The notes below the pieces were generated by a model, which saw nothing but the letters and a program-made list of their open reading frames with translations, did no database searches and was not told the origin of the DNA. This document shows positions 1 to 61,795 of a stretch of DNA of 61,795 nt, in pieces (the stretch's first letter is position 1; every line of letters starts with the position of its first letter). The position numbers and the translations under genes are program-made. Source of the DNA: Gammaproteobacteria bacterium (GTDB lineage Bacteria > Pseudomonadota > Gammaproteobacteria > Steroidobacterales > JABDKV01); the NCBI GenBank assembly GCA_013003425.1, contig JABDJB010000035.1:1-61795 (forward strand). The letters run 5' to 3'.

Positions 1-251
1 GCGACAGGTTCCTGTGGGAGCGGCTTCCAGCCGCGCCGACCTGCGACAGGTTCCTGTGGGAGCGGCTTCCAGCCGCGCCGACCTGCGACAGGTTCCTGTG
101 GGAGCGGCTTCCAGCCGCGCCGACTTGCGACAGGTTCCTGTGGGAGCGGCTTCCAGCCGCGACGACCTGCGACAGGTTCCTGTGGGAGCGGCTTCCAGCC
201 GCGCCGACTTGCGACAGGTTCCTGTGGGAGCGGCTTCCAGCCGCGACTGCC
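1..251. repeat. Six tandem copies of a 42-bp REP-like unit
   Basis: Six head-to-tail units start at 1, 43, 85, 127, 169 and 211; the last runs into unique sequence near 251 and the array may extend left of the window. Each unit holds the core GTGGGAGCGGCTTCCAG followed by CCGCG, so GCGGCT and AGCCGC can pair into a hairpin with a 3-nt loop. Units differ only at a few bases (GCGCC or GCGAC; ACCT or ACTT). The core resembles REP/REPIN palindromes of gammaproteobacterial intergenic regions, and related copies lie at 60407-60516. No RAYT transposase is visible. An apparent open frame across the array (14-370) is just the repeat read through. Confidence 0.93.
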
Positions 252-451
252 AGGAACGATGGTTAGCCGCAGTCCTGCAAGACAGTATTCCTTGCCAGTT
301 CCGGCTCCCGGGCTCGCAGTCGCTGACAGGAAACACTGTATTCTCTCCCGCCGCACTGTTACCGACCTGAGAGGCTGTTCGCCGCGGTATTAAGATGGTG
401 CTGTGTGGCAACCAGCGTCGCGGCTGATGATGGGTTGGCAGGGTAGAAGAA
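252..451. other. Intergenic stretch with no recognisable gene
   Basis: Between the repeat block and the terminator at 452-477 I see no convincing coding frame, RNA gene or promoter. The sequence is non-repetitive. Confidence 0.6.
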
Positions 452-477
452 GTCGAACCGGCCGGAGCCGGTTCGAC
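452..477 (-). terminator. Rho-independent-type terminator after the 501-1136 gene
   Basis: A perfect 11-bp stem (452-462 with 467-477) closes a 4-nt loop. On the minus strand it lies 24 bases after the stop of the membrane-protein gene and is followed by the T-rich tract TTCTTCT. It is GC-rich and isolated, so termination of that gene is the simplest reading. Confidence 0.75.
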
Positions 478-500
478 GATTACTGATTTGCGATTGTTGC

Positions 501-1136
501 TTACAGGAAATGTACGATCGCAAAAATGACCGCGGTCAGCGCCAGGCTGCTGTGGATCACGCCGACGACTGATTTCATCGGTCCGACTTTGCCGACGATC
601 GCGTTGGCTTCAAGTACCAGTATCACGATGAGGGCGAGCATAAAGCCCAGGTCTGAGAAACTCGGTGCCTGGAAGCCGGCCATGCTGAAGGCGCCATGTT
701 TGGAGCCGAGCATGCCGAACAGCATCGGGCCCGAAAACAACGTATTAGTGCGGGAGGCGAGCAGCGCTTTCGGCCCGGCTTTGCCGGCATCGCCTTCGTT
801 TATGCCAATGACAATTTTCTGTGCCGGCCAGATGATCAGCCATACGTTGAGGAACATGAATATGCCCATCAGTGCGCCGAGCAGGATGTATTGGTTGGCA
901 CCCTTGCCGAGCGTCCACAGCAGGTAGACACCGGTCAGGAAGGTGAACATGGCACCCCAGCGGAACCACCACAATGCACGTGGCACCAGCTTCTTGGTGG
1001 CATCGGCCTTGGCGCCGGCATCAGCCTCGGCGAAGTACGAGCCCTGTACGAAATTGAAGTAGTACAGCAAGCCAATCCAGGTGATGCCGAACAGGACGTG
1101 TCCCCAACGGAACAGAAAATCGATCAGCGCCATCAT
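501..1136 (-). CDS. Urate-oxidase-N-terminal-like integral membrane protein
   Basis: About 211 residues, mostly hydrophobic, with roughly six or seven membrane spans. The N-terminal span carries WGHVLFGITWIG, and WWFRWGAMFTFLTG and IIWPAQK follow. This matches the membrane domain of PuuD-type proteins (urate oxidase N-terminal family), but the C-terminal cytochrome c domain (CxxCH) of true PuuD is absent and no purine genes are nearby, so the substrate is unknown. Four consecutive ATG codons open the frame (1142, 1139, 1136, 1133). The AAGGGG tract ends one base before the first, so the third ATG has the best spacing (7 nt) and is chosen. A terminator follows at 452-477. Confidence 0.82.
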   Translation of the reverse strand: MMALIDFLFRWGHVLFGITWIGLLYYFNFVQGSYFAEADAGAKADATKKLVPRALWWFRWGAMFTFLTGVYLLWTLGKGANQYILLGALMGIFMFLNVWLIIWPAQKIVIGINEGDAGKAGPKALLASRTNTLFSGPMLFGMLGSKHGAFSMAGFQAPSFSDLGFMLALIVILVLEANAIVGKVGPMKSVVGVIHSSLALTAVIFAIVHFL

Positions 1137-1208
1137 CATCATTCCCCTTTTGGATGAGTGCAGGCACAGAACAGACGTTGTGCCCGTAGTTCGGGGCGAA
1201 AGTTTACC

Positions 1209-3239
1209 CTAACGGTTTTGGTTGCGCAGTAATTCGTCCAGCCCGGCGCCGGCCGTGCAGGTATGGCCGCGGCACAGATAGGCGAAAATTTCGCCACGTG
1301 GCTCGCGTAGCGCCAGTCCGTCAGGCAGGTTTTTTGCGTCGGCCGGTATTGCATAGCACAAACGGTCGGGGCGATAGTCGGAGCGGAGTTGCTGCTGCCA
1401 GTGATCCAGTTTTTCCGCGCTGCCGCGCAGCACCAGGATCTCGGGTGGCTGCAGGAAACCTGCCAGCGCATTGACCAGGCTGGCATGCGCCTGCGGATGG
1501 TGGCGCATCAGGTCCCAGCCGGCGCGCAGCGTGCGTTCGGCCGCTTCCAGGTATCTTGTTTCGCCGACCAGGTAGCCCAGGCGCAGCAAGCCGCGCGCGG
1601 CGACGCCGTTTCCTGCGGGTGTTGCCTGATCGTTCAGCGGGCGGGCGCGATGGAACAGCGCCTCATGATCATCGGCGGTGAAAAAGAAGCCGCCGCGCTC
1701 GCCGTCTTCAAAATGTGTCAGCAATAGCTCGGCCAGCGCCAGTGCGAAATTCAGATCTTCGCTGCGCCAGCGGTATTGCAGCAGCTCCAGCAGCGCGTCG
1801 ATCAGGAAAGCGTGATCATCAAGATAAGCGGGCAGGTTCGCTGTTTCGTCCTTCCATGAGGCAAGCAGACGACCATCGCGCCACAATTCACGACGAATGA
1901 AATCAACCGCGCTGGTGGCGGCATCAGCATATGCCGGCTCATCGAGGCTGCGTGCAGCGATGGCCAGCCCGCGGATCATCAGAGCGTTACAGCCGGTAAG
2001 GATCTTTTCGTCGCGGTCCGGGCGAACGCGTTGCTCGCGCGCGGCAAGCAGCGCGGCGCGGGCGCGGTCAATGCCTTCGCGGTCTGCTTCTTCGACGGCT
2101 TGCGCCTGCCACAAGTGATGCTGTCCCTCAAAATTCGGTTCGTCATCGAGGCCGAAATGCGCTGCCACGTCGGGCCAGTCATCGTTGCCGACAATCTGCC
2201 TGGCCTCATCGCCCTGCCAGACGTAATACCGGCCTTCCTCGCCCTCGGAATCGGCATCGAGCGTGGCATAAAAGCCGCCGTTGTCCGACCGCATGTCGCG
2301 TAGTACCCAGTCGGCCGTTTCGCGCGCCGTGCGTTGAAACAGCGGCTGGCCGGTGGCCTGCCAGGCCCGCGCACATAGCGCCAGCAGCAAGCCGTTGTCG
2401 TAGAGCATTTTTTCAAAGTGTGGTATGCGCCACTTTGCATCGACCGAGTAACGATAAAAGCCGCCACCGAGCTGGTCGTAAATGCCACCACGCGCCATTT
2501 GTTCCAGCGTAAACACGGCCATGTGCAGCGCGCGCACGTCGGGCTGGTCATCATCGCGGGTTGTGGACCAGTGTTGCAGCAGCCGTTCGATGCTTGTCGG
2601 TTGCGGGAACTTCGGTGCGTCGCCGAATCCGCCGTTGTGCGGGTCGAAGGCCTGCTCCAGCTCACGTCGCGCAGCAGTCAGCGGTGTGTCATCGAGCTGA
2701 CCGGTCGTGGCATCAGTGTTGTCAATCTGTTTGAACGCATCGGCCATGGACGACTTCTGCTGGCCGATTTCAATGCTGTGATCGCGGTAAAACCCGGCCG
2801 CCTTGCGCAGCAGCTCCGGAAAACCGGGCATGCCCTGGCGCGGCTGCGGCGGAAAGTAGGTGCCGGCAAAAAACGGCAGTTTGTCATCTGGATCGATAAA
2901 TACTGTCAGCGGCCAGCCTCCGGGCCGTTGCGCCAGCAGCTGGTGTGCCGTCTGGTACAGTTGGTCGAGATCGGGCCGCTCTTCACGATCTACCTTCACG
3001 TTGACGAATAACTCGTTCATCACCGCTGCGATTTCGTCGTTCTCAAACGACTCGTGCGCCATCACATGACACCAGTGACAGGCGGAATAACCGATGGAAA
3101 GCAGCACCGGTTTTCCCGCAGCGCGGGCGGTTGCAAAAGCAGTATCGTCCCAGGGGTGCCAGTCGACCGGATTATCGGCATGCTGCTGCAGGTATGGGCT
3201 GGTTTCGCCAGCGAGGCGGTTGTTGGGGTTTGCGGGCAT
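1209..3239 (-). CDS. yyaL: Thioredoxin-fold protein of the YyaL / SSP411 (DUF255) family
   Basis: 676 residues. The N-terminus holds the family signature [21 protein letters not shown], then a thioredoxin-like domain with a CHWC motif (Cys54, Cys57), and a long C-terminal alpha/alpha-barrel related to glycan epimerases and glycosidases. Length and layout match full-length bacterial members. The biochemical role is not established; the family is conserved from bacteria to humans (SPATA20). The open frame runs upstream to 3422, but homology begins at the ATG at 3239, which also leaves a 28-bp divergent gap to rlmI instead of an overlap. Confidence 0.93.
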
Positions 3240-3267
3240 AATCAGCACTATACATTTGGATTTTGCA

Positions 3268-4476
3268 ATGAGCGACCAGCACCAGGACCGGCTGCGGCCA
3301 CTACGATTGAAGCGACGCGAAGGCCGGCGCCTGCGCGCCGGCCATCTGTGGGTATTCAGCAACGAGATCGACACAGACAGCACACCGCTGCGATTGTTCG
3401 AGCCAGGTGATGCTGTTGCCATCCGCGCGGCCGACGGACGTTTTATCGCCAGCGGCTACGTCAATCCGCACTCGCTGATTGCCGCGCGGATTTTGAGCCG
3501 CGACCAGAAAATAGTGCCCGGCAAATCGTTGCTTATTCACCGGCTGAAAATTGCACTGTCGCTGCGCGAACGTATCTTCGATCATCCCTGTTACCGGCTG
3601 GCGTTTGGCGAGGGCGACCTGCTGCCGGGTCTGGTGGTCGACCGGCATGGCGATGTACTGGTAGCGCAGCTGACCACAGCGGGTATGGAACGAATGAAGG
3701 ATGACGTACTGGAAGCGCTGCGCAAGGTGCTGCGGCCAGCCGGTGTGTTGTGGAAAAATGATTCTCCTGTGCGTGAGCTGGAGGGGCTGGAGCGCTACGT
3801 CGAGCCGGCCTGGGGCGAGGTACCGGAAACGGTAGAGATTCGCGAGGGCAGGGCGCGATTCGAGGTGCCGCTGGCGGGCGGGCAGAAAACCGGTTTCTAT
3901 TACGACCAGCGACTGAATCGTGAACGGCTGCGGCCTTATGTGCGCGATGCCGATGTGCTGGACGTGTTCTCCTACGTCGGAGCGTTTGGCGTGCACTGCA
4001 TGAAGCATGGAGCAGCGAGCGTGACGTGTGTCGATTCCTCGGCAACGGCGCTGGAGTACGCAAAGAAAAACGCGCGCACGAATCGCGTGCGAATCGACAC
4101 GCTGAAGGGCGATGCCGTCGACGTGCTGGCCGGCCTGCGCCGGGAGAGATGCAAATTCGACGTAGTAATTCTTGACCCGCCAGCCTACATAAAGCGCAAA
4201 AAAGATATTGACGCCGGACGCGAAGCATATCGCCGGATTATTCAGGCTGGTATGCAGCTGATCGGTCGTGAGGGTTACGTGCTGGTGTGTTCGTGTTCTG
4301 CGCACATGGCCGAAGATGAATTGTTGCGCCTGGTGCAGCACAGTGCGCGTCACCTGGATCGTCACGCGCAGTTAATTGAAGCCGGTGGCCAGGGGCCGGA
4401 TCACCCGGTGCATCCGGCAATACCCGAAACGAGATATCTCAAGGCGCTGCTGTGTCGGATTACCCGGCAGCGGTGA
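3268..4476 (+). CDS. rlmI: 23S rRNA (cytosine-C5) methyltransferase, RlmI family
   Basis: 402 residues, close to E. coli RlmI, which methylates C1962 of 23S rRNA with SAM. An N-terminal PUA-like domain (about residues 8-75, with [11 protein letters not shown]) precedes a Rossmann methyltransferase domain with the SAM loop [10 protein letters not shown] near 232-241, acidic D256, DPPAYIKRK at 303-311 and a CSCSAH segment at 341-346. The frame could start at 3094, but that would overlap yyaL; the ATG at 3268 begins the conserved domain. It is divergent from yyaL and 16 bp upstream of lgt, so it may be the first gene of the rlmI-lgt-thyA-folA unit. Confidence 0.93.
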
Positions 4477-4492
4477 TACACTGCGCGCTATC

Positions 4493-5344
4493 GTGATCCG
4501 TTACCCCGACATTGACAAAGTAGCCGTCTCACTGGGCCCGCTGCAGGTGCACTGGTACGGTCTGATGTACGTGTTCGGTTTCATCACGGCATTCATGTTG
4601 CTGCGTTACCGGGCCAACAGGGAAAATTCAGGCTGGAGCAAAGAGGCACCGGAAGACCTGGTGTTTTTCGGCATGATCGGGCTGTTTGTCGGCGCGCGAC
4701 TGTTCTACATGTTTGTGTACGGCTTCGATCAGCTCAAAGAGAATCCGCTGAGCATTTTGAAAGTGTGGGAAGGCGGCATGTCTTTCCATGGCGGGTTGAT
4801 CGGCGTGATGGTGGCGATGTGGTGGTACGCGCGTAAACACCAGCGTGGCTTTTTCGAGATCACCGATTTTCTCGTTCCAGCTATTCCCCCGGGATTGTTT
4901 TTTGGCCGGATGGGTAACTTCATCAACGGCGAACTGTGGGGCAAGACTACGGATGTGCCGTGGGCCTTCTACTACGATGGCACCGCGCGCGAGGACGTTG
5001 CAGCAGCTTTTGCCGATGGCCAGGCGCGCCATCCGTCGCAGCTTTACGAGGCCGGTCTCGAGGGCCTGGTGCTGTTCCTTATATTATGGGCGTATTCCTC
5101 AAAGCGGCGGCCCACCATGGCGGTGTCCGGTATGTTCCTGTTTTTATATGGGATATTCCGTTTTATTGTCGAATTCATCCGGCTGCCGGACAGCCACATG
5201 GGCGAGGGCGGCTACCTGGCATTTGGCTGGCTGACCACCGGTCAGTTGCTCACAGCGCCGATGGTCCTGCTCGGGCTTGCGCTGATCGTTATTGCATACC
5301 GTCGCGGCGCTGCACCGCTGCAAGCTGAAAGCAAGACCACATGA
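4493..5344 (+). CDS. lgt: Phosphatidylglycerol--prolipoprotein diacylglyceryl transferase
   Basis: 283 residues with about seven membrane spans. Lgt moves diacylglycerol from phosphatidylglycerol to the lipobox cysteine of prolipoproteins in the inner membrane, the first step of lipoprotein maturation. Visible signatures are HWYGLMY near residue 21, MSFHGGLIG and the Lgt signature [13 protein letters not shown]. The start is taken as GTG 4493, just before [13 protein letters not shown] where homologues begin; the frame also runs back into rlmI to an ATG at 4376. The stop overlaps the thyA start as ATGA, the usual lgt-thyA coupling. Several lipoproteins in this window (RlpA, LolB, the TPR protein, the repeat protein) are its likely substrates. 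Confidence 0.95.
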
Positions 5345-6135
5345 AACAGTATCTGGACCTGATGCAACACGTGCTGGAAAACGGCACTGAAAAAACTGAC
5401 CGCACCGGCACCGGAACGCTGGCAGTGTTTGGTCACCAGATGCGCTTTGACCTGCACGATGGTTTTCCACTGGTTACCACAAAAAAACTGCATCTGCGCT
5501 CGATTGTTCACGAGCTGCTGTGGTTCCTGCGTGGCGAGACCAATATCGACTACCTCAAGCGTAATGGCGTGAGCATCTGGGATGAATGGGCCGACGAAAA
5601 CGGCGACCTCGGCCCCGTCTATGGCGCGCAGTGGCGTTCGTGGCCGGCACGCAACGGTGAGCACATCGACCAGATCGAGCGCGTAGTCTCCCAGCTGCGC
5701 ACCCAGCCTGACTCGCGTCGGATCATTGTCAGCGCGTGGAACGTGGCTGACCTGGATCGCATGGCTTTGTCGCCATGTCACGCACTGTTCCAGTTCTATG
5801 TTGCTGACGGACGGCTTTCGTGTCAGCTCTACCAGCGTAGTGCCGATATTTTTCTCGGAGTGCCATTCAATATCGCGTCGTATTCATTGCTGACCTGCAT
5901 GCTGGCGCAGCAGTGCGAACTCGAGCCGGGCGAGTTCATCTGGACCGGTGGCGACTGTCACCTGTACAGCAATCACATTGAGCAGGCCAACGAGCAGCTG
6001 GCACGCAATCCTTTGCCGCCCCCGCGGCTGGTGATCGAGCGTAAGCCGGCGAGTATTTACGAATACCGCTACGAGGACTTTGTCATCGAGGGTTACCAGT
6101 CGCATCCGGCTATCAGGGCGGCCGTGGCGGTCTGA
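5341..6135 (+). CDS. thyA: Thymidylate synthase
   Basis: 264 residues, the same length as E. coli ThyA. It converts dUMP to dTMP with methylene-tetrahydrofolate and produces dihydrofolate. The catalytic cysteine is Cys146 in [23 protein letters not shown] at 21-31, the [10 protein letters not shown] segment and the HLYSNHIEQ motif are also present. The start overlaps the lgt stop (ATGA) and folA follows immediately, which fits because dihydrofolate reductase recycles the product. Confidence 0.98.
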
Positions 6136-6666
6136 TTGGCCTGCGCCGACAACAAGACGCTTTCCATTATTGTTGCCATGACCCACGAGCGGGTCATTGG
6201 CCGCGACGGTGGACTGCCCTGGCACCTTCCGGCAGACCTTGGTCACTTCAAGACAACCACAATGGGCAAGCCCATCGTGATGGGTCGCAAAACCTACGAG
6301 TCGATCGCTAAGCCCCTGCCCGGACGCCAGAACATTGTGGTCACCCGCAACCCGGACTGGGACGCTGCCGGCGTCACCGCTGTAAATTCGCTCGATGCAG
6401 CGATTGCTGCCTGCGGCGAGGCGTCGGAGATCATGATCATCGGTGGCGCGCAGCTCTACGCCGCCGCGTTGTCGCGCGCCGATCGCATGCATATCACCTA
6501 TGTAGGGCAATCCATCGAAGGTGACACTCATTTCCCGGATATCGACCGGTCAGCATGGCGCATGGTCGAACGCAGCGCGACGCAGTTTCACGGTGGTATC
6601 CCGTTTTTCTTTTCCCGCTGGCAGCGCCGGACCGCAACCGTGGCAACCGAGCACAGGAGATCATGA
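6136..6666 (+). CDS. folA: Dihydrofolate reductase
   Basis: 176 residues. It reduces dihydrofolate to tetrahydrofolate with NADPH. GGLPWHLPADLGHF carries the active-site acid Asp34, MGRKTYESI and LPGRQNIVVTRN form the cofactor site, and IIGGAQLY is the second nucleotide loop. The only reasonable start is TTG at 6136, directly after the thyA stop with no spacer; no good ribosome-binding site is visible, so translation is probably coupled to thyA. The end overlaps the start of the next gene. Confidence 0.96.
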   Translation: MACADNKTLSIIVAMTHERVIGRDGGLPWHLPADLGHFKTTTMGKPIVMGRKTYESIAKPLPGRQNIVVTRNPDWDAAGVTAVNSLDAAIAACGEASEIMIIGGAQLYAAALSRADRMHITYVGQSIEGDTHFPDIDRSAWRMVERSATQFHGGIPFFFSRWQRRTATVATEHRRS

Positions 6667-7127
6667 TGAATCGAAGCCTGGCTGACTGGCTGGTGCTTGT
6701 CCCCGGAGCTGTCCTGCTGATGTACCTGGTGTATGCGCAGGCGATCCCCGCGTTTGACTACGAACTGGGGGTGCGCATGGGCACGCAGGAATCGGCGCAG
6801 CAGATAACCCGGGTGGGCGCCGCGTTCTGGTACGGATTCGCATTTGCCGATCTGGTGATTTACATCCCGCTGCTGCTCGCCGGTCTGTATGGCTATTGGC
6901 GCGGCAGCGGATGGTGTTTACCGGTCATCGGCGCCGCGCTGGGCATCACCGCATACTGGCCGATCGTTGTACTTGCCGCTGCCGTCGATGCGCGTGGCGT
7001 GCCCGGCTGGCAGATCGCAGAGGCGCCTTACTGGGTCGTGTTGCTGCCAGTCTTTCTCTGGGCCCTGTGGTCACTGTGGCAGGTCACGTCTGACGGACGA
7101 AATGACGGGGTTTCTGAAACGGTTTAG
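6666..7127 (+). CDS. Small integral membrane protein of unknown function
   Basis: About 153 residues with four predicted membrane spans, an N-terminal hydrophobic helix (WLVLVPGAVLLMYLVY) and short hydrophilic loops. I do not recognise the family. An AGGAG sequence at 6655-6659 lies 6 nt before the ATG at 6666; another ATG at 6663 is too close to it. The start lies on the last base of the folA stop, so it is the last gene of the lgt-thyA-folA unit, and the bidirectional terminator at 7177-7194 follows. It has no catalytic motif. Confidence 0.8.
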   Translation: MNRSLADWLVLVPGAVLLMYLVYAQAIPAFDYELGVRMGTQESAQQITRVGAAFWYGFAFADLVIYIPLLLAGLYGYWRGSGWCLPVIGAALGITAYWPIVVLAAAVDARGVPGWQIAEAPYWVVLLPVFLWALWSLWQVTSDGRNDGVSETV

Positions 7128-7176
7128 TTGCCGGCGCTGTTGCGGCGACGGGGCCTTGGCTTTCAGCAATAAAAAA

Positions 7177-7194
7177 AGCGGCCCGGAGGCCGCT
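7177..7194. terminator. Bidirectional terminator between convergent units
   Basis: Stem AGCGGCC (7177-7183) and GGCCGCT (7188-7194) with loop CGGA, flanked by A7 on the left and TTTCTT on the right. It lies between the plus-strand folA unit and the minus-strand cold-shock gene, so it can serve both. Confidence 0.85.
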
Positions 7195-7228
7195 TTCTTC
7201 AAGCACCAGGGTTTGGCGCCTGGCCGGC

Positions 7229-7432
7229 TCAGGCTGCTTCGAGCTTGTCGGCGGCGAGTTTGCCGCGCTCGGTGACAACTTCGTAGCTGACCCGCTGGCC
7301 TTCGTTCAGCGTATCCATGCCTGCGCGTTGAACGGCGCTGACGTGTACAAATACGTCTTTGCTGCCGTCTTCCGGCGCGATGAACCCAAAACCCTTGGTG
7401 GGGTTGAAAAATTTAACTGTTCCAATAGCCAT
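7229..7432 (-). CDS. Cold-shock protein, CspA family
   Basis: 67 residues, one cold-shock (OB-fold) domain. RNP1 is KGFGFI (residues 13-18) and RNP2 is DVFVHVS; these bind single-stranded RNA or DNA and act as RNA chaperones or antiterminators. The start MAIGTVKFF at 7432 is preceded by a strong GGAGG at 7436-7440. The frame continues upstream without a stop to 7570, but that part is the untranslated leader. I cannot say which csp paralogue it is or whether it is cold-inducible. Confidence 0.95.
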
Positions 7433-7587
7433 TCTGGCCTCCATATCAAAATCGCGCGCTAATCGGGCGCGTAACGAACAACTCAGAAGGGTAGTCTTTG
7501 AAACGTGCCCGGAACCGGGCGGTAGCAGGGAGGCATCCATAACGTAAGTCGCGCGAGGATAATGCCTCATTGGCGGCCGGAATTCAA
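7433..7587 (-). promoter_or_regulatory. Promoter and structured leader of the cold-shock gene
   Basis: On the minus strand a -35-like TTGAAT (7582-7587) is followed after 17 bases by CATTAT (7559-7564), predicting a start near 7552 and a leader of about 120 nt. The leader can form GC hairpins (palindrome GCCCGGAACCGGGC near 7507-7520; GC-rich arms near 7452-7472). Long folded leaders are typical of cspA-type genes. Confidence 0.5.
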
Positions 7588-7633
7588 TGCATTTTTGTCA
7601 GGAATTGCAATCGCATGGATCCCCCGGGCGTCT

Positions 7634-8989
7634 CTACAGCCGGGCGTCAATCAGCTCACCGGCCTGGTTGTAGTCGATATGGTCGAGGCTGGCGGCGTCG
7701 CCGATCAGTTCGTCAAGGATGCCCTGCTGGATTACGCCACGGCGCCTGGCCTCGGCATAGGGGACATGGTGGAACATCACCAGGGAATAGCGCGGGACGA
7801 AGGCCTCGGGGAAACGCCGCTCCAGTTCCCAGGCGAGCTGTTTTTTCAGGTGAAAACGGGGGTCGCGGACGGTGTCGCGCATCTCTATGTAGTTCTCCAG
7901 CGCCATAGCTGCAATGGCGTCGGCATTGGGCTTGCGGCGTTCCTCGAACTCGGCAAACACCCGCTCCCAGCCGCGCGGGCCTGGCGCGCCCATCGTCTCC
8001 AGGCACTGGTCGAGTTCGAAGCAGTCCTCGAAGGCGCAGTTCATGCCCTGGCCGTGGAACGGCACGATGCCATGTGCCGCGTCGCCCAGCAGGAGGAAGC
8101 GGCCGCCGACGCGCCACGGCTGGCAGTAAATTGTGCCCATGGCCCCGGTCGGGTTAGCGAAAAAGTCAGTGGCAAGCTCGGGCATCAGCTCCAGTGCGTC
8201 CGGGAACTGTTCGCGGAAAAAGGCCTCGACCGCATCGGCATCGGTCAGTGAGGAAAAGCCGGGCTCCCCCTCCCGTGCCAGAAACAGGGTTACCGTGAAA
8301 CTGCCGTCGAGGTTGGGCAGCGCGATCAGCATGTAGTCACCGCGCGGCCAGATATGCAGCGCGTTGGCGTCGATGCGATGCCCGCCGGACTCCGCTGCCG
8401 GTATTTCCAGTTCCTTGTAGGCGTGTTCGAGATAATCCTCGCGCGAGCTGTAGCCGGGCAGTTTTGACATCTGCCGGCGCACGATGGAGCCGGCGCCGTC
8501 GGCCGCAATCACGGGTGTGCGTTCCAGCACGTACTGGCGGCCGCTGTCGCTTTCCTTCATACGCACACTGCCGCTGCAAAGATCAGCCGCCATGACGCGA
8601 TGGCCAAAATGGAAGTTCACCCCGTACTGGTGTTCTGCGGTATTGAGCAGCAGCTCATTCAGCCCGCCGCGCGAGATCGAATAGATTACTTCGTCGTCTG
8701 TCTTGCCATAGGGCTGCAATGCCTGCTGCCCGTCCACGGCGTGCAGCATGCGCCCGCGCATGGTGATGACCAGTTCCCTGACAGCTTTGTACAGCCCGAC
8801 TTCGCGCAGCGCGCGGATGCCACGGTTGGCCAGCGCCAGGTTGATCGAGCGTCCGGCCGGGATTTCTGTGCTGCGCATGTCCGGGCGCGCCTCGTAAACG
8901 TCAACTTCGTAGCCGCGGCGTGCCAGGTAGACTGCCAGGAGTGAGCCCGCCAGACCTGCACCGAGGATAGTGACGCGTTCGCGGCTCAT
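7634..8989 (-). CDS. kmo: Kynurenine 3-monooxygenase
   Basis: 451 residues, a typical KMO length. This FAD enzyme hydroxylates L-kynurenine to 3-hydroxykynurenine with NADPH and O2. The FAD loop ILGAGLAGS is at 8-16, the family-typical AGRSINLALANRG at 45-57, and the second FAD motif GDAAHGIVPFHGQGMN at 302-317. The ATG at 8989 overlaps the kynU stop as ATGA; the longer open frame to 9097 lies inside kynU. It is the last gene of the kynurenine operon; no strong terminator is visible in the 200 bp before the cold-shock gene. Confidence 0.96.
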   Translation of the reverse strand: MSRERVTILGAGLAGSLLAVYLARRGYEVDVYEARPDMRSTEIPAGRSINLALANRGIRALREVGLYKAVRELVITMRGRMLHAVDGQQALQPYGKTDDEVIYSISRGGLNELLLNTAEHQYGVNFHFGHRVMAADLCSGSVRMKESDSGRQYVLERTPVIAADGAGSIVRRQMSKLPGYSSREDYLEHAYKELEIPAAESGGHRIDANALHIWPRGDYMLIALPNLDGSFTVTLFLAREGEPGFSSLTDADAVEAFFREQFPDALELMPELATDFFANPTGAMGTIYCQPWRVGGRFLLLGDAAHGIVPFHGQGMNCAFEDCFELDQCLETMGAPGPRGWERVFAEFEERRKPNADAIAAMALENYIEMRDTVRDPRFHLKKQLAWELERRFPEAFVPRYSLVMFHHVPYAEARRRGVIQQGILDELIGDAASLDHIDYNQAGELIDARL

Positions 8990-10257
8990 GCCGTCAACAG
9001 TTCCTCGAGGATTTGAACAAAGTGATAGACGTCGGTGTAGCGGTTGTACAGAGGTACCGGGGCGACGCGGATGACGTCCGGCTCGCGCCAGTCGCACAGT
9101 ACGCCACGCTCAACCAGTTTTTCCTGCGTATCCTTGCCAAGTTCAGGCTGGCGCAGTCGCAGCGACAGCTGGCAGCCGCGTGCATGTTCCGGCGTGATGA
9201 CCTCGATATGCCGGTCAAGCTTTTGCGCTATAAGCCATGCGAGGTAACCGGTCAAAGCGTTTGATTTATTTAATAAAGCCTGCATGCCAACCTGGTCAAA
9301 AATCTCCAGCGAGGCAAGCACCGGAGCCATCGAAAGGATCGGCGGGTTGCTGATCTGCCAGCCCTCGGCGCCGGGTATGGGATTGAAATCCGGGCCCATG
9401 CGGAAGCGGCTGGACTTGTCGTGGCCCCACCAGCCGGCGAAGCGCGGCAGCGACTTGTCGCTGGCATAGCGTTCGTGTACGTAGGCGCCGGCAATGGCGC
9501 CGGGACCGGCATTGAGATATTTGTAGGTGCACCAGGCGGCAAAATCGACGTTCCAGTCGTGCAGCGCCAGTTCGATGTTGCCGGCAGCATGGGCCAGATC
9601 GAAACCGACCTTGCAGCCCTGCTGCCGGGCGAGTTTTGTAATCGCTGCCATGTCCAGAACCTGGCCGGAGTAATACTGCACGCCAGGCAGCAGGATCAGC
9701 GCAATCTCCCTGCCGTGCTGTTCGATGGTGTCGGCAATATCTTCGTCACGCAGGTGATGCTCATTGGCACGCGGCGCGATCTCGATCAGGTGTTCGGCAG
9801 GATCCAGCCCATGAAAGCGCAGCTGCGACACGACGGCATAACGATCAGAGGGAAAAGCGGGTTTCTCAATCAGGATCCTGGTACGAGTGCCGGCCGGGCG
9901 ATAAAAGCTGACCATCAGCAGGTGCAGGTTGACCGTCAGCGTGTTCATGCACACCACTTCCGTCTCGCCGGCACCGACCAGCCGTCCGCTCAGGCCGGTG
10001 AGCTGTTCGTGATAGGGCATCCACGGTCGGCGGCCGTGAAAATGGCCTTCAACGCCAAACTTTGCCCAGTCTTCCAGTTCCTCGACCACGTACAGGCCGG
10101 CGCGTACCGGCTGCAAGCCGAGCGAGTTGCCCGCGAGGTAGATGGTCTTTGTGCCCTGGGTGTCGAGCGGGAAATGAAACTGCTCACGGTACGCAGCAAG
10201 TGCATCGTGACGGTCCTGTGCCTGCGCCCAGGCAATGTGGTCGCGGTAATCAGTCAC
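8986..10257 (-). CDS. kynU: Kynureninase
   Basis: 423 residues, a PLP fold-type I enzyme. It cleaves kynurenine to anthranilate, or 3-hydroxykynurenine to 3-hydroxyanthranilate, releasing alanine. The PLP lysine is Lys246 in CTYKYLNAGPG and Asp220 sits in GFDLAHAAGN; LAGNSLGLQP near 41-50 is a family marker. Because kmo lies directly downstream and a 3-hydroxyanthranilate dioxygenase domain upstream, 3-hydroxykynurenine is the likely physiological substrate. The start is GTG at 10257, overlapping the end of the cyclase gene by 8 bases. Confidence 0.97.
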   Translation of the reverse strand: MTDYRDHIAWAQAQDRHDALAAYREQFHFPLDTQGTKTIYLAGNSLGLQPVRAGLYVVEELEDWAKFGVEGHFHGRRPWMPYHEQLTGLSGRLVGAGETEVVCMNTLTVNLHLLMVSFYRPAGTRTRILIEKPAFPSDRYAVVSQLRFHGLDPAEHLIEIAPRANEHHLRDEDIADTIEQHGREIALILLPGVQYYSGQVLDMAAITKLARQQGCKVGFDLAHAAGNIELALHDWNVDFAAWCTYKYLNAGPGAIAGAYVHERYASDKSLPRFAGWWGHDKSSRFRMGPDFNPIPGAEGWQISNPPILSMAPVLASLEIFDQVGMQALLNKSNALTGYLAWLIAQKLDRHIEVITPEHARGCQLSLRLRQPELGKDTQEKLVERGVLCDWREPDVIRVAPVPLYNRYTDVYHFVQILEELLTA

Positions 10258-11047
10258 GGCTCACCCGGTGCAGCAGAGGGCGGCTTGGTGCAGCATCGCT
10301 GACGAATGGCGCAATCTGCAGGTCGAGCAAATACAGGCCGTCGACGACTTCATCCGGCACAAAAACCAGTTCAGTAATGGTTGCCTGGGGCCGGGACGCG
10401 TTCTCGATCGAGCGGCTGCCGGGTGGCAGGCCCCAGAAGGCGCGGTGGGCAGCCAGCCGATCATCGTCGAGCCGGTCGACCGACGGAGTGTCGACCAGCA
10501 GATGCTGCACGCCTCGCTCGACCAGAAGGTCCATAGCATCAATGCTGAAATAGGGCGTGCTCCCGGAGCGCCATTCTCGTTCGCGCTTGTCACTGTCATT
10601 GGGCAGCGTGCGTATCACCAGCGCATCGGGCGCATCACCGAGCAGCGGTTCCAGCGCGGCTCGCGTGATCAGCCGGTCCGGCTTGTGAGCATGCAAAGTC
10701 GCCGTTTCGCCCGGATTTTGCACTGGCTCTACAGTGACTACTGCTGCGACGTAGAGCGGTGCGGTAGCCAGCGTGTTTACCGCAACGCGCTCGGTCGTCA
10801 GATGACCGACGCACTCGGTATGGGTGCCATTACAGTGCGGGATGAAATCGACATGGTCAGCGTTACAGCTGCCGCCCAGGCGCGTGTCGCCGATGAAGTC
10901 GCCGGCATGCATCGGCCGGGCGCTGGCAGATTCGGCGCCAAAAAATCCTGGCTGCGGCCCGTCGAACCGCAACGGTATTGATATGTCTGCCGGCGTGCCG
11001 GATGCCGCAAAGTCCTGGCCGTTGTGGTGTAGCACTATCTTGCTCAA
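10250..11047 (-). CDS. Cyclase-family protein, probable kynurenine formamidase (arylformamidase)
   Basis: 265 residues of the metal-dependent cyclase family that includes KynB. KynB hydrolyses N-formylkynurenine to kynurenine and formate. The metal-site segment at 71-82 reads HCNGTHTECVGH against the usual HxGTHxDxPxH: the histidines (71, 76, 82) are kept, Asp is Glu78 and Pro is Val80. It is also longer than typical KynB (about 210 residues). Function is inferred from family and position, upstream of kynU and kmo. The start at 11047 overlaps the ACMSD stop by 4 bases. Confidence 0.85.
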   Translation of the reverse strand: MSKIVLHHNGQDFAASGTPADISIPLRFDGPQPGFFGAESASARPMHAGDFIGDTRLGGSCNADHVDFIPHCNGTHTECVGHLTTERVAVNTLATAPLYVAAVVTVEPVQNPGETATLHAHKPDRLITRAALEPLLGDAPDALVIRTLPNDSDKREREWRSGSTPYFSIDAMDLLVERGVQHLLVDTPSVDRLDDDRLAAHRAFWGLPPGSRSIENASRPQATITELVFVPDEVVDGLYLLDLQIAPFVSDAAPSRPLLHRVSRD

Positions 11048-12069
11048 AGGAAGCGCTCCTGGTCGAGATTCAGCCAGCGCAGCGCGGTGCCGTGCAGCAG
11101 CCGGGCGCGCACGTCCTTGCTCAGCGCCATCGCATCAATCATCGCGCCGGGGCGGTGCTCGCCCAGCGGAAACGGGTAATCGCTGCCCAGCGCAATGTTT
11201 TCGGCGCCCATCAGCTTGATCATGTAATCGAGCACATTCGGGTCGTGCACCAGCGAATCGACGACAAAACGTCCCAGGTATTCGCGCGGGTTGGTGGTGT
11301 TGTTCACCGCCACCAGGTCGGGTCGCACGTTGTAGCCGTGCTCGATACGGCCGAGCGAGGCCGGAAAGCTGCCGCCGCCATGGGCGAAGGCGATACGCAG
11401 GTTCGGCAGCCGTTCGAAAACGCCGCCAAAAATCATCGAGCAGATCGACAGCGCGGTCTCGGCCGGCATCCCGACGAGCCATGGCAGCCAGTAGCGGCTC
11501 ATGCGGTCGCGGCCAAGCATTTCCCACGGGTGGACAAAAATGGCCGCGCCGAGTTCGGCGGCCGCGGCAAAAAACGGAAACAGCGAAGGATCGTCGAGGT
11601 TGTAGCCATTAACATGCGTGCCGATTTCTATGCCTGCCAGGCCGAGTTCGTTGACGCAGCGTTCCATCTCGCGAATTGCCAGGTCGGCATCCTGCATCGG
11701 TACCGTGCCCAGTCCGACAAAGCGTTTTGGCTGCTCGCTCACCAGCCCGGCGATGTGGTCATTCAGCAACTTCGACAGGTCCAGCGTGTCTTCCGGGCGC
11801 GCCCAGTAGGAAAACATAATTGGCACTGTGGACAGCACCTGTACGTGAACACCGGTTTCGTCGCATTCGCGCAGGCGTTCGGCCGGATCCCATGTGTTTT
11901 GCTTTACTTCACGGAAAAACTTGCCGTCGCTGAGCATGTGGGCGCAGCCGGGGCCCTTGTGTTCCAGCGCCACGAACCCGCCATAGCCATAGCGCTCCTT
12001 CAGGTCCGGCCAGTTTTCCGGCAGGACATGGGTATGGATATCGATGCGCAACAGCCCGGATAGCGCCAT
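11044..12069 (-). CDS. 2-amino-3-carboxymuconate-6-semialdehyde decarboxylase (ACMSD)
   Basis: 341 residues, an amidohydrolase-fold zinc decarboxylase. It converts ACMS, the ring-cleavage product of 3-hydroxyanthranilate, to 2-aminomuconate semialdehyde and so diverts it from quinolinate and NAD. Metal ligands are His12 and His14 (IHTHVLPE), His180 (FVHPWEM), His230 (AFAHGGG) and Asp297 (GSDYPFP), with the spacing known for the Pseudomonas fluorescens enzyme. It starts 2 bases after the RidA-HAO gene ends. Confidence 0.96.
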   Translation of the reverse strand: MALSGLLRIDIHTHVLPENWPDLKERYGYGGFVALEHKGPGCAHMLSDGKFFREVKQNTWDPAERLRECDETGVHVQVLSTVPIMFSYWARPEDTLDLSKLLNDHIAGLVSEQPKRFVGLGTVPMQDADLAIREMERCVNELGLAGIEIGTHVNGYNLDDPSLFPFFAAAAELGAAIFVHPWEMLGRDRMSRYWLPWLVGMPAETALSICSMIFGGVFERLPNLRIAFAHGGGSFPASLGRIEHGYNVRPDLVAVNNTTNPREYLGRFVVDSLVHDPNVLDYMIKLMGAENIALGSDYPFPLGEHRPGAMIDAMALSKDVRARLLHGTALRWLNLDQERFL

Positions 12070-12071
12070 GA

Positions 12072-13028
12072 TCAGGACTCGGGACGCTCCATCACGTCAC
12101 CGCAGCGTTGGCAGGTGCGATGTTCGCGATTCGAGAAAAATCGTTCGAACAGCGGCGGTAGCTGGGTGACGATGTTTTCCAGCTGCAGGTATTCCTCGTA
12201 GAGCAGCTCGTTGCAGTTTTCGCAGTACCACATGAAGCCGTCCTTTTCTCCGGGGCGCCGCTGCCTTTCAATGACCAGACCGGCAGTATCGGCGAAGCGC
12301 TGTGGCGAGTGCGGGATACGTGGCGGAAGCAGGAAGATCTCGCCCTCCCTGATCGGGATGTCGACGGCTTTGCCATCCTGCATGGTTTTAAGCAGCATTT
12401 CGCCTTCGAGCTGGTAGAAAAATTCCTCGCCCTCGTCGTAGTGATAGTCCTTACGCGAGTTTGGTCCACCGACAACCATGACGATAAATTCTGCATCCTC
12501 GTACACCTGCTGGTTGCAAACCGGCGGTCGCAGCAGGTTGCGATGTTCGTCGATCCACTGCATCAGGTTGAACGGTGCCTTTACAGCTTTCATGCCTGCT
12601 CCCGGTGCCTGGTTGATAGTTGCCACGCATTTCAGCTCAATCGCAATTGGCGTCGGCAGCCGGCTGATCTCGACTGTCGTACGGCATGGCTGGTTGTCTT
12701 TGAAATACTCGGCGTAGATGCGGTTGTAGGTGTCGAAATCGCGCTCGATATCGGTCAGGAACACCGTTACGTCCACGAGGTTTTGCCAATCCGAGCCGGC
12801 TGCTTTGAGCACGCTGCGTATGTTGGCAAAAACCGAATGACACTGGGCTTCAATATCGTAATCGACGACACGGCCGTCATCGTCCAGCGTCACGCCGGGT
12901 ATGCCTTCGCCATCGACCGAGCGCGGGCCGATGCCCGACAGGTACAGCAGGTCACCGACCCGGCGAGCATGCGGATATGCGCCGACCGGCGGCGGTGCGT
13001 CAGCGGCATGAATGACCCGTCTAGCCAT
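12072..13028 (-). CDS. Fusion: RidA-type 2-aminomuconate deaminase + 3-hydroxyanthranilate 3,4-dioxygenase
   Basis: 318 residues in one frame. Residues 1-142 are a RidA/YjgF domain with the conserved Arg116 and Glu131 near its end; in this operon it should be 2-aminomuconate deaminase. Residues 146-318 are a complete 3-hydroxyanthranilate 3,4-dioxygenase: iron ligands His196, Glu202 and His240 with correct spacing, plus the bacterial C-terminal rubredoxin-like pair C269xxC272 and C306xxC309. The junction keeps the ATG expected for a separate dioxygenase (12593), with GGGAG at 12599-12603 five bases before it, so free dioxygenase may also be made. The start at 13028 overlaps the aldehyde dehydrogenase stop by 8 bases. 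Confidence 0.92.
   Translation of the reverse strand: MARRVIHAADAPPPVGAYPHARRVGDLLYLSGIGPRSVDGEGIPGVTLDDDGRVVDYDIEAQCHSVFANIRSVLKAAGSDWQNLVDVTVFLTDIERDFDTYNRIYAEYFKDNQPCRTTVEISRLPTPIAIELKCVATINQAPGAGMKAVKAPFNLMQWIDEHRNLLRPPVCNQQVYEDAEFIVMVVGGPNSRKDYHYDEGEEFFYQLEGEMLLKTMQDGKAVDIPIREGEIFLLPPRIPHSPQRFADTAGLVIERQRRPGEKDGFMWYCENCNELLYEEYLQLENIVTQLPPLFERFFSNREHRTCQRCGDVMERPES
12594..12603 (-). promoter_or_regulatory. Internal ribosome-binding site before the HAO half of the fusion
   Basis: GGGAG at 12599-12603 is followed by five bases and an in-frame ATG (12593-12591) where stand-alone 3-hydroxyanthranilate dioxygenases normally begin. This suggests a recently lost stop codon or dual production of fused and free enzyme. 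Confidence 0.55.
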
Positions 13029-14466
13029 ACTGGATACAGACGTTTTTCGGCTCAGTAAAAAAGCGCATCGATTCGAAGCCGCCTTCGCGACCCATGCCGG
13101 ATTGTTTCATGCCGCCCATCGGCGTGCGCAGGTCGCGCACCATCCAGGTATTGACCCAGATCAGCCCGGCCTCGATGTGTCGCGCCAGCCGCAGGCAGCG
13201 ACCTACGTCGCTGCTCCAGATAGACGCAGCAAGCCCGTAGCTGGTCTGGTTGGCCAGCGCCACGGCTTCGTCCTCGCTGTCGAATGCCTGCAGCGTCGTT
13301 ACCGGGCCAAAGATCTCCTCCTGGTTGGTGGCGCAGGCAGGGCCGAGCCCATCGACCACGGTCGGCGCGACAAACCAGCCGTCGGCGCAGCGTCCGGGAA
13401 CCGCAACCGGTTCGCCGCCACAGAGTATCTCGCCACCCTCCCGGCGCGCCTGCTCGATACAGCCGAGGACCTTTTCCATATGGGCCTGTGAAATCAGCGC
13501 GCCCTGTTCGGTGGCCGGGTCGTTTGGGTCGCCGACTTTCAGTCGCGCAGCGCGCTGTACAAATTCGTCACGGAAGCGATCGTAGATGCTGCGTTCCACC
13601 AGGATGCGTGAACCGCACAGGCACACTTCACCCTGGTTGGTAAACGCCGCCCGCAGCGCGCCGGCCATGGTCTGGTCCCAGTCGCAGTCAGCGAATACCA
13701 GCGTCGGGTTCTTGCCACCCATCTCCAGCGACAGTTTCTTGAAGCTGCCGGCCGTAGTGCGCTGGATCTGTTCACCGGTGCGGGTGCCGCCGGTGAATGA
13801 GATGGCGGCGATTTGCGGTGCTTCAACCAGCAGCTGGCCGATCCCGGCACCGTAACCGTGCACGATGTTCAGCACGCCGGGCGGAAAATCAGCCAGATTG
13901 AGCAGGCGACTGAACAGGTAAGCCGTCATTGGCGTCAGTTCCGACGGTTTGGCCACCACCGTGTTACCGGCGGCCAGGGCCGGAGCGATTTTCCACGACA
14001 GCAGGTACAGCGGCAGGTTCCACGGCGAGATGCAGCCAATCACGCCAAGCGGTGCCCGCAGGGTGTAGTTGATCGCACCCTGTTCCATCGGGTGTGCTTC
14101 GGTGGCGAAGTGCTCAGCAGCACCGGCATAAAACCTGAGGTTGGCCGAGACTCTGGGTATATCAACCGTGGACGCCATGTGCAGTGGCTTGCCGGTATCG
14201 ATCGATTCGGCTTCAGCGAACTCATCGGCCCGCTGCTCGACCAGATCGGCCAGCTTGTTCAGCAGCAGACCGCGTTGTGCGCCCGGTGTCGCCGACCAGT
14301 CCGGAAATGCCGCCTGCGCAGCAGCGAGCGCGGCGTCGAGGTCGGTGTCACCGGAGTCGGGCGCCTGTGCATAGGTGTTACCGGTTGCCGGCTCAAAAAC
14401 GTCGAGCCAGTCATCGGCTGCGGGTGAGCTGACTTCGCCGTTAATGTAATTGTAGATTTTTTCCAT
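13021..14466 (-). CDS. Aldehyde dehydrogenase, probable 2-aminomuconate-6-semialdehyde dehydrogenase
   Basis: 481 residues of the NAD-dependent aldehyde dehydrogenase superfamily, close to 2-hydroxymuconic / 2-aminomuconic semialdehyde dehydrogenases. Asn150 (SPWNLP), general base Glu248 (LEMGGKN) and nucleophile Cys282 (NQGEVC) have the spacing of the P. fluorescens enzyme. It should oxidise the ACMSD product to 2-aminomuconate, which the RidA half of the next gene would deaminate. The stop overlaps the fusion gene; the SDR gene ends 4 bases upstream of the start. Confidence 0.93.
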   Translation of the reverse strand: MEKIYNYINGEVSSPAADDWLDVFEPATGNTYAQAPDSGDTDLDAALAAAQAAFPDWSATPGAQRGLLLNKLADLVEQRADEFAEAESIDTGKPLHMASTVDIPRVSANLRFYAGAAEHFATEAHPMEQGAINYTLRAPLGVIGCISPWNLPLYLLSWKIAPALAAGNTVVAKPSELTPMTAYLFSRLLNLADFPPGVLNIVHGYGAGIGQLLVEAPQIAAISFTGGTRTGEQIQRTTAGSFKKLSLEMGGKNPTLVFADCDWDQTMAGALRAAFTNQGEVCLCGSRILVERSIYDRFRDEFVQRAARLKVGDPNDPATEQGALISQAHMEKVLGCIEQARREGGEILCGGEPVAVPGRCADGWFVAPTVVDGLGPACATNQEEIFGPVTTLQAFDSEDEAVALANQTSYGLAASIWSSDVGRCLRLARHIEAGLIWVNTWMVRDLRTPMGGMKQSGMGREGGFESMRFFTEPKNVCIQYG

Positions 14467-14470
14467 GGTG

Positions 14471-15244
14471 TTACTGACTGCGGGTGCGGCCGCCGTCGAC
14501 GGGCAGGTTTATTCCATTGACGTAGGCTGCTTCGTCGGAGGCAAGGAAAGCCACTGCGGCAGCGATCTCGGCCGGTTCGGCAAAGCGACCCACCGGGACT
14601 TCGGCGCGCCGCAGTTCGATGATTTCATCGACTGTTCGCTCGGCACGTTGTGCCTGGTGTGCAAAAATCTGCTGCAGGCGTTCGGTATCAGTGTAACCGG
14701 GCAGTACGTTGTTAACCGTTATGCCGTGCGGCCCCAGTTCGCGGGCCAGTGTCTTGGCCCAGCCGGCAACCGCTGCCCGGATAGTATTGGAAACACCCAG
14801 CCCGGCAATGGGTTCTTTCACCGAAGTTGAAATGATGTTGACGATGCGACCGTGCCGCACCTGTTTCATGCCAGGCAATAACGCCTGCAGCAGCACCTGG
14901 TTGGCGACGAGGTGCTGGCGAAACGCGGCGAGGTAGCTGTCCGGATCGGCCTCGGCCGCGCTGCCGGGTGGCGGACCGCCGGAATTGTTGATCAGCACCG
15001 TGTAGGGGCGCCGTCTGCTTTTCTCGCTGATCATCTTGCCAAGCGCGGTGCTGTCGGCTACATCGATGGCGACGAAATCGTGGCTGGAGGAATTGGCCAG
15101 CCCCGCGGCTACATCGTGTAGTGCACTCTCATTACGCGCCAGCAGGGTGAGGCAAAAGCCGTCTGCTGCCAGCCGCTGTGCAACGGCGGCGCCGATGCCG
15201 CGGCTTGCGCCGCAAACCAGTGCGTGCCGGTCCTCATTGCTCAT
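14471..15244 (-). CDS. SDR-fold protein with an atypical active site
   Basis: 257 residues of the short-chain dehydrogenase/reductase fold. The cofactor loop GASRGIGAA (13-21) and NNSGG motif are intact, but the catalytic YxxxK is replaced: Ser-Asn-Thr-Ile-Arg stands where Tyr and Lys should be, before AAVAGWAKTLA. This matches a subgroup of FabG-like SDRs lacking the canonical tetrad, so classical hydride-transfer chemistry is uncertain. It is the first gene of the kynurenine operon, 4 bases before the aldehyde dehydrogenase, which suggests a role in the lower pathway, but no step of the known route needs it. apaH ends 30 bases upstream. Confidence 0.88.
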   Translation of the reverse strand: MSNEDRHALVCGASRGIGAAVAQRLAADGFCLTLLARNESALHDVAAGLANSSSHDFVAIDVADSTALGKMISEKSRRRPYTVLINNSGGPPPGSAAEADPDSYLAAFRQHLVANQVLLQALLPGMKQVRHGRIVNIISTSVKEPIAGLGVSNTIRAAVAGWAKTLARELGPHGITVNNVLPGYTDTERLQQIFAHQAQRAERTVDEIIELRRAEVPVGRFAEPAEIAAAVAFLASDEAAYVNGINLPVDGGRTRSQ

Positions 15245-15274
15245 TGCAGCTTCCTGCGACCCGAAAGCCCCATG

Positions 15275-16111
15275 TTAGCGCGACTTGCTGCCGGGAACAT
15301 TCTGGTAGGCCGAGCACAGTACGGTGATGCGCTCTTTTGGCTGGTCCAGCGGCATGGCGCTGAGCCTGCCGCCCCAGACGCAGCCGCTGTCCAGTCCGTA
15401 GACGCCGGCGTCCTCTATATCGCCCAGCGTGGACCAGTGGCCGAAAATGACCGGCGCGCCGGACGTGTTACGACCGGGTACGCGGAACCAGGGCAGGTAG
15501 CCCGCAGGTTCGGTTCCTGGCGAGCCTTTAGCGTCAAGCTGCATCCTGCCGTCGGCATCACAGTAACGCAGCCGTGTCAGCGCGTTGACGATGCAGCGTA
15601 ACCGTGCCGTTCCGGTCAGTGTATCGCTCCATGCTGCTGGCTCGTCACCGTACATGTCGCGAAGAAAATCATCGCACCGGTCACTGCGCAGGGTGCTTTC
15701 CACTTCGGCGGCGCAATGCAGTGTCTGGGTTATATCCCACTGTGGCAGCACGCCCGCGTGTACCATCAGGAAACCGGACTGGTAGATTGCCAGTGGACGA
15801 CTGCGCAACCAGTCGGTCAGTTCATCGCAATCGGGTGCGGCCAGCACCGCACCCAGCGTGTCGCGCTTCTTCTGTTTCGCGTGTCCTGCGTGCACCGCAA
15901 GCAGGTGCAGGTCGTGGTTGCCCAACACACACAAGGCGCGTTCACCGAGTTCTTTTACCAGCCGCAGCGTAGCCAGCGAATCCGGCCCGCGATTGACCAG
16001 GTCGCCGGTAAACCACAGGCGGTCATGCTCAGGATCGAATGCCAGTTTTTCGAGGAGCTGCACGAGCGGGGTGTGGCAACCCTGGATGTCGCCAATCGCA
16101 TAGTCAGTCAT
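15275..16111 (-). CDS. apaH: Bis(5'-nucleosyl)-tetraphosphatase (symmetrical), ApaH
   Basis: 278 residues, normal length. It hydrolyses Ap4A to two ADP and also acts on Np4-capped RNA. Metallophosphatase motifs are GDIQGCH (7-13), GDLVNRGPDS and GNHDLH, with FGHWS near the C-terminus. It is the last gene of the lptD-surA-pdxA-rsmA-usp-apaG-apaH chain, 6 bases after apaG. Confidence 0.97.
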   Translation of the reverse strand: MTDYAIGDIQGCHTPLVQLLEKLAFDPEHDRLWFTGDLVNRGPDSLATLRLVKELGERALCVLGNHDLHLLAVHAGHAKQKKRDTLGAVLAAPDCDELTDWLRSRPLAIYQSGFLMVHAGVLPQWDITQTLHCAAEVESTLRSDRCDDFLRDMYGDEPAAWSDTLTGTARLRCIVNALTRLRYCDADGRMQLDAKGSPGTEPAGYLPWFRVPGRNTSGAPVIFGHWSTLGDIEDAGVYGLDSGCVWGGRLSAMPLDQPKERITVLCSAYQNVPGSKSR

Positions 16112-16117
16112 CGTGTA

Positions 16118-16486
16118 TCAGTTCAGCGTGCCGGGGGCAGCCAGGGTAAATGGCGCGATCATCGCGTCAAAATCCTCGCCGTCGTCGCCACGCATGCCAT
16201 AGCTGCCGTGCATCGATCCTACCGGGGTATCCAGCACCGCACCGCTGGAGTATCGAAAGGTCTCGCCGGGCGCAATACGCGGCTGTTCGCCGACTACGCC
16301 GTCGCCACGAACTTCCTGCACGTTGCCATTGGCGTCAGTGATGATCCAGTGCCGGGTCAGCAGCTGTGCCGCAGCGTCTCCCTGGTTGCTGATGCTGATG
16401 GTGTAGGAAAAGACGTATCGTTCATTGACCGGGTCCGACTGCTGGTCAATGTAGTCGGTGTCGACTTTAATCCGGAAATCGCTCAT
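16118..16486 (-). CDS. apaG: ApaG (CorD) protein
   Basis: 122 residues, a single FN3-like ApaG domain with YTISISNQG, LLTRHWIITDANG and the glycine-rich PVGSMHGSYGM. Its role is poorly defined, with reported links to cobalt resistance and nucleotide metabolism. The frame extends to 16588 but homology begins at the ATG at 16486. It sits between a universal stress gene and apaH, while in most relatives it follows rsmA directly. Confidence 0.95.
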   Translation of the reverse strand: MSDFRIKVDTDYIDQQSDPVNERYVFSYTISISNQGDAAAQLLTRHWIITDANGNVQEVRGDGVVGEQPRIAPGETFRYSSGAVLDTPVGSMHGSYGMRGDDGEDFDAMIAPFTLAAPGTLN

Positions 16487-16505
16487 GCAGTTGTCGCCGC
16501 TTTGT

Positions 16506-16937
16506 TCAGCGTACGCGTACGGCAAGCACGTCACACGGTGCCGCGTGCAGAACCGTGTCTTCGGTGTAGTTGACCAGGATGGCGACACCGTGACGCTCGC
16601 GGCTGCCCAGTACGATCAGGTCGGCGTCTAAATCCTCGGCAACCTGCACGAGTTCGGCCTTGATGTTGCCCACCCGGACCAGCTGCGGAACGTCTGCCAT
16701 GTCGTGCTGCTGTGCCAGCCCGGCCAGCCGTGTTTCCGCGCTGGTGCGCAGGTCGTCCGAGAGTTCCACACTGGGCAGCAATGCCTCACCCATCGGTTCG
16801 ACCGGTACGTATTCGATAACGTGCAGCAGCGTCAGGCTGGCTCCGTAGCGGCCGGCGAGCTCTTTGGCACGCTGGCAGACAGCCTCGCTGTGCTCACTGA
16901 GGTCCAATGCGACCAGTATCTGTCGGTAGGTTTCCAT
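16506..16937 (-). CDS. Universal stress protein, UspA family
   Basis: 143 residues, one Usp domain: ILVALDLSEHSE at the N-terminus, LLHVIEY, DADLIVLGSRERHG and APCDVLAVRV. The C-terminal loop does not match the ATP-binding GxxGx9G(S/T) pattern well, so it probably groups with the UspA-type members that do not bind ATP. It is inserted between rsmA and apaG, 27 bases after rsmA ends, which is unusual for this otherwise conserved operon. Confidence 0.94.
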   Translation of the reverse strand: METYRQILVALDLSEHSEAVCQRAKELAGRYGASLTLLHVIEYVPVEPMGEALLPSVELSDDLRTSAETRLAGLAQQHDMADVPQLVRVGNIKAELVQVAEDLDADLIVLGSRERHGVAILVNYTEDTVLHAAPCDVLAVRVR

Positions 16938-16964
16938 GACCTGATTCTACCAGCCCTGCGCCTG

Positions 16965-17732
16965 TCAGTGACGACCCGCCTGGGCGCTGATCGAGGCAAA
17001 ACCCGCCGGTGAAACCGTTTCGGGGCGTGCCTGCGGGTCGATGCCGGCAGCTTCGATGTCTGCTGCCGTTGCCAGCCCGCCCAGCGCGTTGCGCAGCGTC
17101 TTGCGGCGGTGACTGAAAGCCTCGCGCACCAATCGCGCAAACAGGGTGTGATCGTCAATGGCAAAAGGTGGTCGGGCATGCGGCACCAGCCGCACAATTG
17201 CACTGTCGACTTTCGGTGGCGGGTTGAACGCGCCGCTGCCGACATCAAACAGGTGCTCGGCCGATGCGGCTGCAGCCAGCATGACCGTCAATCGGCCATA
17301 GGTTTTGCTGCCGGGACTGGCGGTTATGCGCCGGACCACCTCGCGTTGCAGCATGAACAGCATGTCAGTGATCGCCCCGGCGCTGCCGATCAGGTGGAAT
17401 AACAACGGCGTGGATATGTTGTAGGGCAGGTTGCCAAACACACGCAATCCGCTGCCAAGCGCAGCAAAATCAAATTTCAGTGCATCGCCTTCGTGTACGC
17501 GCAGTGAGTGTTCAGCGGCAAACTGTTCGCGTGTCAGGGCGGCGAGGTCCCGGTCGATCTCGATGACATCAAGGCTGCCGCTGCGTTCGAGCACGCGCCG
17601 GGTGAGGGCGCCGCGTCCGGGGCCGATTTCGACCAGCCGTTGCCCTGGTTGAGGGTCAAGGGCGTTGACGATACGTTCGATAACTGCGGGGTCATGCAGG
17701 AAGTGCTGGCCAAAGCGTTTGCGAACCGGCAT
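16965..17732 (-). CDS. rsmA: 16S rRNA (adenine1518/1519-N6)-dimethyltransferase
   Basis: 255 residues. RsmA (KsgA) dimethylates two adjacent adenines in helix 45 of 16S rRNA late in 30S assembly. KRFGQHFL near the start, the SAM loop EIGPGRGALT, the catalytic NLPYNIST and FNPPPKVDSAIV are all present. The frame runs back into pdxA; the ATG at 17732 follows the pdxA stop by one base and gives the normal N-terminus MPVRKRFGQ. Confidence 0.97.
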   Translation of the reverse strand: MPVRKRFGQHFLHDPAVIERIVNALDPQPGQRLVEIGPGRGALTRRVLERSGSLDVIEIDRDLAALTREQFAAEHSLRVHEGDALKFDFAALGSGLRVFGNLPYNISTPLLFHLIGSAGAITDMLFMLQREVVRRITASPGSKTYGRLTVMLAAAASAEHLFDVGSGAFNPPPKVDSAIVRLVPHARPPFAIDDHTLFARLVREAFSHRRKTLRNALGGLATAADIEAAGIDPQARPETVSPAGFASISAQAGRH

Positions 17733-17733
17733 G

Positions 17734-18729
17734 TCAGGCGCGGCGGCGGGCCAGCCTGACTGCCAGCTCGATTGCTGCGGCAAGGCTGCCTGCATCGGCT
17801 TTGCCGCTGCCTGCCAGGTCGAACGCTGTGCCGTGATCGACTGACGTTCTTACAAAGGGCAGCCCCAGGGTCACGTTGACTGCAGTGCCAAAGCCGGAAT
17901 ATTTCAGCACCGGCAGCCCCTGGTCGTGGTACATCGCCAGCACCGCATCGGCCTCGGCGAGGTTGCGCGGCAAGAACAGCGTGTCGGCTGGCAGCGGTCC
18001 GGTCAGACGCAGTCCCTCACCACGCAGATTTTTCAGCGTCGGCGTAATTGTTTCGATTTCCTCGTGGCCCAGTTCACCGGATTCGCCGGCATGCGGGTTG
18101 AGGCCACAAACGAGGATGTGTGGGTCAGCAATATCGAATTGCCCGGCCAGGTCGCGATGCAGCACGCGCAGGACGCTTTCCAGTCGCCGCGGCGTAATAG
18201 CGGCAGGCACCTGTGCCAGGGGCAAATGAGTCGTTGCCAGCGCCACTCGCAGGCGCTCGGTGCAGAGCATCATGACCGGTGTGATGTCGTCACCGCAGGC
18301 GGCGGCGATGAATTCGGTATGACCGCTGAAGGGCAGGCCGGACTGGCAGATAACTGCCTTGCTGACCGGAGCGGTCACGATAGCGTCGGCGTCACCGCGC
18401 AGGCAGGCTTCAGTCGCCTGCCTGATGCTGTCGACAACCCCGGCGGCATTGGCCGGATCAGGCCTGCCGGCCCGCACCGCTGCCGGAAAATGCAGCGGGC
18501 GGACCTGCAGCCGGCCGCGCTGATGCATTGTTGCGTTTTCCTCGGCGGCAAGCGTATCAACAGTTACTCGCAGGCCGGTTTCGGTTGCACGTTGCTGCAG
18601 TACATCCGGATCGCCGATAACGGTGATAGCCGCCGGCCACGGCAGCGCGGCAATCTCCAGGCAAATATCGGGACCAATCCCGGCGGGGTCGCCGGGAGTA
18701 AGGATCAGGCGGACGGCAGACTCATTCAA
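17734..18729 (-). CDS. pdxA: 4-hydroxythreonine-4-phosphate dehydrogenase
   Basis: 331 residues. PdxA oxidises 4-phosphohydroxy-threonine with NAD in pyridoxal phosphate biosynthesis. TPGDPAGIGP at 11-20, the metal-binding histidines in SGHTEF, NPHAGESGELG and MYHDQGLPVLK, and the SVDHGTAFDLAG motif are intact. It starts 8 bases after the surA stop and is followed at once by rsmA, the usual order. Confidence 0.98.
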   Translation of the reverse strand: MNESAVRLILTPGDPAGIGPDICLEIAALPWPAAITVIGDPDVLQQRATETGLRVTVDTLAAEENATMHQRGRLQVRPLHFPAAVRAGRPDPANAAGVVDSIRQATEACLRGDADAIVTAPVSKAVICQSGLPFSGHTEFIAAACGDDITPVMMLCTERLRVALATTHLPLAQVPAAITPRRLESVLRVLHRDLAGQFDIADPHILVCGLNPHAGESGELGHEEIETITPTLKNLRGEGLRLTGPLPADTLFLPRNLAEADAVLAMYHDQGLPVLKYSGFGTAVNVTLGLPFVRTSVDHGTAFDLAGSGKADAGSLAAAIELAVRLARRRA

Positions 18730-18737
18730 AAGCCGGT

Positions 18738-20024
18738 TCAGATTCTCTTTTCAACGTACGCTTCATTGCGCAGCTGGCGAATCCACTCCTGCGCCTGTTC
18801 CTCAAACTTCCGGGCGCGCAGCGCCTGCGCCGCCTGGTTACGCCGTTTTTCCAGCGTTGCGTCGCGTTCCCGCCTGTCCAGCAATTGCACGATGTGCCAA
18901 CCAAACTGTGTCCGAAACGGCTGCGAGTACTCGTTTTTTTCCAACCCGTCGAGCTGCAGCTCGAATTCGGGAACGAACGCGCCACGGTCGATCCAGCCAA
19001 GGTCGCCGCCGTTGGCAGCGCTGCCCTTGTCATTGGAGATCTCGCGGGCAATGTCGGCAAAGTCTTCGCCGGCATTCACCCGTTCCAGGATCTGTGCCAG
19101 CTGGTCGCGAGCCTGCTCTTCGCTGATGACCTGGTTGGGCTGGATCAGGATATGGCGAGCATGACGCTGTTCCGTGACTACCTTTTCAACACCGCGTACA
19201 TCTTTAAGCTTAACGATGTGAAATCCGCCGGGGCTTTCGATTGGTGCGGAAATATCGCCCGGGTCCATGGCCACCACCTGTTCGGCAAAAATGGATGGCA
19301 GCGCATTGGGCTTCAGAAACCCCAGATTGCCACGATTCGTCAGCACCGCAGGCGCATTGGAGTAGGCGATGGCAAGGGGGCCGAAGTCATCGCCGTCGGA
19401 CAGTCGCTTGTGCAGATCGTCGGCTTTCTCGCGGGCTGCCGCTATTTGTTCCTCGCCGGCATCTGCCGGTGTGGCGATCAGGATATGCAGCACCTCGTAC
19501 TCGATATCGTCCGCCGGGCTTTTTGCGAGAGCCTCATCGACCTCGGCACGCGTTACGAATACACGCGAGCCAACATCGCGTGCACGCAGCTGCTCCAGCA
19601 CCATTTCCTCGCGCAGTTCTGCGCGGAAGCGTGCATAGTCAATTCCCTCGCGGGCCAGTGCCGCGGGCAGTTCACCTAACGTCAGGTTGTTTCGCTGCGC
19701 GACCATGGCCAGCGAACGGTTGATTTCGTCGTCGGAAATTGCCAGCTCGAGTCGATCTGCGCGCTGCAGTTGCAGTTGCTTGACGATCAGGCTTTCCAGA
19801 ACCTGCGCCCTGAGCACGTCGCGCGGTGGCAGGGCGACGCCCTGTGCAGACAGGCCGAGAGTGACAGTTTCGATCTGGCGGTCCAGTTCGCTTTGCAGTA
19901 CGACGCCATCATTGACGACAGCAACTATGCGATCGAGCAGCTGTCCCGAGGTGCTGAGCTCGGCGTGCGCGAAGCCGGCACTGGCCAGCCACAGGCAGAG
20001 CAGGGTGAATTTGAGAGTTTTCAT
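18738..20024 (-). CDS. surA: Periplasmic chaperone / peptidyl-prolyl isomerase SurA
   Basis: 428 residues. SurA escorts outer-membrane proteins, including LptD encoded just upstream, to the BAM complex. A signal peptide ends near residue 21 (AGFAHA), followed by the SurA N-domain (DRIVAVVNDGVVLQSEL) and two parvulin domains at about 175-275 and 286-384. The ATG at 20024 is chosen because upstream frame lies inside lptD and lacks a signal sequence. It starts 4 bases after the lptD stop. Confidence 0.97.
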   Translation of the reverse strand: MKTLKFTLLCLWLASAGFAHAELSTSGQLLDRIVAVVNDGVVLQSELDRQIETVTLGLSAQGVALPPRDVLRAQVLESLIVKQLQLQRADRLELAISDDEINRSLAMVAQRNNLTLGELPAALAREGIDYARFRAELREEMVLEQLRARDVGSRVFVTRAEVDEALAKSPADDIEYEVLHILIATPADAGEEQIAAAREKADDLHKRLSDGDDFGPLAIAYSNAPAVLTNRGNLGFLKPNALPSIFAEQVVAMDPGDISAPIESPGGFHIVKLKDVRGVEKVVTEQRHARHILIQPNQVISEEQARDQLAQILERVNAGEDFADIAREISNDKGSAANGGDLGWIDRGAFVPEFELQLDGLEKNEYSQPFRTQFGWHIVQLLDRRERDATLEKRRNQAAQALRARKFEEQAQEWIRQLRNEAYVEKRI

Positions 20025-20028
20025 CAGA

Positions 20029-22215
20029 CTAGTTGTTGGTGCGGTAGCCAAGAATACCATCCTCCAGCAGCAAATCGGCGCGACCGCCGACGCTGGCAAG
20101 GCCCTTGAAATGAATTTGTGTAAACAATGCGGTGTCCTTTTCGCCATCGCGGTTGTTGACGAAGTTTCGCGATACGACACGCGCCACCCAGCAGCAGGTT
20201 TCGTATTCTACCCCGGCAAAACGCTCCAGAGTCGTACTGTCCTGCAAAGAGTAATTCCAGCGGCCGACCAGGTTCCAGCGTTTCGCGACCGGCCAGGCGA
20301 AGGAGAGATCGGACTGCTCCAGTTCCTCGCGGCGAAAACGGTAGGCAAGGTTGACGATGCGGCCCTCATCGGGGCGAAACTGTACTCGCACCTCGGCCTT
20401 GGACGACTGGGTTGAGTCCGGGTCCCACTGGTAGCCGACGTCGGCGTTCCATTTGCGACTGAAGTCCATTCCGACTTCAGCGATCAGGTTCGATGCATTG
20501 GCCGTTGGCGTCGCGGCGTCGGGCAGAGCCACGCCGCGTTTACTCAGGAACAGTGCCTGGCCGAACGTTGCGGTCAGGTATTCCCGGCCGTCAGCAAAGT
20601 CCAGCAGCCGCGATGTGACGCCGATACTGATCTTGTCGGTATCGCCGAGACGATCGCCACCGGTGAAGCGATTCTGGCGAAATAACTGCACGTTGTTGAA
20701 ATCCGGCTCGCCGCTGTCGAATACCGGGATGTCAGACTGGTCGCGATAGGGGATATGAGTGAATTGCACCCGCGGTTCCAGCGTCTGGGTAAGCTTGCCC
20801 AGCGCGCCTACGGGCCGCTCGAATACTGCCTTGCTGTCGAGACTGACTACCGGCGCGCTGAAAGAGGGTGCCCTGGGCTCGCCCGCCTCCACGTTTGAAA
20901 GGCTGTACTGGGTGTGGCGAAACTCCACGCGTGGCGTAAAAGAAAAGCCTGGTCCGCCCATCGTCATGCTCAGGTCGGGACGCAGGTCCAGGCGTATGCC
21001 GGTAACCCCGCTGCGGCGCTGGAAATTGACCAGTTCGGCCCGCAGCCCCAGGTTCATGCCGGCGACATCGTTCCAGCTGGCATTCGCCAACAGCTGTGGC
21101 ACGCGTTCATACGGGCGATTGTCTTCTGCGATCTCCGCCAGGGTCTGGAATCCCTGGGCGCGCGCCAGCAGCCGCCAGTTGCGGCCACGGTAGCGCAGGT
21201 CGCCGCGGCGCTGCAGGTACGTCGGGCTGGCCGAGCCGAGACTGCGCCCGAGATCCTCGAAGTACTGATCGTCGCTGACATGCTGGACCTGGGCATCAAG
21301 ATTCCAGCCCTTGCCGAAGCGCGTCTGGTGCCTGAGCGTGGACTTTGACCGGGTGCGTCCGGCGAGGTCGTCGCCCGGCAGGTATTCGATATCGACCTGC
21401 CCGCTGGAGCGTGGCCACAGGTAACGGAACTGGGTTTCTATCTGCAGGCCACGCTTGCTCAACAGGCGAGGCGTCAGCGTCGTGTCGAGGTTTGGCCGTA
21501 TGTTCCAGTAGATCGGCACGCTGATATCGGTGCCGCTGCGTTCGGAGCGGCCGAGGTCAGGTGCCAGCAAGCCGGTCTTGCGCTTGTCACTGACCGGAAA
21601 AGAAAGATATGGCGCATACAGAATCGGCACGCCCTTGAAACGCATCTGCACGTTGCGACCAACACCGACGCCTTTTTCGCGGTCGATGCGCACCTGTGGT
21701 GCCAGCAACACCCAGTCGTCCTTGTCTACCGGGCAGGTGGTATAGCTAACGCCACGCATTTCGAGGATGTTGTCGTCAGGGGTGAATATCTGCTGCGCTT
21801 CGCCACGGCCATCCTGCTGCGGCAGCTGGAACGAGGCGCTGACAAAGTTGCCGGTGGCGTCCCCGGTCTCGAATTCGCCCTGGCGGCCGGTCAGCTCGAC
21901 GCGCGGATCGGCATAGCGCACGTTGCCACTGGCGCTGAGCCGGCCGGAGTCCGGGTTGTAGCTGACCTGGTCAGCAATGATCCGCCGGTCGCCGTAGCGC
22001 ACCTCGACGTCGCCGGTAAACACGGAGTCCTCGCGCCGCGACAGCACGGCAAGTTCGGAGCTGACATGCACCAGCTCGTGGTCCAGTCGGGGGCTCATGC
22101 GCAGGGCAACTGATTCGGATTGGGCGCCGGCGCTGTTGTACAGCAGCGCGCAAGCCAGCAGGGAACTGGCGAGCATCAGTCGGGTGGCGGCCGGCTGGCA
22201 GAATAGGTGGTTCAA
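20029..22215 (-). CDS. lptD: LPS-assembly outer-membrane protein LptD
   Basis: 728 residues. LptD is the beta-barrel that, with LptE, inserts lipopolysaccharide into the outer leaflet. A signal peptide ends around AGA-Q32, a jellyroll (OstA) domain covers about 55-200, and the C-terminal barrel follows. Conserved cysteines are Cys161 (TTCPVDK) and the adjacent pair Cys674-Cys675 (ETCCW). The extra cysteine right after the signal peptide in E. coli (Cys31) is absent, so only one of the two interdomain disulfides can form. It is first in a seven-gene chain and divergent from murU across 81 bp. Confidence 0.97.
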   Translation of the reverse strand: MNHLFCQPAATRLMLASSLLACALLYNSAGAQSESVALRMSPRLDHELVHVSSELAVLSRREDSVFTGDVEVRYGDRRIIADQVSYNPDSGRLSASGNVRYADPRVELTGRQGEFETGDATGNFVSASFQLPQQDGRGEAQQIFTPDDNILEMRGVSYTTCPVDKDDWVLLAPQVRIDREKGVGVGRNVQMRFKGVPILYAPYLSFPVSDKRKTGLLAPDLGRSERSGTDISVPIYWNIRPNLDTTLTPRLLSKRGLQIETQFRYLWPRSSGQVDIEYLPGDDLAGRTRSKSTLRHQTRFGKGWNLDAQVQHVSDDQYFEDLGRSLGSASPTYLQRRGDLRYRGRNWRLLARAQGFQTLAEIAEDNRPYERVPQLLANASWNDVAGMNLGLRAELVNFQRRSGVTGIRLDLRPDLSMTMGGPGFSFTPRVEFRHTQYSLSNVEAGEPRAPSFSAPVVSLDSKAVFERPVGALGKLTQTLEPRVQFTHIPYRDQSDIPVFDSGEPDFNNVQLFRQNRFTGGDRLGDTDKISIGVTSRLLDFADGREYLTATFGQALFLSKRGVALPDAATPTANASNLIAEVGMDFSRKWNADVGYQWDPDSTQSSKAEVRVQFRPDEGRIVNLAYRFRREELEQSDLSFAWPVAKRWNLVGRWNYSLQDSTTLERFAGVEYETCCWVARVVSRNFVNNRDGEKDTALFTQIHFKGLASVGGRADLLLEDGILGYRTNN

Positions 22216-22296
22216 TCAGACTATCCGGGACTCGACTCGGCGCGAAGCGCCGCTACAATGGCACACTTCATTCATTGCTTCAAACCACCCATCTAG

Positions 22297-22974
22297 TTGA
22301 ATATCCCCGCAATAATACTGTCCGCGGGACGCGGCCACCGGCTGCGGCCACTGACTGACCATGTACCAAAGCCGCTGCTGCAGGTTGGTGCCGAGGTATT
22401 GCTTGGACGCCACCTGCGCGCGCTGAGTTCCTCCGGGGTTCGCCGCGTCGTCATCAATGTGGCCTGGCATGGACAACTGATCCGCCATTTTGTCGGGGAC
22501 GGTACCGGTTCTGGCGTGGAAATAGCGATTTCAGACGAGGGGTCTACCGCCCTGGAGACCGGCGGAGGAATTTTCCGGGCGCTGCCGCTGCTCGGGGCAG
22601 GCCCGTTTATCAGCATCAATGCTGATGTATGGACCGATTTCGATTTTTCCGCCTTTGCGCCACCGGCCGGTGATGACCTGGCAACCCTGGTGCTGGTTGC
22701 CAACCCGGAGCACAACCCGGACGGCGATTTTGCGCTGGCCAATGACCGGGTCGTGTCAGAGGGCGAGCGCTACACATTCTCCGGCATCGCCATGCTGCGG
22801 CCGGAGCTGTTTGCCGACAGCGATGAAGGAATCTACTCCATCGTTCCGCTGTTGCGCGAGGCAATCCGCGCTGGCCGGGTGCGCGGACAGCTGCACTGTG
22901 GCGCATGGTTTGATTGCGGTGCCCCGGAGCGCCTGGCGGCCGCCCGGCACTACGCTGCCACTCATCGTAAATAG
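22297..22974 (+). CDS. murU: Sugar-1-phosphate nucleotidyltransferase, probable N-acetylmuramate-1-phosphate uridylyltransferase
   Basis: 225 residues with the nucleotidyltransferase signature LSAGRGHRLRPLT and VPKPLL at the N-terminus and NADVW as the metal site. Its position divergent from lptD-surA-pdxA matches murU of pseudomonads, where it activates MurNAc-1-phosphate to UDP-MurNAc in peptidoglycan recycling. The partner kinase gene amgK, normally between lptD and murU, is missing here. The start is TTG at 22297; an ATG further in would remove the nucleotide-binding loop. Confidence 0.85.
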   Translation: MNIPAIILSAGRGHRLRPLTDHVPKPLLQVGAEVLLGRHLRALSSSGVRRVVINVAWHGQLIRHFVGDGTGSGVEIAISDEGSTALETGGGIFRALPLLGAGPFISINADVWTDFDFSAFAPPAGDDLATLVLVANPEHNPDGDFALANDRVVSEGERYTFSGIAMLRPELFADSDEGIYSIVPLLREAIRAGRVRGQLHCGAWFDCGAPERLAAARHYAATHRK

Positions 22975-22977
22975 TTA

Positions 22978-23182
22978 ATCGCGCTGCGCCGCTACTTGTA
23001 CCCCTGCTTACAGGCGAGGCCGAAGTTCGCCTCCAACGATCAGCAAGTGGCAGCCGCGCTGCCGCGGCGCTGCGCATAGCGCGATGTGCATGGCGGGGGA
23101 GGGTCAGCGTCAGCGTGCTTGCTGACCTTGTCTGTTGCCGCGTGGCGAGAAAGGGAAGCTCGCCCAGGAGCCCGCAAAAAGA
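22978..23182. other. Intergenic stretch after murU
   Basis: About 200 bp of GC-rich, low-complexity sequence (for example GCCGCGCTGCCGCGGCGCTGCG near 23052-23073) with small inverted repeats. I see no coding frame and no clear promoter. Confidence 0.5.
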
Positions 23183-23210
23183 AAAGGCCACGTCTTGCGA
23201 CGTGGCCTTT
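23183..23210 (-). terminator. Strong terminator after the repeat lipoprotein gene
   Basis: A perfect 12-bp stem (23183-23194 with 23199-23210) closes a TTGC loop. On the minus strand it lies about 25 bases after the lipoprotein stop and is followed by TTTTCTTTTTG. Confidence 0.92.
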
Positions 23211-23234
23211 CCCACTTCTTATTCTAACTTTTTG

Positions 23235-24629
23235 TTAGAACTTCAGGCCGAGCGCCCGGATGATTTCCATCGTAATGTACTTCTCACCGGAGGGCAGACC
23301 CTTCTGGTTGGCGTAGCAGCGAGCAGCCTTCAGCGTGCACGGACCGATGACGCCGTCGATCTGGCAGGTCCGGTCGCGGTTCGGGCCACAGCGGCAGCAG
23401 CCGGTCTTCTGCAGGGCGGCCTGCAACGCACTGACGTTCTGGCGAGTCATGTTGACTTCGCACAGAACCGGGCGCCACTGGAGGCTTTCCTGAGAGACTT
23501 TCTTGGTCAGTGTGACGGTCTCGTATTCAGCCGGAATGGCGATACGGCGCTCCGTTGCCGGGCTGACCATTTTCTTGACCTTGACTGTGCCGTATTCGGC
23601 CGGAATGTTGATCTCGCGAGTCGAGGCCGGACGAACCAGCTTGTTCACCTTGACGGTGCGGTACTCAGCCGGGATCGGCATGGCCGTCGTGGTGGCCGGC
23701 TTGGCCAGAACACGCTTCTCAACCGTGCGGTATTCAGCCGGGACTTCGATCTTGCTAGTCGTAGCAGGCTTCACCAGAACGGTCTTCTGGATGTTCTTGT
23801 AGGTGGCCGGAACTTCAACCAGGCACATTACTTCGCCGGTGCTTTCGGTGCGGGTATCCAGAACCACGAGGTCCTTGTCGCCAAAACGCTGCACCTGGGC
23901 GGCTGCGCCACCAAAGGCAACGCCGGCACCCGTACCCTGACCTGTGGAACGCTTCCACTCGGTGCGGGCGGGGGAGTCGAGCACACGCTCGGTGACTGTC
24001 TTGTACTCAGCCGGGATTTCTACGATCTTGGTCGAAGCCGGGGTTACCAGTACACGCTCGGTAACAGTCCGGTACTCGGCCGGAACTGCGACCAGCTTCT
24101 CGCCGGCGGGCTTGACCATGACACGCTCTTCAGCCATTTCGTACTGCGCCGGAATGGTCTCCAGACGAGTTGAGGCTTCCTTGAGGAGCACGCGCTCTTC
24201 AGCCATCTGGTATTTAGCCGGAATGACTTCGATACGCTCGCTGGCATCACGCTTCAGTACGCGTTTGGATTCCGTCTCGTACTTGGCCGGAATGATGACG
24301 CGTGCATAGCACTCGCCCGGACGCGGGTTCGGCGGGAACAGGTCGGAACCTGCGCCACCGGCGGCGCTCATGCCACCCGTGCCACCGCTCATGCCGGTCT
24401 TGGCGTTGTCCAGATCGCTGGACAGGCTTGCAACCTGGCGCTCTTTGTTGCGCAGCTCAGACTCGAGCATCGAGATCTTGCGCTGCTGTTCACTAATCTT
24501 ATCGGCATTGGCCGAGCTGCTCGATGCAGCTGCGGTGCTTGAGCTGCTGCTTGCGCCCTGACTGGCGCAACCGGCGAGCGTCAAAGCAAAAGCAGACACC
24601 AGCAGTACGGTAATAGCACGTACGTTCAT
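23235..24629 (-). CDS. Lipoprotein with ten 23-residue (I/V)PAxY repeats and a peptidoglycan-binding-like C-terminus
   Basis: 464 residues, family not recognised by name. In order: signal peptide with lipobox LAGC (Cys21); Ser/Ala-rich linker (24-42); a short coiled coil (about 45-78); a Gly-rich hinge; ten repeats of the form PAEYxTVxxRVLVKPAxT with the PA proline at 114, 137, 160, 183, 206, 274, 297, 320, 343 and 366 (exact 23-residue period, one 45-residue interruption after the fifth); then a cysteine-rich domain (400-464) whose IDGVIGPCTLKAA matches peptidoglycan-binding type 1. GGAGGAAG precedes the ATG. It probably links outer membrane and cell wall as a structural protein; that role is inferred. 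Confidence 0.9.
   Translation of the reverse strand: MNVRAITVLLVSAFALTLAGCASQGASSSSSTAAASSSSANADKISEQQRKISMLESELRNKERQVASLSSDLDNAKTGMSGGTGGMSAAGGAGSDLFPPNPRPGECYARVIIPAKYETESKRVLKRDASERIEVIPAKYQMAEERVLLKEASTRLETIPAQYEMAEERVMVKPAGEKLVAVPAEYRTVTERVLVTPASTKIVEIPAEYKTVTERVLDSPARTEWKRSTGQGTGAGVAFGGAAAQVQRFGDKDLVVLDTRTESTGEVMCLVEVPATYKNIQKTVLVKPATTSKIEVPAEYRTVEKRVLAKPATTTAMPIPAEYRTVKVNKLVRPASTREINIPAEYGTVKVKKMVSPATERRIAIPAEYETVTLTKKVSQESLQWRPVLCEVNMTRQNVSALQAALQKTGCCRCGPNRDRTCQIDGVIGPCTLKAARCYANQKGLPSGEKYITMEIIRALGLKF
23517..24295 (-). repeat. In-gene 69-bp repeat array of the lipoprotein
   Basis: Ten repeats of 69 bp (23 codons) with one non-repeat insertion near 23825-23960. Nucleotide identity is partial, so the array is diverged rather than freshly duplicated. 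Confidence 0.8.
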
Positions 24630-24646
24630 TTTAAATCTTCCTCCGG

Positions 24647-24682
24647 GAATCCCAATAAAAAGAGAGGCTGAGTAGCCAGCCT
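24647..24682 (-). terminator. Hairpin with T-tract upstream of the lipoprotein gene
   Basis: On the minus strand AGGCTG (24677-24682) pairs with CAGCCT (24665-24670) around a 6-nt loop and is followed by CTCTTTTTATT. It lies only about 18 bases before the first base of the lipoprotein ATG. It could end transcription from lipA, or act as an attenuator if the promoter at 24747-24752 drives the lipoprotein. Confidence 0.6.
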
Positions 24683-24746
24683 GTCTCCACTTCTGGCCCG
24701 CTTCGGTCGCTCGAAAAAAAGCGTGTTGGAAGCGGCACGGGGCGTC

Positions 24747-24752
24747 ATTATA
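24747..24752 (-). promoter_or_regulatory. Perfect -10 box between lipA and the lipoprotein gene
   Basis: TATAAT on the minus strand, about 118 bases before the lipoprotein ATG. No good -35 lies 16-18 bases upstream (best GTAGCA), so an activator or weak basal activity is possible. Confidence 0.45.
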
Positions 24753-24827
24753 GGGAGCGCGTCGCAGAATGCTACGGGCCCCATAACTTTTTACATTGAT
24801 GGAGTTTTATGTCCCGGACGGGCGCGG

Positions 24828-25787
24828 TCAGACCAGGTCCTGGGCCTGCTGGTCGGCATGGTAGGAAGACCGTACCAGCGGTCCGCTGGCCACGTGGCTG
24901 AAGCCCATTTCGTAGCCGATTCGCTCGAGCTCGGCGAATTCCTCAGGTGTTACAAAACGTATAACGGGGTGATGGTGGCGGCTGGGCTGCAGGTACTGCC
25001 CGATAGTGATCATGTCGACATTATGCTCACGTAATGACTGCATTAGCTCTGCTACCTCGCCCAGTTCTTCACCCAATCCGAGCATGATGCCAGACTTGGT
25101 CGGGACCTGTGGGTGGCGCCGGCCGAACTCCGCCAGCAGCGTCAGCGAGTGGTTGATATCGGAGCCCGGTCGTACCGGCCGGTACAGCCGGGGTACCGTC
25201 TCGACGTTGTGGTTGAACACGTCCGGCGGCTGCAGGTCGAGGGCCGCCAGGGCCTGGTCCATCCGGCCGCGGAAGTCCGGCACCAGCACCTCGATCCGGG
25301 TTTCCGGGCAATCTGCGCGAACTGCGCCAATGCATTCGGCGAAATGCGCGGCGCCGCCGTCACGCAGATCATCGCGATCGACGGATGTGATGACCACGTA
25401 ACGCAACTTCATGGCGGCGATGGTACGGGCGAGGTTGGCGGGCTCATCAGTATCGAGCGGAGCAGGGCGGCCATGGGCAACATCGCAGAACGTGCAACGA
25501 CGGGTGCAGATATCGCCCATAATCATGAAAGTGGCCGTGCCCTTGCCAAAGCACTCGGCGATGTTCGGGCAAGTCGCTTCCTCGCAAACCGTGTACAGGC
25601 GATTCTCGCGCAGTATCTTTTTCAGATTAGCGACAGCAGGTGTTGCCGGTGACTTGACGCGCAGCCAGGGCGGCTTGCGCAGTGGCTGCGTAGTCGGTTC
25701 GATCTTTACCGGGATGCGCGCCATTTTTTCAGCAGCGGTCATTTTTCGTCCCGGTTCGAGACGCTGTCGTTGTGGTCGGTCGCTCAA
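24828..25787 (-). CDS. lipA: Lipoyl synthase
   Basis: 319 residues. LipA is a radical-SAM enzyme that inserts two sulfurs into protein-bound octanoyl chains. The auxiliary cluster cysteines are Cys68, Cys73 and Cys79, the radical-SAM CxxxCxxC cysteines are Cys94, Cys98 and Cys101, and the C-terminal RSSY supplies the cluster serine. The start overlaps the lipB stop, and it is the last gene of the chain that begins with mreB. Confidence 0.98.
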
Positions 25788-26461
25788 GAGGCCTCGTCCA
25801 GTTCCTGTGGTGCTTCAGCGAAGCTGATATCGGGGGGCGCATTGTAGCCCAGGTTGGCCAGCAGCCGCCGCGCAAGGTCGGTGCGCACCGTTTCGGGGTT
25901 GGCAGGACCACCGATCGCGGACAGCTGGGTTACCTCCAGGCCACGAAAGCCGCAGGGGTTGATGCGCAGGAATGGTTCGAGGTCCATGTCGATATTGAAG
26001 GCCAGCCCGTGGTAGCTGCAGTCACGGCGGATACGCAGCCCGATGCTCGCTATTTTTGCGTCATCGACGTAAACACCGGGTGCATCGGCGCGGGCAGCGG
26101 CGGCGCAGCCGTAACCAGCCAGCGTCTCGACGATCGATTGCTCCAGCGCCGTCACCAGCGCCCTCACGCCGAGATCGAGCCGCTTGAGGTTGATCAGCGG
26201 GTAGACGACGAGCTGGCCAGGGCCGTGGTAGGTAACCTGGCCGCCACGATCGATGTTTATCACCGGGATGTCGCCCGGCATCAGCACGTGCGAAGCGTCA
26301 GCATTCATGCCGAGCGTATAAACCGGACGATGCTGCAGGAACCAGATTTCATCGCGCGTGGCATCGTCACGTGACCGGTTGAACTGCTGCATCCGCCGCC
26401 AGACCGGCTCGTAGTCGCGCAGCCCGAGATCACGCAGCAGCGGCACCTGGATGGTATTCAC
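25784..26461 (-). CDS. lipB: Octanoyl-[acyl-carrier-protein]:protein octanoyltransferase
   Basis: 225 residues. LipB transfers octanoate from ACP to lipoyl domains, providing the LipA substrate. [17 protein letters not shown] at 72-88, Lys136 (DDAKIASIG) and catalytic Cys170 (RINPCGF) are intact. The start is GTG at 26461, overlapping the stop of the DUF493 gene as GTGA; no ATG lies near the conserved N-terminus. Confidence 0.97.
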
Positions 26462-26715
26462 AGCGCAAACAGGACCAGCTCGGAGCCACTGAGTTCACGA
26501 TAAAGCCCGTCCAGCTGTTCCTGGCTGGTCGCGTTGATAGTGAAGCTGAGGGCAAGGTAATTGCTGTCCCGGCTGAGTCGTTGGCGTAATTCGAACTCGT
26601 CATCCGGCGTATGACGCCGGACAATTGCTTCGACCGTGGTGCGAAATGCATCGGTGTTGCGACCCATCACCTTGATGGGAAACCGGCACGGGAATTCGAG
26701 CAGGGATTCAGTCAT
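26458..26715 (-). CDS. ybeD: DUF493 (YbeD) family protein
   Basis: 85 residues, an ACT-like small domain with FPCRFPIKVMG at the start. It commonly lies between dacA and lipB; a regulatory role in lipoate or amino-acid metabolism has been proposed but not shown. The frame extends to 26892 inside dat; the ATG at 26715 matches family members and overlaps the dat stop by 8 bases. Confidence 0.93.
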   Translation of the reverse strand: MTESLLEFPCRFPIKVMGRNTDAFRTTVEAIVRRHTPDDEFELRQRLSRDSNYLALSFTINATSQEQLDGLYRELSGSELVLFAL

Positions 26716-27580
26716 GGGACTGGCGCTGTTTATGGTACTGATACAGCTTGTATGTTTGTGCAAAAACAGTTCCGGGGCGGCCATCGCCAACGGCGCGGTC
26801 GTCAAGGGTGGTAACCGGCAGCAGTTCCCGCAGTGAACTGCACAGCCAGACCTCGTCGGCATCGCGCAGCTGTTGACGCGTGACGGTGCCAAAGCGGGCC
26901 TTTAGCCCGGCATTGCTTGCCAGCTCGAGTATAAGGTCGCGCGTAGTTCCCGGAAGTATCTCTGCGCCATCCTCGGGCGTAACGATAGCGTCGCCGAACA
27001 CCGCGAACACGCTGCTGGCCGAACCTTCGGTGATGAAGTCGTCACGATACAGGATTGTCTCGGCTGCGCCGGCGTCCACGGCTTCCTGGCGCAGCAGCAC
27101 GTTGGCAAGCAGCGAAACCGATTTGATGTCGCAGCGGGCCCAGCGCGAGTCCGGTCGCGTCACGGCCTTTACACCGTTGCTGATCATGCCAGGATCCAGC
27201 TGCGGCAGCGGACTGCACATGGCAAGCACGGTGGGCGCCGTGTTGGCAGGGAAGGCGTGATCCCGGTAGTCAGGTGCGCCACGCGTTATCTGGATGTAGA
27301 CCGACACATCAGCAACGTCATTTTTTGCCACGATGCCGGTGATCAGCTCGTGCCAGCCGGCCGTGTCGAGCGGATCGTCGATGCGGATGGCAGCCAGACC
27401 GTTTTGTAACCGCGTAACATGACGCTGTGGCTCCAGCGGCTTGTGGTCAAAAACGGGAATGATTTCGTAGATTCCGTCGCCGTACAGAAAGCCGCGATCC
27501 AGCACGGACACCTTCGCGTCCTGCAGGCCGCAATAGCCGCCATTAAAATAAATTACGGGTAGCGGTCCGCGGGCAGTCAT
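26708..27580 (-). CDS. dat: D-amino-acid transaminase (class IV aminotransferase)
   Basis: 290 residues, PLP fold-type IV. D-alanine aminotransferases make D-glutamate and D-alanine for cell-wall precursors. VSVLDRGFLYGDGIYEIIP at 25-43 is the class signature, Lys153 (DIKSVSLLAN) is the PLP lysine, and ITEGSASSVF and LPGTTRD bind phosphate and cofactor. A branched-chain substrate cannot be excluded by eye, but the neighbour dacA supports a D-amino-acid role. The start overlaps the dacA stop (ATGA). Confidence 0.93.
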   Translation of the reverse strand: MTARGPLPVIYFNGGYCGLQDAKVSVLDRGFLYGDGIYEIIPVFDHKPLEPQRHVTRLQNGLAAIRIDDPLDTAGWHELITGIVAKNDVADVSVYIQITRGAPDYRDHAFPANTAPTVLAMCSPLPQLDPGMISNGVKAVTRPDSRWARCDIKSVSLLANVLLRQEAVDAGAAETILYRDDFITEGSASSVFAVFGDAIVTPEDGAEILPGTTRDLILELASNAGLKARFGTVTRQQLRDADEVWLCSSLRELLPVTTLDDRAVGDGRPGTVFAQTYKLYQYHKQRQSHD

Positions 27581-28704
27581 TCGAACCAGAGCATTACTTC
27601 ATCGATCGCGCGGCGGATCAGGCTGCCACTTTCGACCGGGGCCAGCGGAAACAAGGCCGCTTTGGTAATGAGCTCATCACCGAGACTCACACGCAGCTGG
27701 CCAACCTCGCTGTCGGCGGCAAGCGGCGCCATGATGATCGATTGCAGGTCCATTTCGGCACTCAGTGATTCGTAATGGCCGCGGGGTATAGTCACAAAAA
27801 TCTGTTCGCGCACGCCCAGTTCGACCTCGCGAGTGACACCCTTCCACACTTTTGCGGTTGTAATCGGTACCCCGGCTTCATAAAGCGAGTGGGTTTCGAA
27901 AAAACGAAAGCCGTAGTTGAGCAACGCCTGCGTCGCATCGGCGCGGGCCTTTTCGCTGCCGGTGCCCATGACAACGGCGACGAGGCGCGTGCCATCGCGT
28001 TCTGCGGACGCAACCAGGCAATAGCCGGCTGAATCGGTGTGCCCGGTCTTGACACCATCTACCGAATCGTCGCGCCACAGCAATGTATTGCGATTGTGCT
28101 GGGTAATGCCGTTGTAGGTGTATTCGCGTGCTGAGTACCAGCGATAGTATTCCGGGTATTCACGAATAATCGCTGCCGCAAGTATCGCGATATCGTGTGG
28201 CGTGGAAACGTGGCCGGGCGACGGCAGGCCGGTCGCGTTCGCAAAGGAGCTACTGTGCAGACCGAGCCTTTCGGCATACTGGTTCATCAGCTCGGCAAAG
28301 GTCTCTTCCGAGCCGGCAATGTGTTCAGCGAGAGCAATACTGGCATCGTTGCCCGACTGAATGATCATGCCCTGCAGTAATTCGCTGACCGCAACCCGTT
28401 TACGTTCTTCGATGAACATTCGTGAGCCCACCGCACGGTAGGCTTTGTTGCTCACTGTTACCTGTTCATCGAGTGCCAGCGTGCCGTTGGCGATTGCGCT
28501 GAATGCAATGTAGGCCGTCATCAGCTTGGTGATGCTGGCCGGCTCCAGCTGCTCGTCAGGGTTTTTGCTGGCGATCGCGTGGCCGCTGTTAAAGTCCATC
28601 AGGAAATACGCAGTGCCAGGCACCGGTGGCGGCGCCGGTACCGGTACATCGAAAGCTGATACGGGCTGCGCAATAAGGATCAGCAGCAATAAAGCGGTTC
28701 GCAT
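27577..28704 (-). CDS. dacA: D-alanyl-D-alanine carboxypeptidase (PBP5/6 type)
   Basis: 375 residues. It trims terminal D-Ala from peptidoglycan pentapeptides in the periplasm. A signal peptide (about 1-17) is followed by the active-site motifs SITK (Ser57, Lys60), SGN (117-119) and KTG (219-221), then the beta-rich PBP5 C-terminal domain and the terminal segment ending ...DEVMLWFE, which should form the membrane-anchoring amphipathic helix. It lies 38 bases after rlpA and overlaps dat. Confidence 0.97.
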   Translation of the reverse strand: MRTALLLLILIAQPVSAFDVPVPAPPPVPGTAYFLMDFNSGHAIASKNPDEQLEPASITKLMTAYIAFSAIANGTLALDEQVTVSNKAYRAVGSRMFIEERKRVAVSELLQGMIIQSGNDASIALAEHIAGSEETFAELMNQYAERLGLHSSSFANATGLPSPGHVSTPHDIAILAAAIIREYPEYYRWYSAREYTYNGITQHNRNTLLWRDDSVDGVKTGHTDSAGYCLVASAERDGTRLVAVVMGTGSEKARADATQALLNYGFRFFETHSLYEAGVPITTAKVWKGVTREVELGVREQIFVTIPRGHYESLSAEMDLQSIIMAPLAADSEVGQLRVSLGDELITKAALFPLAPVESGSLIRRAIDEVMLWFE

Positions 28705-28742
28705 AGTTGTTCCGAAAAAAAACTGTTCAGCCCGGAAGGGCG

Positions 28743-29687
28743 TTACTCGGTTACCAGGTGCGTGTCACTGATGCCGAGCGAATCCAGGCGGGCCATCAGG
28801 ACATCATATTCCACCACGCCGGTAACCGGGCCGATCTGGACACGATAAACCGGGATCTCCTGCATGTATCCGCTGTTCACGCGGACACCGGTCAGGCCTG
28901 CATTGTACAGGCTGGCCTGCAGCCGTTGCGCATTGGCGACATCACCGAAGGCACCGACCTGTACGTAAAGACTGGTGGCCATATCGCTCTTGCGCCGCGC
29001 AGGATCCTGCACGCCTGCGGGAGGACTCGTCACCGTCGCGGGAGGGTTTGTCACCGTAGCGGGCGGGCTCGTCACCTTCGCGGGAGGGTTTGTCACCGTA
29101 GCGGGCGGGCTCGTCACCGTCGCGGGAGGGTTTGTCACCGTAGCGGGAGGAGGTGCAGGCGCTGCGGGCCGCGATGCGGCGGTAATTACCGCTGCCTCGG
29201 CCGGCGGATCGATCATCTCGACCTCGACCAGGGTAGTGCCGGCATCGACCATGCCAAGCCGCAGAGCCGCGGCATACGACAAGTCGATGAGCCGGTTTTT
29301 TACAAACGGCCCACGATCATTGACCTTGACGACGATTTCGGTGCCGTTGCGCAAATTGGTGACCCGCACCCAGGTCGGTAGCGGCAAGGTCTTGTGTGCG
29401 GCGGTGTACTGATACATGTCGTAGCGCTCGCCGTTGGCGGTTTTTCTGCCGTGAAATTTTCCGCCGTACCAGGATGCGACGCCACGTTCGCGATAGCCGG
29501 TGGCGTCTGTAATCGGGAAGTAACGTTGGCCGAGTACTTCGTATGGCGCGGTTTTTGCCGCGTTGTTTCCGGCAGGCCGTCGCGCTTCAGGCTGCGCTTC
29601 GGGCTGCGGCGGTGGCAGTGTAATCGGTGCGCCTGCGCAGCTGGCAACCAGTGCAGCACAGGTAATCAGTAAAAGTCGCACCGTCAT
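28743..29687 (-). CDS. rlpA: Septal-ring lytic transglycosylase-like lipoprotein RlpA
   Basis: 314 residues. The lipobox ends at Cys17 (VASC). The double-psi beta-barrel domain (about 65-160) carries GVASWYGGKFHG and VKVNDRGPF, and a C-terminal SPOR domain (about 238-314) binds denuded glycan at division sites. Between them is a Pro/Thr/Val linker with seven-residue repeats (PPATVTN / PPATVTS) encoded by an exact 21-bp array. In Pseudomonas RlpA cleaves glycan strands lacking stem peptides. The start overlaps the mltB stop. Confidence 0.95.
   Translation of the reverse strand: MTVRLLLITCAALVASCAGAPITLPPPQPEAQPEARRPAGNNAAKTAPYEVLGQRYFPITDATGYRERGVASWYGGKFHGRKTANGERYDMYQYTAAHKTLPLPTWVRVTNLRNGTEIVVKVNDRGPFVKNRLIDLSYAAALRLGMVDAGTTLVEVEMIDPPAEAAVITAASRPAAPAPPPATVTNPPATVTSPPATVTNPPAKVTSPPATVTNPPATVTSPPAGVQDPARRKSDMATSLYVQVGAFGDVANAQRLQASLYNAGLTGVRVNSGYMQEIPVYRVQIGPVTGVVEYDVLMARLDSLGISDTHLVTE
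29022..29153 (-). repeat. 21-bp tandem repeat in the RlpA linker
   Basis: Six copies, with the shared GTCACC beginning at 29029, 29050, 29071, 29092, 29113 and 29134 on the plus strand, exactly 21 bp apart. Alternate copies differ in fixed ways, giving a 42-bp higher-order period. The unit length keeps the reading frame, so copy number could vary without breaking the gene. Confidence 0.92.
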
Positions 29688-30655
29688 TGCGTGTTAACCC
29701 GCATGCTGATTTCGGTGCTGAGATCACGAACCGCCATTGCGTACATAGTGCTGCGGTTGTAGCGCGTTATTACATAGAAGTTGTTGTATCCAACCCAGCG
29801 TTCGCGACCGTTTTCCTGCTCAAGCTCGAACATCAGTACCGGCATATCGTCATTAATTGCATAGCGTAAGGGAATGTCAGCCGCGCGCAGGTCGCCCGCG
29901 CGGTGAATAAGTTCAATCTTGTCGCCAAGAAATTGTGCGGCTTCAGCTTCGCCTGCTGCAACCTGTTCGGCGACCGGCTCGTTTCTGCGCCAGCCGAATT
30001 CATGCAGGTAGTTTGCAACACTGCCGATAACGTCGCGCCAGTCCTGCCACAGGTCGACCCGGCCGTCGCCGCTGCCGTCAACTGCATAGCGGCGGTAGCT
30101 GCTGGATATAAACTGCGGTGCGCCCATTGCGCCGGCATACGAACCTTGCGCCTGCAGCGGGTCGATCGCGTGTTCCCGGGTCAGTAGCAGAAACTGTTCG
30201 AGTTCGCTGCGAAAAAACTCGCTGCGTGGCGGGTAGGCAAAGGCCAGGGTAGCCAGCGCATCCAGGACGCGGTAGCCGCCCGAACGGTTGCCATAGTGTG
30301 TCTCTATACCCAGTATGGCCACGATGACGCCGGCGGGCACGCCACAGTCCGCGGCTACCTGTTCGAGGATTTCGCGATGCTCGCGCCAGAAGGCCACGCC
30401 GTCACTGATGCGGCGTTCATTAATAAACAGCCGGCGATATTCGTGCCACGGTTTAGCCTTCTCGGCCGGGCGGCTGATGGCATCGAGTATTGACTGCTTG
30501 CGTTGCGCCGCAGACACGATGTCCCGCACCCAGCCCGCATCGAGGTCGTGGCGATCCGCCACGGTGGTCACGAAGGAATCAATCTGCGGGGTATCAAAAG
30601 CAACGGACGCTGCGGGCAACAGCATGAAAGCCAGGCAGCACAGGGCGGTTTTCAC
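29684..30655 (-). CDS. mltB: Lytic murein transglycosylase B family
   Basis: 323 residues. MltB-type enzymes cleave the MurNAc-GlcNAc bond to form anhydro ends. Catalytic Glu118 lies in ILGIETHYGNRSGGYRV; GAMGAPQFISSSYRRYAVDG and LWQDWRDVIGSVANYL are family blocks. The N-terminus is a signal peptide (ASVAF) without a clear lipobox, so it may be soluble in the periplasm. The start is GTG at 30655, overlapping the rodA stop as GTGA. Confidence 0.95.
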   Translation of the reverse strand: MKTALCCLAFMLLPAASVAFDTPQIDSFVTTVADRHDLDAGWVRDIVSAAQRKQSILDAISRPAEKAKPWHEYRRLFINERRISDGVAFWREHREILEQVAADCGVPAGVIVAILGIETHYGNRSGGYRVLDALATLAFAYPPRSEFFRSELEQFLLLTREHAIDPLQAQGSYAGAMGAPQFISSSYRRYAVDGSGDGRVDLWQDWRDVIGSVANYLHEFGWRRNEPVAEQVAAGEAEAAQFLGDKIELIHRAGDLRAADIPLRYAINDDMPVLMFELEQENGRERWVGYNNFYVITRYNRSTMYAMAVRDLSTEISMRVNTQ

Positions 30656-31788
30656 GTCGATAGCAGTTTCCGATTGGTCTGGATAGACATGAGGATACCG
30701 AAACCGGCCATCAGGGTCACCATGGACGTGCCGCCATAGCTGACCAGTGGCAGCGGCACACCAACGACCGGTAACAGACCCGTTACCATGCCGGTGTTGA
30801 CGAATACGTATACGAAGAAGGTCAGGCTGATCGCGCCGGCCAGCAAACGTGAAAAAGTGTTTGGTGCCTGGGCAGCTATCAGCAGGCCTCTGCCGATAAT
30901 GAACACGTAGATCAACATCAGCACCAGGATACCGAGCAGCCCGAATTCCTCACCGAGGACCGCGAAGATAAAGTCGGTTGATCGTTCCGGCAGGAACTCG
31001 AGCTGGGCCTGGGTGCCGTTGTTCCAGCCTTTGCCAAAGATACCGCCTGATCCGATGGCGATATTCGACTGGATAATGTGGTAGCCGGCGCCGAGCGGGT
31101 CGCTTTCCGGGTTGAGAAAGGTCAGCACCCGCTGCTTCTGGTAGTCCTGCATGAACGCCCACAGCACGGGACCGCTGGCAAGAGCGGTCGCGCCGGCAAT
31201 CAGGATCAGCCCCAGCGGCAAACCGGACAGCAGCACGACAATAATGCCGGACGCGGCGATCAGCAGTGCGGTACCGAGGTCAGGCTGCATACCTATCAGC
31301 ACCGTCGGAACGCCCACCAGGATTGCCACTGCCAGCAACGGCCCAAGGGACGGCGGCAGCGGACGATGGTGCAGGTACCAGGCCCCTGCCATTGGCAGCG
31401 CAAATTTCATTATTTCTGACGGCTGGAAGCGTATTACGCCCACGTCCAGCCAGCGCTGCGCTCCTTTTCCTATATCACCGCCTACCAATACCGCGAACAG
31501 CAGCAACAGCGCGAGCAGATAGATCCACGGTGCCCACAACCGCAGGAAATGTGGCGAGATCTGTGCAACCAGGAACAGAGCCAGCAGTGAAATGCCAAAA
31601 CGCACCGCCTGCTTGATAACGATTGCTGAATCCTGGCCGGAAGCGCTGTACAGCACAAACATCCCGATGATCGCAACGGCGATCAATGCCGCGAGCAATG
31701 GACCGTCAAGGTGCATTTGCCGCAATGTGCGGCCGACGATGCCAAGCGGGCGCGCATCCCTGAAGCTTTCGGCCTCGGCAAAAATCAT
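30652..31788 (-). CDS. rodA: Peptidoglycan glycosyltransferase RodA (SEDS family)
   Basis: 378 residues, about ten membrane spans. RodA polymerises glycan strands during elongation with PBP2. SEDS blocks are visible: GAQRWLDVGVIRFQPSEIMK, LLIGMQPDLGTA and FGLLGILVLM, ending in VPLPLVSYGGTSM. It overlaps mrdA upstream and mltB downstream by ATGA/GTGA junctions, so expression should be tightly coupled. Confidence 0.97.
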   Translation of the reverse strand: MIFAEAESFRDARPLGIVGRTLRQMHLDGPLLAALIAVAIIGMFVLYSASGQDSAIVIKQAVRFGISLLALFLVAQISPHFLRLWAPWIYLLALLLLFAVLVGGDIGKGAQRWLDVGVIRFQPSEIMKFALPMAGAWYLHHRPLPPSLGPLLAVAILVGVPTVLIGMQPDLGTALLIAASGIIVVLLSGLPLGLILIAGATALASGPVLWAFMQDYQKQRVLTFLNPESDPLGAGYHIIQSNIAIGSGGIFGKGWNNGTQAQLEFLPERSTDFIFAVLGEEFGLLGILVLMLIYVFIIGRGLLIAAQAPNTFSRLLAGAISLTFFVYVFVNTGMVTGLLPVVGVPLPLVSYGGTSMVTLMAGFGILMSIQTNRKLLST

Positions 31789-33680
31789 GGCTGCGGCACC
31801 GCCCGGTCGGCAACTACACCGGCGCTGCCAATCATCCAGGCATCGAGCATTGCGCGTGCCGCAGGCGCAGCTGCCGAGGCCCCGCTGCCGGCATTTTCAA
31901 TCACCACCGCCAGGGCAATCTGCGGCTCATCAATTGGCGCGAATGCTATAAACAGGGCGTGATGACGCAGGCGTTCGTCGACCAGTTCTTCATCGTATTC
32001 ATCATCCTGGGCGATCGTGAATACCTGTGCGGTACCGGTTTTGCCAGCAATGCGATAGCCAAGGCCGGGGCTTATGGCCATTGCGGTTCCATGTTCGCCG
32101 TGCACAACATCGGTCATGCCGGCAATTACGGTTGCCCAGTGCCTGGCGTTCGTTACCGGAACCGGCTCAAGTTGTCGCGGCGCTTTTTCGATCAGTTCTC
32201 CGGTCAGCGGGTCACGTACCGCCCTGATGAGGTGTGGCTGGTAGCGCTTTCCACGTGCCGCGATGACTGCCGTCGCCTGCGCCAGCTGCAGCGGCGTTGT
32301 CAGCATGAAGCCCTGACCGATACCGGTTATCAGCGTCTCGCCGGGAAACCACACCTGTTCACTGCGTTCGCTGAACGCGGTTCGTTTCCACTGGCGCGAT
32401 GGCATGAGACCGCTTTTCTCGCCGCGGATATCAATGCCTGTCGGCTGGCCAATGCCGAAGTAGCTCATGAACTCATGCATGCGGTCGATTCCAAGCTCGA
32501 GCGCAAGCTCATAAAAATAGACATCACATGATTGTTCGATTGCAGAATTGAGATTTATTTCGCCGTGACCCTCTTTTTTCCAGTCACGGTAACGATGATC
32601 GTCACCGGGCAGCATGAAATAGCCAGGGCAAATCAGTTCATCATGAGTACTGCGTATCGAGTAGTGCAGTGCGGCCAGCGCCAGAATTGGCTTTATTGTG
32701 GAGCCCGGTGGGTAGTGGCCGCGCAATGCGCGATTGAACAGCGGTTTGTCCGGGTCGCCGGACAGACGGTCGAACTGCGCACGTGTCAGGCCCTCGCCAA
32801 ACAGGTTGGGGTCGTAGCCGGGCGAACTGACCAGCGCCAGGATGCCGCCGCTGCCGGGGTCGATCGCGACGGCTGCGCCCCGCGAACCTGCCAGGGCCTG
32901 CTCTGCCGCGCGCTGCAGGGTGGCATCGAGTGTAAGGATAATGTCGTGACCCGGGTCCGGTGTGGCGCCGGGTAACGCCTGCAATGCGCGACCCTGGGCG
33001 TTGACGATGACCTGCTGGTGGCCAACGGTGCCGTGCAGCGTTGGCTCAAAGGCCTGCTCGACGCCCACTTTGCCGATATGCGTGGTGCCGGCGTAGTCAT
33101 TGTTGTCGACCCGGCGCAGGTCATCCGGGTCGATGGCGCCAACGTAGCCAACCGCATGCACGGCCAGCGTGTCGGCCGGGTAGTGGCGCGCCAGCCGGGC
33201 GCGAATATCGACGCCGGGAAAATGTGGCCGTTGCACGGCGAAGCGTGCCACCTCGTCATCGGCGAGCCGGTAACGTAAGGGCACGGCTTCGAAACGCCGC
33301 CGCTTTCTGATCTGGTTGCGAATGTCGGGCATATCTTCGGCGGCGATCAGCTGTTGCAGTTGCAGTGCTTCGATAGTGGCTTCGGGGTCGCCGGCCTGTT
33401 CCGGTATCAATTCGAGCTGGTAAGCGGGCAGGTTTTCTGCCAGCAGGATGCCGTTGCGATCGAATATCAGCCCGCGCGTTGGCGGTACCGGCTCGATACG
33501 TATCCTGTTGCCGTGCGACAACTCACGATAGTGATCAAAGTTAATGACCTGCAGAAATATGAGACGCACCAGAAGCAGTGCGATAAGCAACAAACCGACA
33601 ACGCCGGCAACCATCAAACGGGTACTGAAAATGCGCTGTTCGCGCCAGTGATCTTTCAGTTGTCCGGCTCGCAATGCCAT
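31785..33680 (-). CDS. mrdA: Penicillin-binding protein 2 (elongation transpeptidase)
   Basis: 631 residues. A single N-terminal membrane anchor (about 20-46) precedes the dimerisation (pedestal) domain and transpeptidase domain. Active-site motifs are STIK (Ser327, Lys330), SCD (384-386) and KTG (547-549). The SCD in place of SxN is normal for PBP2. It works with RodA, encoded next, and MreC, encoded upstream. Confidence 0.97.
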   Translation of the reverse strand: MALRAGQLKDHWREQRIFSTRLMVAGVVGLLLIALLLVRLIFLQVINFDHYRELSHGNRIRIEPVPPTRGLIFDRNGILLAENLPAYQLELIPEQAGDPEATIEALQLQQLIAAEDMPDIRNQIRKRRRFEAVPLRYRLADDEVARFAVQRPHFPGVDIRARLARHYPADTLAVHAVGYVGAIDPDDLRRVDNNDYAGTTHIGKVGVEQAFEPTLHGTVGHQQVIVNAQGRALQALPGATPDPGHDIILTLDATLQRAAEQALAGSRGAAVAIDPGSGGILALVSSPGYDPNLFGEGLTRAQFDRLSGDPDKPLFNRALRGHYPPGSTIKPILALAALHYSIRSTHDELICPGYFMLPGDDHRYRDWKKEGHGEINLNSAIEQSCDVYFYELALELGIDRMHEFMSYFGIGQPTGIDIRGEKSGLMPSRQWKRTAFSERSEQVWFPGETLITGIGQGFMLTTPLQLAQATAVIAARGKRYQPHLIRAVRDPLTGELIEKAPRQLEPVPVTNARHWATVIAGMTDVVHGEHGTAMAISPGLGYRIAGKTGTAQVFTIAQDDEYDEELVDERLRHHALFIAFAPIDEPQIALAVVIENAGSGASAAAPAARAMLDAWMIGSAGVVADRAVPQP

Positions 33681-33682
33681 CG

Positions 33683-34177
33683 TTATACCGTCCGTGAGGT
33701 GTCACGCGCCTGGCGAATGCGGTGCAGTGCAGAGCTGACCAGCGGCCAGAATGCCGCGCTGCCGGGCACACTGAGCCAGCGCCGCCAGTCACTGCCAGGC
33801 TCGCCGGTCACACCGTCTACCCAGAACAGCAGGAATTCGTAAAGCGCCACCAGCATGAATACGGTCGCCGTCTGCTGGGCGATTGGAAATACCCGCACTC
33901 TCAGATGCAACTGCATCGACAAAAACGCCACTACGGTCAGCGCAAGTGCATGCTGGCCCAGCAAGACGCCGCGCAGCGTATCGAGCATCAGGCCAACCAG
34001 CCAGGCAGCGAGCAGACCGACCCGCTGCGGCTCGTACATCAGCCAGTAGATCACTACCAGCGCCAGCCACGAGGGGCGCCAGGGCTGTGCCCATCCCGGA
34101 AGCGGCACCAGGGTAAGAACCAGTCCCGCAAGTATCGACAGCAACAGCGCAGGCCACAGGCGGTCCGGGTTGCTCAT
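33683..34177 (-). CDS. mreD: Rod shape-determining protein MreD
   Basis: 164 residues with about five membrane spans, matching MreD length and hydrophobicity (WLMYEPQRVGLLAAWLVGLMLDTLRGVLLGQHAL). It is a membrane component of the elongasome between mreC and mrdA. The start overlaps the mreC stop; mrdA follows after 2 bases. Confidence 0.93.
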   Translation of the reverse strand: MSNPDRLWPALLLSILAGLVLTLVPLPGWAQPWRPSWLALVVIYWLMYEPQRVGLLAAWLVGLMLDTLRGVLLGQHALALTVVAFLSMQLHLRVRVFPIAQQTATVFMLVALYEFLLFWVDGVTGEPGSDWRRWLSVPGSAAFWPLVSSALHRIRQARDTSRTV

Positions 34178-35058
34178 CGTTCCGCCGCCTCACGTGCGTC
34201 CGGCGTGGGCACTTCGGTGGTTGACCAGACCAGTAATACCTCGCGATTGCGATTCAGGGCTGCCGCCGGTTGTGCACGCACCGTAGCAAACGGGCTGGCG
34301 GGGTCTCGCGTGATTGAGGAAATTGTTGCAACCGGGTAGCCGGGTGGAAAGTTGCCGCCCAACCCCGACGAGACCAGCAGATCGCCAACCTCAACGTCTG
34401 CATTGTTTGGCAGAAACGGCAGGCTCAGCGAAGCCGGGTCACCGGTACCAACGGCGATTGTGCGCAGTCCGTTGCGATTGATCTGCACTGGTACAGCATG
34501 GCTGGCGTCGCTTATCAGTATCGCTTCTGAACTTACCGGGCTGGTGTGCGTGATCTGACCGACAATTCCGTTTGCGTCGAGCAATGGTTGGCCGCGATAC
34601 GCGCCATGCACCGTGCCCTTGTTGATGACAATATGTTGGCGCAGCGGGTCGAGATCGACCGCCATAATCTCGCTCACCAGCACGCGGTCTGCAACGCGGG
34701 CCGAGGATTCCATCAGTGCCCGCAGTCGGCGATTTTCTGCGAGTAATGACTCGAGTCGTTGCAGGCGCGCCGCGTTTTCGAGGCTGTCGGTCCGCAGTCG
34801 TTCATTTTCGGAAAGCAGCTGTCGCCTCAAGGTAAAACTCTCGCCGACCCAGTTGATGGCTACAAACGGCAGGTCAACGGCAACCCGCACCGGATGCAGC
34901 ATCAGCGAAAGCGAGCTGCGTATGGCGTCGAGATGGCCGGCGCGAAAGTCCAGCATCATGAAAACGATTGCCAGCAGCACCAGCAGGCCGCAGCGGACTG
35001 CCGGCGATGGCCCGCGCAGGAACAGCGGTTTGATTTCTGTTTTTCTGAGATCGATCAC
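34174..35058 (-). CDS. mreC: Rod shape-determining protein MreC
   Basis: 294 residues. One N-terminal membrane helix (CGLLVLLAIVFMMLDF), a coiled-coil segment (about 75-118) and the beta-rich periplasmic domain with GTVHGAYRGQPLLDANGIVGQ and DLLVSSGLGGNFPPGYPV. MreC binds and activates PBP2. It lies 66 bases after mreB, the only larger gap in this part of the chain. Confidence 0.96.
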   Translation of the reverse strand: MIDLRKTEIKPLFLRGPSPAVRCGLLVLLAIVFMMLDFRAGHLDAIRSSLSLMLHPVRVAVDLPFVAINWVGESFTLRRQLLSENERLRTDSLENAARLQRLESLLAENRRLRALMESSARVADRVLVSEIMAVDLDPLRQHIVINKGTVHGAYRGQPLLDANGIVGQITHTSPVSSEAILISDASHAVPVQINRNGLRTIAVGTGDPASLSLPFLPNNADVEVGDLLVSSGLGGNFPPGYPVATISSITRDPASPFATVRAQPAAALNRNREVLLVWSTTEVPTPDAREAAER

Positions 35059-35124
35059 TGCCGGCGTTCACCGCTGCTTGCTGCGGCGAACATATTACAC
35101 TGTAACGGCTTGATTGGTGGCGAA

Positions 35125-36267
<1,143 letters not shown>

Positions 36268-36292
36268 TCAGGGTTTTCAGGGGACATTCACG

Positions 36293-36580
36293 ATGTCGCT
36301 CACACGCGAGGATGTCGAAAAAATTGCATGGCTGGCACGGCTCGAAATCGCTGATGACGAGATGTCGGGATTTGTTACGACGCTGTCCAACATCATCGAG
36401 TTTGTCGAGCAGCTGTCTGCCGCACCCACGGATGACGTGATCCCGATGGCGCACCCGCTGGACATGAGCCAGCGGTTGCGCGCCGATGAGGTGACAGAGA
36501 CTGACGAGCGCGACCGCTTCCAGGGCAACGCTCCGGCCGTAGAGGCCGGCCTGTACCTGGTGCCGCGTGTAATCGAGTAA
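36293..36580 (+). CDS. gatC: Asp-tRNA(Asn)/Glu-tRNA(Gln) amidotransferase subunit C
   Basis: 95 residues, normal length. GatC is the small scaffold that wraps around GatA and Gat[14 protein letters not shown] and [13 protein letters not shown] near the start and [12 protein letters not shown] are family blocks. The ATG at 36293 has AGGGGA upstream; longer frames include the promoter. gatA starts 4 bases after it. Confidence 0.96.
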
Positions 36581-36584
36581 TCTG

Positions 36585-38039
36585 ATGCATACGCAGACAC
36601 TTGCAGAGCTGTCGGCCGGTCTTGCCGCCGGGGATTTCAGCAGCGTTGAACTGACCCGGCATTACCTGGAGCGGGTCGGGCAGCACAACAGCCTCAATGC
36701 ATTTATCACGGTGACCGCGGATCAGGCCCTTGATTCGGCGGCAGCAGCCGATGCGGCCCGCGCCAGCGGCGCGGCCGGCCCTCTCACCGGCATCCCTCTG
36801 GCGCACAAGGATATTTTCTGCACCAGCGGCGTCCTGACCAGCTGTGGCTCGAAAATACTGTCCAACTTCGTCTCGCCGTATGACGCGACCGTGGTCAGCC
36901 GCCTGGCAGACGCCGGTATGGTGATGATTGGCAAGACAAATATGGATGAGTTCGCGATGGGTTCGTCCAACGAGACCTCGTGGTACGGGCCCTGTCTCAA
37001 TCCCTGGGACACGACCCGGGTGCCGGGTGGCTCATCCGGCGGTTCGGCCAGTGCCGTGGCGGCACGACTGGTTCCGGTAGCGACGGGCACCGATACCGGC
37101 GGCTCGATTCGCCAGCCCGCCGCGCTGACGGGAATTACCGGTATCAAGCCAACCTACGGGCGTGTTTCGCGCTACGGGATGATCGCCTTTGCTTCCAGTC
37201 TCGACCAGGGCGGCATACTCAGCGCCACCGCGGAAGATGCGGCAATGGTCCTGACGGCCATGGCCGGCTTCGATCGGCGCGATTCAACCAGCGTGGACGC
37301 ACCGGTACCGGATTACCGTTCCGGGCTGGAAGCAGATATTTCCGGGTTGAAGATCGGCGTGCCCGGACAGTTTTTCAGCGCCGGGCTGGACCCGGCCGTG
37401 GAGCAGGTTGTGCGCAATGCGCTCGACGTGTATGTCGGGATGGGGGCGCAGCTGGTAGAAGTGGAGCTGCCCAATCTTGACCTGTCGGTGCCAACTTACT
37501 ATGTGGTGGCGCCCGCCGAAGCTTCCTCGAACCTGTCGCGCTTCGACGGCGTGCGTTTTGGTTATCGCAGCGAGAGTGCAAAAAATCTGCACGAGTTGTA
37601 CTGCAAGAGTCGCGGCGAGGGCTTCGGCGCCGAGGTCAAGCGCAGGATCATGACCGGTACCTATGCGCTGTCGGCGGGTTACTACGATGCCTATTACCTG
37701 AAGGCGCAAAAAGTACGGCAGCTTATTGCCGATGATTTTCGCGCAGCTTTTGACAAGGTAGATGTGATCATGGGTCCGACAGCACCGACGGTTGCTTTCG
37801 GTATTGGTGACAAGGCCGATGACCCGATCACCATGTACCTCAATGATATCTACACCATCGCCGCGAACCTGGCAGGGCTGCCCGGCATGTCGGTTCCCTG
37901 TGGCATGGCCGGTGGCCTGCCGGCCGGGCTGCAGATAATTGCGGGACATTTTGCCGAAGAGCTACTGCTGAAGGTGGCGCATCATTACCAGCGTGAAACC
38001 GACTGGCATCGCCGCATACCCGAGGGTTTCGGGGCATGA
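36585..38039 (+). CDS. gatA: Asp-tRNA(Asn)/Glu-tRNA(Gln) amidotransferase subunit A
   Basis: 484 residues, an amidase-signature enzyme that releases ammonia from glutamine for GatB. The Ser-cisSer-Lys triad is Lys75 (AHKDIF), Ser150 (PGGSSGGS) and Ser174 (DTGGSIRQP), each four below the S. aureus numbers. A tRNA-Gln gene lies at 59263-59337; whether its charging needs GatCAB depends on the synthetase, not visible here. Confidence 0.98.
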
Positions 38040-39472
38040 CGTGGGAAGTGGTCATAGGTCTCGAGGTGCATGCGCAGCTGCGCACGGACAGCAAGATTTT
38101 TTCCGCTGCCTCAACCGAATTCGGCGCGGCACCCAACACCCAGGCGTGCGCGGTCGATCTGGGCTATCCCGGTGTGCTGCCGGTATTGAACGGTGTGGCG
38201 GCGCGTATGGCGGTAAAGTTTGGCCTGGCGGTCGACGCGAAGATTGCACCGCGCTCGGTCTTCGCCCGTAAGAACTACTTTTACCCCGACCTGCCAAAGG
38301 GCTATCAGATAAGTCAGTTCGAACTCCCGGTAGTGGAGGGCGGTCACCTCGATATCACCCTGGAAGACGGTAGTCGCAAGACAATCGGGATTACCCGGGC
38401 GCATCTGGAGGAAGACGCCGGAAAATCGCTGCACGAAGACTTCCACGGCATGACCGGTGTCGATCTCAATCGCGCCGGAACACCGCTGCTGGAAATCGTT
38501 TCGGAGCCGGACCTGCGTTCGGCTGCGGAGGCTGTCGCTTACCTGAAAAAAATGCGCACGCTGGTGCAGTACCTGGAGATCTGCGACGGCAACATGCAGG
38601 AGGGCTCGTTACGCTGTGATGCGAACGTGTCGATACGACCGGTCGGGCAGGCAGAATTTGGTACGCGCACGGAGCTAAAGAACCTCAATTCATTCCGCTT
38701 CATCGAAAAGGCAATCCTGCACGAGATCGAGCGCCAGAAAGATGTGCTCGAAGGTGGCGGCAGCGTGGTTCAGGAGACCCGCCTGTACGATTCCGACCGG
38801 GACGAGACGCGGCCCATGCGCTCAAAAGAAGAAGCAAACGACTATCGCTACTTTCCCGACCCGGACCTGTTACCGCTGATCATCGATGCGACGTTGGTCG
38901 AACAGATGAAAGCAGAGTTGCCCGAATTGCCGGCGGCGCGTCAGCAGCGATTTGTCGAGCAGTTTGGCCTGTCGCAATACGATGCCGAGGTGCTGACGGC
39001 CAGTCGCGACATGGCTGATTACTTTGAGGAAGTCGTCGATGGCACCGGTGGCGCGGCCAAGCTTGCAGCCAACTGGGTGATGGGCGAGTTGTCGGGTGCC
39101 CTGAACAAGGAGACCCTGTCAGTTGCTGCCAGCCACGTCGATGCAAAGATGCTCGCCGGCATGCTGCAGCGAATAGAGGACAAGACCATCTCGGGCAAGA
39201 TTGCCAAGCAGGTCTTCGAGGCGATGTGGGCCGGTGAAGGTGATGCCGATGCCATTATCGAAGCCCGCGGCCTGCGCCAGATCACCGACAGCAGTGCAAT
39301 CGGCGTAATTATCGACGAGGTGCTGGCGGCCAATCCCGGCCAGGTCGAGCAGTATCGATCCGGCAAGGACAAGGTTTTCGGCTTTTTCGTCGGCCAGGTG
39401 ATGAAGGCGACCCAGGGCAAGGCGAACCCGCAGCAGGTAAACGAGCTGCTGAAAGAGAAGCTCGCCGGCTGA
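38036..39472 (+). CDS. gatB: Asp-tRNA(Asn)/Glu-tRNA(Gln) amidotransferase subunit B
   Basis: 478 residues. GatB binds the misacylated tRNA, activates the side chain and adds ammonia. [19 protein letters not shown] opens the protein; [25 protein letters not shown] and the C-terminal YqeY-like tail (about 330-478) are intact. The ATG overlaps the gatA stop as ATGA. Confidence 0.98.
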
Positions 39473-39562
39473 TTGCCGGCCCCGGCCGCCCGGTCGGGAC
39501 AGCCCCGGAAACCGGAACTGGCGCACATTCTGCAGTTGGCTGGCTTATGTACAATTGCCGCC

Positions 39563-40555
39563 ATGACCTCTGCCGCTCCTTTAAATATCACTCGCGCCGG
39601 CCAGGACGATGGCGACCTGAGTGTTGCCGTGCTGCTGCCCTGTTACAACGAGGCCGCCACGATCGGAGCGGTCATTGATGATTTCCGGGCCAGCGTTCCG
39701 CGGGCCAGGGTCTACGTGTACGACAACAACTCCAGCGATGATTCTGCGGCCATTGCACGCAGTCACGGTGCCACGGTGGTGCGGGAGCGCGAGCAGGGCA
39801 AAGGTCACGTGGTACGCAGGATGTTTGCCGACATTGACGCCGATATCTACATCCTCACCGACAGCGATGCGACTTACGATGCGGCATCGGCGCCACGCAT
39901 GGTGCAGATGCTGGTGGAGGAGGAGCTCGATATGGTCACGGCGCGCCGGGTCGCGACGTCGCAAAGCGCATTTCGTGCCGGCCACCGTTTTGGTAATCGT
40001 TTTCTTACCGCCCTCGTGTCCCGCAGCTTTGGCAAACCTGTGTCAGACATGTTGTCGGGCTATCGGGTGCTGTCGCGTCGCTTCGTCAAATCTTTCCCGG
40101 CACTCAGCGGCGGTTTTGAAATTGAGACCGAGCTTACTGTGCATGCGCTGGAACTTGGCATGCCGCAGGCAGAACTGGACACGCCGTATCACGAACGACC
40201 CAGTGGGAGCGACAGCAAGTTGAGCACCTGGCGCGACGGCACACGAATTCTCAGGCAGATACTGGTGCTGATAAAGGAAGAACGGCCGCTGTTCTTTTTC
40301 GCATCGATATTTGTAGTCCTCGTGCTGCTGTCGGTTGGCCTGGCAAGGCCGGTTATCGTGGAATTTCTGGCTACCGGGCTGGTGCCACGACTTCCGACCG
40401 CCGTGCTGTCAACCGGCCTGATGCTGCTGGCGTTTCTGTCGCTGGGCTGTGGCCTGATTCTCGATACCGTGACGCGCGGCCGGCGCGAGATAAAACGCCT
40501 GCACTACCTGCGGCAGCGTGGTCCGGGGGCCCGGCATCTTTCGCCGCCAGAATGA
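39563..40555 (+). CDS. Family 2 glycosyltransferase, probable polyprenyl-phosphate sugar transferase
   Basis: 330 residues. The N-terminal GT-A domain has VAVLLPCYNEAATIGAVI, the metal motif TDSDATYD, and SGYRVLSRRFVKSFP, typical of DPM1/GtrB-like enzymes that load a sugar on undecaprenyl or dolichyl phosphate. Two membrane helices follow (about 245-268 and 275-310). The start at 39563 is preferred over in-frame upstream codons, since it precedes the conserved fold. A TACAAT box at 39550-39555 just upstream could be a -10 with almost no leader. It overlaps the GtrA gene by ATGA. Confidence 0.9.
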   Translation: MTSAAPLNITRAGQDDGDLSVAVLLPCYNEAATIGAVIDDFRASVPRARVYVYDNNSSDDSAAIARSHGATVVREREQGKGHVVRRMFADIDADIYILTDSDATYDAASAPRMVQMLVEEELDMVTARRVATSQSAFRAGHRFGNRFLTALVSRSFGKPVSDMLSGYRVLSRRFVKSFPALSGGFEIETELTVHALELGMPQAELDTPYHERPSGSDSKLSTWRDGTRILRQILVLIKEERPLFFFASIFVVLVLLSVGLARPVIVEFLATGLVPRLPTAVLSTGLMLLAFLSLGCGLILDTVTRGRREIKRLHYLRQRGPGARHLSPPE

Positions 40556-40965
40556 CCGGGGATAAACGCGAGTCTCTTTTCCCGGCATTTGCCGTCGTTG
40601 GCATGGTCGGGTTTATCGTCGACGCTGCGGTATTCCAGTTGCTGTACTCGACGCTGGGCGGGTATGTCCTGCCGCGAATCCTGGCAACGGCGGTTGCGGT
40701 TGTGGTCACGTGGGGCCTGAACCGGCGTTTCGTTTTTCGCACTGCCGGCACAACTGGAGCTGCGAAGGAATTCGTGCGCTATGTCACCGTGCAGTCGAGT
40801 GGCATAGTCGTCAATTTTGCGGTTTATGCGCTGCTGCTGACCCTGTCAGAGGCGTTACGGCAGGTACCCGTGGCGGCCGTTGCAGTCGGGGCCCTGGTAG
40901 CGATGGTATTCAACTACCTCGGCGCACGTCACTGGGTATTCGCTAAGACAGGATGGCGCCCGTGA
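40552..40965 (+). CDS. GtrA-family membrane protein (putative lipid-linked sugar flippase)
   Basis: 137 residues with four membrane spans. FAVVGMVGFIVDAAVFQLLY, WGLNRRFVFR and FNYLGARHWVF are typical GtrA features. GtrA proteins are thought to flip bactoprenol-linked sugars to the periplasm. The position directly between a GtrB-like transferase and a GT-C-type enzyme is the classic Gtr arrangement. It overlaps both neighbours. Confidence 0.92.
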   Translation: MTGDKRESLFPAFAVVGMVGFIVDAAVFQLLYSTLGGYVLPRILATAVAVVVTWGLNRRFVFRTAGTTGAAKEFVRYVTVQSSGIVVNFAVYALLLTLSEALRQVPVAAVAVGALVAMVFNYLGARHWVFAKTGWRP

Positions 40966-42791
40966 GTGATCGTGGCGTGGTTTTTTTCATCTGGATCGGG
41001 GCCAGTCTGCTGGCCATTGTCAGCGCCCTGCAATATACCGATGCAGCTCTGTTCGGGTCGCAATTCATTCCCGTTGGCAACGACTCTTTCTATCATGCGC
41101 GCCGGATACTGGATGCCGCATTCAGTGCGCGTGGTTTTTACCAGTTCGACAACACGATTCATGTGCCTGAGGGCAGCTGGGTCACCTGGCCCTGGGCCTA
41201 CGATTACCTGCTGAGTCGGCTGGTCAGATTTGTTGCCTGGCTCAGCCCGGGTATCGCGCCGATGGCGGTGCTGGCACATGTTGCTGTGGCCTGGTTTGTT
41301 GTCAATACGGGCCTGTTCATCGCCGTGTGCCGCCAGTTGCGACTGCCGTTGCCACTGTTGGCAGTAGCAGCGCTGGCATTTGCCGGGGCGCAACTCAACC
41401 AGCAGCTGCACGGCCTTGGCACGCTGGATCATCACTTCATCGAGCAGACATTTGTTTTGCTGAGCCTGTGGCTCGGTCTGCGGTTCTTCGCGACGGGCAG
41501 CGGCGGCGCGGCCATAGCCCTCGGCAGCGTGCTCGGCCTGGCGACGGCGTTTCACAGTGCGCTGTTCATCCTGCAATTGCCGGCGCTCGCAACAGCGCTG
41601 CTGTTGTGGTGGCGTGGGTCCCTACCGGCACCCGCTGTCATGTTCAGGCTTGCTGCCGCGCTGGTTGCTACAACTTTGCTCGGATTGTTGCCTTCGGCAC
41701 CCTTTGCTGACCTGCAGTTCAGTTTTACCACGCATTCCTGGTTCCACCTGTACGTGGCCGTATGCAGTGCGGTTGTGCTCGTAGCGATAGCGCTGCGGCC
41801 GTACAGTGCCCGGGCGTTTGCAGTTGTGGCTGCCGTATCCGCAGCACTGGCTGTCCCGATCGCCTCACAGGTGCTGACCGGTGCACAATTTGTATCGGCC
41901 AGCATTGACGCGGTGCTGAACGTCATCGCGGAAACAAAAAGCCCGTTTGCCCTGCTGCTCGGCAGCTGGGGTCTGAAGGGTGTGGGCAGCCTGTACAGCC
42001 TGCTGATATTCCTGGTCCCGGTCCTGCTTTTGTATTTTGCGTGGCAAGTGTGGCGGGAGAAGAACAGCCGGCAGCTGCACCTGGCTGTAAGCGCCGTGTT
42101 TTGTCTTGCGCTGATGGCGATGCAGTACCGGATGCAGTATTTCGGGTCGTGGGCAATGATACTCGGGCCGTTGTATCTGCTTGCCGCAGTAACGCAAAAG
42201 AAACAATGGCCCGGCGCGGCCGTAGCCGGTGCTGCCGCCGTCGCATACCTGTTCGCCTATATACCGGTACTGCAGACGCAACGCCTCGCTGAATTTGTCC
42301 CGGCAAACGATGTGGATTACCAGCACATAGCACCGGTATTTCCTGTGCTTGACCAGCTGTGCAGCCAGCAGCCCGGGAATGTGCTGGCCTCCATGAATGA
42401 TGGTCATTACATTCGCTACCACACGTCGTGCCGGGTGATCGCAAATAACCTGCTGTTAACGCCGCAGCATTTCCAGAAGGTGGCAGAGGTAAAAAGGTTG
42501 CTGTCGTTGACGCCACAGCAGTTCGCCGATACCGAGCACCATGCAGACTATGTCCTGGTGCGTCTGAGTCGCTTGCCGGATGTGTTACAGGCATTGGCTG
42601 CCGGCGTTTCGTTTGAACGCATTGCCGCGGCCAGCCCGACATTGGTCGAGCACCTGATCATGGCAGACCAGCACCCGGGCCTGGAGCTGCTGGCGCAGGC
42701 AGTCACCGATGGCGCACCGTCAGTGCCGTATCTTCGTATCTATCGCGTCACGCCCGTGGGATCGCCGGCTACGGCAGGCGGCCAGCGATGA
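40962..42791 (+). CDS. STT3/PglB-like GT-C membrane glycosyltransferase (putative)
   Basis: About 609 residues with a dozen or so membrane spans and a C-terminal soluble domain (about 445-600). Residue numbers count from the alternative ATG at 40953. Features resembling STT3/PglB are GNDSFYHAR (42-50) in the first external loop, LDHHFIEQ (158-165) in the place of DxE, VIAE (324-327) like the TIxE motif, and MNDGHYIRYH (481-490) where WWDYG would be. The two tryptophans that read the N-glycosylation sequon are absent, so the acceptor may be something other than an Asn-X-Ser/Thr protein. GTG 40962 overlaps the GtrA stop as GTGA. Confidence 0.65.
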   Translation: MSDRGVVFFIWIGASLLAIVSALQYTDAALFGSQFIPVGNDSFYHARRILDAAFSARGFYQFDNTIHVPEGSWVTWPWAYDYLLSRLVRFVAWLSPGIAPMAVLAHVAVAWFVVNTGLFIAVCRQLRLPLPLLAVAALAFAGAQLNQQLHGLGTLDHHFIEQTFVLLSLWLGLRFFATGSGGAAIALGSVLGLATAFHSALFILQLPALATALLLWWRGSLPAPAVMFRLAAALVATTLLGLLPSAPFADLQFSFTTHSWFHLYVAVCSAVVLVAIALRPYSARAFAVVAAVSAALAVPIASQVLTGAQFVSASIDAVLNVIAETKSPFALLLGSWGLKGVGSLYSLLIFLVPVLLLYFAWQVWREKNSRQLHLAVSAVFCLALMAMQYRMQYFGSWAMILGPLYLLAAVTQKKQWPGAAVAGAAAVAYLFAYIPVLQTQRLAEFVPANDVDYQHIAPVFPVLDQLCSQQPGNVLASMNDGHYIRYHTSCRVIANNLLLTPQHFQKVAEVKRLLSLTPQQFADTEHHADYVLVRLSRLPDVLQALAAGVSFERIAAASPTLVEHLIMADQHPGLELLAQAVTDGAPSVPYLRIYRVTPVGSPATAGGQR

Positions 42792-43498
42792 GTGACGTGC
42801 CGGCAGCTAACGAGGTCTATCCTGGCGTCGAGAATCTCGAGGCAATGCGTCATGCCCGCCGCTACAACAACTTTCTGATCGACCTGATCTGCCATTACAC
42901 GAGCGGATCCCGGTTGATGGATTTCGGTGCCGGTGCCGGCACGTTTGCAGCTAGTCTGAAAGAACGCGGTCGCAATGTGGTTTGCATCGAACCGGCTGCA
43001 GCCTTGCGAGAGCGACTGGCAGCGGACGGGCTGGAGGCGCATCAATCCACAACCGGTCTGTCACCGGATTCGGTCGATAGCGTTTATACGCTCAATGTGC
43101 TCGAGCATATTGGTGATGATCTCGGCGCAGTCAAGGAAATGACCAGGTGCCTGCGACCTGGCGGCCGCCTGCTGATCTATGTGCCAGCGTTTCAGCTGCT
43201 GTTCGGCGCAATGGACAGGCGTGTCGGCCATCTGCGCCGCTACCGCCGGCGCGCGCTGGTGCGAATAGTGCGCCAGGCCGGACTGAAAGTTGAGACGGCC
43301 CGGTATGCGGACAGCCTGGGATTTCTTGCTGCCCTGGCTTACCGGTTTATCGGTGACGACAGCGGCGTTATCAGTCCGCGTTCGGTGCGGGTTTACGACC
43401 GCTTCCTGTTTCCTGTGAGCCGGCTGGTCGATCAGCTGACGCTGGGCAGCTTCGGCAAGAACGTGCTGGTTGTTGCCAGCAAACCGGATGTGACGTAA
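42788..43498 (+). CDS. Class I SAM-dependent methyltransferase
   Basis: 236 residues. The SAM loop is LMDFGAGAGTFAA with an acidic residue at the end of the next strand (VVCIEPA); YTLNVLEHIGDD is the usual motif after it. FGAMDRRVGHLRRYRR is shared with methyltransferases of polysaccharide clusters. The substrate is unknown; overlap (ATGA) with the STT3-like gene suggests it modifies the same lipid-linked sugar or its product. It is the last gene of the four-gene module. Confidence 0.87.
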   Translation: MSDVPAANEVYPGVENLEAMRHARRYNNFLIDLICHYTSGSRLMDFGAGAGTFAASLKERGRNVVCIEPAAALRERLAADGLEAHQSTTGLSPDSVDSVYTLNVLEHIGDDLGAVKEMTRCLRPGGRLLIYVPAFQLLFGAMDRRVGHLRRYRRRALVRIVRQAGLKVETARYADSLGFLAALAYRFIGDDSGVISPRSVRVYDRFLFPVSRLVDQLTLGSFGKNVLVVASKPDVT

Positions 43499-43547
43499 GT
43501 GACCGGCCACGCTGCAGTTACCGTGTTTCTGCGGTATCTTTAGTGGT

Positions 43548-43745
43548 ATGGAAGGGCTGTTGCTGGCACTGAAAAAACGCGGGCTCGACATCCTGTTTAT
43601 CGGGCTGCCGGCCGCCGCCGCTGTCGCCTGCTGGATTTACGGGCTGCCGGCCTGGATGCTCTTCATTTGCCTGATTGCCGTGTTCTTCGGCGTCCTCTCA
43701 CTGCTTGGCGATCTGGGGGTCTTTGGCGGCCGAGACGACGACTGA
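43548..43745 (+). CDS. Small two-span membrane protein, hypothetical
   Basis: 65 residues: a short basic N-terminus (LLALKKRG), two hydrophobic helices (about 15-30 and 33-54) and an acidic tail ending GGRDDD. The positive-inside pattern is sensible for a membrane protein. No family recognised and no strong ribosome-binding site. It sits alone between the glycosyltransferase module and the regulator gene. Confidence 0.55.
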   Translation: MEGLLLALKKRGLDILFIGLPAAAAVACWIYGLPAWMLFICLIAVFFGVLSLLGDLGVFGGRDDD

Positions 43746-43809
43746 TCTTGCAGCACGTCGCCGGTTTTTTTGCCAGGCCCCGCGAATTCACGTTAGTCTT
43801 TGCCTAAAT

Positions 43810-43824
43810 GGGGGCGAGGCCCCC
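43810..43824 (+). terminator. GC hairpin upstream of the SahR-like promoter
   Basis: GGGGGC (43810-43815) and GCCCCC (43819-43824) with a 3-nt loop, followed by AAAATATAA. There is no T-tract on either strand, so termination is uncertain; it may insulate the downstream promoter. Confidence 0.35.
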
Positions 43825-43833
43825 AAAATATAA

Positions 43834-43872
43834 TTATGTCAACTTGATATAAGTTAAAGATATACGTATATT
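43834..43872 (+). promoter_or_regulatory. Promoter and operator of the SahR-like regulator and metFH
   Basis: A 19-bp near-perfect palindrome TTATGTCAAcTTGATATAA (43834-43852) contains the -35 box TTGATA (43844-43849). After exactly 17 bases comes TATATT (43867-43872) as -10, overlapping a second palindrome ATATACGTATAT (43860-43871). An AGGAGG follows before the ATG at 43896. A repressor bound at the palindrome would block RNA polymerase, so autoregulation is likely. Confidence 0.75.
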
Positions 43873-43895
43873 TGCAACTGTGAGGAGGGCACGGA

Positions 43896-45739
<1,844 letters not shown>

Positions 45740-45744
45740 ATGCA

Positions 45745-48700
45745 ATGAGCTCTGACGTTCGCAAGGCACTCGACGAGCTGCTCACGCAGCGCATCGCTGT
45801 ACTCGATGGCGCGATGGGTACGCAGATACAGTCGCACCGGCTGACTGAAGAAGATTTCCGTGGTGAGCGGTTCGCGAACTGGCCGCAGGACCTCAAGGGC
45901 AATAATGACCTGTTGTCATTAACGCGGCCGGATGTGGTTCTCGACATCCACCGTGAGTATCTGCGCGCCGGCGCCGATATTATCGAGACCAACACCTTCA
46001 CCGCCAACGCACCGTCTATGGCCGATTACGGCATGGCGGATATTGCAGCGGAACTGAACGAGGCGGCAGCACGGCTGGCGCGGCAGGCAGCCGACGAGAT
46101 CGGGCGAGAAACAGGCAGGTTGCGTTTTGTTGCCGGCGCGCTGGGACCGACGACGCGAACGGCATCGATTTCGCCGGACGTCAATGACCCCGGCACGCGC
46201 AATGTTACTTTCGATGAGCTGGCCGAGACTTATGCCGATTCGACGCGGGCACTGTTGCGCGGCGGTGTCGACCTGCTGCTGGTGGAGACGATTTTCGACA
46301 CCCTCAATGCCAAGGCAGCGTTGTTCGGTATTGCGACAGTCCTGGAGGAAGTCGACCAGGATGTGCCGGTAATCGTGTCCGGCACGATTACCGACGCTTC
46401 CGGCCGCACCTTGTCGGGCCAGACTACCGAGGCATTCTGGAACTCCGTACGCCACGTGCGTCCGTTTATGGTGAGCCTCAACTGCGCGCTCGGTGCCGCC
46501 GAACTGCGTCCGTACATCGAGGAACTGTCGCGCATCGCTGATTGCTGGGTTGGTGTCTATCCCAATGCCGGGTTGCCAAATTCCTTTGGCGAATACGACC
46601 AGACGCCGCAGGAAATGGCCGCAATAGTCCGTGAATTTGCCGATGCCGGCTTCGTCAATCTCGTGGGCGGCTGTTGCGGCACAACGCCGGGGCACATCGG
46701 GATGCTGGCGCAGGCAGTGGAAGCGTGTGCGCCGCGCGTTGTGCCCGAACTGAAAACCCGCACCAGGCTCAGCGGACTGGAGCCGCTGAACATCAGCCCC
46801 AGCAGCCTGTTTGTCAACGTCGGCGAGCGTACCAACGTTACCGGCTCGGCGGTATTCCGCCGGCTGATTACCGCTGGCGATTATGCAAAGGCCGTCGACG
46901 TTGCGCGTCAGCAGGTGGAAAACGGCGCGCAGATAATCGACGTCAACATGGACGAGGGCATGCTCGAATCCGAGCAGGCTATGACCACGTTCCTCAACCT
47001 GGTTGCCGCAGAGCCCGATATTGCCCGGGTGCCGGTAATGATCGATTCATCAAAGTGGAGCGTAATCGAAGCCGGGCTCAAGTGTGTGCAGGGCAAAGGC
47101 ATCGTGAACTCGATCAGCCTGAAGGAAGGCGAAGATCAGTTCCTTGAGCAGGCGCGACTGGTGCGCCGCTACGGCGCTGCGGTAATCGTGATGGCCTTCG
47201 ATGAGCAGGGGCAGGCTGACACGTTCGAGCGCAAGGTGGAAATATGCGAGCGGGCCTACAACCTGCTCATCGACAAGGTAGATTTTCCGCCTGAAGACAT
47301 CATCTTTGACCCGAATATTTTCGCAGTTGCCACCGGTATCGCCGAACACAATGGCTACGGCAAGGCGTTTATCGATGCGGTGGCCGCGATCAAGCAGAAG
47401 CTGCCGCACGCGCTGGTCAGCGGCGGTGTCAGCAATGTTTCTTTTTCCTTTCGCGGTAACAACCCGGTGCGCGAAGCGATGCACTCGGTGTTTTTGTATC
47501 ACGCGATCGAGGCCGGCCTGGATATGGGCATCGTCAATGCCGGGCAACTGGAAATTTACGAGGAAATCCCGGCCGAACTGCGTGATGCGGTCGAGGATGT
47601 AATTCTCGGCCGGCGTGACGACGCAACCGACCGGCTGCTGGCAATCGCCCAGAGTTATCAAGGCGAGGGCAAGGCAGCCGCTGCGCCCGATACCGCCTGG
47701 CGCAACAAGCCCGTGCGCGAGCGGCTGTCGCATGCGCTGGTCAAGGGCATCGACGAATTTATTATTGCCGACACCGAGGAAGCACGGCAGCAGGCTGACA
47801 TGCCCATCGAGGTTATCGAGGGGCCGCTGATGGATGGCATGAACGTCGTAGGCGACCTGTTTGGTGCCGGCAAGATGTTCCTGCCGCAGGTCGTCAAGTC
47901 TGCGCGGGTGATGAAAAAAGCCGTCGCACACCTGGTGCCTTACATCGAGCGCAGCAAGGGCGGTCAGAGCAGCTCGAACGGCACCATTGTCGTGGCGACG
48001 GTCAAAGGTGACGTGCATGACATCGGCAAGAACATCGTCAGCGTGGTCCTGCAGTGCAATAACTTCAAGGTAGTCGATCTTGGCGTCATGGTGCCGGCCG
48101 AGAAGATCCTCGAGGCGGCGCGCATCAACGATGCCGATATCATCGGCCTGTCCGGGCTGATCACTCCGTCGCTGGACGAGATGGTTCACGTTGCGGCCGA
48201 AATGCAGCGAACCGGGTTTGATATTCCGCTGCTGATTGGTGGCGCAACAACCTCGCCGGCCCATACGGCGGTAAAGATCGACCCGGCCTATGAGGGTGCG
48301 GTTATTTACGTCAAGGATGCCTCGCGTGCTGTCGGGGTGGCGCAGTCACTGGTAAGCACCGAGAACCGCGAGATATTCGTTGCCGATGTGGCACAGGAAT
48401 GCGCCCGCCGTCGCGAGCAGCATGGCCGGCGCAGGCGTAAGGGACCGGAGCTGAGCCTGGAGCAGGCGCGCGCCAATCGCTGGCAGTGCGAATGGCAGGA
48501 GTACCAGCCGCCACAACCGTCCGAGCTGGGCATCGAGACATTCGATAACTATTCGCTGGAAGAACTTGCGCGTTATATCGACTGGGGGCCGTTTTTTAAT
48601 GCATGGGAGCTGAGCGGGGGGTTCCCGCGCGTGCTCGACGACGACAAGGTTGGCGAAGCAGCGCGTCGTCTGTTTGCAGACGGTCAGAAAATGCTTGAGC

Positions 48701-49443
48701 GCATCATCAATGAGCGCTGGCTGCGGGCACGTGGCGTCATTGGTCTGTTTGCCGCCAATCAGACCGGGCTGGACGATATAGAGGTGTACTCCGGCCCCGA
48801 CCGCGATCAGGTTCTGGTTGAACTGCATCATTTGCGACAGCAGAAAAAGAAGCCGGCAGGGCAGGCGCATTACAGCCTCGCCGATTTCGTCGCGCCACGC
48901 GACAGCGGCCGGGACGATTACGTCGGGGCGTTTGCTGTGGCAGCCGGGGGGCTCACAGAACGGGTTGCAGCCTTCGAAGCCGACAACGACGACTACAACG
49001 CAATTCTGCTGAAATCGCTCGCCGATCGCTTTGCCGAGGCCTTTGCCGAACGGCTGCATGAACGGGTACGCCGGGAATACTGGGGTTATGCCGCCGATGA
49101 GAAGCTCGGCAACAACCAGCTCATCGCCGAAGACTACCGCGGCATCCGGCCGGCGCCGGGCTATCCGTCCTGCCCCGATCACACCGAAAAACAGACGCTG
49201 TGGCAATTACTCGATGTTGAGGCGCGCGCCGGCATCTCGCTGACCGAGTCCTTTGCAATGCTGCCAACAGCGGCCGTCAGCGGCTGGTACTTCTCGCATC
49301 CGGACTCGAAGTATTTTCCGCTGGGCCAGATTGCACGCGATCAGGTTGTTGACTATGCGCGCCGCAAGGGCGTCAGCATCGAGGCTGCCGAGCGCTGGCT
49401 GAGCCCGGTACTCGGCTATGAAGCAGGAAGTGCCGCAGCCTGA
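45745..49443 (+). CDS. metH: Cobalamin-dependent methionine synthase
   Basis: 1232 residues, all four modules present: homocysteine-binding domain (about 1-325, with zinc ligands in [11 protein letters not shown]), pterin-binding domain (about 350-610), cobalamin domain with cap and the axial histidine His758 in [10 protein letters not shown], and the C-terminal SAM-activation domain (about 900-1230). The whole enzyme is uninterrupted. ATG 45745 is preferred over an in-frame TTG at 45736 that overlaps the metF stop. B12 must be made or imported elsewhere. Confidence 0.97.
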
Positions 49444-49503
49444 CTGCGTGTGCCGCGACGGCTTTAGTGGCGGCAGCCGGCCCTGCTATGATCGACTGCA
49501 CTG

Positions 49504-49827
49504 ATGGAGCTGAACTTCAACAAGGAAAAGCAGCGTGTGGCAGAGATGTCAGACGCCGAACTGATTGCGCGGATTCGCGATCCGCGTATCAACGCAACGG
49601 ACCGAATGCTTGTCGAAGCCGAGATTGCACGGCGGGGCGTTAATCGGCATCAGCGAGTAAGCGTGCCGCGTGAACCGGAAAAACGCGGGTCGAAACTGAT
49701 GTCGAATCTTTTTTCACTCCTGATTGTTGGCGGCATAGTGATTTCCATCGTCGCCAGCATGCTCGACGATATGGGCATCGACATAATCGAGTGGCTGCGT
49801 GAATTACTCAGCGGCGCTGAGGGCTGA
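49504..49827 (+). CDS. Small single-span membrane protein, hypothetical
   Basis: 107 residues: a charged N-terminal half with MSDAELIARIRDPRINATDR, one membrane helix (about 70-88, SLLIVGGIVISIVASML) and an amphipathic tail. No recognised family. A TATGAT box (49487-49492) lies just before the ATG at 49504; an internal Met at 49546 could be the start if transcription begins there. The 3' end overlaps the convergent prmC by 20 bases. Confidence 0.65.
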   Translation: MELNFNKEKQRVAEMSDAELIARIRDPRINATDRMLVEAEIARRGVNRHQRVSVPREPEKRGSKLMSNLFSLLIVGGIVISIVASMLDDMGIDIIEWLRELLSGAEG

Positions 49828-50677
49828 TATCCGGTTTTCGGCCCATCGTCAGCCGCGCCCGGTCGCCGAGATCCCGGCGCGTGGAAATATCCGTAAAACC
49901 GGCATCCCGCATCAGCTGCGCAACTGACTCTGCCTGATCATAGCCGTGTTCGAATAACAGCCAGCCGGCTGGCTGCAGGCAGCTCATTGCCTGCGGCACG
50001 ATTTGCCGGAATGCTTCCATGCCATCGTCGCCGGCGACCAGAGCCAGCGGCGGTTCGGCGCTTACGCCATCGGTCTGCAGGTGCGGGTCATTTGCGGCGA
50101 TATACGGCGGGTTGGACACAATAAGATCAGCGCCGGCCAGCCCGGTGAGCCAGTTTGCCCGAACGAAATGTATGTTCAGGTTCAGCCTGTCGGCATTGGC
50201 CCGCGCAACCTGCAAAGCAGCGGCCGAGATATCCGTTGCGATGACCTTTGCTGCCGGGAGCTCGCTGGCCAGCGCAAGGGCAATTGCGCCGCTGCCGGTG
50301 CCGGCATCGATGATGCAGTCGTGCAGCCCGGCCAGCGCCAGGGCCTGTTCCACCAGCAGCTCCGTTTCCGGTCGTGGCACCAGCGTGTGGGTATTCACTT
50401 CGAGTTGCAGCGACCAGAATTCTCGCACGCCGGTGAGGTAGGCCAGCGGGATGCCGCTGTTGCGCTGGTCAACCAGCTGCAAAAACTCCTGCACGACGGT
50501 CTCCGGCAATTCATGCTCCGGCCTGGCCGCCAGCCAGGCGCGATCCTTCTGCAACAGGTGAGCCAGCAACAGCTCGGCGTCCAGGCGTGGCGCAGACGTC
50601 TCCGCGAGCTGCCGGGCCGCATTAGCGAGCACGGTGGCGACTGTATTTTGCGCTGGTTTTTCGACCATCACTGACAT
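49808..50677 (-). CDS. prmC: Peptide chain release factor glutamine methyltransferase
   Basis: 289 residues. PrmC methylates the glutamine of the GGQ motif in RF1 and RF2. An N-terminal helical domain precedes the Rossmann fold with DAGTGSGAIALALA and the catalytic NPPY (189-192); FEHGYDQ and the C-terminal segment are normal. It usually follows prfA directly, but here prfA (54333-55418) is separated by three sulfur genes. ATG 50677 or 50668 both fit; no good ribosome-binding site decides it. Confidence 0.96.
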   Translation of the reverse strand: MSVMVEKPAQNTVATVLANAARQLAETSAPRLDAELLLAHLLQKDRAWLAARPEHELPETVVQEFLQLVDQRNSGIPLAYLTGVREFWSLQLEVNTHTLVPRPETELLVEQALALAGLHDCIIDAGTGSGAIALALASELPAAKVIATDISAAALQVARANADRLNLNIHFVRANWLTGLAGADLIVSNPPYIAANDPHLQTDGVSAEPPLALVAGDDGMEAFRQIVPQAMSCLQPAGWLLFEHGYDQAESVAQLMRDAGFTDISTRRDLGDRARLTMGRKPDISPQRR

Positions 50678-50773
50678 GCGGCCAATGATACCGTGCCACC
50701 AGCGCATAGCCGCCGGTTACGGGCTAGAATAGCGCCACTTCCAGCCACCTGTTGCCCGCCGGAGTTTGCGACC

Positions 50774-52168
50774 ATGAGCATTTACCGCAGCGTGCTCGAG
50801 ATGATCGGGAACACGCCTCTGCTCGAGATAACCAATATCGACACCGGTCCGTGCCGGCTGTACCTCAAGCTGGAGCTGGCCAATCCGGGCGGGTCCATCA
50901 AGGACCGTATCGGTATCGCGATGATCGAGGCCGCCGAGAAGCGCGGTGACATCAGGCCGGGCGATACCATTGTCGAGGCAACTGCCGGGAACACCGGTAT
51001 CGGGCTGGCGCTGGCTGCTGCACAGAAGGGCTATCGCCTTGTTCTGGTGATACCCGACAAGATGAGCCAGGAAAAGATTTTCAACCTGCGCGCAATGGGG
51101 GCAGAGATAGTGCTGACCCGTTCCGATGTTGCCCGCGGTCATCCCGAGTATTACCAGGATCTCGCCAGCACGATTGCCACTCAGAACGGTGGCTATTACA
51201 TCAACCAGTTCGGTAACCCGGACAACCCCGATGCTCACGAAGCGACCACCGCTCCGGAAATCTGGGAGCAGATGGGCCACGATGTGGACGCCGTGGTGGT
51301 TGGCGTGGGTACCTCCGGCACGATTACCGGTCTGACGCGGTTTTTTCGCAAGCACGCACCGAAAGTGCAGATTGTGCTGGCCGATCCCAAGGGTTCGGTG
51401 CTCGCAGACTACGTTGATACCGGCAAGCTTGGTGCCAGCAGCACCTGGCTGGTGGAGGGAATTGGCGAAGACTTTATCCCCGACATAGCCGATCTCGAAG
51501 CGATTGCCAGCGCCTACACCATAGACGATGCCGAGTCGTTTTCGGTGGCACGTGAGTTGTTGCTGAAGGAAGGCCTGCTGGCCGGTTCGTCCAGCGGCAC
51601 GCTTGTAGCTGCCGCCTTGCGCTACTGTCGCGAACAGACTGAGCCAAAACGGGTGTTGACCTTTGCCTGTGATACCGGCAACAAATACCTGTCAAAGCTT
51701 TACAACGACTTCTGGATGGAAGACCAGGGTTTTGTTCAGCGTGAGCAGCATGGCGACCTGCGCGACCTGATTGGTCGGCCGCACGAGCAGGCGGCGACGG
51801 TTACGGTAGGTCCGGAAGACATCCTGGTGACCGCGCACAATCGGTTACGCAATGCGGGTTTTTCCCAGCTGCCGGTGATGGAAGCCGGCGAGCTGGTCGG
51901 TGTGCTCACCGAGGAAGACATTATTCGCATCGCCTTCGGACACCCGGAGCGGCTGCATGATCATGTACATACGGCGATGCAGACCGCGTTTCCGAGTGTG
52001 CAGATCGATTTTGGCATCCAGAACCTGGTGGCATTGCTCAGTGGTGTGCCGTATACGGCCGTTGTTCACGATGGCAGGTTTCTTGGCCTGATAACGCGCG
52101 CCGATGTACTGAATCATCTGCGCAAGCAAATGCCGCCCGACGCAACGCCAACGAGAGACAGTGCATGA
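50774..52168 (+). CDS. Cystathionine beta-synthase
   Basis: 464 residues, PLP fold-type II. It joins homocysteine and serine to cystathionine, the first step of reverse transsulfuration. The PLP lysine is Lys43 (PGGSIKDR), AGNTGIGL binds the substrate, and GTSGTITG binds phosphate. Two CBS domains (about 340-400 and 405-458) at the C-terminus suggest nucleotide or SAM control. The ATG at 50774 has GGAG 9 bases upstream and a TAGAAT -10-like box at 50725-50730. The next gene overlaps (ATGA) and encodes the second step. Confidence 0.93.
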   Translation: MSIYRSVLEMIGNTPLLEITNIDTGPCRLYLKLELANPGGSIKDRIGIAMIEAAEKRGDIRPGDTIVEATAGNTGIGLALAAAQKGYRLVLVIPDKMSQEKIFNLRAMGAEIVLTRSDVARGHPEYYQDLASTIATQNGGYYINQFGNPDNPDAHEATTAPEIWEQMGHDVDAVVVGVGTSGTITGLTRFFRKHAPKVQIVLADPKGSVLADYVDTGKLGASSTWLVEGIGEDFIPDIADLEAIASAYTIDDAESFSVARELLLKEGLLAGSSSGTLVAAALRYCREQTEPKRVLTFACDTGNKYLSKLYNDFWMEDQGFVQREQHGDLRDLIGRPHEQAATVTVGPEDILVTAHNRLRNAGFSQLPVMEAGELVGVLTEEDIIRIAFGHPERLHDHVHTAMQTAFPSVQIDFGIQNLVALLSGVPYTAVVHDGRFLGLITRADVLNHLRKQMPPDATPTRDSA

Positions 52169-53322
52169 GCGATAAACGCAAACAAAAATTCGCCACCCTT
52201 GCCATCCATTCCGGCCAGGCACCCGATCCGTCGACCGGGGCGGTGATGATGCCGATATACGCTACATCGACCTATGCGCAGGCCAGTCCGGGCAAGCACC
52301 AGGGCTACGAGTATTCACGCACCCAGAATCCGACGCGGATGGCCTACGAGCGCTGTGTCGCCGGACTGGAAAATGGTACGCACGGCTTCGCCTTTGCTTC
52401 GGGCATGGCGGCCACCGGAACGCTGCTCGAGCTGCTCGACTCCGGCAGTCACGTCGTGGCAATGGATGACCTTTACGGCGGCAGCTATCGGCTGTTCGAG
52501 CGTGTGCGCAAGCGGTCGGCCGGGCTGGATTTCAGTTTCGTCGACATTACAGACCGCGCTTCACTGGAGAACGCGATCCGGCCACAGACAAAGATGATCT
52601 GGATCGAGACGCCCACCAACCCCATGCTCAAACTGGTCGATCTGGAAATGGTCGCAGCAGTGGGGCGTGAGCGTGGCATCCTGACCGTAGCCGACAACAC
52701 TTTTGCAACACCGTACGTGCAGCGACCGCTGGACTACGGTTTCGACATAGTTATGCATTCGGCGACCAAGTATCTAAATGGGCACTCTGATGTCGTCGGC
52801 GGCGTCGTGGCGGTCCGCGAAGACGAACTGGCCGAGCAGCTGGCCTTTCTGCAAAATTCCGTCGGTAGTGTGGCAGGGCCGTTTGACAGTTTTCTCGCAT
52901 TGCGTGGACTGAAGACGCTGGCGGTGCGCATGCAGCGTCACGGTGAAAATGGCCAGCGCATTGCCGAGTATCTGGAGACACGGGATGAAGTCGAGCGAGT
53001 CATCTATCCGGGCCTGCCGGATCACCCGCAGTACGAGCTGGCGCGGCGGCAGATGCATTCCTTTACCGGCATGGTTTCGCTGGTAATGCGTGGCGGGCTG
53101 GCCCAGGCCAGTCGTTTTATGGAGCGGCTGCAAATTTTCACCCTGGCCGAGAGCCTCGGTGGCGTCGAAAGCCTGGTGAATCATCCGGCCATCATGACTC
53201 ACGCTTCAGTGCCGCCCGAAAAACGGCAGGAGCTGGGTATCAGCGACAGCCTGGTGCGTCTGTCGGTCGGCATCGAGGACATTGATGACCTGATCGCCGA
53301 TATCGACCAGGCCCTGGGCTAA
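52165..53322 (+). CDS. Cystathionine gamma-lyase (trans-sulfuration family)
   Basis: 385 residues, PLP fold-type I. It would split cystathionine to cysteine, 2-oxobutyrate and ammonia. YSRTQNPTR, DDLYGGSYRLFE and PLP Lys202 (HSATKYLNGHSD) are present. By sequence alone gamma-lyase and gamma-synthase are close; coupling to cystathionine beta-synthase favours the lyase. Its TAA stop overlaps the TAG stop of the convergent gene. Confidence 0.92.
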   Translation: MSDKRKQKFATLAIHSGQAPDPSTGAVMMPIYATSTYAQASPGKHQGYEYSRTQNPTRMAYERCVAGLENGTHGFAFASGMAATGTLLELLDSGSHVVAMDDLYGGSYRLFERVRKRSAGLDFSFVDITDRASLENAIRPQTKMIWIETPTNPMLKLVDLEMVAAVGRERGILTVADNTFATPYVQRPLDYGFDIVMHSATKYLNGHSDVVGGVVAVREDELAEQLAFLQNSVGSVAGPFDSFLALRGLKTLAVRMQRHGENGQRIAEYLETRDEVERVIYPGLPDHPQYELARRQMHSFTGMVSLVMRGGLAQASRFMERLQIFTLAESLGGVESLVNHPAIMTHASVPPEKRQELGISDSLVRLSVGIEDIDDLIADIDQALG

Positions 53323-54323
53323 TCGCCCTGGGTCAACCAGTCCGGTACCGTGACGCCTTTTTCGCGTAAAAATTCCGGATCGTACAAACGCTGCAGGTAA
53401 CGCAGGCCGGTATCGCACAGGATTGTAACGATCGTATGGCCAGGGCCCAGTTCGCGTGCCAGGCGCATGGCGCCGGCAACGTTAATGCCGCTGGAACCAC
53501 CGAGGCACAGGCCCTCGTCATGCATCATTGAAAAAACCAGCGGAAGGGCCTCGCTGTCCGGTATCTGCATGGGGAAGTCGACCGTGCATCCATCCAGGTT
53601 GCCGGTAATGCGGCTGTTGCCGATACCCTCTGTGATCGAGCTTCCCTCGACCTTGAACTCGCCATTGGCAAAATAGTTGTACAGCCCGCTGCCATGAGGA
53701 TCGGACAATGCGATCTTGATATCCGGGTTGCGTTCCCTGAGACAGGCGCTGACACCGGCCAGTGTGCCACCGGAACCGACCGCACAGACGAAGCCATCGA
53801 CCTTGCCGGCGGTCTGCTGCCAGATTTCCGGCCCGGTTGTGCGGTAATGGAAGTCACGGTTGGCTGTGTTGTCGAACTGGTTTGCCCACAACACACCACG
53901 CGATTCGGTTTGCCCCAGCTGCTGCGCCAGTTCGCGTGACTGATGTATGAAGTGCTGTGGATTCTTGTAGGGCACCGCCGGAATCTGATTTATCTGGCAG
54001 CCATAGGCGCGCAGCGCGTCGACTTTTTCGCGGCTTTGCGTGTTTGGCATCACGATAACCGTGCGGTAGCCGAGTGCATTGCCAACCAGCGCCAGGCCGA
54101 TCCCGGTGTTGCCGGCGGTGCCTTCAACAATGACGCCGCCTTTATCGATTGCACCACGCTGCTCGGCGTCGCGAATAATTCCCAGTGCGGCACGGTCTTT
54201 TACCGAAGCGCCCGGGTTTAGAAACTCGGCCTTGCCGTAAATATCGCAGCCGGTGGCTTCCGAGGCACGACGCAGGTAAAGCAGCGGCGTATTGCCGATA
54301 GTGTCGAGGATGGTGGTGGTCAT
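53319..54323 (-). CDS. Cysteine synthase-like PLP enzyme (CysK/CysM family)
   Basis: 334 residues, fold-type II. The PLP lysine is Lys42 (NPGASVKDRAALG), and EGTAGNTGIGLAL and the SGGTLAGVS segment form the active site. It probably makes cysteine from O-acetylserine and sulfide; sequence style (DIYGKAEFLNPG, RQLGQTE-type insertion near 130) resembles the longer cysteine synthase A group. It follows prfA by 9 bases on the same strand and converges on the cystathionine lyase gene, so it may balance the opposite sulfur route. Confidence 0.9.
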   Translation of the reverse strand: MTTTILDTIGNTPLLYLRRASEATGCDIYGKAEFLNPGASVKDRAALGIIRDAEQRGAIDKGGVIVEGTAGNTGIGLALVGNALGYRTVIVMPNTQSREKVDALRAYGCQINQIPAVPYKNPQHFIHQSRELAQQLGQTESRGVLWANQFDNTANRDFHYRTTGPEIWQQTAGKVDGFVCAVGSGGTLAGVSACLRERNPDIKIALSDPHGSGLYNYFANGEFKVEGSSITEGIGNSRITGNLDGCTVDFPMQIPDSEALPLVFSMMHDEGLCLGGSSGINVAGAMRLARELGPGHTIVTILCDTGLRYLQRLYDPEFLREKGVTVPDWLTQGD

Positions 54324-54332
54324 GTTTCTTCT

Positions 54333-55418
54333 TTATTCGATATCAAGGTCGTCGAGCTGTTCGGCCTGATACTCGGCCCGCAGCGGGTCGATAACCTGGT
54401 CGAGATCACCCTCGAGGATATCACTGAGACGGTAAAGCGTGAGATTGATGCGATGGTCGGTGACCCGGCCCTGCGGAAAGTTATAGGTGCGGATACGTTC
54501 GGAGCGATCACCCGATCCTACCAGCGACTTGCGCTGCTGCGCACGTTCCCTGTTCTGCCGGTCGCGCTCGTCGCCCAGCAGCCGTGCCCTGAGCAAAGAC
54601 TTTGCACGGTCGCGGTTCTTGTGCTGCGAGCGCTCGTCCTGGCACTCCACCACGATGCCTGTCGGCAGGTGCGTGATACGCACGGCGGAATCGGTCTTGT
54701 TGACATGCTGGCCACCGGCGCCGGATGCGCGATAGGTGTCGATGCGCAGTTCGTCATCCTTCAGTTCGATCTCATCAATTTCCTCGGCTTCCGGCAGGAC
54801 CGCCACGGTGCAGGCCGATGTGTGGATGCGGCCCTGTGATTCGGTTTCCGGTACTCGCTGTACACGGTGAGCGCCGCTTTCAAATTTGAGGTGCGCGTAA
54901 GGCTGCTTGCCCCGCAGGCTGACGATTATTTCCTTATAGCCGCCGTGTTCGCCGGCCGACTCACTCATGATTTCCATTTTGTACTTCATGCGTTCGGCGT
55001 AGCGGCTGTACATGCGAAAAAGATCACCCGCGAAAATTGCCGCCTCGTCACCGCCGGTACCGGCGCGTATCTCGAGGTAGACGTCCTTGTTATCGAGCGG
55101 ATCGACCGGAATGAGGTGCGCGCGAAGTTTCCGCTCCAGGCTGGTGGCAAGTTCTGCCGCGGCATCTGCCTCGCTGCGTGCCAGCTCGGCCATTTGCGGA
55201 TCATCGTCGCCGGCCATTTCTGCTGCCGCTGCCTGTTCGTCACAGGCGCTCTGCCATGCGTGAAAATCCTTGACGACCGTCTCGAGGCGCGAAAACTCCC
55301 GCGACAGGTCGCGGTACCGGGTCTGGTCGGTAATCACGTCCGGATCGGCCATCAGCGCCGCCACTTCCGTGTGACGCCCGACCATGGCGTGCAGCCGTTT
55401 TTCCATTCCTGGTCTCAT
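54333..55418 (-). CDS. prfA: Peptide chain release factor 1
   Basis: 361 residues. RF1 ends translation at UAA and UAG. The codon-reading motif is P190-E-T192 in [11 protein letters not shown], matching PxT, and the GGQ is at 235-237. The open frame starts with TTG at 55427; ATG 55418 gives the N-terminus MRPGMEKRL that aligns with E. coli. It follows hemA by 24 bases, the usual order, but prmC does not follow directly. Confidence 0.97.
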
Positions 55419-55442
55419 GGTGGGCAATTGTGCCAGAGCGGC

Positions 55443-56726
55443 TCAGTCGGAGTCTTCGGGATCGAGCGACAGGCCGAACAGCTCGGCGGCCGCGCGGCTC
55501 AGGCCGACGTCGGCTTCCTCGCCCGCCTGGCGCAGGGTGGTGCTGGGGCTGTGCAGCAGTCGGCTGGTCAGCGTGTTGGCGATAAACTCGATTACCTCGA
55601 CCGGGTCGCGACCCGCTTTAAGCATGCGACGCGCCTGCTCAACCGTAATATCGCGTGTCTGCTCGACCTGGCCACGCAGCTGGCGAATCAGGGGCGCCGC
55701 GTCGCGCGTCGCGAGCAGTTTGTCAAAGCGTTTGGTTGCCGCCTCGATTATCACGCGGGCGTCGACGGCAGCCTCGGCACGGCTGCGCTGGTTGCGCTCG
55801 ATGACGCTGTGCAGGTCATCGACGGTATACAGGTAAACATCCTCGAGGTCGGCAACATCGGCCGCGATGTCACGCGGGACAGCCAGGTCAACCATGAACA
55901 TTGGCCGGTGCCGACGCTTCTGCAGCGCTGATTCAACCATCCGGCAATCGATGACAGGCTCATTGCTGGCAGTGGATGAGAACAGGAAATCGGCTTCGGC
56001 CAGGTGGGTTGCAACCTCGTCCAGCGAAATTGCATACGCGCCAAACTGCAGAGCCAGCCCGCGCGCCCGCTCGACGCTGCGGTTGGCGATGACCATGCGG
56101 CCGATTCCGTGTGAATGCAGGTGCCGGGCCGTCAGCTGTGTCGTTTCCCCGGCTCCGACCAGCAGCGCAGTCAGCTTGTCGAAGCGTGAGTAGACCTGGC
56201 GCGCCAGCGACACCGCCGTCGACGCAACCGATACCGGGCTGGCACCAATGCTGGTGTCGGTGCGCACCTGCTTGGCAACTGCCAGCACCTGCTGGAACAG
56301 CAGATTCAGCAAAGAGTCGGCAGTACCATGCTGCTGTGCCACCGCATAGGCCTGTTTTACCTGGCCAAGGATCTGCGGTTCACCCAGCACCATCGAATCG
56401 AGCCCGCAGGCGACTTCGAATACATGCCGTACTGCAGCCGGGCCGTCGAGCACGTACAGCGAGTCGCGGGCAGCGGCAGACAACCCACGATGCTCTGCAA
56501 GCCAGTCGCACAGGTTGTCGGCCTGCGCAGCCTCCATGTCGCAATACAGCTCGGTGCGATTGCAGGTCGAAAGGATGACAGCCCCGCGCACCCCGCTGGT
56601 GGCGTGCAGCTCACGCAGCGCTTCGGGCAGCCGGGCCGGATCGAACGCGACCTGTTCACGAATTTCCACAGGTGCGGTGCGGTGATTCACCCCGAGCACG
56701 TACAGGTTGCTGCGTGACCGGTTCAA
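55443..56726 (-). CDS. hemA: Glutamyl-tRNA reductase
   Basis: 427 residues. HemA reduces glutamyl-tRNA to glutamate-1-semialdehyde, the first committed step of haem synthesis. GVNHRTAP at 12-19, catalytic Cys55 (LSTCNRTELYC), the NADPH loop LLVGAGETTQL and the C-terminal dimerisation helix are all present. The start is TTG at 56726; the next possible codon, GTG at Val10, would begin at the first beta strand. It diverges from the TPR lipoprotein gene across 176 bp. Confidence 0.97.
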   Translation of the reverse strand: MNRSRSNLYVLGVNHRTAPVEIREQVAFDPARLPEALRELHATSGVRGAVILSTCNRTELYCDMEAAQADNLCDWLAEHRGLSAAARDSLYVLDGPAAVRHVFEVACGLDSMVLGEPQILGQVKQAYAVAQQHGTADSLLNLLFQQVLAVAKQVRTDTSIGASPVSVASTAVSLARQVYSRFDKLTALLVGAGETTQLTARHLHSHGIGRMVIANRSVERARGLALQFGAYAISLDEVATHLAEADFLFSSTASNEPVIDCRMVESALQKRRHRPMFMVDLAVPRDIAADVADLEDVYLYTVDDLHSVIERNQRSRAEAAVDARVIIEAATKRFDKLLATRDAAPLIRQLRGQVEQTRDITVEQARRMLKAGRDPVEVIEFIANTLTSRLLHSPSTTLRQAGEEADVGLSRAAAELFGLSLDPEDSD

Positions 56727-56902
56727 TTCAATGCAACCCGGGCAGGTTCAATGCGGTCAAAGATGTTGGCGGGCTGGTGCTGATGGCTGCGTACAAGACA
56801 ATGACCGGAGTCGCGGAAACGCAGGCATTGTCCGGGATGCGGCGAACGCCATCAACCCGCGGCTTTCGGTTATAGTGTTGTGAGACCCACCCTGGTGCCT
56901 GT

Positions 56903-58609
56903 ATGAAGCCACGATTTGACAGCCGTCCCGAGGCGGTTTTGCTGATTGCCGTGTTGCTGGGCGGTTGTGCCGGCACCGGCCAGTTGCCTGAACGGGGGCA
57001 GCAGGCGGAGGAAGTTGTACCGTTCGAGACCGCCGCCGGTGAGGCGTCATATCACCTGCTGCTGGCGGAGCTTGCACTCGAGCGGGACCAGTTCGATGGA
57101 GCTGCAGATGAATACCGCCGGGCAGCGCAGCTGAGTGATGACCCGGAGATTGCGCAGCGGGCCGCGACCCTGGCGTTCAGCCTCGGCCGCAACAAGGACG
57201 CATTGGTCAGCGCGCAGCGCTGGGCCGCGCTGGAACCGGCCAGCGTCGAGGCGCGTCGTTACCTTGCCAGCCTGTACCTGCGTGAAAGCGACCTGGACGG
57301 CGCGGTAAACGAGCTGACCGGTTTGCTGGAAATGCTGGGTGACACCGCCGAGGACGGTTTTTTGTCGATCACCAGCATCCTGCTCGAGGAGCCTGACCAG
57401 GTGATTGCCTCGCGGGCAATGGACCGGCTGGTAGCGCGCAAGCCGGAGGTGGCCGCAGCCCACTACGGGTCTGCGTTGATGGCGATGCAGGCCGGGAACT
57501 ACGACAAGGCGCAGCGTGAAGTGCTGCGAGCCGAGCAGCTGCGCCCGGACTGGCCACGTGCCGGTCTGCTGCACGCAAGAGTCCTGGTGGCGCGTGGCGA
57601 GGAAGACTCCGGACTGGAAAAGGCAGCGGAACTTGCACGCAACGCCAGCGATCCGTCGCTGCGCCTCGATTATGCGCTGTTGCTGGCCAATCTCGATCGC
57701 GAAGGGGAGGCCCGGCTGGAGCTGGACCTGCTGCTGCAGGAGCATCCACGCATGGCCGGCGCGCTGCGGGCAGCGGGTCTGCTGGAGATGCGTCGGGGTG
57801 ATCTTGATGCAGCACAGATGCATTTTACTTCGCTGCTGGCGACCGGCCGCGGAACCTGGGAAGCATTTTTCTACCTTGGCACCATCGCCGAGCAACGCGA
57901 GCAGACTGCGCGTGCCATTCGCTATTACAGCCAGGTTCGCGACGGCGACCTGGCCATCACTGCGCAGGCACGAGCGGCGGGGTTGTACGAAAAACTCGGT
58001 GACATCGACCGGGCAGTCGACCATCTGGTTAACTTTTCCAACGCCGTGCCTAAATACGATGCACAACTTAATATTGCGGCCGGCGAGTTGCTGGCACGCA
58101 ATAAACAGATGCAGCGGGCGCTGGAGATTTACGATGCCGTTTTGGCGCGTCATCCGGGAAACCGGGCGGCACGATTTGCCCGGGCCTTCGTGTACGAAGA
58201 CCTGGACCAGGTTGACCTGGCGATCGTCGAGTTGCGGGCTCTGCTGAAAGAACAGCCCGATGATGCCACCGCGCTCAATGCACTCGGCTATACCCTGGCT
58301 GACCGCACTGATCGACACCGTGAGGCGTACCGGCTGATTCGCCGGGCCTATGACCTGGAGCCTGGTAATCCGGCAATTATCGACAGCCTGGGCTGGATCG
58401 AATACAAGCGCGGTAATAACGAGGCGGCACTGGAATACCTGCAGAAGGCGTACCGGCTGGTGCGCGACCCCGAAATTGCCGCGCACATCGGCGAGGTTCT
58501 GTGGGTGCAGGGCCGCACCGAGGAAGCCGTGGAAATCTGGCAGACGTCACTGGAAGAAAACCCCGATGACACATCGCTGCTGGAGGTCATGCAGCGATTC
58601 AGCCAGTGA
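56903..58609 (+). CDS. TPR-repeat lipoprotein of the PA4667 type
   Basis: 568 residues. Signal peptide with lipobox LLGGC (Cys22) and then tetratricopeptide repeats over nearly the whole length; the C-terminal ones (ALNALGYTLADRTDRHREAYRLIRRAYDLEPGN) are the clearest. Its position beside hemA and before lolB is the same as in pseudomonads. A role in outer-membrane or cell-wall assembly is likely but unproven. A TATAGT box (56871-56876) lies 27 bases upstream; the stop overlaps the lolB ATG (TGATG). Confidence 0.92.
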   Translation: MKPRFDSRPEAVLLIAVLLGGCAGTGQLPERGQQAEEVVPFETAAGEASYHLLLAELALERDQFDGAADEYRRAAQLSDDPEIAQRAATLAFSLGRNKDALVSAQRWAALEPASVEARRYLASLYLRESDLDGAVNELTGLLEMLGDTAEDGFLSITSILLEEPDQVIASRAMDRLVARKPEVAAAHYGSALMAMQAGNYDKAQREVLRAEQLRPDWPRAGLLHARVLVARGEEDSGLEKAAELARNASDPSLRLDYALLLANLDREGEARLELDLLLQEHPRMAGALRAAGLLEMRRGDLDAAQMHFTSLLATGRGTWEAFFYLGTIAEQREQTARAIRYYSQVRDGDLAITAQARAAGLYEKLGDIDRAVDHLVNFSNAVPKYDAQLNIAAGELLARNKQMQRALEIYDAVLARHPGNRAARFARAFVYEDLDQVDLAIVELRALLKEQPDDATALNALGYTLADRTDRHREAYRLIRRAYDLEPGNPAIIDSLGWIEYKRGNNEAALEYLQKAYRLVRDPEIAAHIGEVLWVQGRTEEAVEIWQTSLEENPDDTSLLEVMQRFSQ

Positions 58610-59187
58610 TGCGCGGTTTTTTGCCGGTACTGTTGCTGTGTGTTGCCGGCTGTGTGCCGGGGCAGCGCGGTGATGCTCCGGCGGACTGGGTTTCGCGCAG
58701 CGCCGCGCTTGCCGAACTCCCGGCCTGGTCGCTCGACGGGCGCATCGCGCTGCAGGTCGGGCAGCGTGGTTTTAACGGCGCATTGAGCTGGCAGCAGGCC
58801 GGCGATGAAATGTCGATCAATTTTCGCGGGCCGCTCGGTGCCGGGGCGTTCCGCGTAACCGGCACCACCGGTGCCCTGGTGCTGGAAAGCGCCAACGGTG
58901 ATACCTACCTGCTGGACGATCCACAGGGCACGCTGTCGGCCGAGCTGGGCTGGGGCGTGCCGCTCGACGCGCTGCGCTACTGGGTCATCGGCCTGCCGCA
59001 TCCGGCGTATGAGGCGCGGGAAAGCTTTGACCCGACCGGTCGGCTCGCGACCCTGGAGCAGCTCGACTGGCGGGTGCTTTACGAGCGCTACCAGGCTGCC
59101 GGAGACTGGGAGATGCCGCGCAAGATCCGTCTGCACAACGGCGACCAGGTCAGCATTCGTATCGTAATCAGTCGCTGGTCGCTGTAG
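58609..59187 (+). CDS. lolB: Outer-membrane lipoprotein receptor LolB
   Basis: 192 residues. LolB takes lipoproteins from LolA and places them in the outer membrane. Lipobox VAGC (Cys15), then WSLDGRIALQVGQRGFNGALSWQQ, FRGPLGAG and LPHPAY, typical of the family. ATG 58609 is chosen; a GTG three bases earlier is also in frame. ispE normally follows lolB, but here the next feature is a tRNA promoter. Confidence 0.95.
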   Translation: MRGFLPVLLLCVAGCVPGQRGDAPADWVSRSAALAELPAWSLDGRIALQVGQRGFNGALSWQQAGDEMSINFRGPLGAGAFRVTGTTGALVLESANGDTYLLDDPQGTLSAELGWGVPLDALRYWVIGLPHPAYEARESFDPTGRLATLEQLDWRVLYERYQAAGDWEMPRKIRLHNGDQVSIRIVISRWSL

Positions 59188-59201
59188 CAGCCGGCCTGCG
59201 A

Positions 59202-59230
59202 TTGACACCCTCGCGGCGCAGTCTGACAAT
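59202..59230 (+). promoter_or_regulatory. Promoter of tRNA-Gln (and possibly prs)
   Basis: Consensus TTGACA (59202-59207), exactly 17 bases, then GACAAT (59225-59230), followed by a GC-rich discriminator as in stable-RNA promoters. The predicted start is near 59237, about 26 bases before the tRNA. Confidence 0.75.
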
Positions 59231-59262
59231 GACGCCGCAGCGCCGGGAGGCGGAATCCGATT

Positions 59263-59337
59263 TGGGGTGTAGCCAAGCGGTAAGGCAGCGGGTTTTGATC
59301 CCGTCATGCGCAGGTTCGAATCCTGCCACCCCAGCCA
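59263..59337 (+). tRNA. tRNA-Gln (anticodon TTG)
   Basis: 75 nt including an encoded CCA. The acceptor stem pairs TGGGGTG with CACCCCA (59327-59333), discriminator G59334. The anticodon stem GCGGG/CCCGT holds the 7-base loop TTTTGAT with anticodon TTG, and the T arm reads GCAGG-TTCGAAT-CCTGC. This is the usual tRNA-Gln before prs. Confidence 0.97.
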
Positions 59338-59446
59338 TATTCAGCAGGTGATCATCGTGGCCCACAGAAACAAACGCTCCGACCGCTTCCTGCACAACCC
59401 CGGTGACGTGACGCGGCTTCCCAACGAGACCGCCGAGCCGGCAGAG

Positions 59447-60385
59447 ATGGCAGTGTTTGCCGGCAACGCCAACCAGCCGCTGGCGCGCAGTATTGCGCGG
59501 CACCTGCGCATGCCAATGGGACGTATCAGCGTCGGCCGCTTCGCCGATGGCGAAGTCAGCATCGAAATACTCGAAAACATCCGCGGCCGGGATGTGTTCC
59601 TTGTGCAGTCAACCTGTCCGCCGGTGAATGACAACCTGATGGAGCTGCTGGTCATGGCCGACGCCTGCCGCCGTGCCTCGGCAGCGCGGATTACCGCGGT
59701 AGTGCCGTATTTCGGTTACGCCCGGCAGGACCGCCGGCCCCGCTCGTCGCGAGTGGCGATTACGGCAAAAATGGTCGCCAATCTGCTGACCTCAGCCGGC
59801 ATTGACCGGTTGCTGACAGTTGATCTGCATGCCGACCAGATCCAGGGCTTTTTTGATATCCCGGTCGACAACGTCTACGCGTCCCCGGTGTTGCTGGGTG
59901 ATGCCTGGAAACGCAAAGAGGGTGACGTGGTGGTTGTCTCGCCGGACGTCGGTGGTGTGGTTCGCGCGCGTGCGCTGGCCAAGCGGCTCGACGACGCCGA
60001 CCTTGCCATTATCGACAAGCGGCGCCCGCAGGCGAATGAATCGAAGGTAATGAACATTATCGGCTCGGTTGCGGGAGAGACCTGCATCATGATCGATGAC
60101 CTGGTCGATACTGCCGGCACCATGTGCCAGGCAGCGGCCGCGCTGAAGGAAGCCGGCGCCGTCAAGGTTCTGGCATACATCACCCATCCGGTCCTGTCGG
60201 ACCCGGCAGTCGAGCGCATCAGCAACTCGGTCCTGGACGAGCTGGTCGTCACCGACACGATCCCGCTCGGCGCCGAGGCCGCCGCCTGTCCGCGCATCCG
60301 CCAGCTCAGCGTCGCGGAATTACTGGCCGAGACCATGCGCCGGATCAGCGGCGAGGAATCGGTCAGCTCGCTCTATGTTGACTAG
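59447..60385 (+). CDS. prs: Ribose-phosphate pyrophosphokinase
   Basis: 312 residues. Prs makes PRPP from ribose-5-phosphate and [13 protein letters not shown] opens the protein, [13 protein letters not shown] binds [15 protein letters not shown] is the PRPP-synthase signature, and [12 protein letters not shown] binds PRPP. The frame runs back into the tRNA; ATG 59447 ([10 protein letters not shown]) gives the normal length, although two GTG codons (59348, 59357) are also in frame. It may be co-transcribed with the tRNA. Confidence 0.96.
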
Positions 60386-60406
60386 GGTCGTTCGCGGCTG
60401 AAGGAG

Positions 60407-60516
60407 TCGCGGCAAGATGCCGCTGCCACGTACCACCCGTGGGAGCGCCTTCCAGGCGCGATAAATCTCGCGGAAAGCCGCCGCTTGGGGAATCGCGGCA
60501 AGATGCCGCTCCCACG
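60407..60516. repeat. Three dispersed REP-like palindromes between prs and rplY
   Basis: Copies at 60407-60430 and 60493-60516 (TCGCGGCAAGATGCCGC and flank) lie in one orientation, and one at 60438-60461 (GTGGGAGCGCCTTCCAGG and flank) in the other. Each forms a hairpin. They share the GTGGGAGCG core with the tandem block at 1-251, so they are the same family with altered stems. The 237-bp gap holds no gene. Confidence 0.85.
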
Positions 60517-60622
60517 CCAAATGGCCTGATTCGGGGGCCGATTTTGCTCGCAACCGGCCGAAAGCTCTGGCAGTATTGCCGGCTCGCCTGGTCGCGGGCG
60601 AGCGGATTTACGGAGCATTATT

Positions 60623-61303
60623 ATGAGCAAGTCATTCGAATTGACTGCGGAGCTTCGGGAAGACAAGGGGAAAGGTGCGAGCCGCCGCCTTCGTCTTACC
60701 GACAAAGTGCCTGCAGTGTTGTACGGTGGTCGTGACGAGGCACGTGCCTTGTCGCTGGACCACGGCCAGCTTTTGCACAAGCTGGAAAACGAGTCGTTTT
60801 ATTCGTCGATTTTGACGATCAAGGTGGGCGACGTCGAGCAGCAGGCCATTCTCAAGGACCTGCAGCGTCACCCGGCCAAGCGCCGGCTGCTGCACGCTGA
60901 TTTCCAGCGGGTGCTGGCCGACGAAAAAATTACTCTCAGCGTGCCGCTGCATTTCCTCGGCGAGGAAGATGCACCAGGCGTCAAGGCTGGCGGTATTATT
61001 TCCAAAATGCAGACCGAGATTTCAATTTCCTGTTTGCCGGGCGATCTGCCGGAGTACCTCGAGATTGACATGTCCGAGCTGGAGCTGGACAAGATGATGT
61101 ACCTGTCCGAGATCGTTACGTCTGACAAGGTGGAAATAACGGACCTTTCGCACGACCGCAATGAACCGGTTGTCGCTATCCATCGACCGATGAAGGAAGA
61201 AGAGCTGGAGCCGGTCGAAGGCGAAGAGGCAGCAGAGGGCGAAGTGCCAACCATCGACGAGACCGAGGCGAAAGACACAGACACGCCGGAAGGCGAGTCC
61301 TGA
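60623..61303 (+). CDS. rplY: 50S ribosomal protein L25, CTC form
   Basis: 226 residues. An N-terminal 5S-rRNA-binding L25 domain (about 5-95, with REDKGKGASRRLR and VPAVLYGG) is followed by the TL5/CTC C-terminal domain and a very acidic tail (EGEEAAEGE...). The longer CTC form is common outside enterics. ACGGAG lies shortly before the ATG at 60623. A hairpin follows at 61316-61338, then pth. Confidence 0.96.
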   Translation: MSKSFELTAELREDKGKGASRRLRLTDKVPAVLYGGRDEARALSLDHGQLLHKLENESFYSSILTIKVGDVEQQAILKDLQRHPAKRRLLHADFQRVLADEKITLSVPLHFLGEEDAPGVKAGGIISKMQTEISISCLPGDLPEYLEIDMSELELDKMMYLSEIVTSDKVEITDLSHDRNEPVVAIHRPMKEEELEPVEGEEAAEGEVPTIDETEAKDTDTPEGES

Positions 61304-61315
61304 TTCTGTTCCCGG

Positions 61316-61338
61316 GGCGCGGGCGGAAAGCCCGCGCC
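61316..61338 (+). terminator. GC-rich hairpin after rplY
   Basis: A perfect 9-bp stem GGCGCGGGC / GCCCGCGCC with a 5-nt loop starts 12 bases after the rplY stop. The following TGTCTCTGA is a weak T-tract, so partial termination between rplY and pth is likely. Confidence 0.6.
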
Positions 61339-61426
61339 TGTCTCTGACTGATTCGTTGTGCTGCAATTGTTCAATTGGCTGCGCCGCTGGCGCGGCATAC
61401 CCGACACGCCTGCAGAGGATCTCTGG

Positions 61427-61795
61427 GTGCACCTGATTGTTGGCCTCGGTAATCCCGGCTCCGAGTACGAGCAGACCCGGCACAACGCCGGGTTCTGGTT
61501 CGTTGACGAACTTGCGTCACGCCATGGCGGCCGGTTTTCGACTGACCGGAAGTTCAGCGGCGCTCACGCACGCATTTCAATTGACGGTGCAGATGTCCGG
61601 CTGCTGAAGCCATCGACCTTTATGAACGAAAGCGGCAAGTCAGTGCGCGCGATGGCGCAGTTTTTCAAAGTGCCGGTTGAGAAAATACTCGTGGTACACG
61701 ATGAGATCGACCTGCCGCCGGGCAGCGCGCGGCTGAAGCTGGGTGGCGGCCACGGTGGTCACAACGGACTGCGCGATATCGTCGCGCAGATCGGG
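61427..61795 (+). CDS. pth: Peptidyl-tRNA hydrolase (5' part, cut by window end)
   Basis: The first 123 residues are visible and the frame is open to the window end. Pth releases peptides from stalled peptidyl-tRNA. [25 protein letters not shown] contains the catalytic-type histidine, then [21 protein letters not shown] and the [12 protein letters not shown] block. GTG 61427 is chosen since AGAGGA lies 7 bases upstream and [10 protein letters not shown] is the normal N-terminus; an in-frame GTG at 61358 would add 23 residues without a ribosome-binding site. Confidence 0.95.

Follow-up and report, generated by a model that had tools for sequence, protein, structure and literature searches.

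A block of four genes from a member of the Steroidobacterales appears to encode a self-contained periplasmic glycosylation pathway. In our preferred reading, to which we give a probability of about 0.5, an STT3/AglB-related glycosyltransferase without the Trp-Trp pair of the WWDYG motif (STT3L) would attach one lipid-linked sugar, which may be methylated, to type IV pilin. The order of the genes and its conservation, the STT3/AglB fold, the catalytic residues, the loss of the Trp pair and the recurrent linkage to pilin genes were computed directly; the donor, its methylation, the acceptor and the linkage are what we infer.

The four-gene block and the kinship of STT3L

The window, meaning the whole stretch of DNA analysed (61,795 nt), comes from contig JABDJB010000035.1 of assembly GCA_013003425.1 (Gammaproteobacteria bacterium, JABDKV01, Steroidobacterales). 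Four complete open reading frames occupy positions 39563-43498 on the plus strand, directly 3' of gatCAB-like genes, and their ends overlap head to tail in the order GT2, GtrA, STT3L, methyltransferase (Table 1). The identities proposed in the first-pass annotation, namely a GtrB-like GT2, a GtrA protein, a GT-C protein and a methyltransferase, were borne out by Pfam and NCBIfam matches and by structure models. Its statement that the genes overlap by 4 bases each was correct for GT2/GtrA and STT3L/methyltransferase, which share ATGA. For GtrA/STT3L it holds only with a GTG start at 40962, the ATG at 40953 giving an overlap of 13 bases.

Table 1. Features of the four-gene block, in window coordinates
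Feature	Position	Strand	Basis
GT2, GtrB/AglJ-like polyprenyl-phosphate-monosaccharide synthase (P0001, 330 aa)	39563..40555	+	PF00535, AglJ TIGR04182, structure model
GtrA-family flippase for polyprenyl-phosphate-sugar (P0002, 137 aa)	40552..40965	+	PF04138
STT3L, AglB/STT3-related GT-C glycosyltransferase without the WW of WWDYG (P0003, 612 aa)	40953..42791	+	TIGR04154, AF2 model
STT3L GND, residues 42-44, first DXD motif, predicted metal ligand D44	41076..41084	+	AfAglB Gly-Asn-Asp47
STT3L DHH, residues 159-161, second DXD motif, predicted metal ligands D159 and H161	41427..41435	+	AfAglB Asp161-His-His163
STT3L E327 of VIAE, TIXE equivalent	41931..41933	+	AfAglB TIAE Glu360; hhalign to PglB-type Glu
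STT3L NDGHYI, residues 482-487, WWDYG position	42396..42413	+	profile alignment to 3vu0/3vgp, column counts
Class I SAM methyltransferase (P0004, 236 aa)	42788..43498	+	PF13489

The third protein had been described as STT3/PglB-like, and sequence profile, profile-profile comparison and fold agreed on this kinship. Bacterial and archaeal genomes were scanned for STT3L relatives, which gave 34 loci, and 38 sequences were aligned (19 invariant columns). P0003 matched the NCBIfam model archaeo_STT3 (TIGR04154) at 1.9e-13 and no Pfam family. The same model was matched by 38 of 38 members, the best at 7.5e-24, and more weakly than this by four genuine bacterial PglB-like proteins (1.8e-8 to 5.8e-6). 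The Pfam STT3 family PF02516 was matched at E 0.1 by 0 of the 38 members, none of which reached its gathering score, and by no protein of the source genome. An HMM-HMM comparison with PglB-type proteins, suggested in the first pass as a check, related the STT3L profile to a bacterial PglB-like profile (hhalign probability 96, E 4.6e-9), with D44, D159, E327 and R393 in register with the PglB-type residues as read from the hhalign printout; an unrelated large membrane family used as a control gave a probability of 0.3. Against PDB sequences, neither phmmer with P0003 nor a 7-row profile returned a match. The 38-row profile found two chains only, the AglB C-terminal domains 3vu0 and 3vgp, at E-values (0.22 and 0.34) that are marginal on their own.

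The AF2 model of STT3L was of high confidence (pLDDT 93.6, pTM 0.93), and its best fold match was AglB 7e9s (Z 31.8, 574 residues, rmsd 3.5). Human and yeast STT3 scored Z about 25-29 (STT3A/B about 29), PglB and DPY19 both 22-23 (best 23 and 22.7, respectively), Pmt4 20.1 over 345 residues, and ArnT 17-18 (17.8). Structure prediction had been named beforehand as the result that could overturn the assignment, and ArnT and PMT fell clearly below AglB/STT3 in it; an ArnT/PMT-like identity was dropped for this reason. Judged from its sequence and predicted structure, STT3L is a relative of STT3/AglB.

All of the motifs noted in the first pass were present in P0003, namely GND(44)SFYHAR, LDHH (159-161), VIAE (327) and NDGHYI (482-487). 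They are not chance resemblances, because D44, Y47, H48, R51, D159, H160, H161, E164, E327, R393 and G398 are invariant in the 38 homologues. G484 is also invariant, the motif region being intact in 37 of the 38 (the second copy of locus L027 is cut off there). In Archaeoglobus fulgidus AglB, the metal ligands are Asp47 of Gly-Asn-Asp and Asp161 and His163 of Asp-His-His, and Glu360 of Thr-Ile-Ala-Glu acts through water (PMC8342417). GND, DHH and IAE are identical to the letter in STT3L and this enzyme.

Profile alignment to 3vu0/3vgp placed WWDYG opposite x-x-(N/D)-x-G of the STT3L family. In none of the 37 members whose motif region is complete was either WW position a tryptophan, and only the Gly was kept throughout; the missing WW reported for the single protein is therefore true across the family. 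In PglB, Trp-Trp-Asp forms the pocket for the Ser/Thr of the sequon (PMC3703281). STT3L is accordingly read, from these alignments, as an enzyme that has kept the AglB metal site and lost the sequon pocket. K509, a candidate for the DK/MI motif by sequence alignment, occurs in 34 of 38 members opposite a Lys of 3vu0/3vgp. The CC unit of AglB and PglB comprises 152-181 residues and is the sole C-terminal unit in AglB-S1/S2 (PMC3703281), and the C-terminal domain in the STT3L model is about this size. Cys470 (42360-42362) and Cys493 (42429-42431) lie on either side of the segment equivalent to WWDYG; 37 of 38 members retain them, and they could possibly form a periplasmic disulphide.

Donor-side genes and conservation of the block

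P0001 matched Glycos_transf_2 (PF00535, 5e-17), and its closest NCBIfam model was AglJ (TIGR04182, 8.7e-59), with a score below that model's cut-off; all 18 GT2 orthologues matched the AglJ model. Its structure model (pLDDT 84.9), which has two long C-terminal helices, matched structures of ArnC, dolichyl-phosphate mannose synthase and GtrB. P0002 matched GtrA (PF04138, 3.4e-22) and was the only GtrA found in the source genome assembly. P0004 matched Methyltransf_23 (PF13489, 9.8e-17). A single-sugar donor is suggested because the block holds GtrB-like and GtrA proteins and no chain-extending glycosyltransferase. In Haloferax, AglJ charges dolichol phosphate and AglB transfers from that lipid (PMC3871713), which makes the pairing of AglJ-like and AglB-like proteins in the block suggestive.

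The 34 STT3L loci were nearly all gammaproteobacterial, belonging to Woeseiaceae, Steroidobacteraceae and relatives. The block was conserved: of the 33 loci that were complete, 11 (counting the one in the window) had GT2, GtrA, methyltransferase and STT3L together, and 3 further ones had GT2, methyltransferase and STT3L. A methyltransferase orthologue was present in 13 STT3L loci besides the window. The usual order was GT2-GtrA-methyltransferase-STT3L; the window differs in that STT3L precedes the methyltransferase. No donor gene lay nearby above threshold in 12 of the 33 loci, 9 of which also had no pilin. Across 59 related genomes, a GT2 orthologue was found in 6/6 STT3L-positive vs 2/53 STT3L-negative genomes (Fisher p 6e-7, kinship among genomes ignored). 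One of the genomes with both (G283) had STT3L on a different contig from the GT2-GtrA pair. The two related genomes with GT2 and no detected STT3L (G324 and G279) indicate that GT2 alone is not STT3L-specific; in G324 it adjoins another membrane protein and in G279 it lies with a GtrA-methyltransferase fusion.

Several other arrangements were seen in the survey. GT2 orthologues at L073:4603-8308 and L075:1250-4184 stand beside large membrane proteins other than STT3L, as if a single donor synthase worked with GT-C enzymes of different kinds. Several genomes have two STT3L copies; at L021:2595-4493 and L022:2827-4725 the second one has diverged, points away from the GT2-GtrA-STT3L set and carries QFGHH or QFGHQ at the motif position. 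A family of 637-aa membrane proteins that carries a YDEYSHWG motif and matches nothing in Pfam or NCBIfam is repeatedly found next to STT3L (L016:7797-11711, with two copies; L018:7849-9759; L019:7780-9705; L033:4088-6004). In another class of the phylum, the protein at L059:1120-2988 matched the archaeal STT3 model weakly (2.9e-4), carries FDTDD, LDHDD and FDIGA without WW, and is possibly another sequon-less STT3 branch. The MAG names attached to family members at L036, L045, L033 and L017 (Klebsiella, Pirellulaceae, Nitrosomonas) look doubtful.

Linkage to type IV pilus genes and the likely acceptor

All other genes around STT3L were clustered into families, whose representatives were assigned with Pfam. 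Type IV pilin (7 loci) and PilB, PilS and PilR (5 each) were the four families present at the most loci. PilC came next with 4 loci, level with the secA and lpxC neighbours common to related Woeseiaceae loci. A six-frame motif scan detected a major pilin within 6 kb of STT3L in 9 of 34 loci; 0.17 were expected, given a density of about 0.37 pilin loci per Mb across seven genomes that carry STT3L. The nearest gap between STT3L and pilin was 218-622 bp in six loci. Steroidobacteraceae loci are not independent, because they are related and share synteny. On the maximum-likelihood tree, however, the pilin label changed 5 times, so the linkage is not one inherited arrangement. In five loci (L030, L035, L039, L041 and L047) donor genes were also inside the pil locus. 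L041, with GT2-GtrA-STT3L between pilBC and the pilins, falls in the clade of the window's STT3L (support 88/75).

The module of the source genome has gatCAB as its neighbour. The pilins of this genome are encoded on a different contig, where a sucCD-pilSR-pilA-pilBCD locus contains no glycosyltransferase. Any action on pilin in this organism would therefore be in trans. The module adjoins secA in four Woeseiaceae-like loci (L016, L018, L019 and L020). Since only a few kb separate secA and the pil locus of the source genome (L093), pil genes may lie close to the module there as well.

Because type IV pilus genes recur beside STT3L, pilin is the likely acceptor, a proposal that comes from gene neighbourhood and goes beyond the first-pass annotation. 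In the proposed pathway, GT2 would load one sugar onto polyprenyl phosphate at the cytoplasmic face, as its kinship with AglJ, GtrB, ArnC and DPMS suggests. The methyltransferase might then methylate this sugar, which is the least certain step, and GtrA, by its family, would flip the lipid-linked sugar. Finally, STT3L would choose its site without a Ser/Thr pocket and move this one sugar onto an acceptor in the periplasm, most probably type IV pilin; the modified site would not be defined by Asn-X-Ser/Thr.

The main rival, which we consider unlikely but a serious contender, is that STT3L modifies LPS or another surface glycan by passing the sugar to an undecaprenyl- or lipid A-linked glycan, as GtrABC and ArnT do. 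GtrB-GtrA-GT-C is the classic three-component layout of glycan modification (PMC11127046, PMC8035078), most STT3L loci are away from pilin genes, and four Wzy_C-type proteins suggest that the source genome may make O-antigen-like glycans. The fold score of STT3L is nevertheless far closer to the protein-glycosylating AglB/STT3 than to ArnT, and, whereas pilus genes recur, no O-antigen gene family was found among the recurrent neighbours.

Asn-X-Ser/Thr sites in STT3L-linked pilins numbered 23 vs 20.4 expected; there was no excess, and so no positive signature of sequon N-glycosylation. That the family is a bacterial AglB branch which N-glycosylates type IV pilins, adding one (methylated) sugar and doing so with no sequon pocket, an archaeal-type route in gammaproteobacteria, is in our view doubtful. 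We judge it improbable that STT3L N-glycosylates many periplasmic proteins, of which pilin would be just one, at an Asn site that is relaxed or different. The AglB residues for the metal and the acceptor amide are kept, the C-terminal domain resembles the minimal CC unit of AglB-S1/S2 in size, and orphan STT3L copies occur in loci without pilins, but the loss of WW and the lack of sequon enrichment in the linked pilins speak against such a role.

It is very unlikely that the methyltransferase has another target and that the module adds an unmodified hexose. The gene is absent from six loci with GT2 and STT3L (L020, L021, L022, L027, L041 and L043), and P0004 matches generic SAM methyltransferases only; on the other side, GtrA and methyltransferase are fused into one protein at L072:5027-6160 and L039:3870-4994, and GT2 and methyltransferase in L046. 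These fusions (two and one, respectively) tie methylation to the lipid-linked sugar steps, and P0004 probably acts on the lipid-linked sugar. A phage seroconversion cassette is not indicated, since no STT3L relatives were found among viral contigs or plasmids.

Relation to known glycosylation systems

The closest known counterpart is archaeal AglB (GT66), especially the short AglB-S, with which STT3L has in common the GT-C fold, the GND/DHH/IAE metal site, a short CC-type domain and the pairing with an AglJ-like lipid-sugar synthase. Unlike AglB, STT3L is without the WW of WWDYG, its block has no chain-building glycosyltransferases and its host is bacterial. AglB also modifies archaeal pilins and archaellins, and AglB-dependent pilin N-glycosylation is described as apparently restricted to archaea (PMC4371748). 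The catalytic residues of PglB align with those of STT3L by hhalign. PglB, however, keeps WWD and takes a pyrophosphate-linked oligosaccharide, whereas STT3L matches neither PF02516 nor the PglB model, and PglB scores below AglB in the fold comparison.

With a polyprenyl-phosphate-sugar synthase, a GtrA flippase and a GT-C transferase in one operon, the block has the GtrABC-type architecture, which the GtrABC O-antigen and GT136 pentofuranose systems also show. The acceptor in those systems is a polysaccharide; their GT-C enzymes are set beside STT3L here by description, not sequence. The DPY19 C-mannosyltransferase has an STT3-like fold and a single-sugar lipid-phosphate donor, as proposed for STT3L. 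DPY19 is metal-independent and has no metal ligands (PMC10154233), whereas STT3L keeps its metal site. The first-pass annotation had suggested a monosaccharide-donor relative of oligosaccharyltransferases; the kinship stands, but the general idea already has a eukaryotic precedent, because DPY19 is a single-sugar enzyme of this fold.

TfpO and TfpW of Pseudomonas aeruginosa are pilin glycosyltransferases encoded at the pilin locus, TfpW adding D-arabinofuranose (PMC11841053). The STT3L gene is at a pilin locus in 9 of 34 loci, the window not among them; the TfpO/TfpW transferases and donors, going by their descriptions, are different ones. By analogy, and as part of the best explanation, the STT3L module may be the AglB-type counterpart of TfpO/TfpW. 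Among the open-access papers searched, a set short of most subscription papers, we found no report of a bacterial STT3-GtrA-GtrB system or of a pilin-linked STT3.

If the preferred reading is true, the module would represent a further kind of pilin glycosyltransferase in bacteria, one constructed around the catalytic centre of archaeal AglB; pilin sugars affect phage binding in other bacteria (PMC11841053). STT3L would also be a natural relative of oligosaccharyltransferases that retains the metal site but has lost the sequon pocket. Such an enzyme would let one ask what the pocket contributes and which acceptor atom is used without it. It also raises the evolutionary question of whether oligosaccharyltransferases arose from single-sugar enzymes or the reverse.
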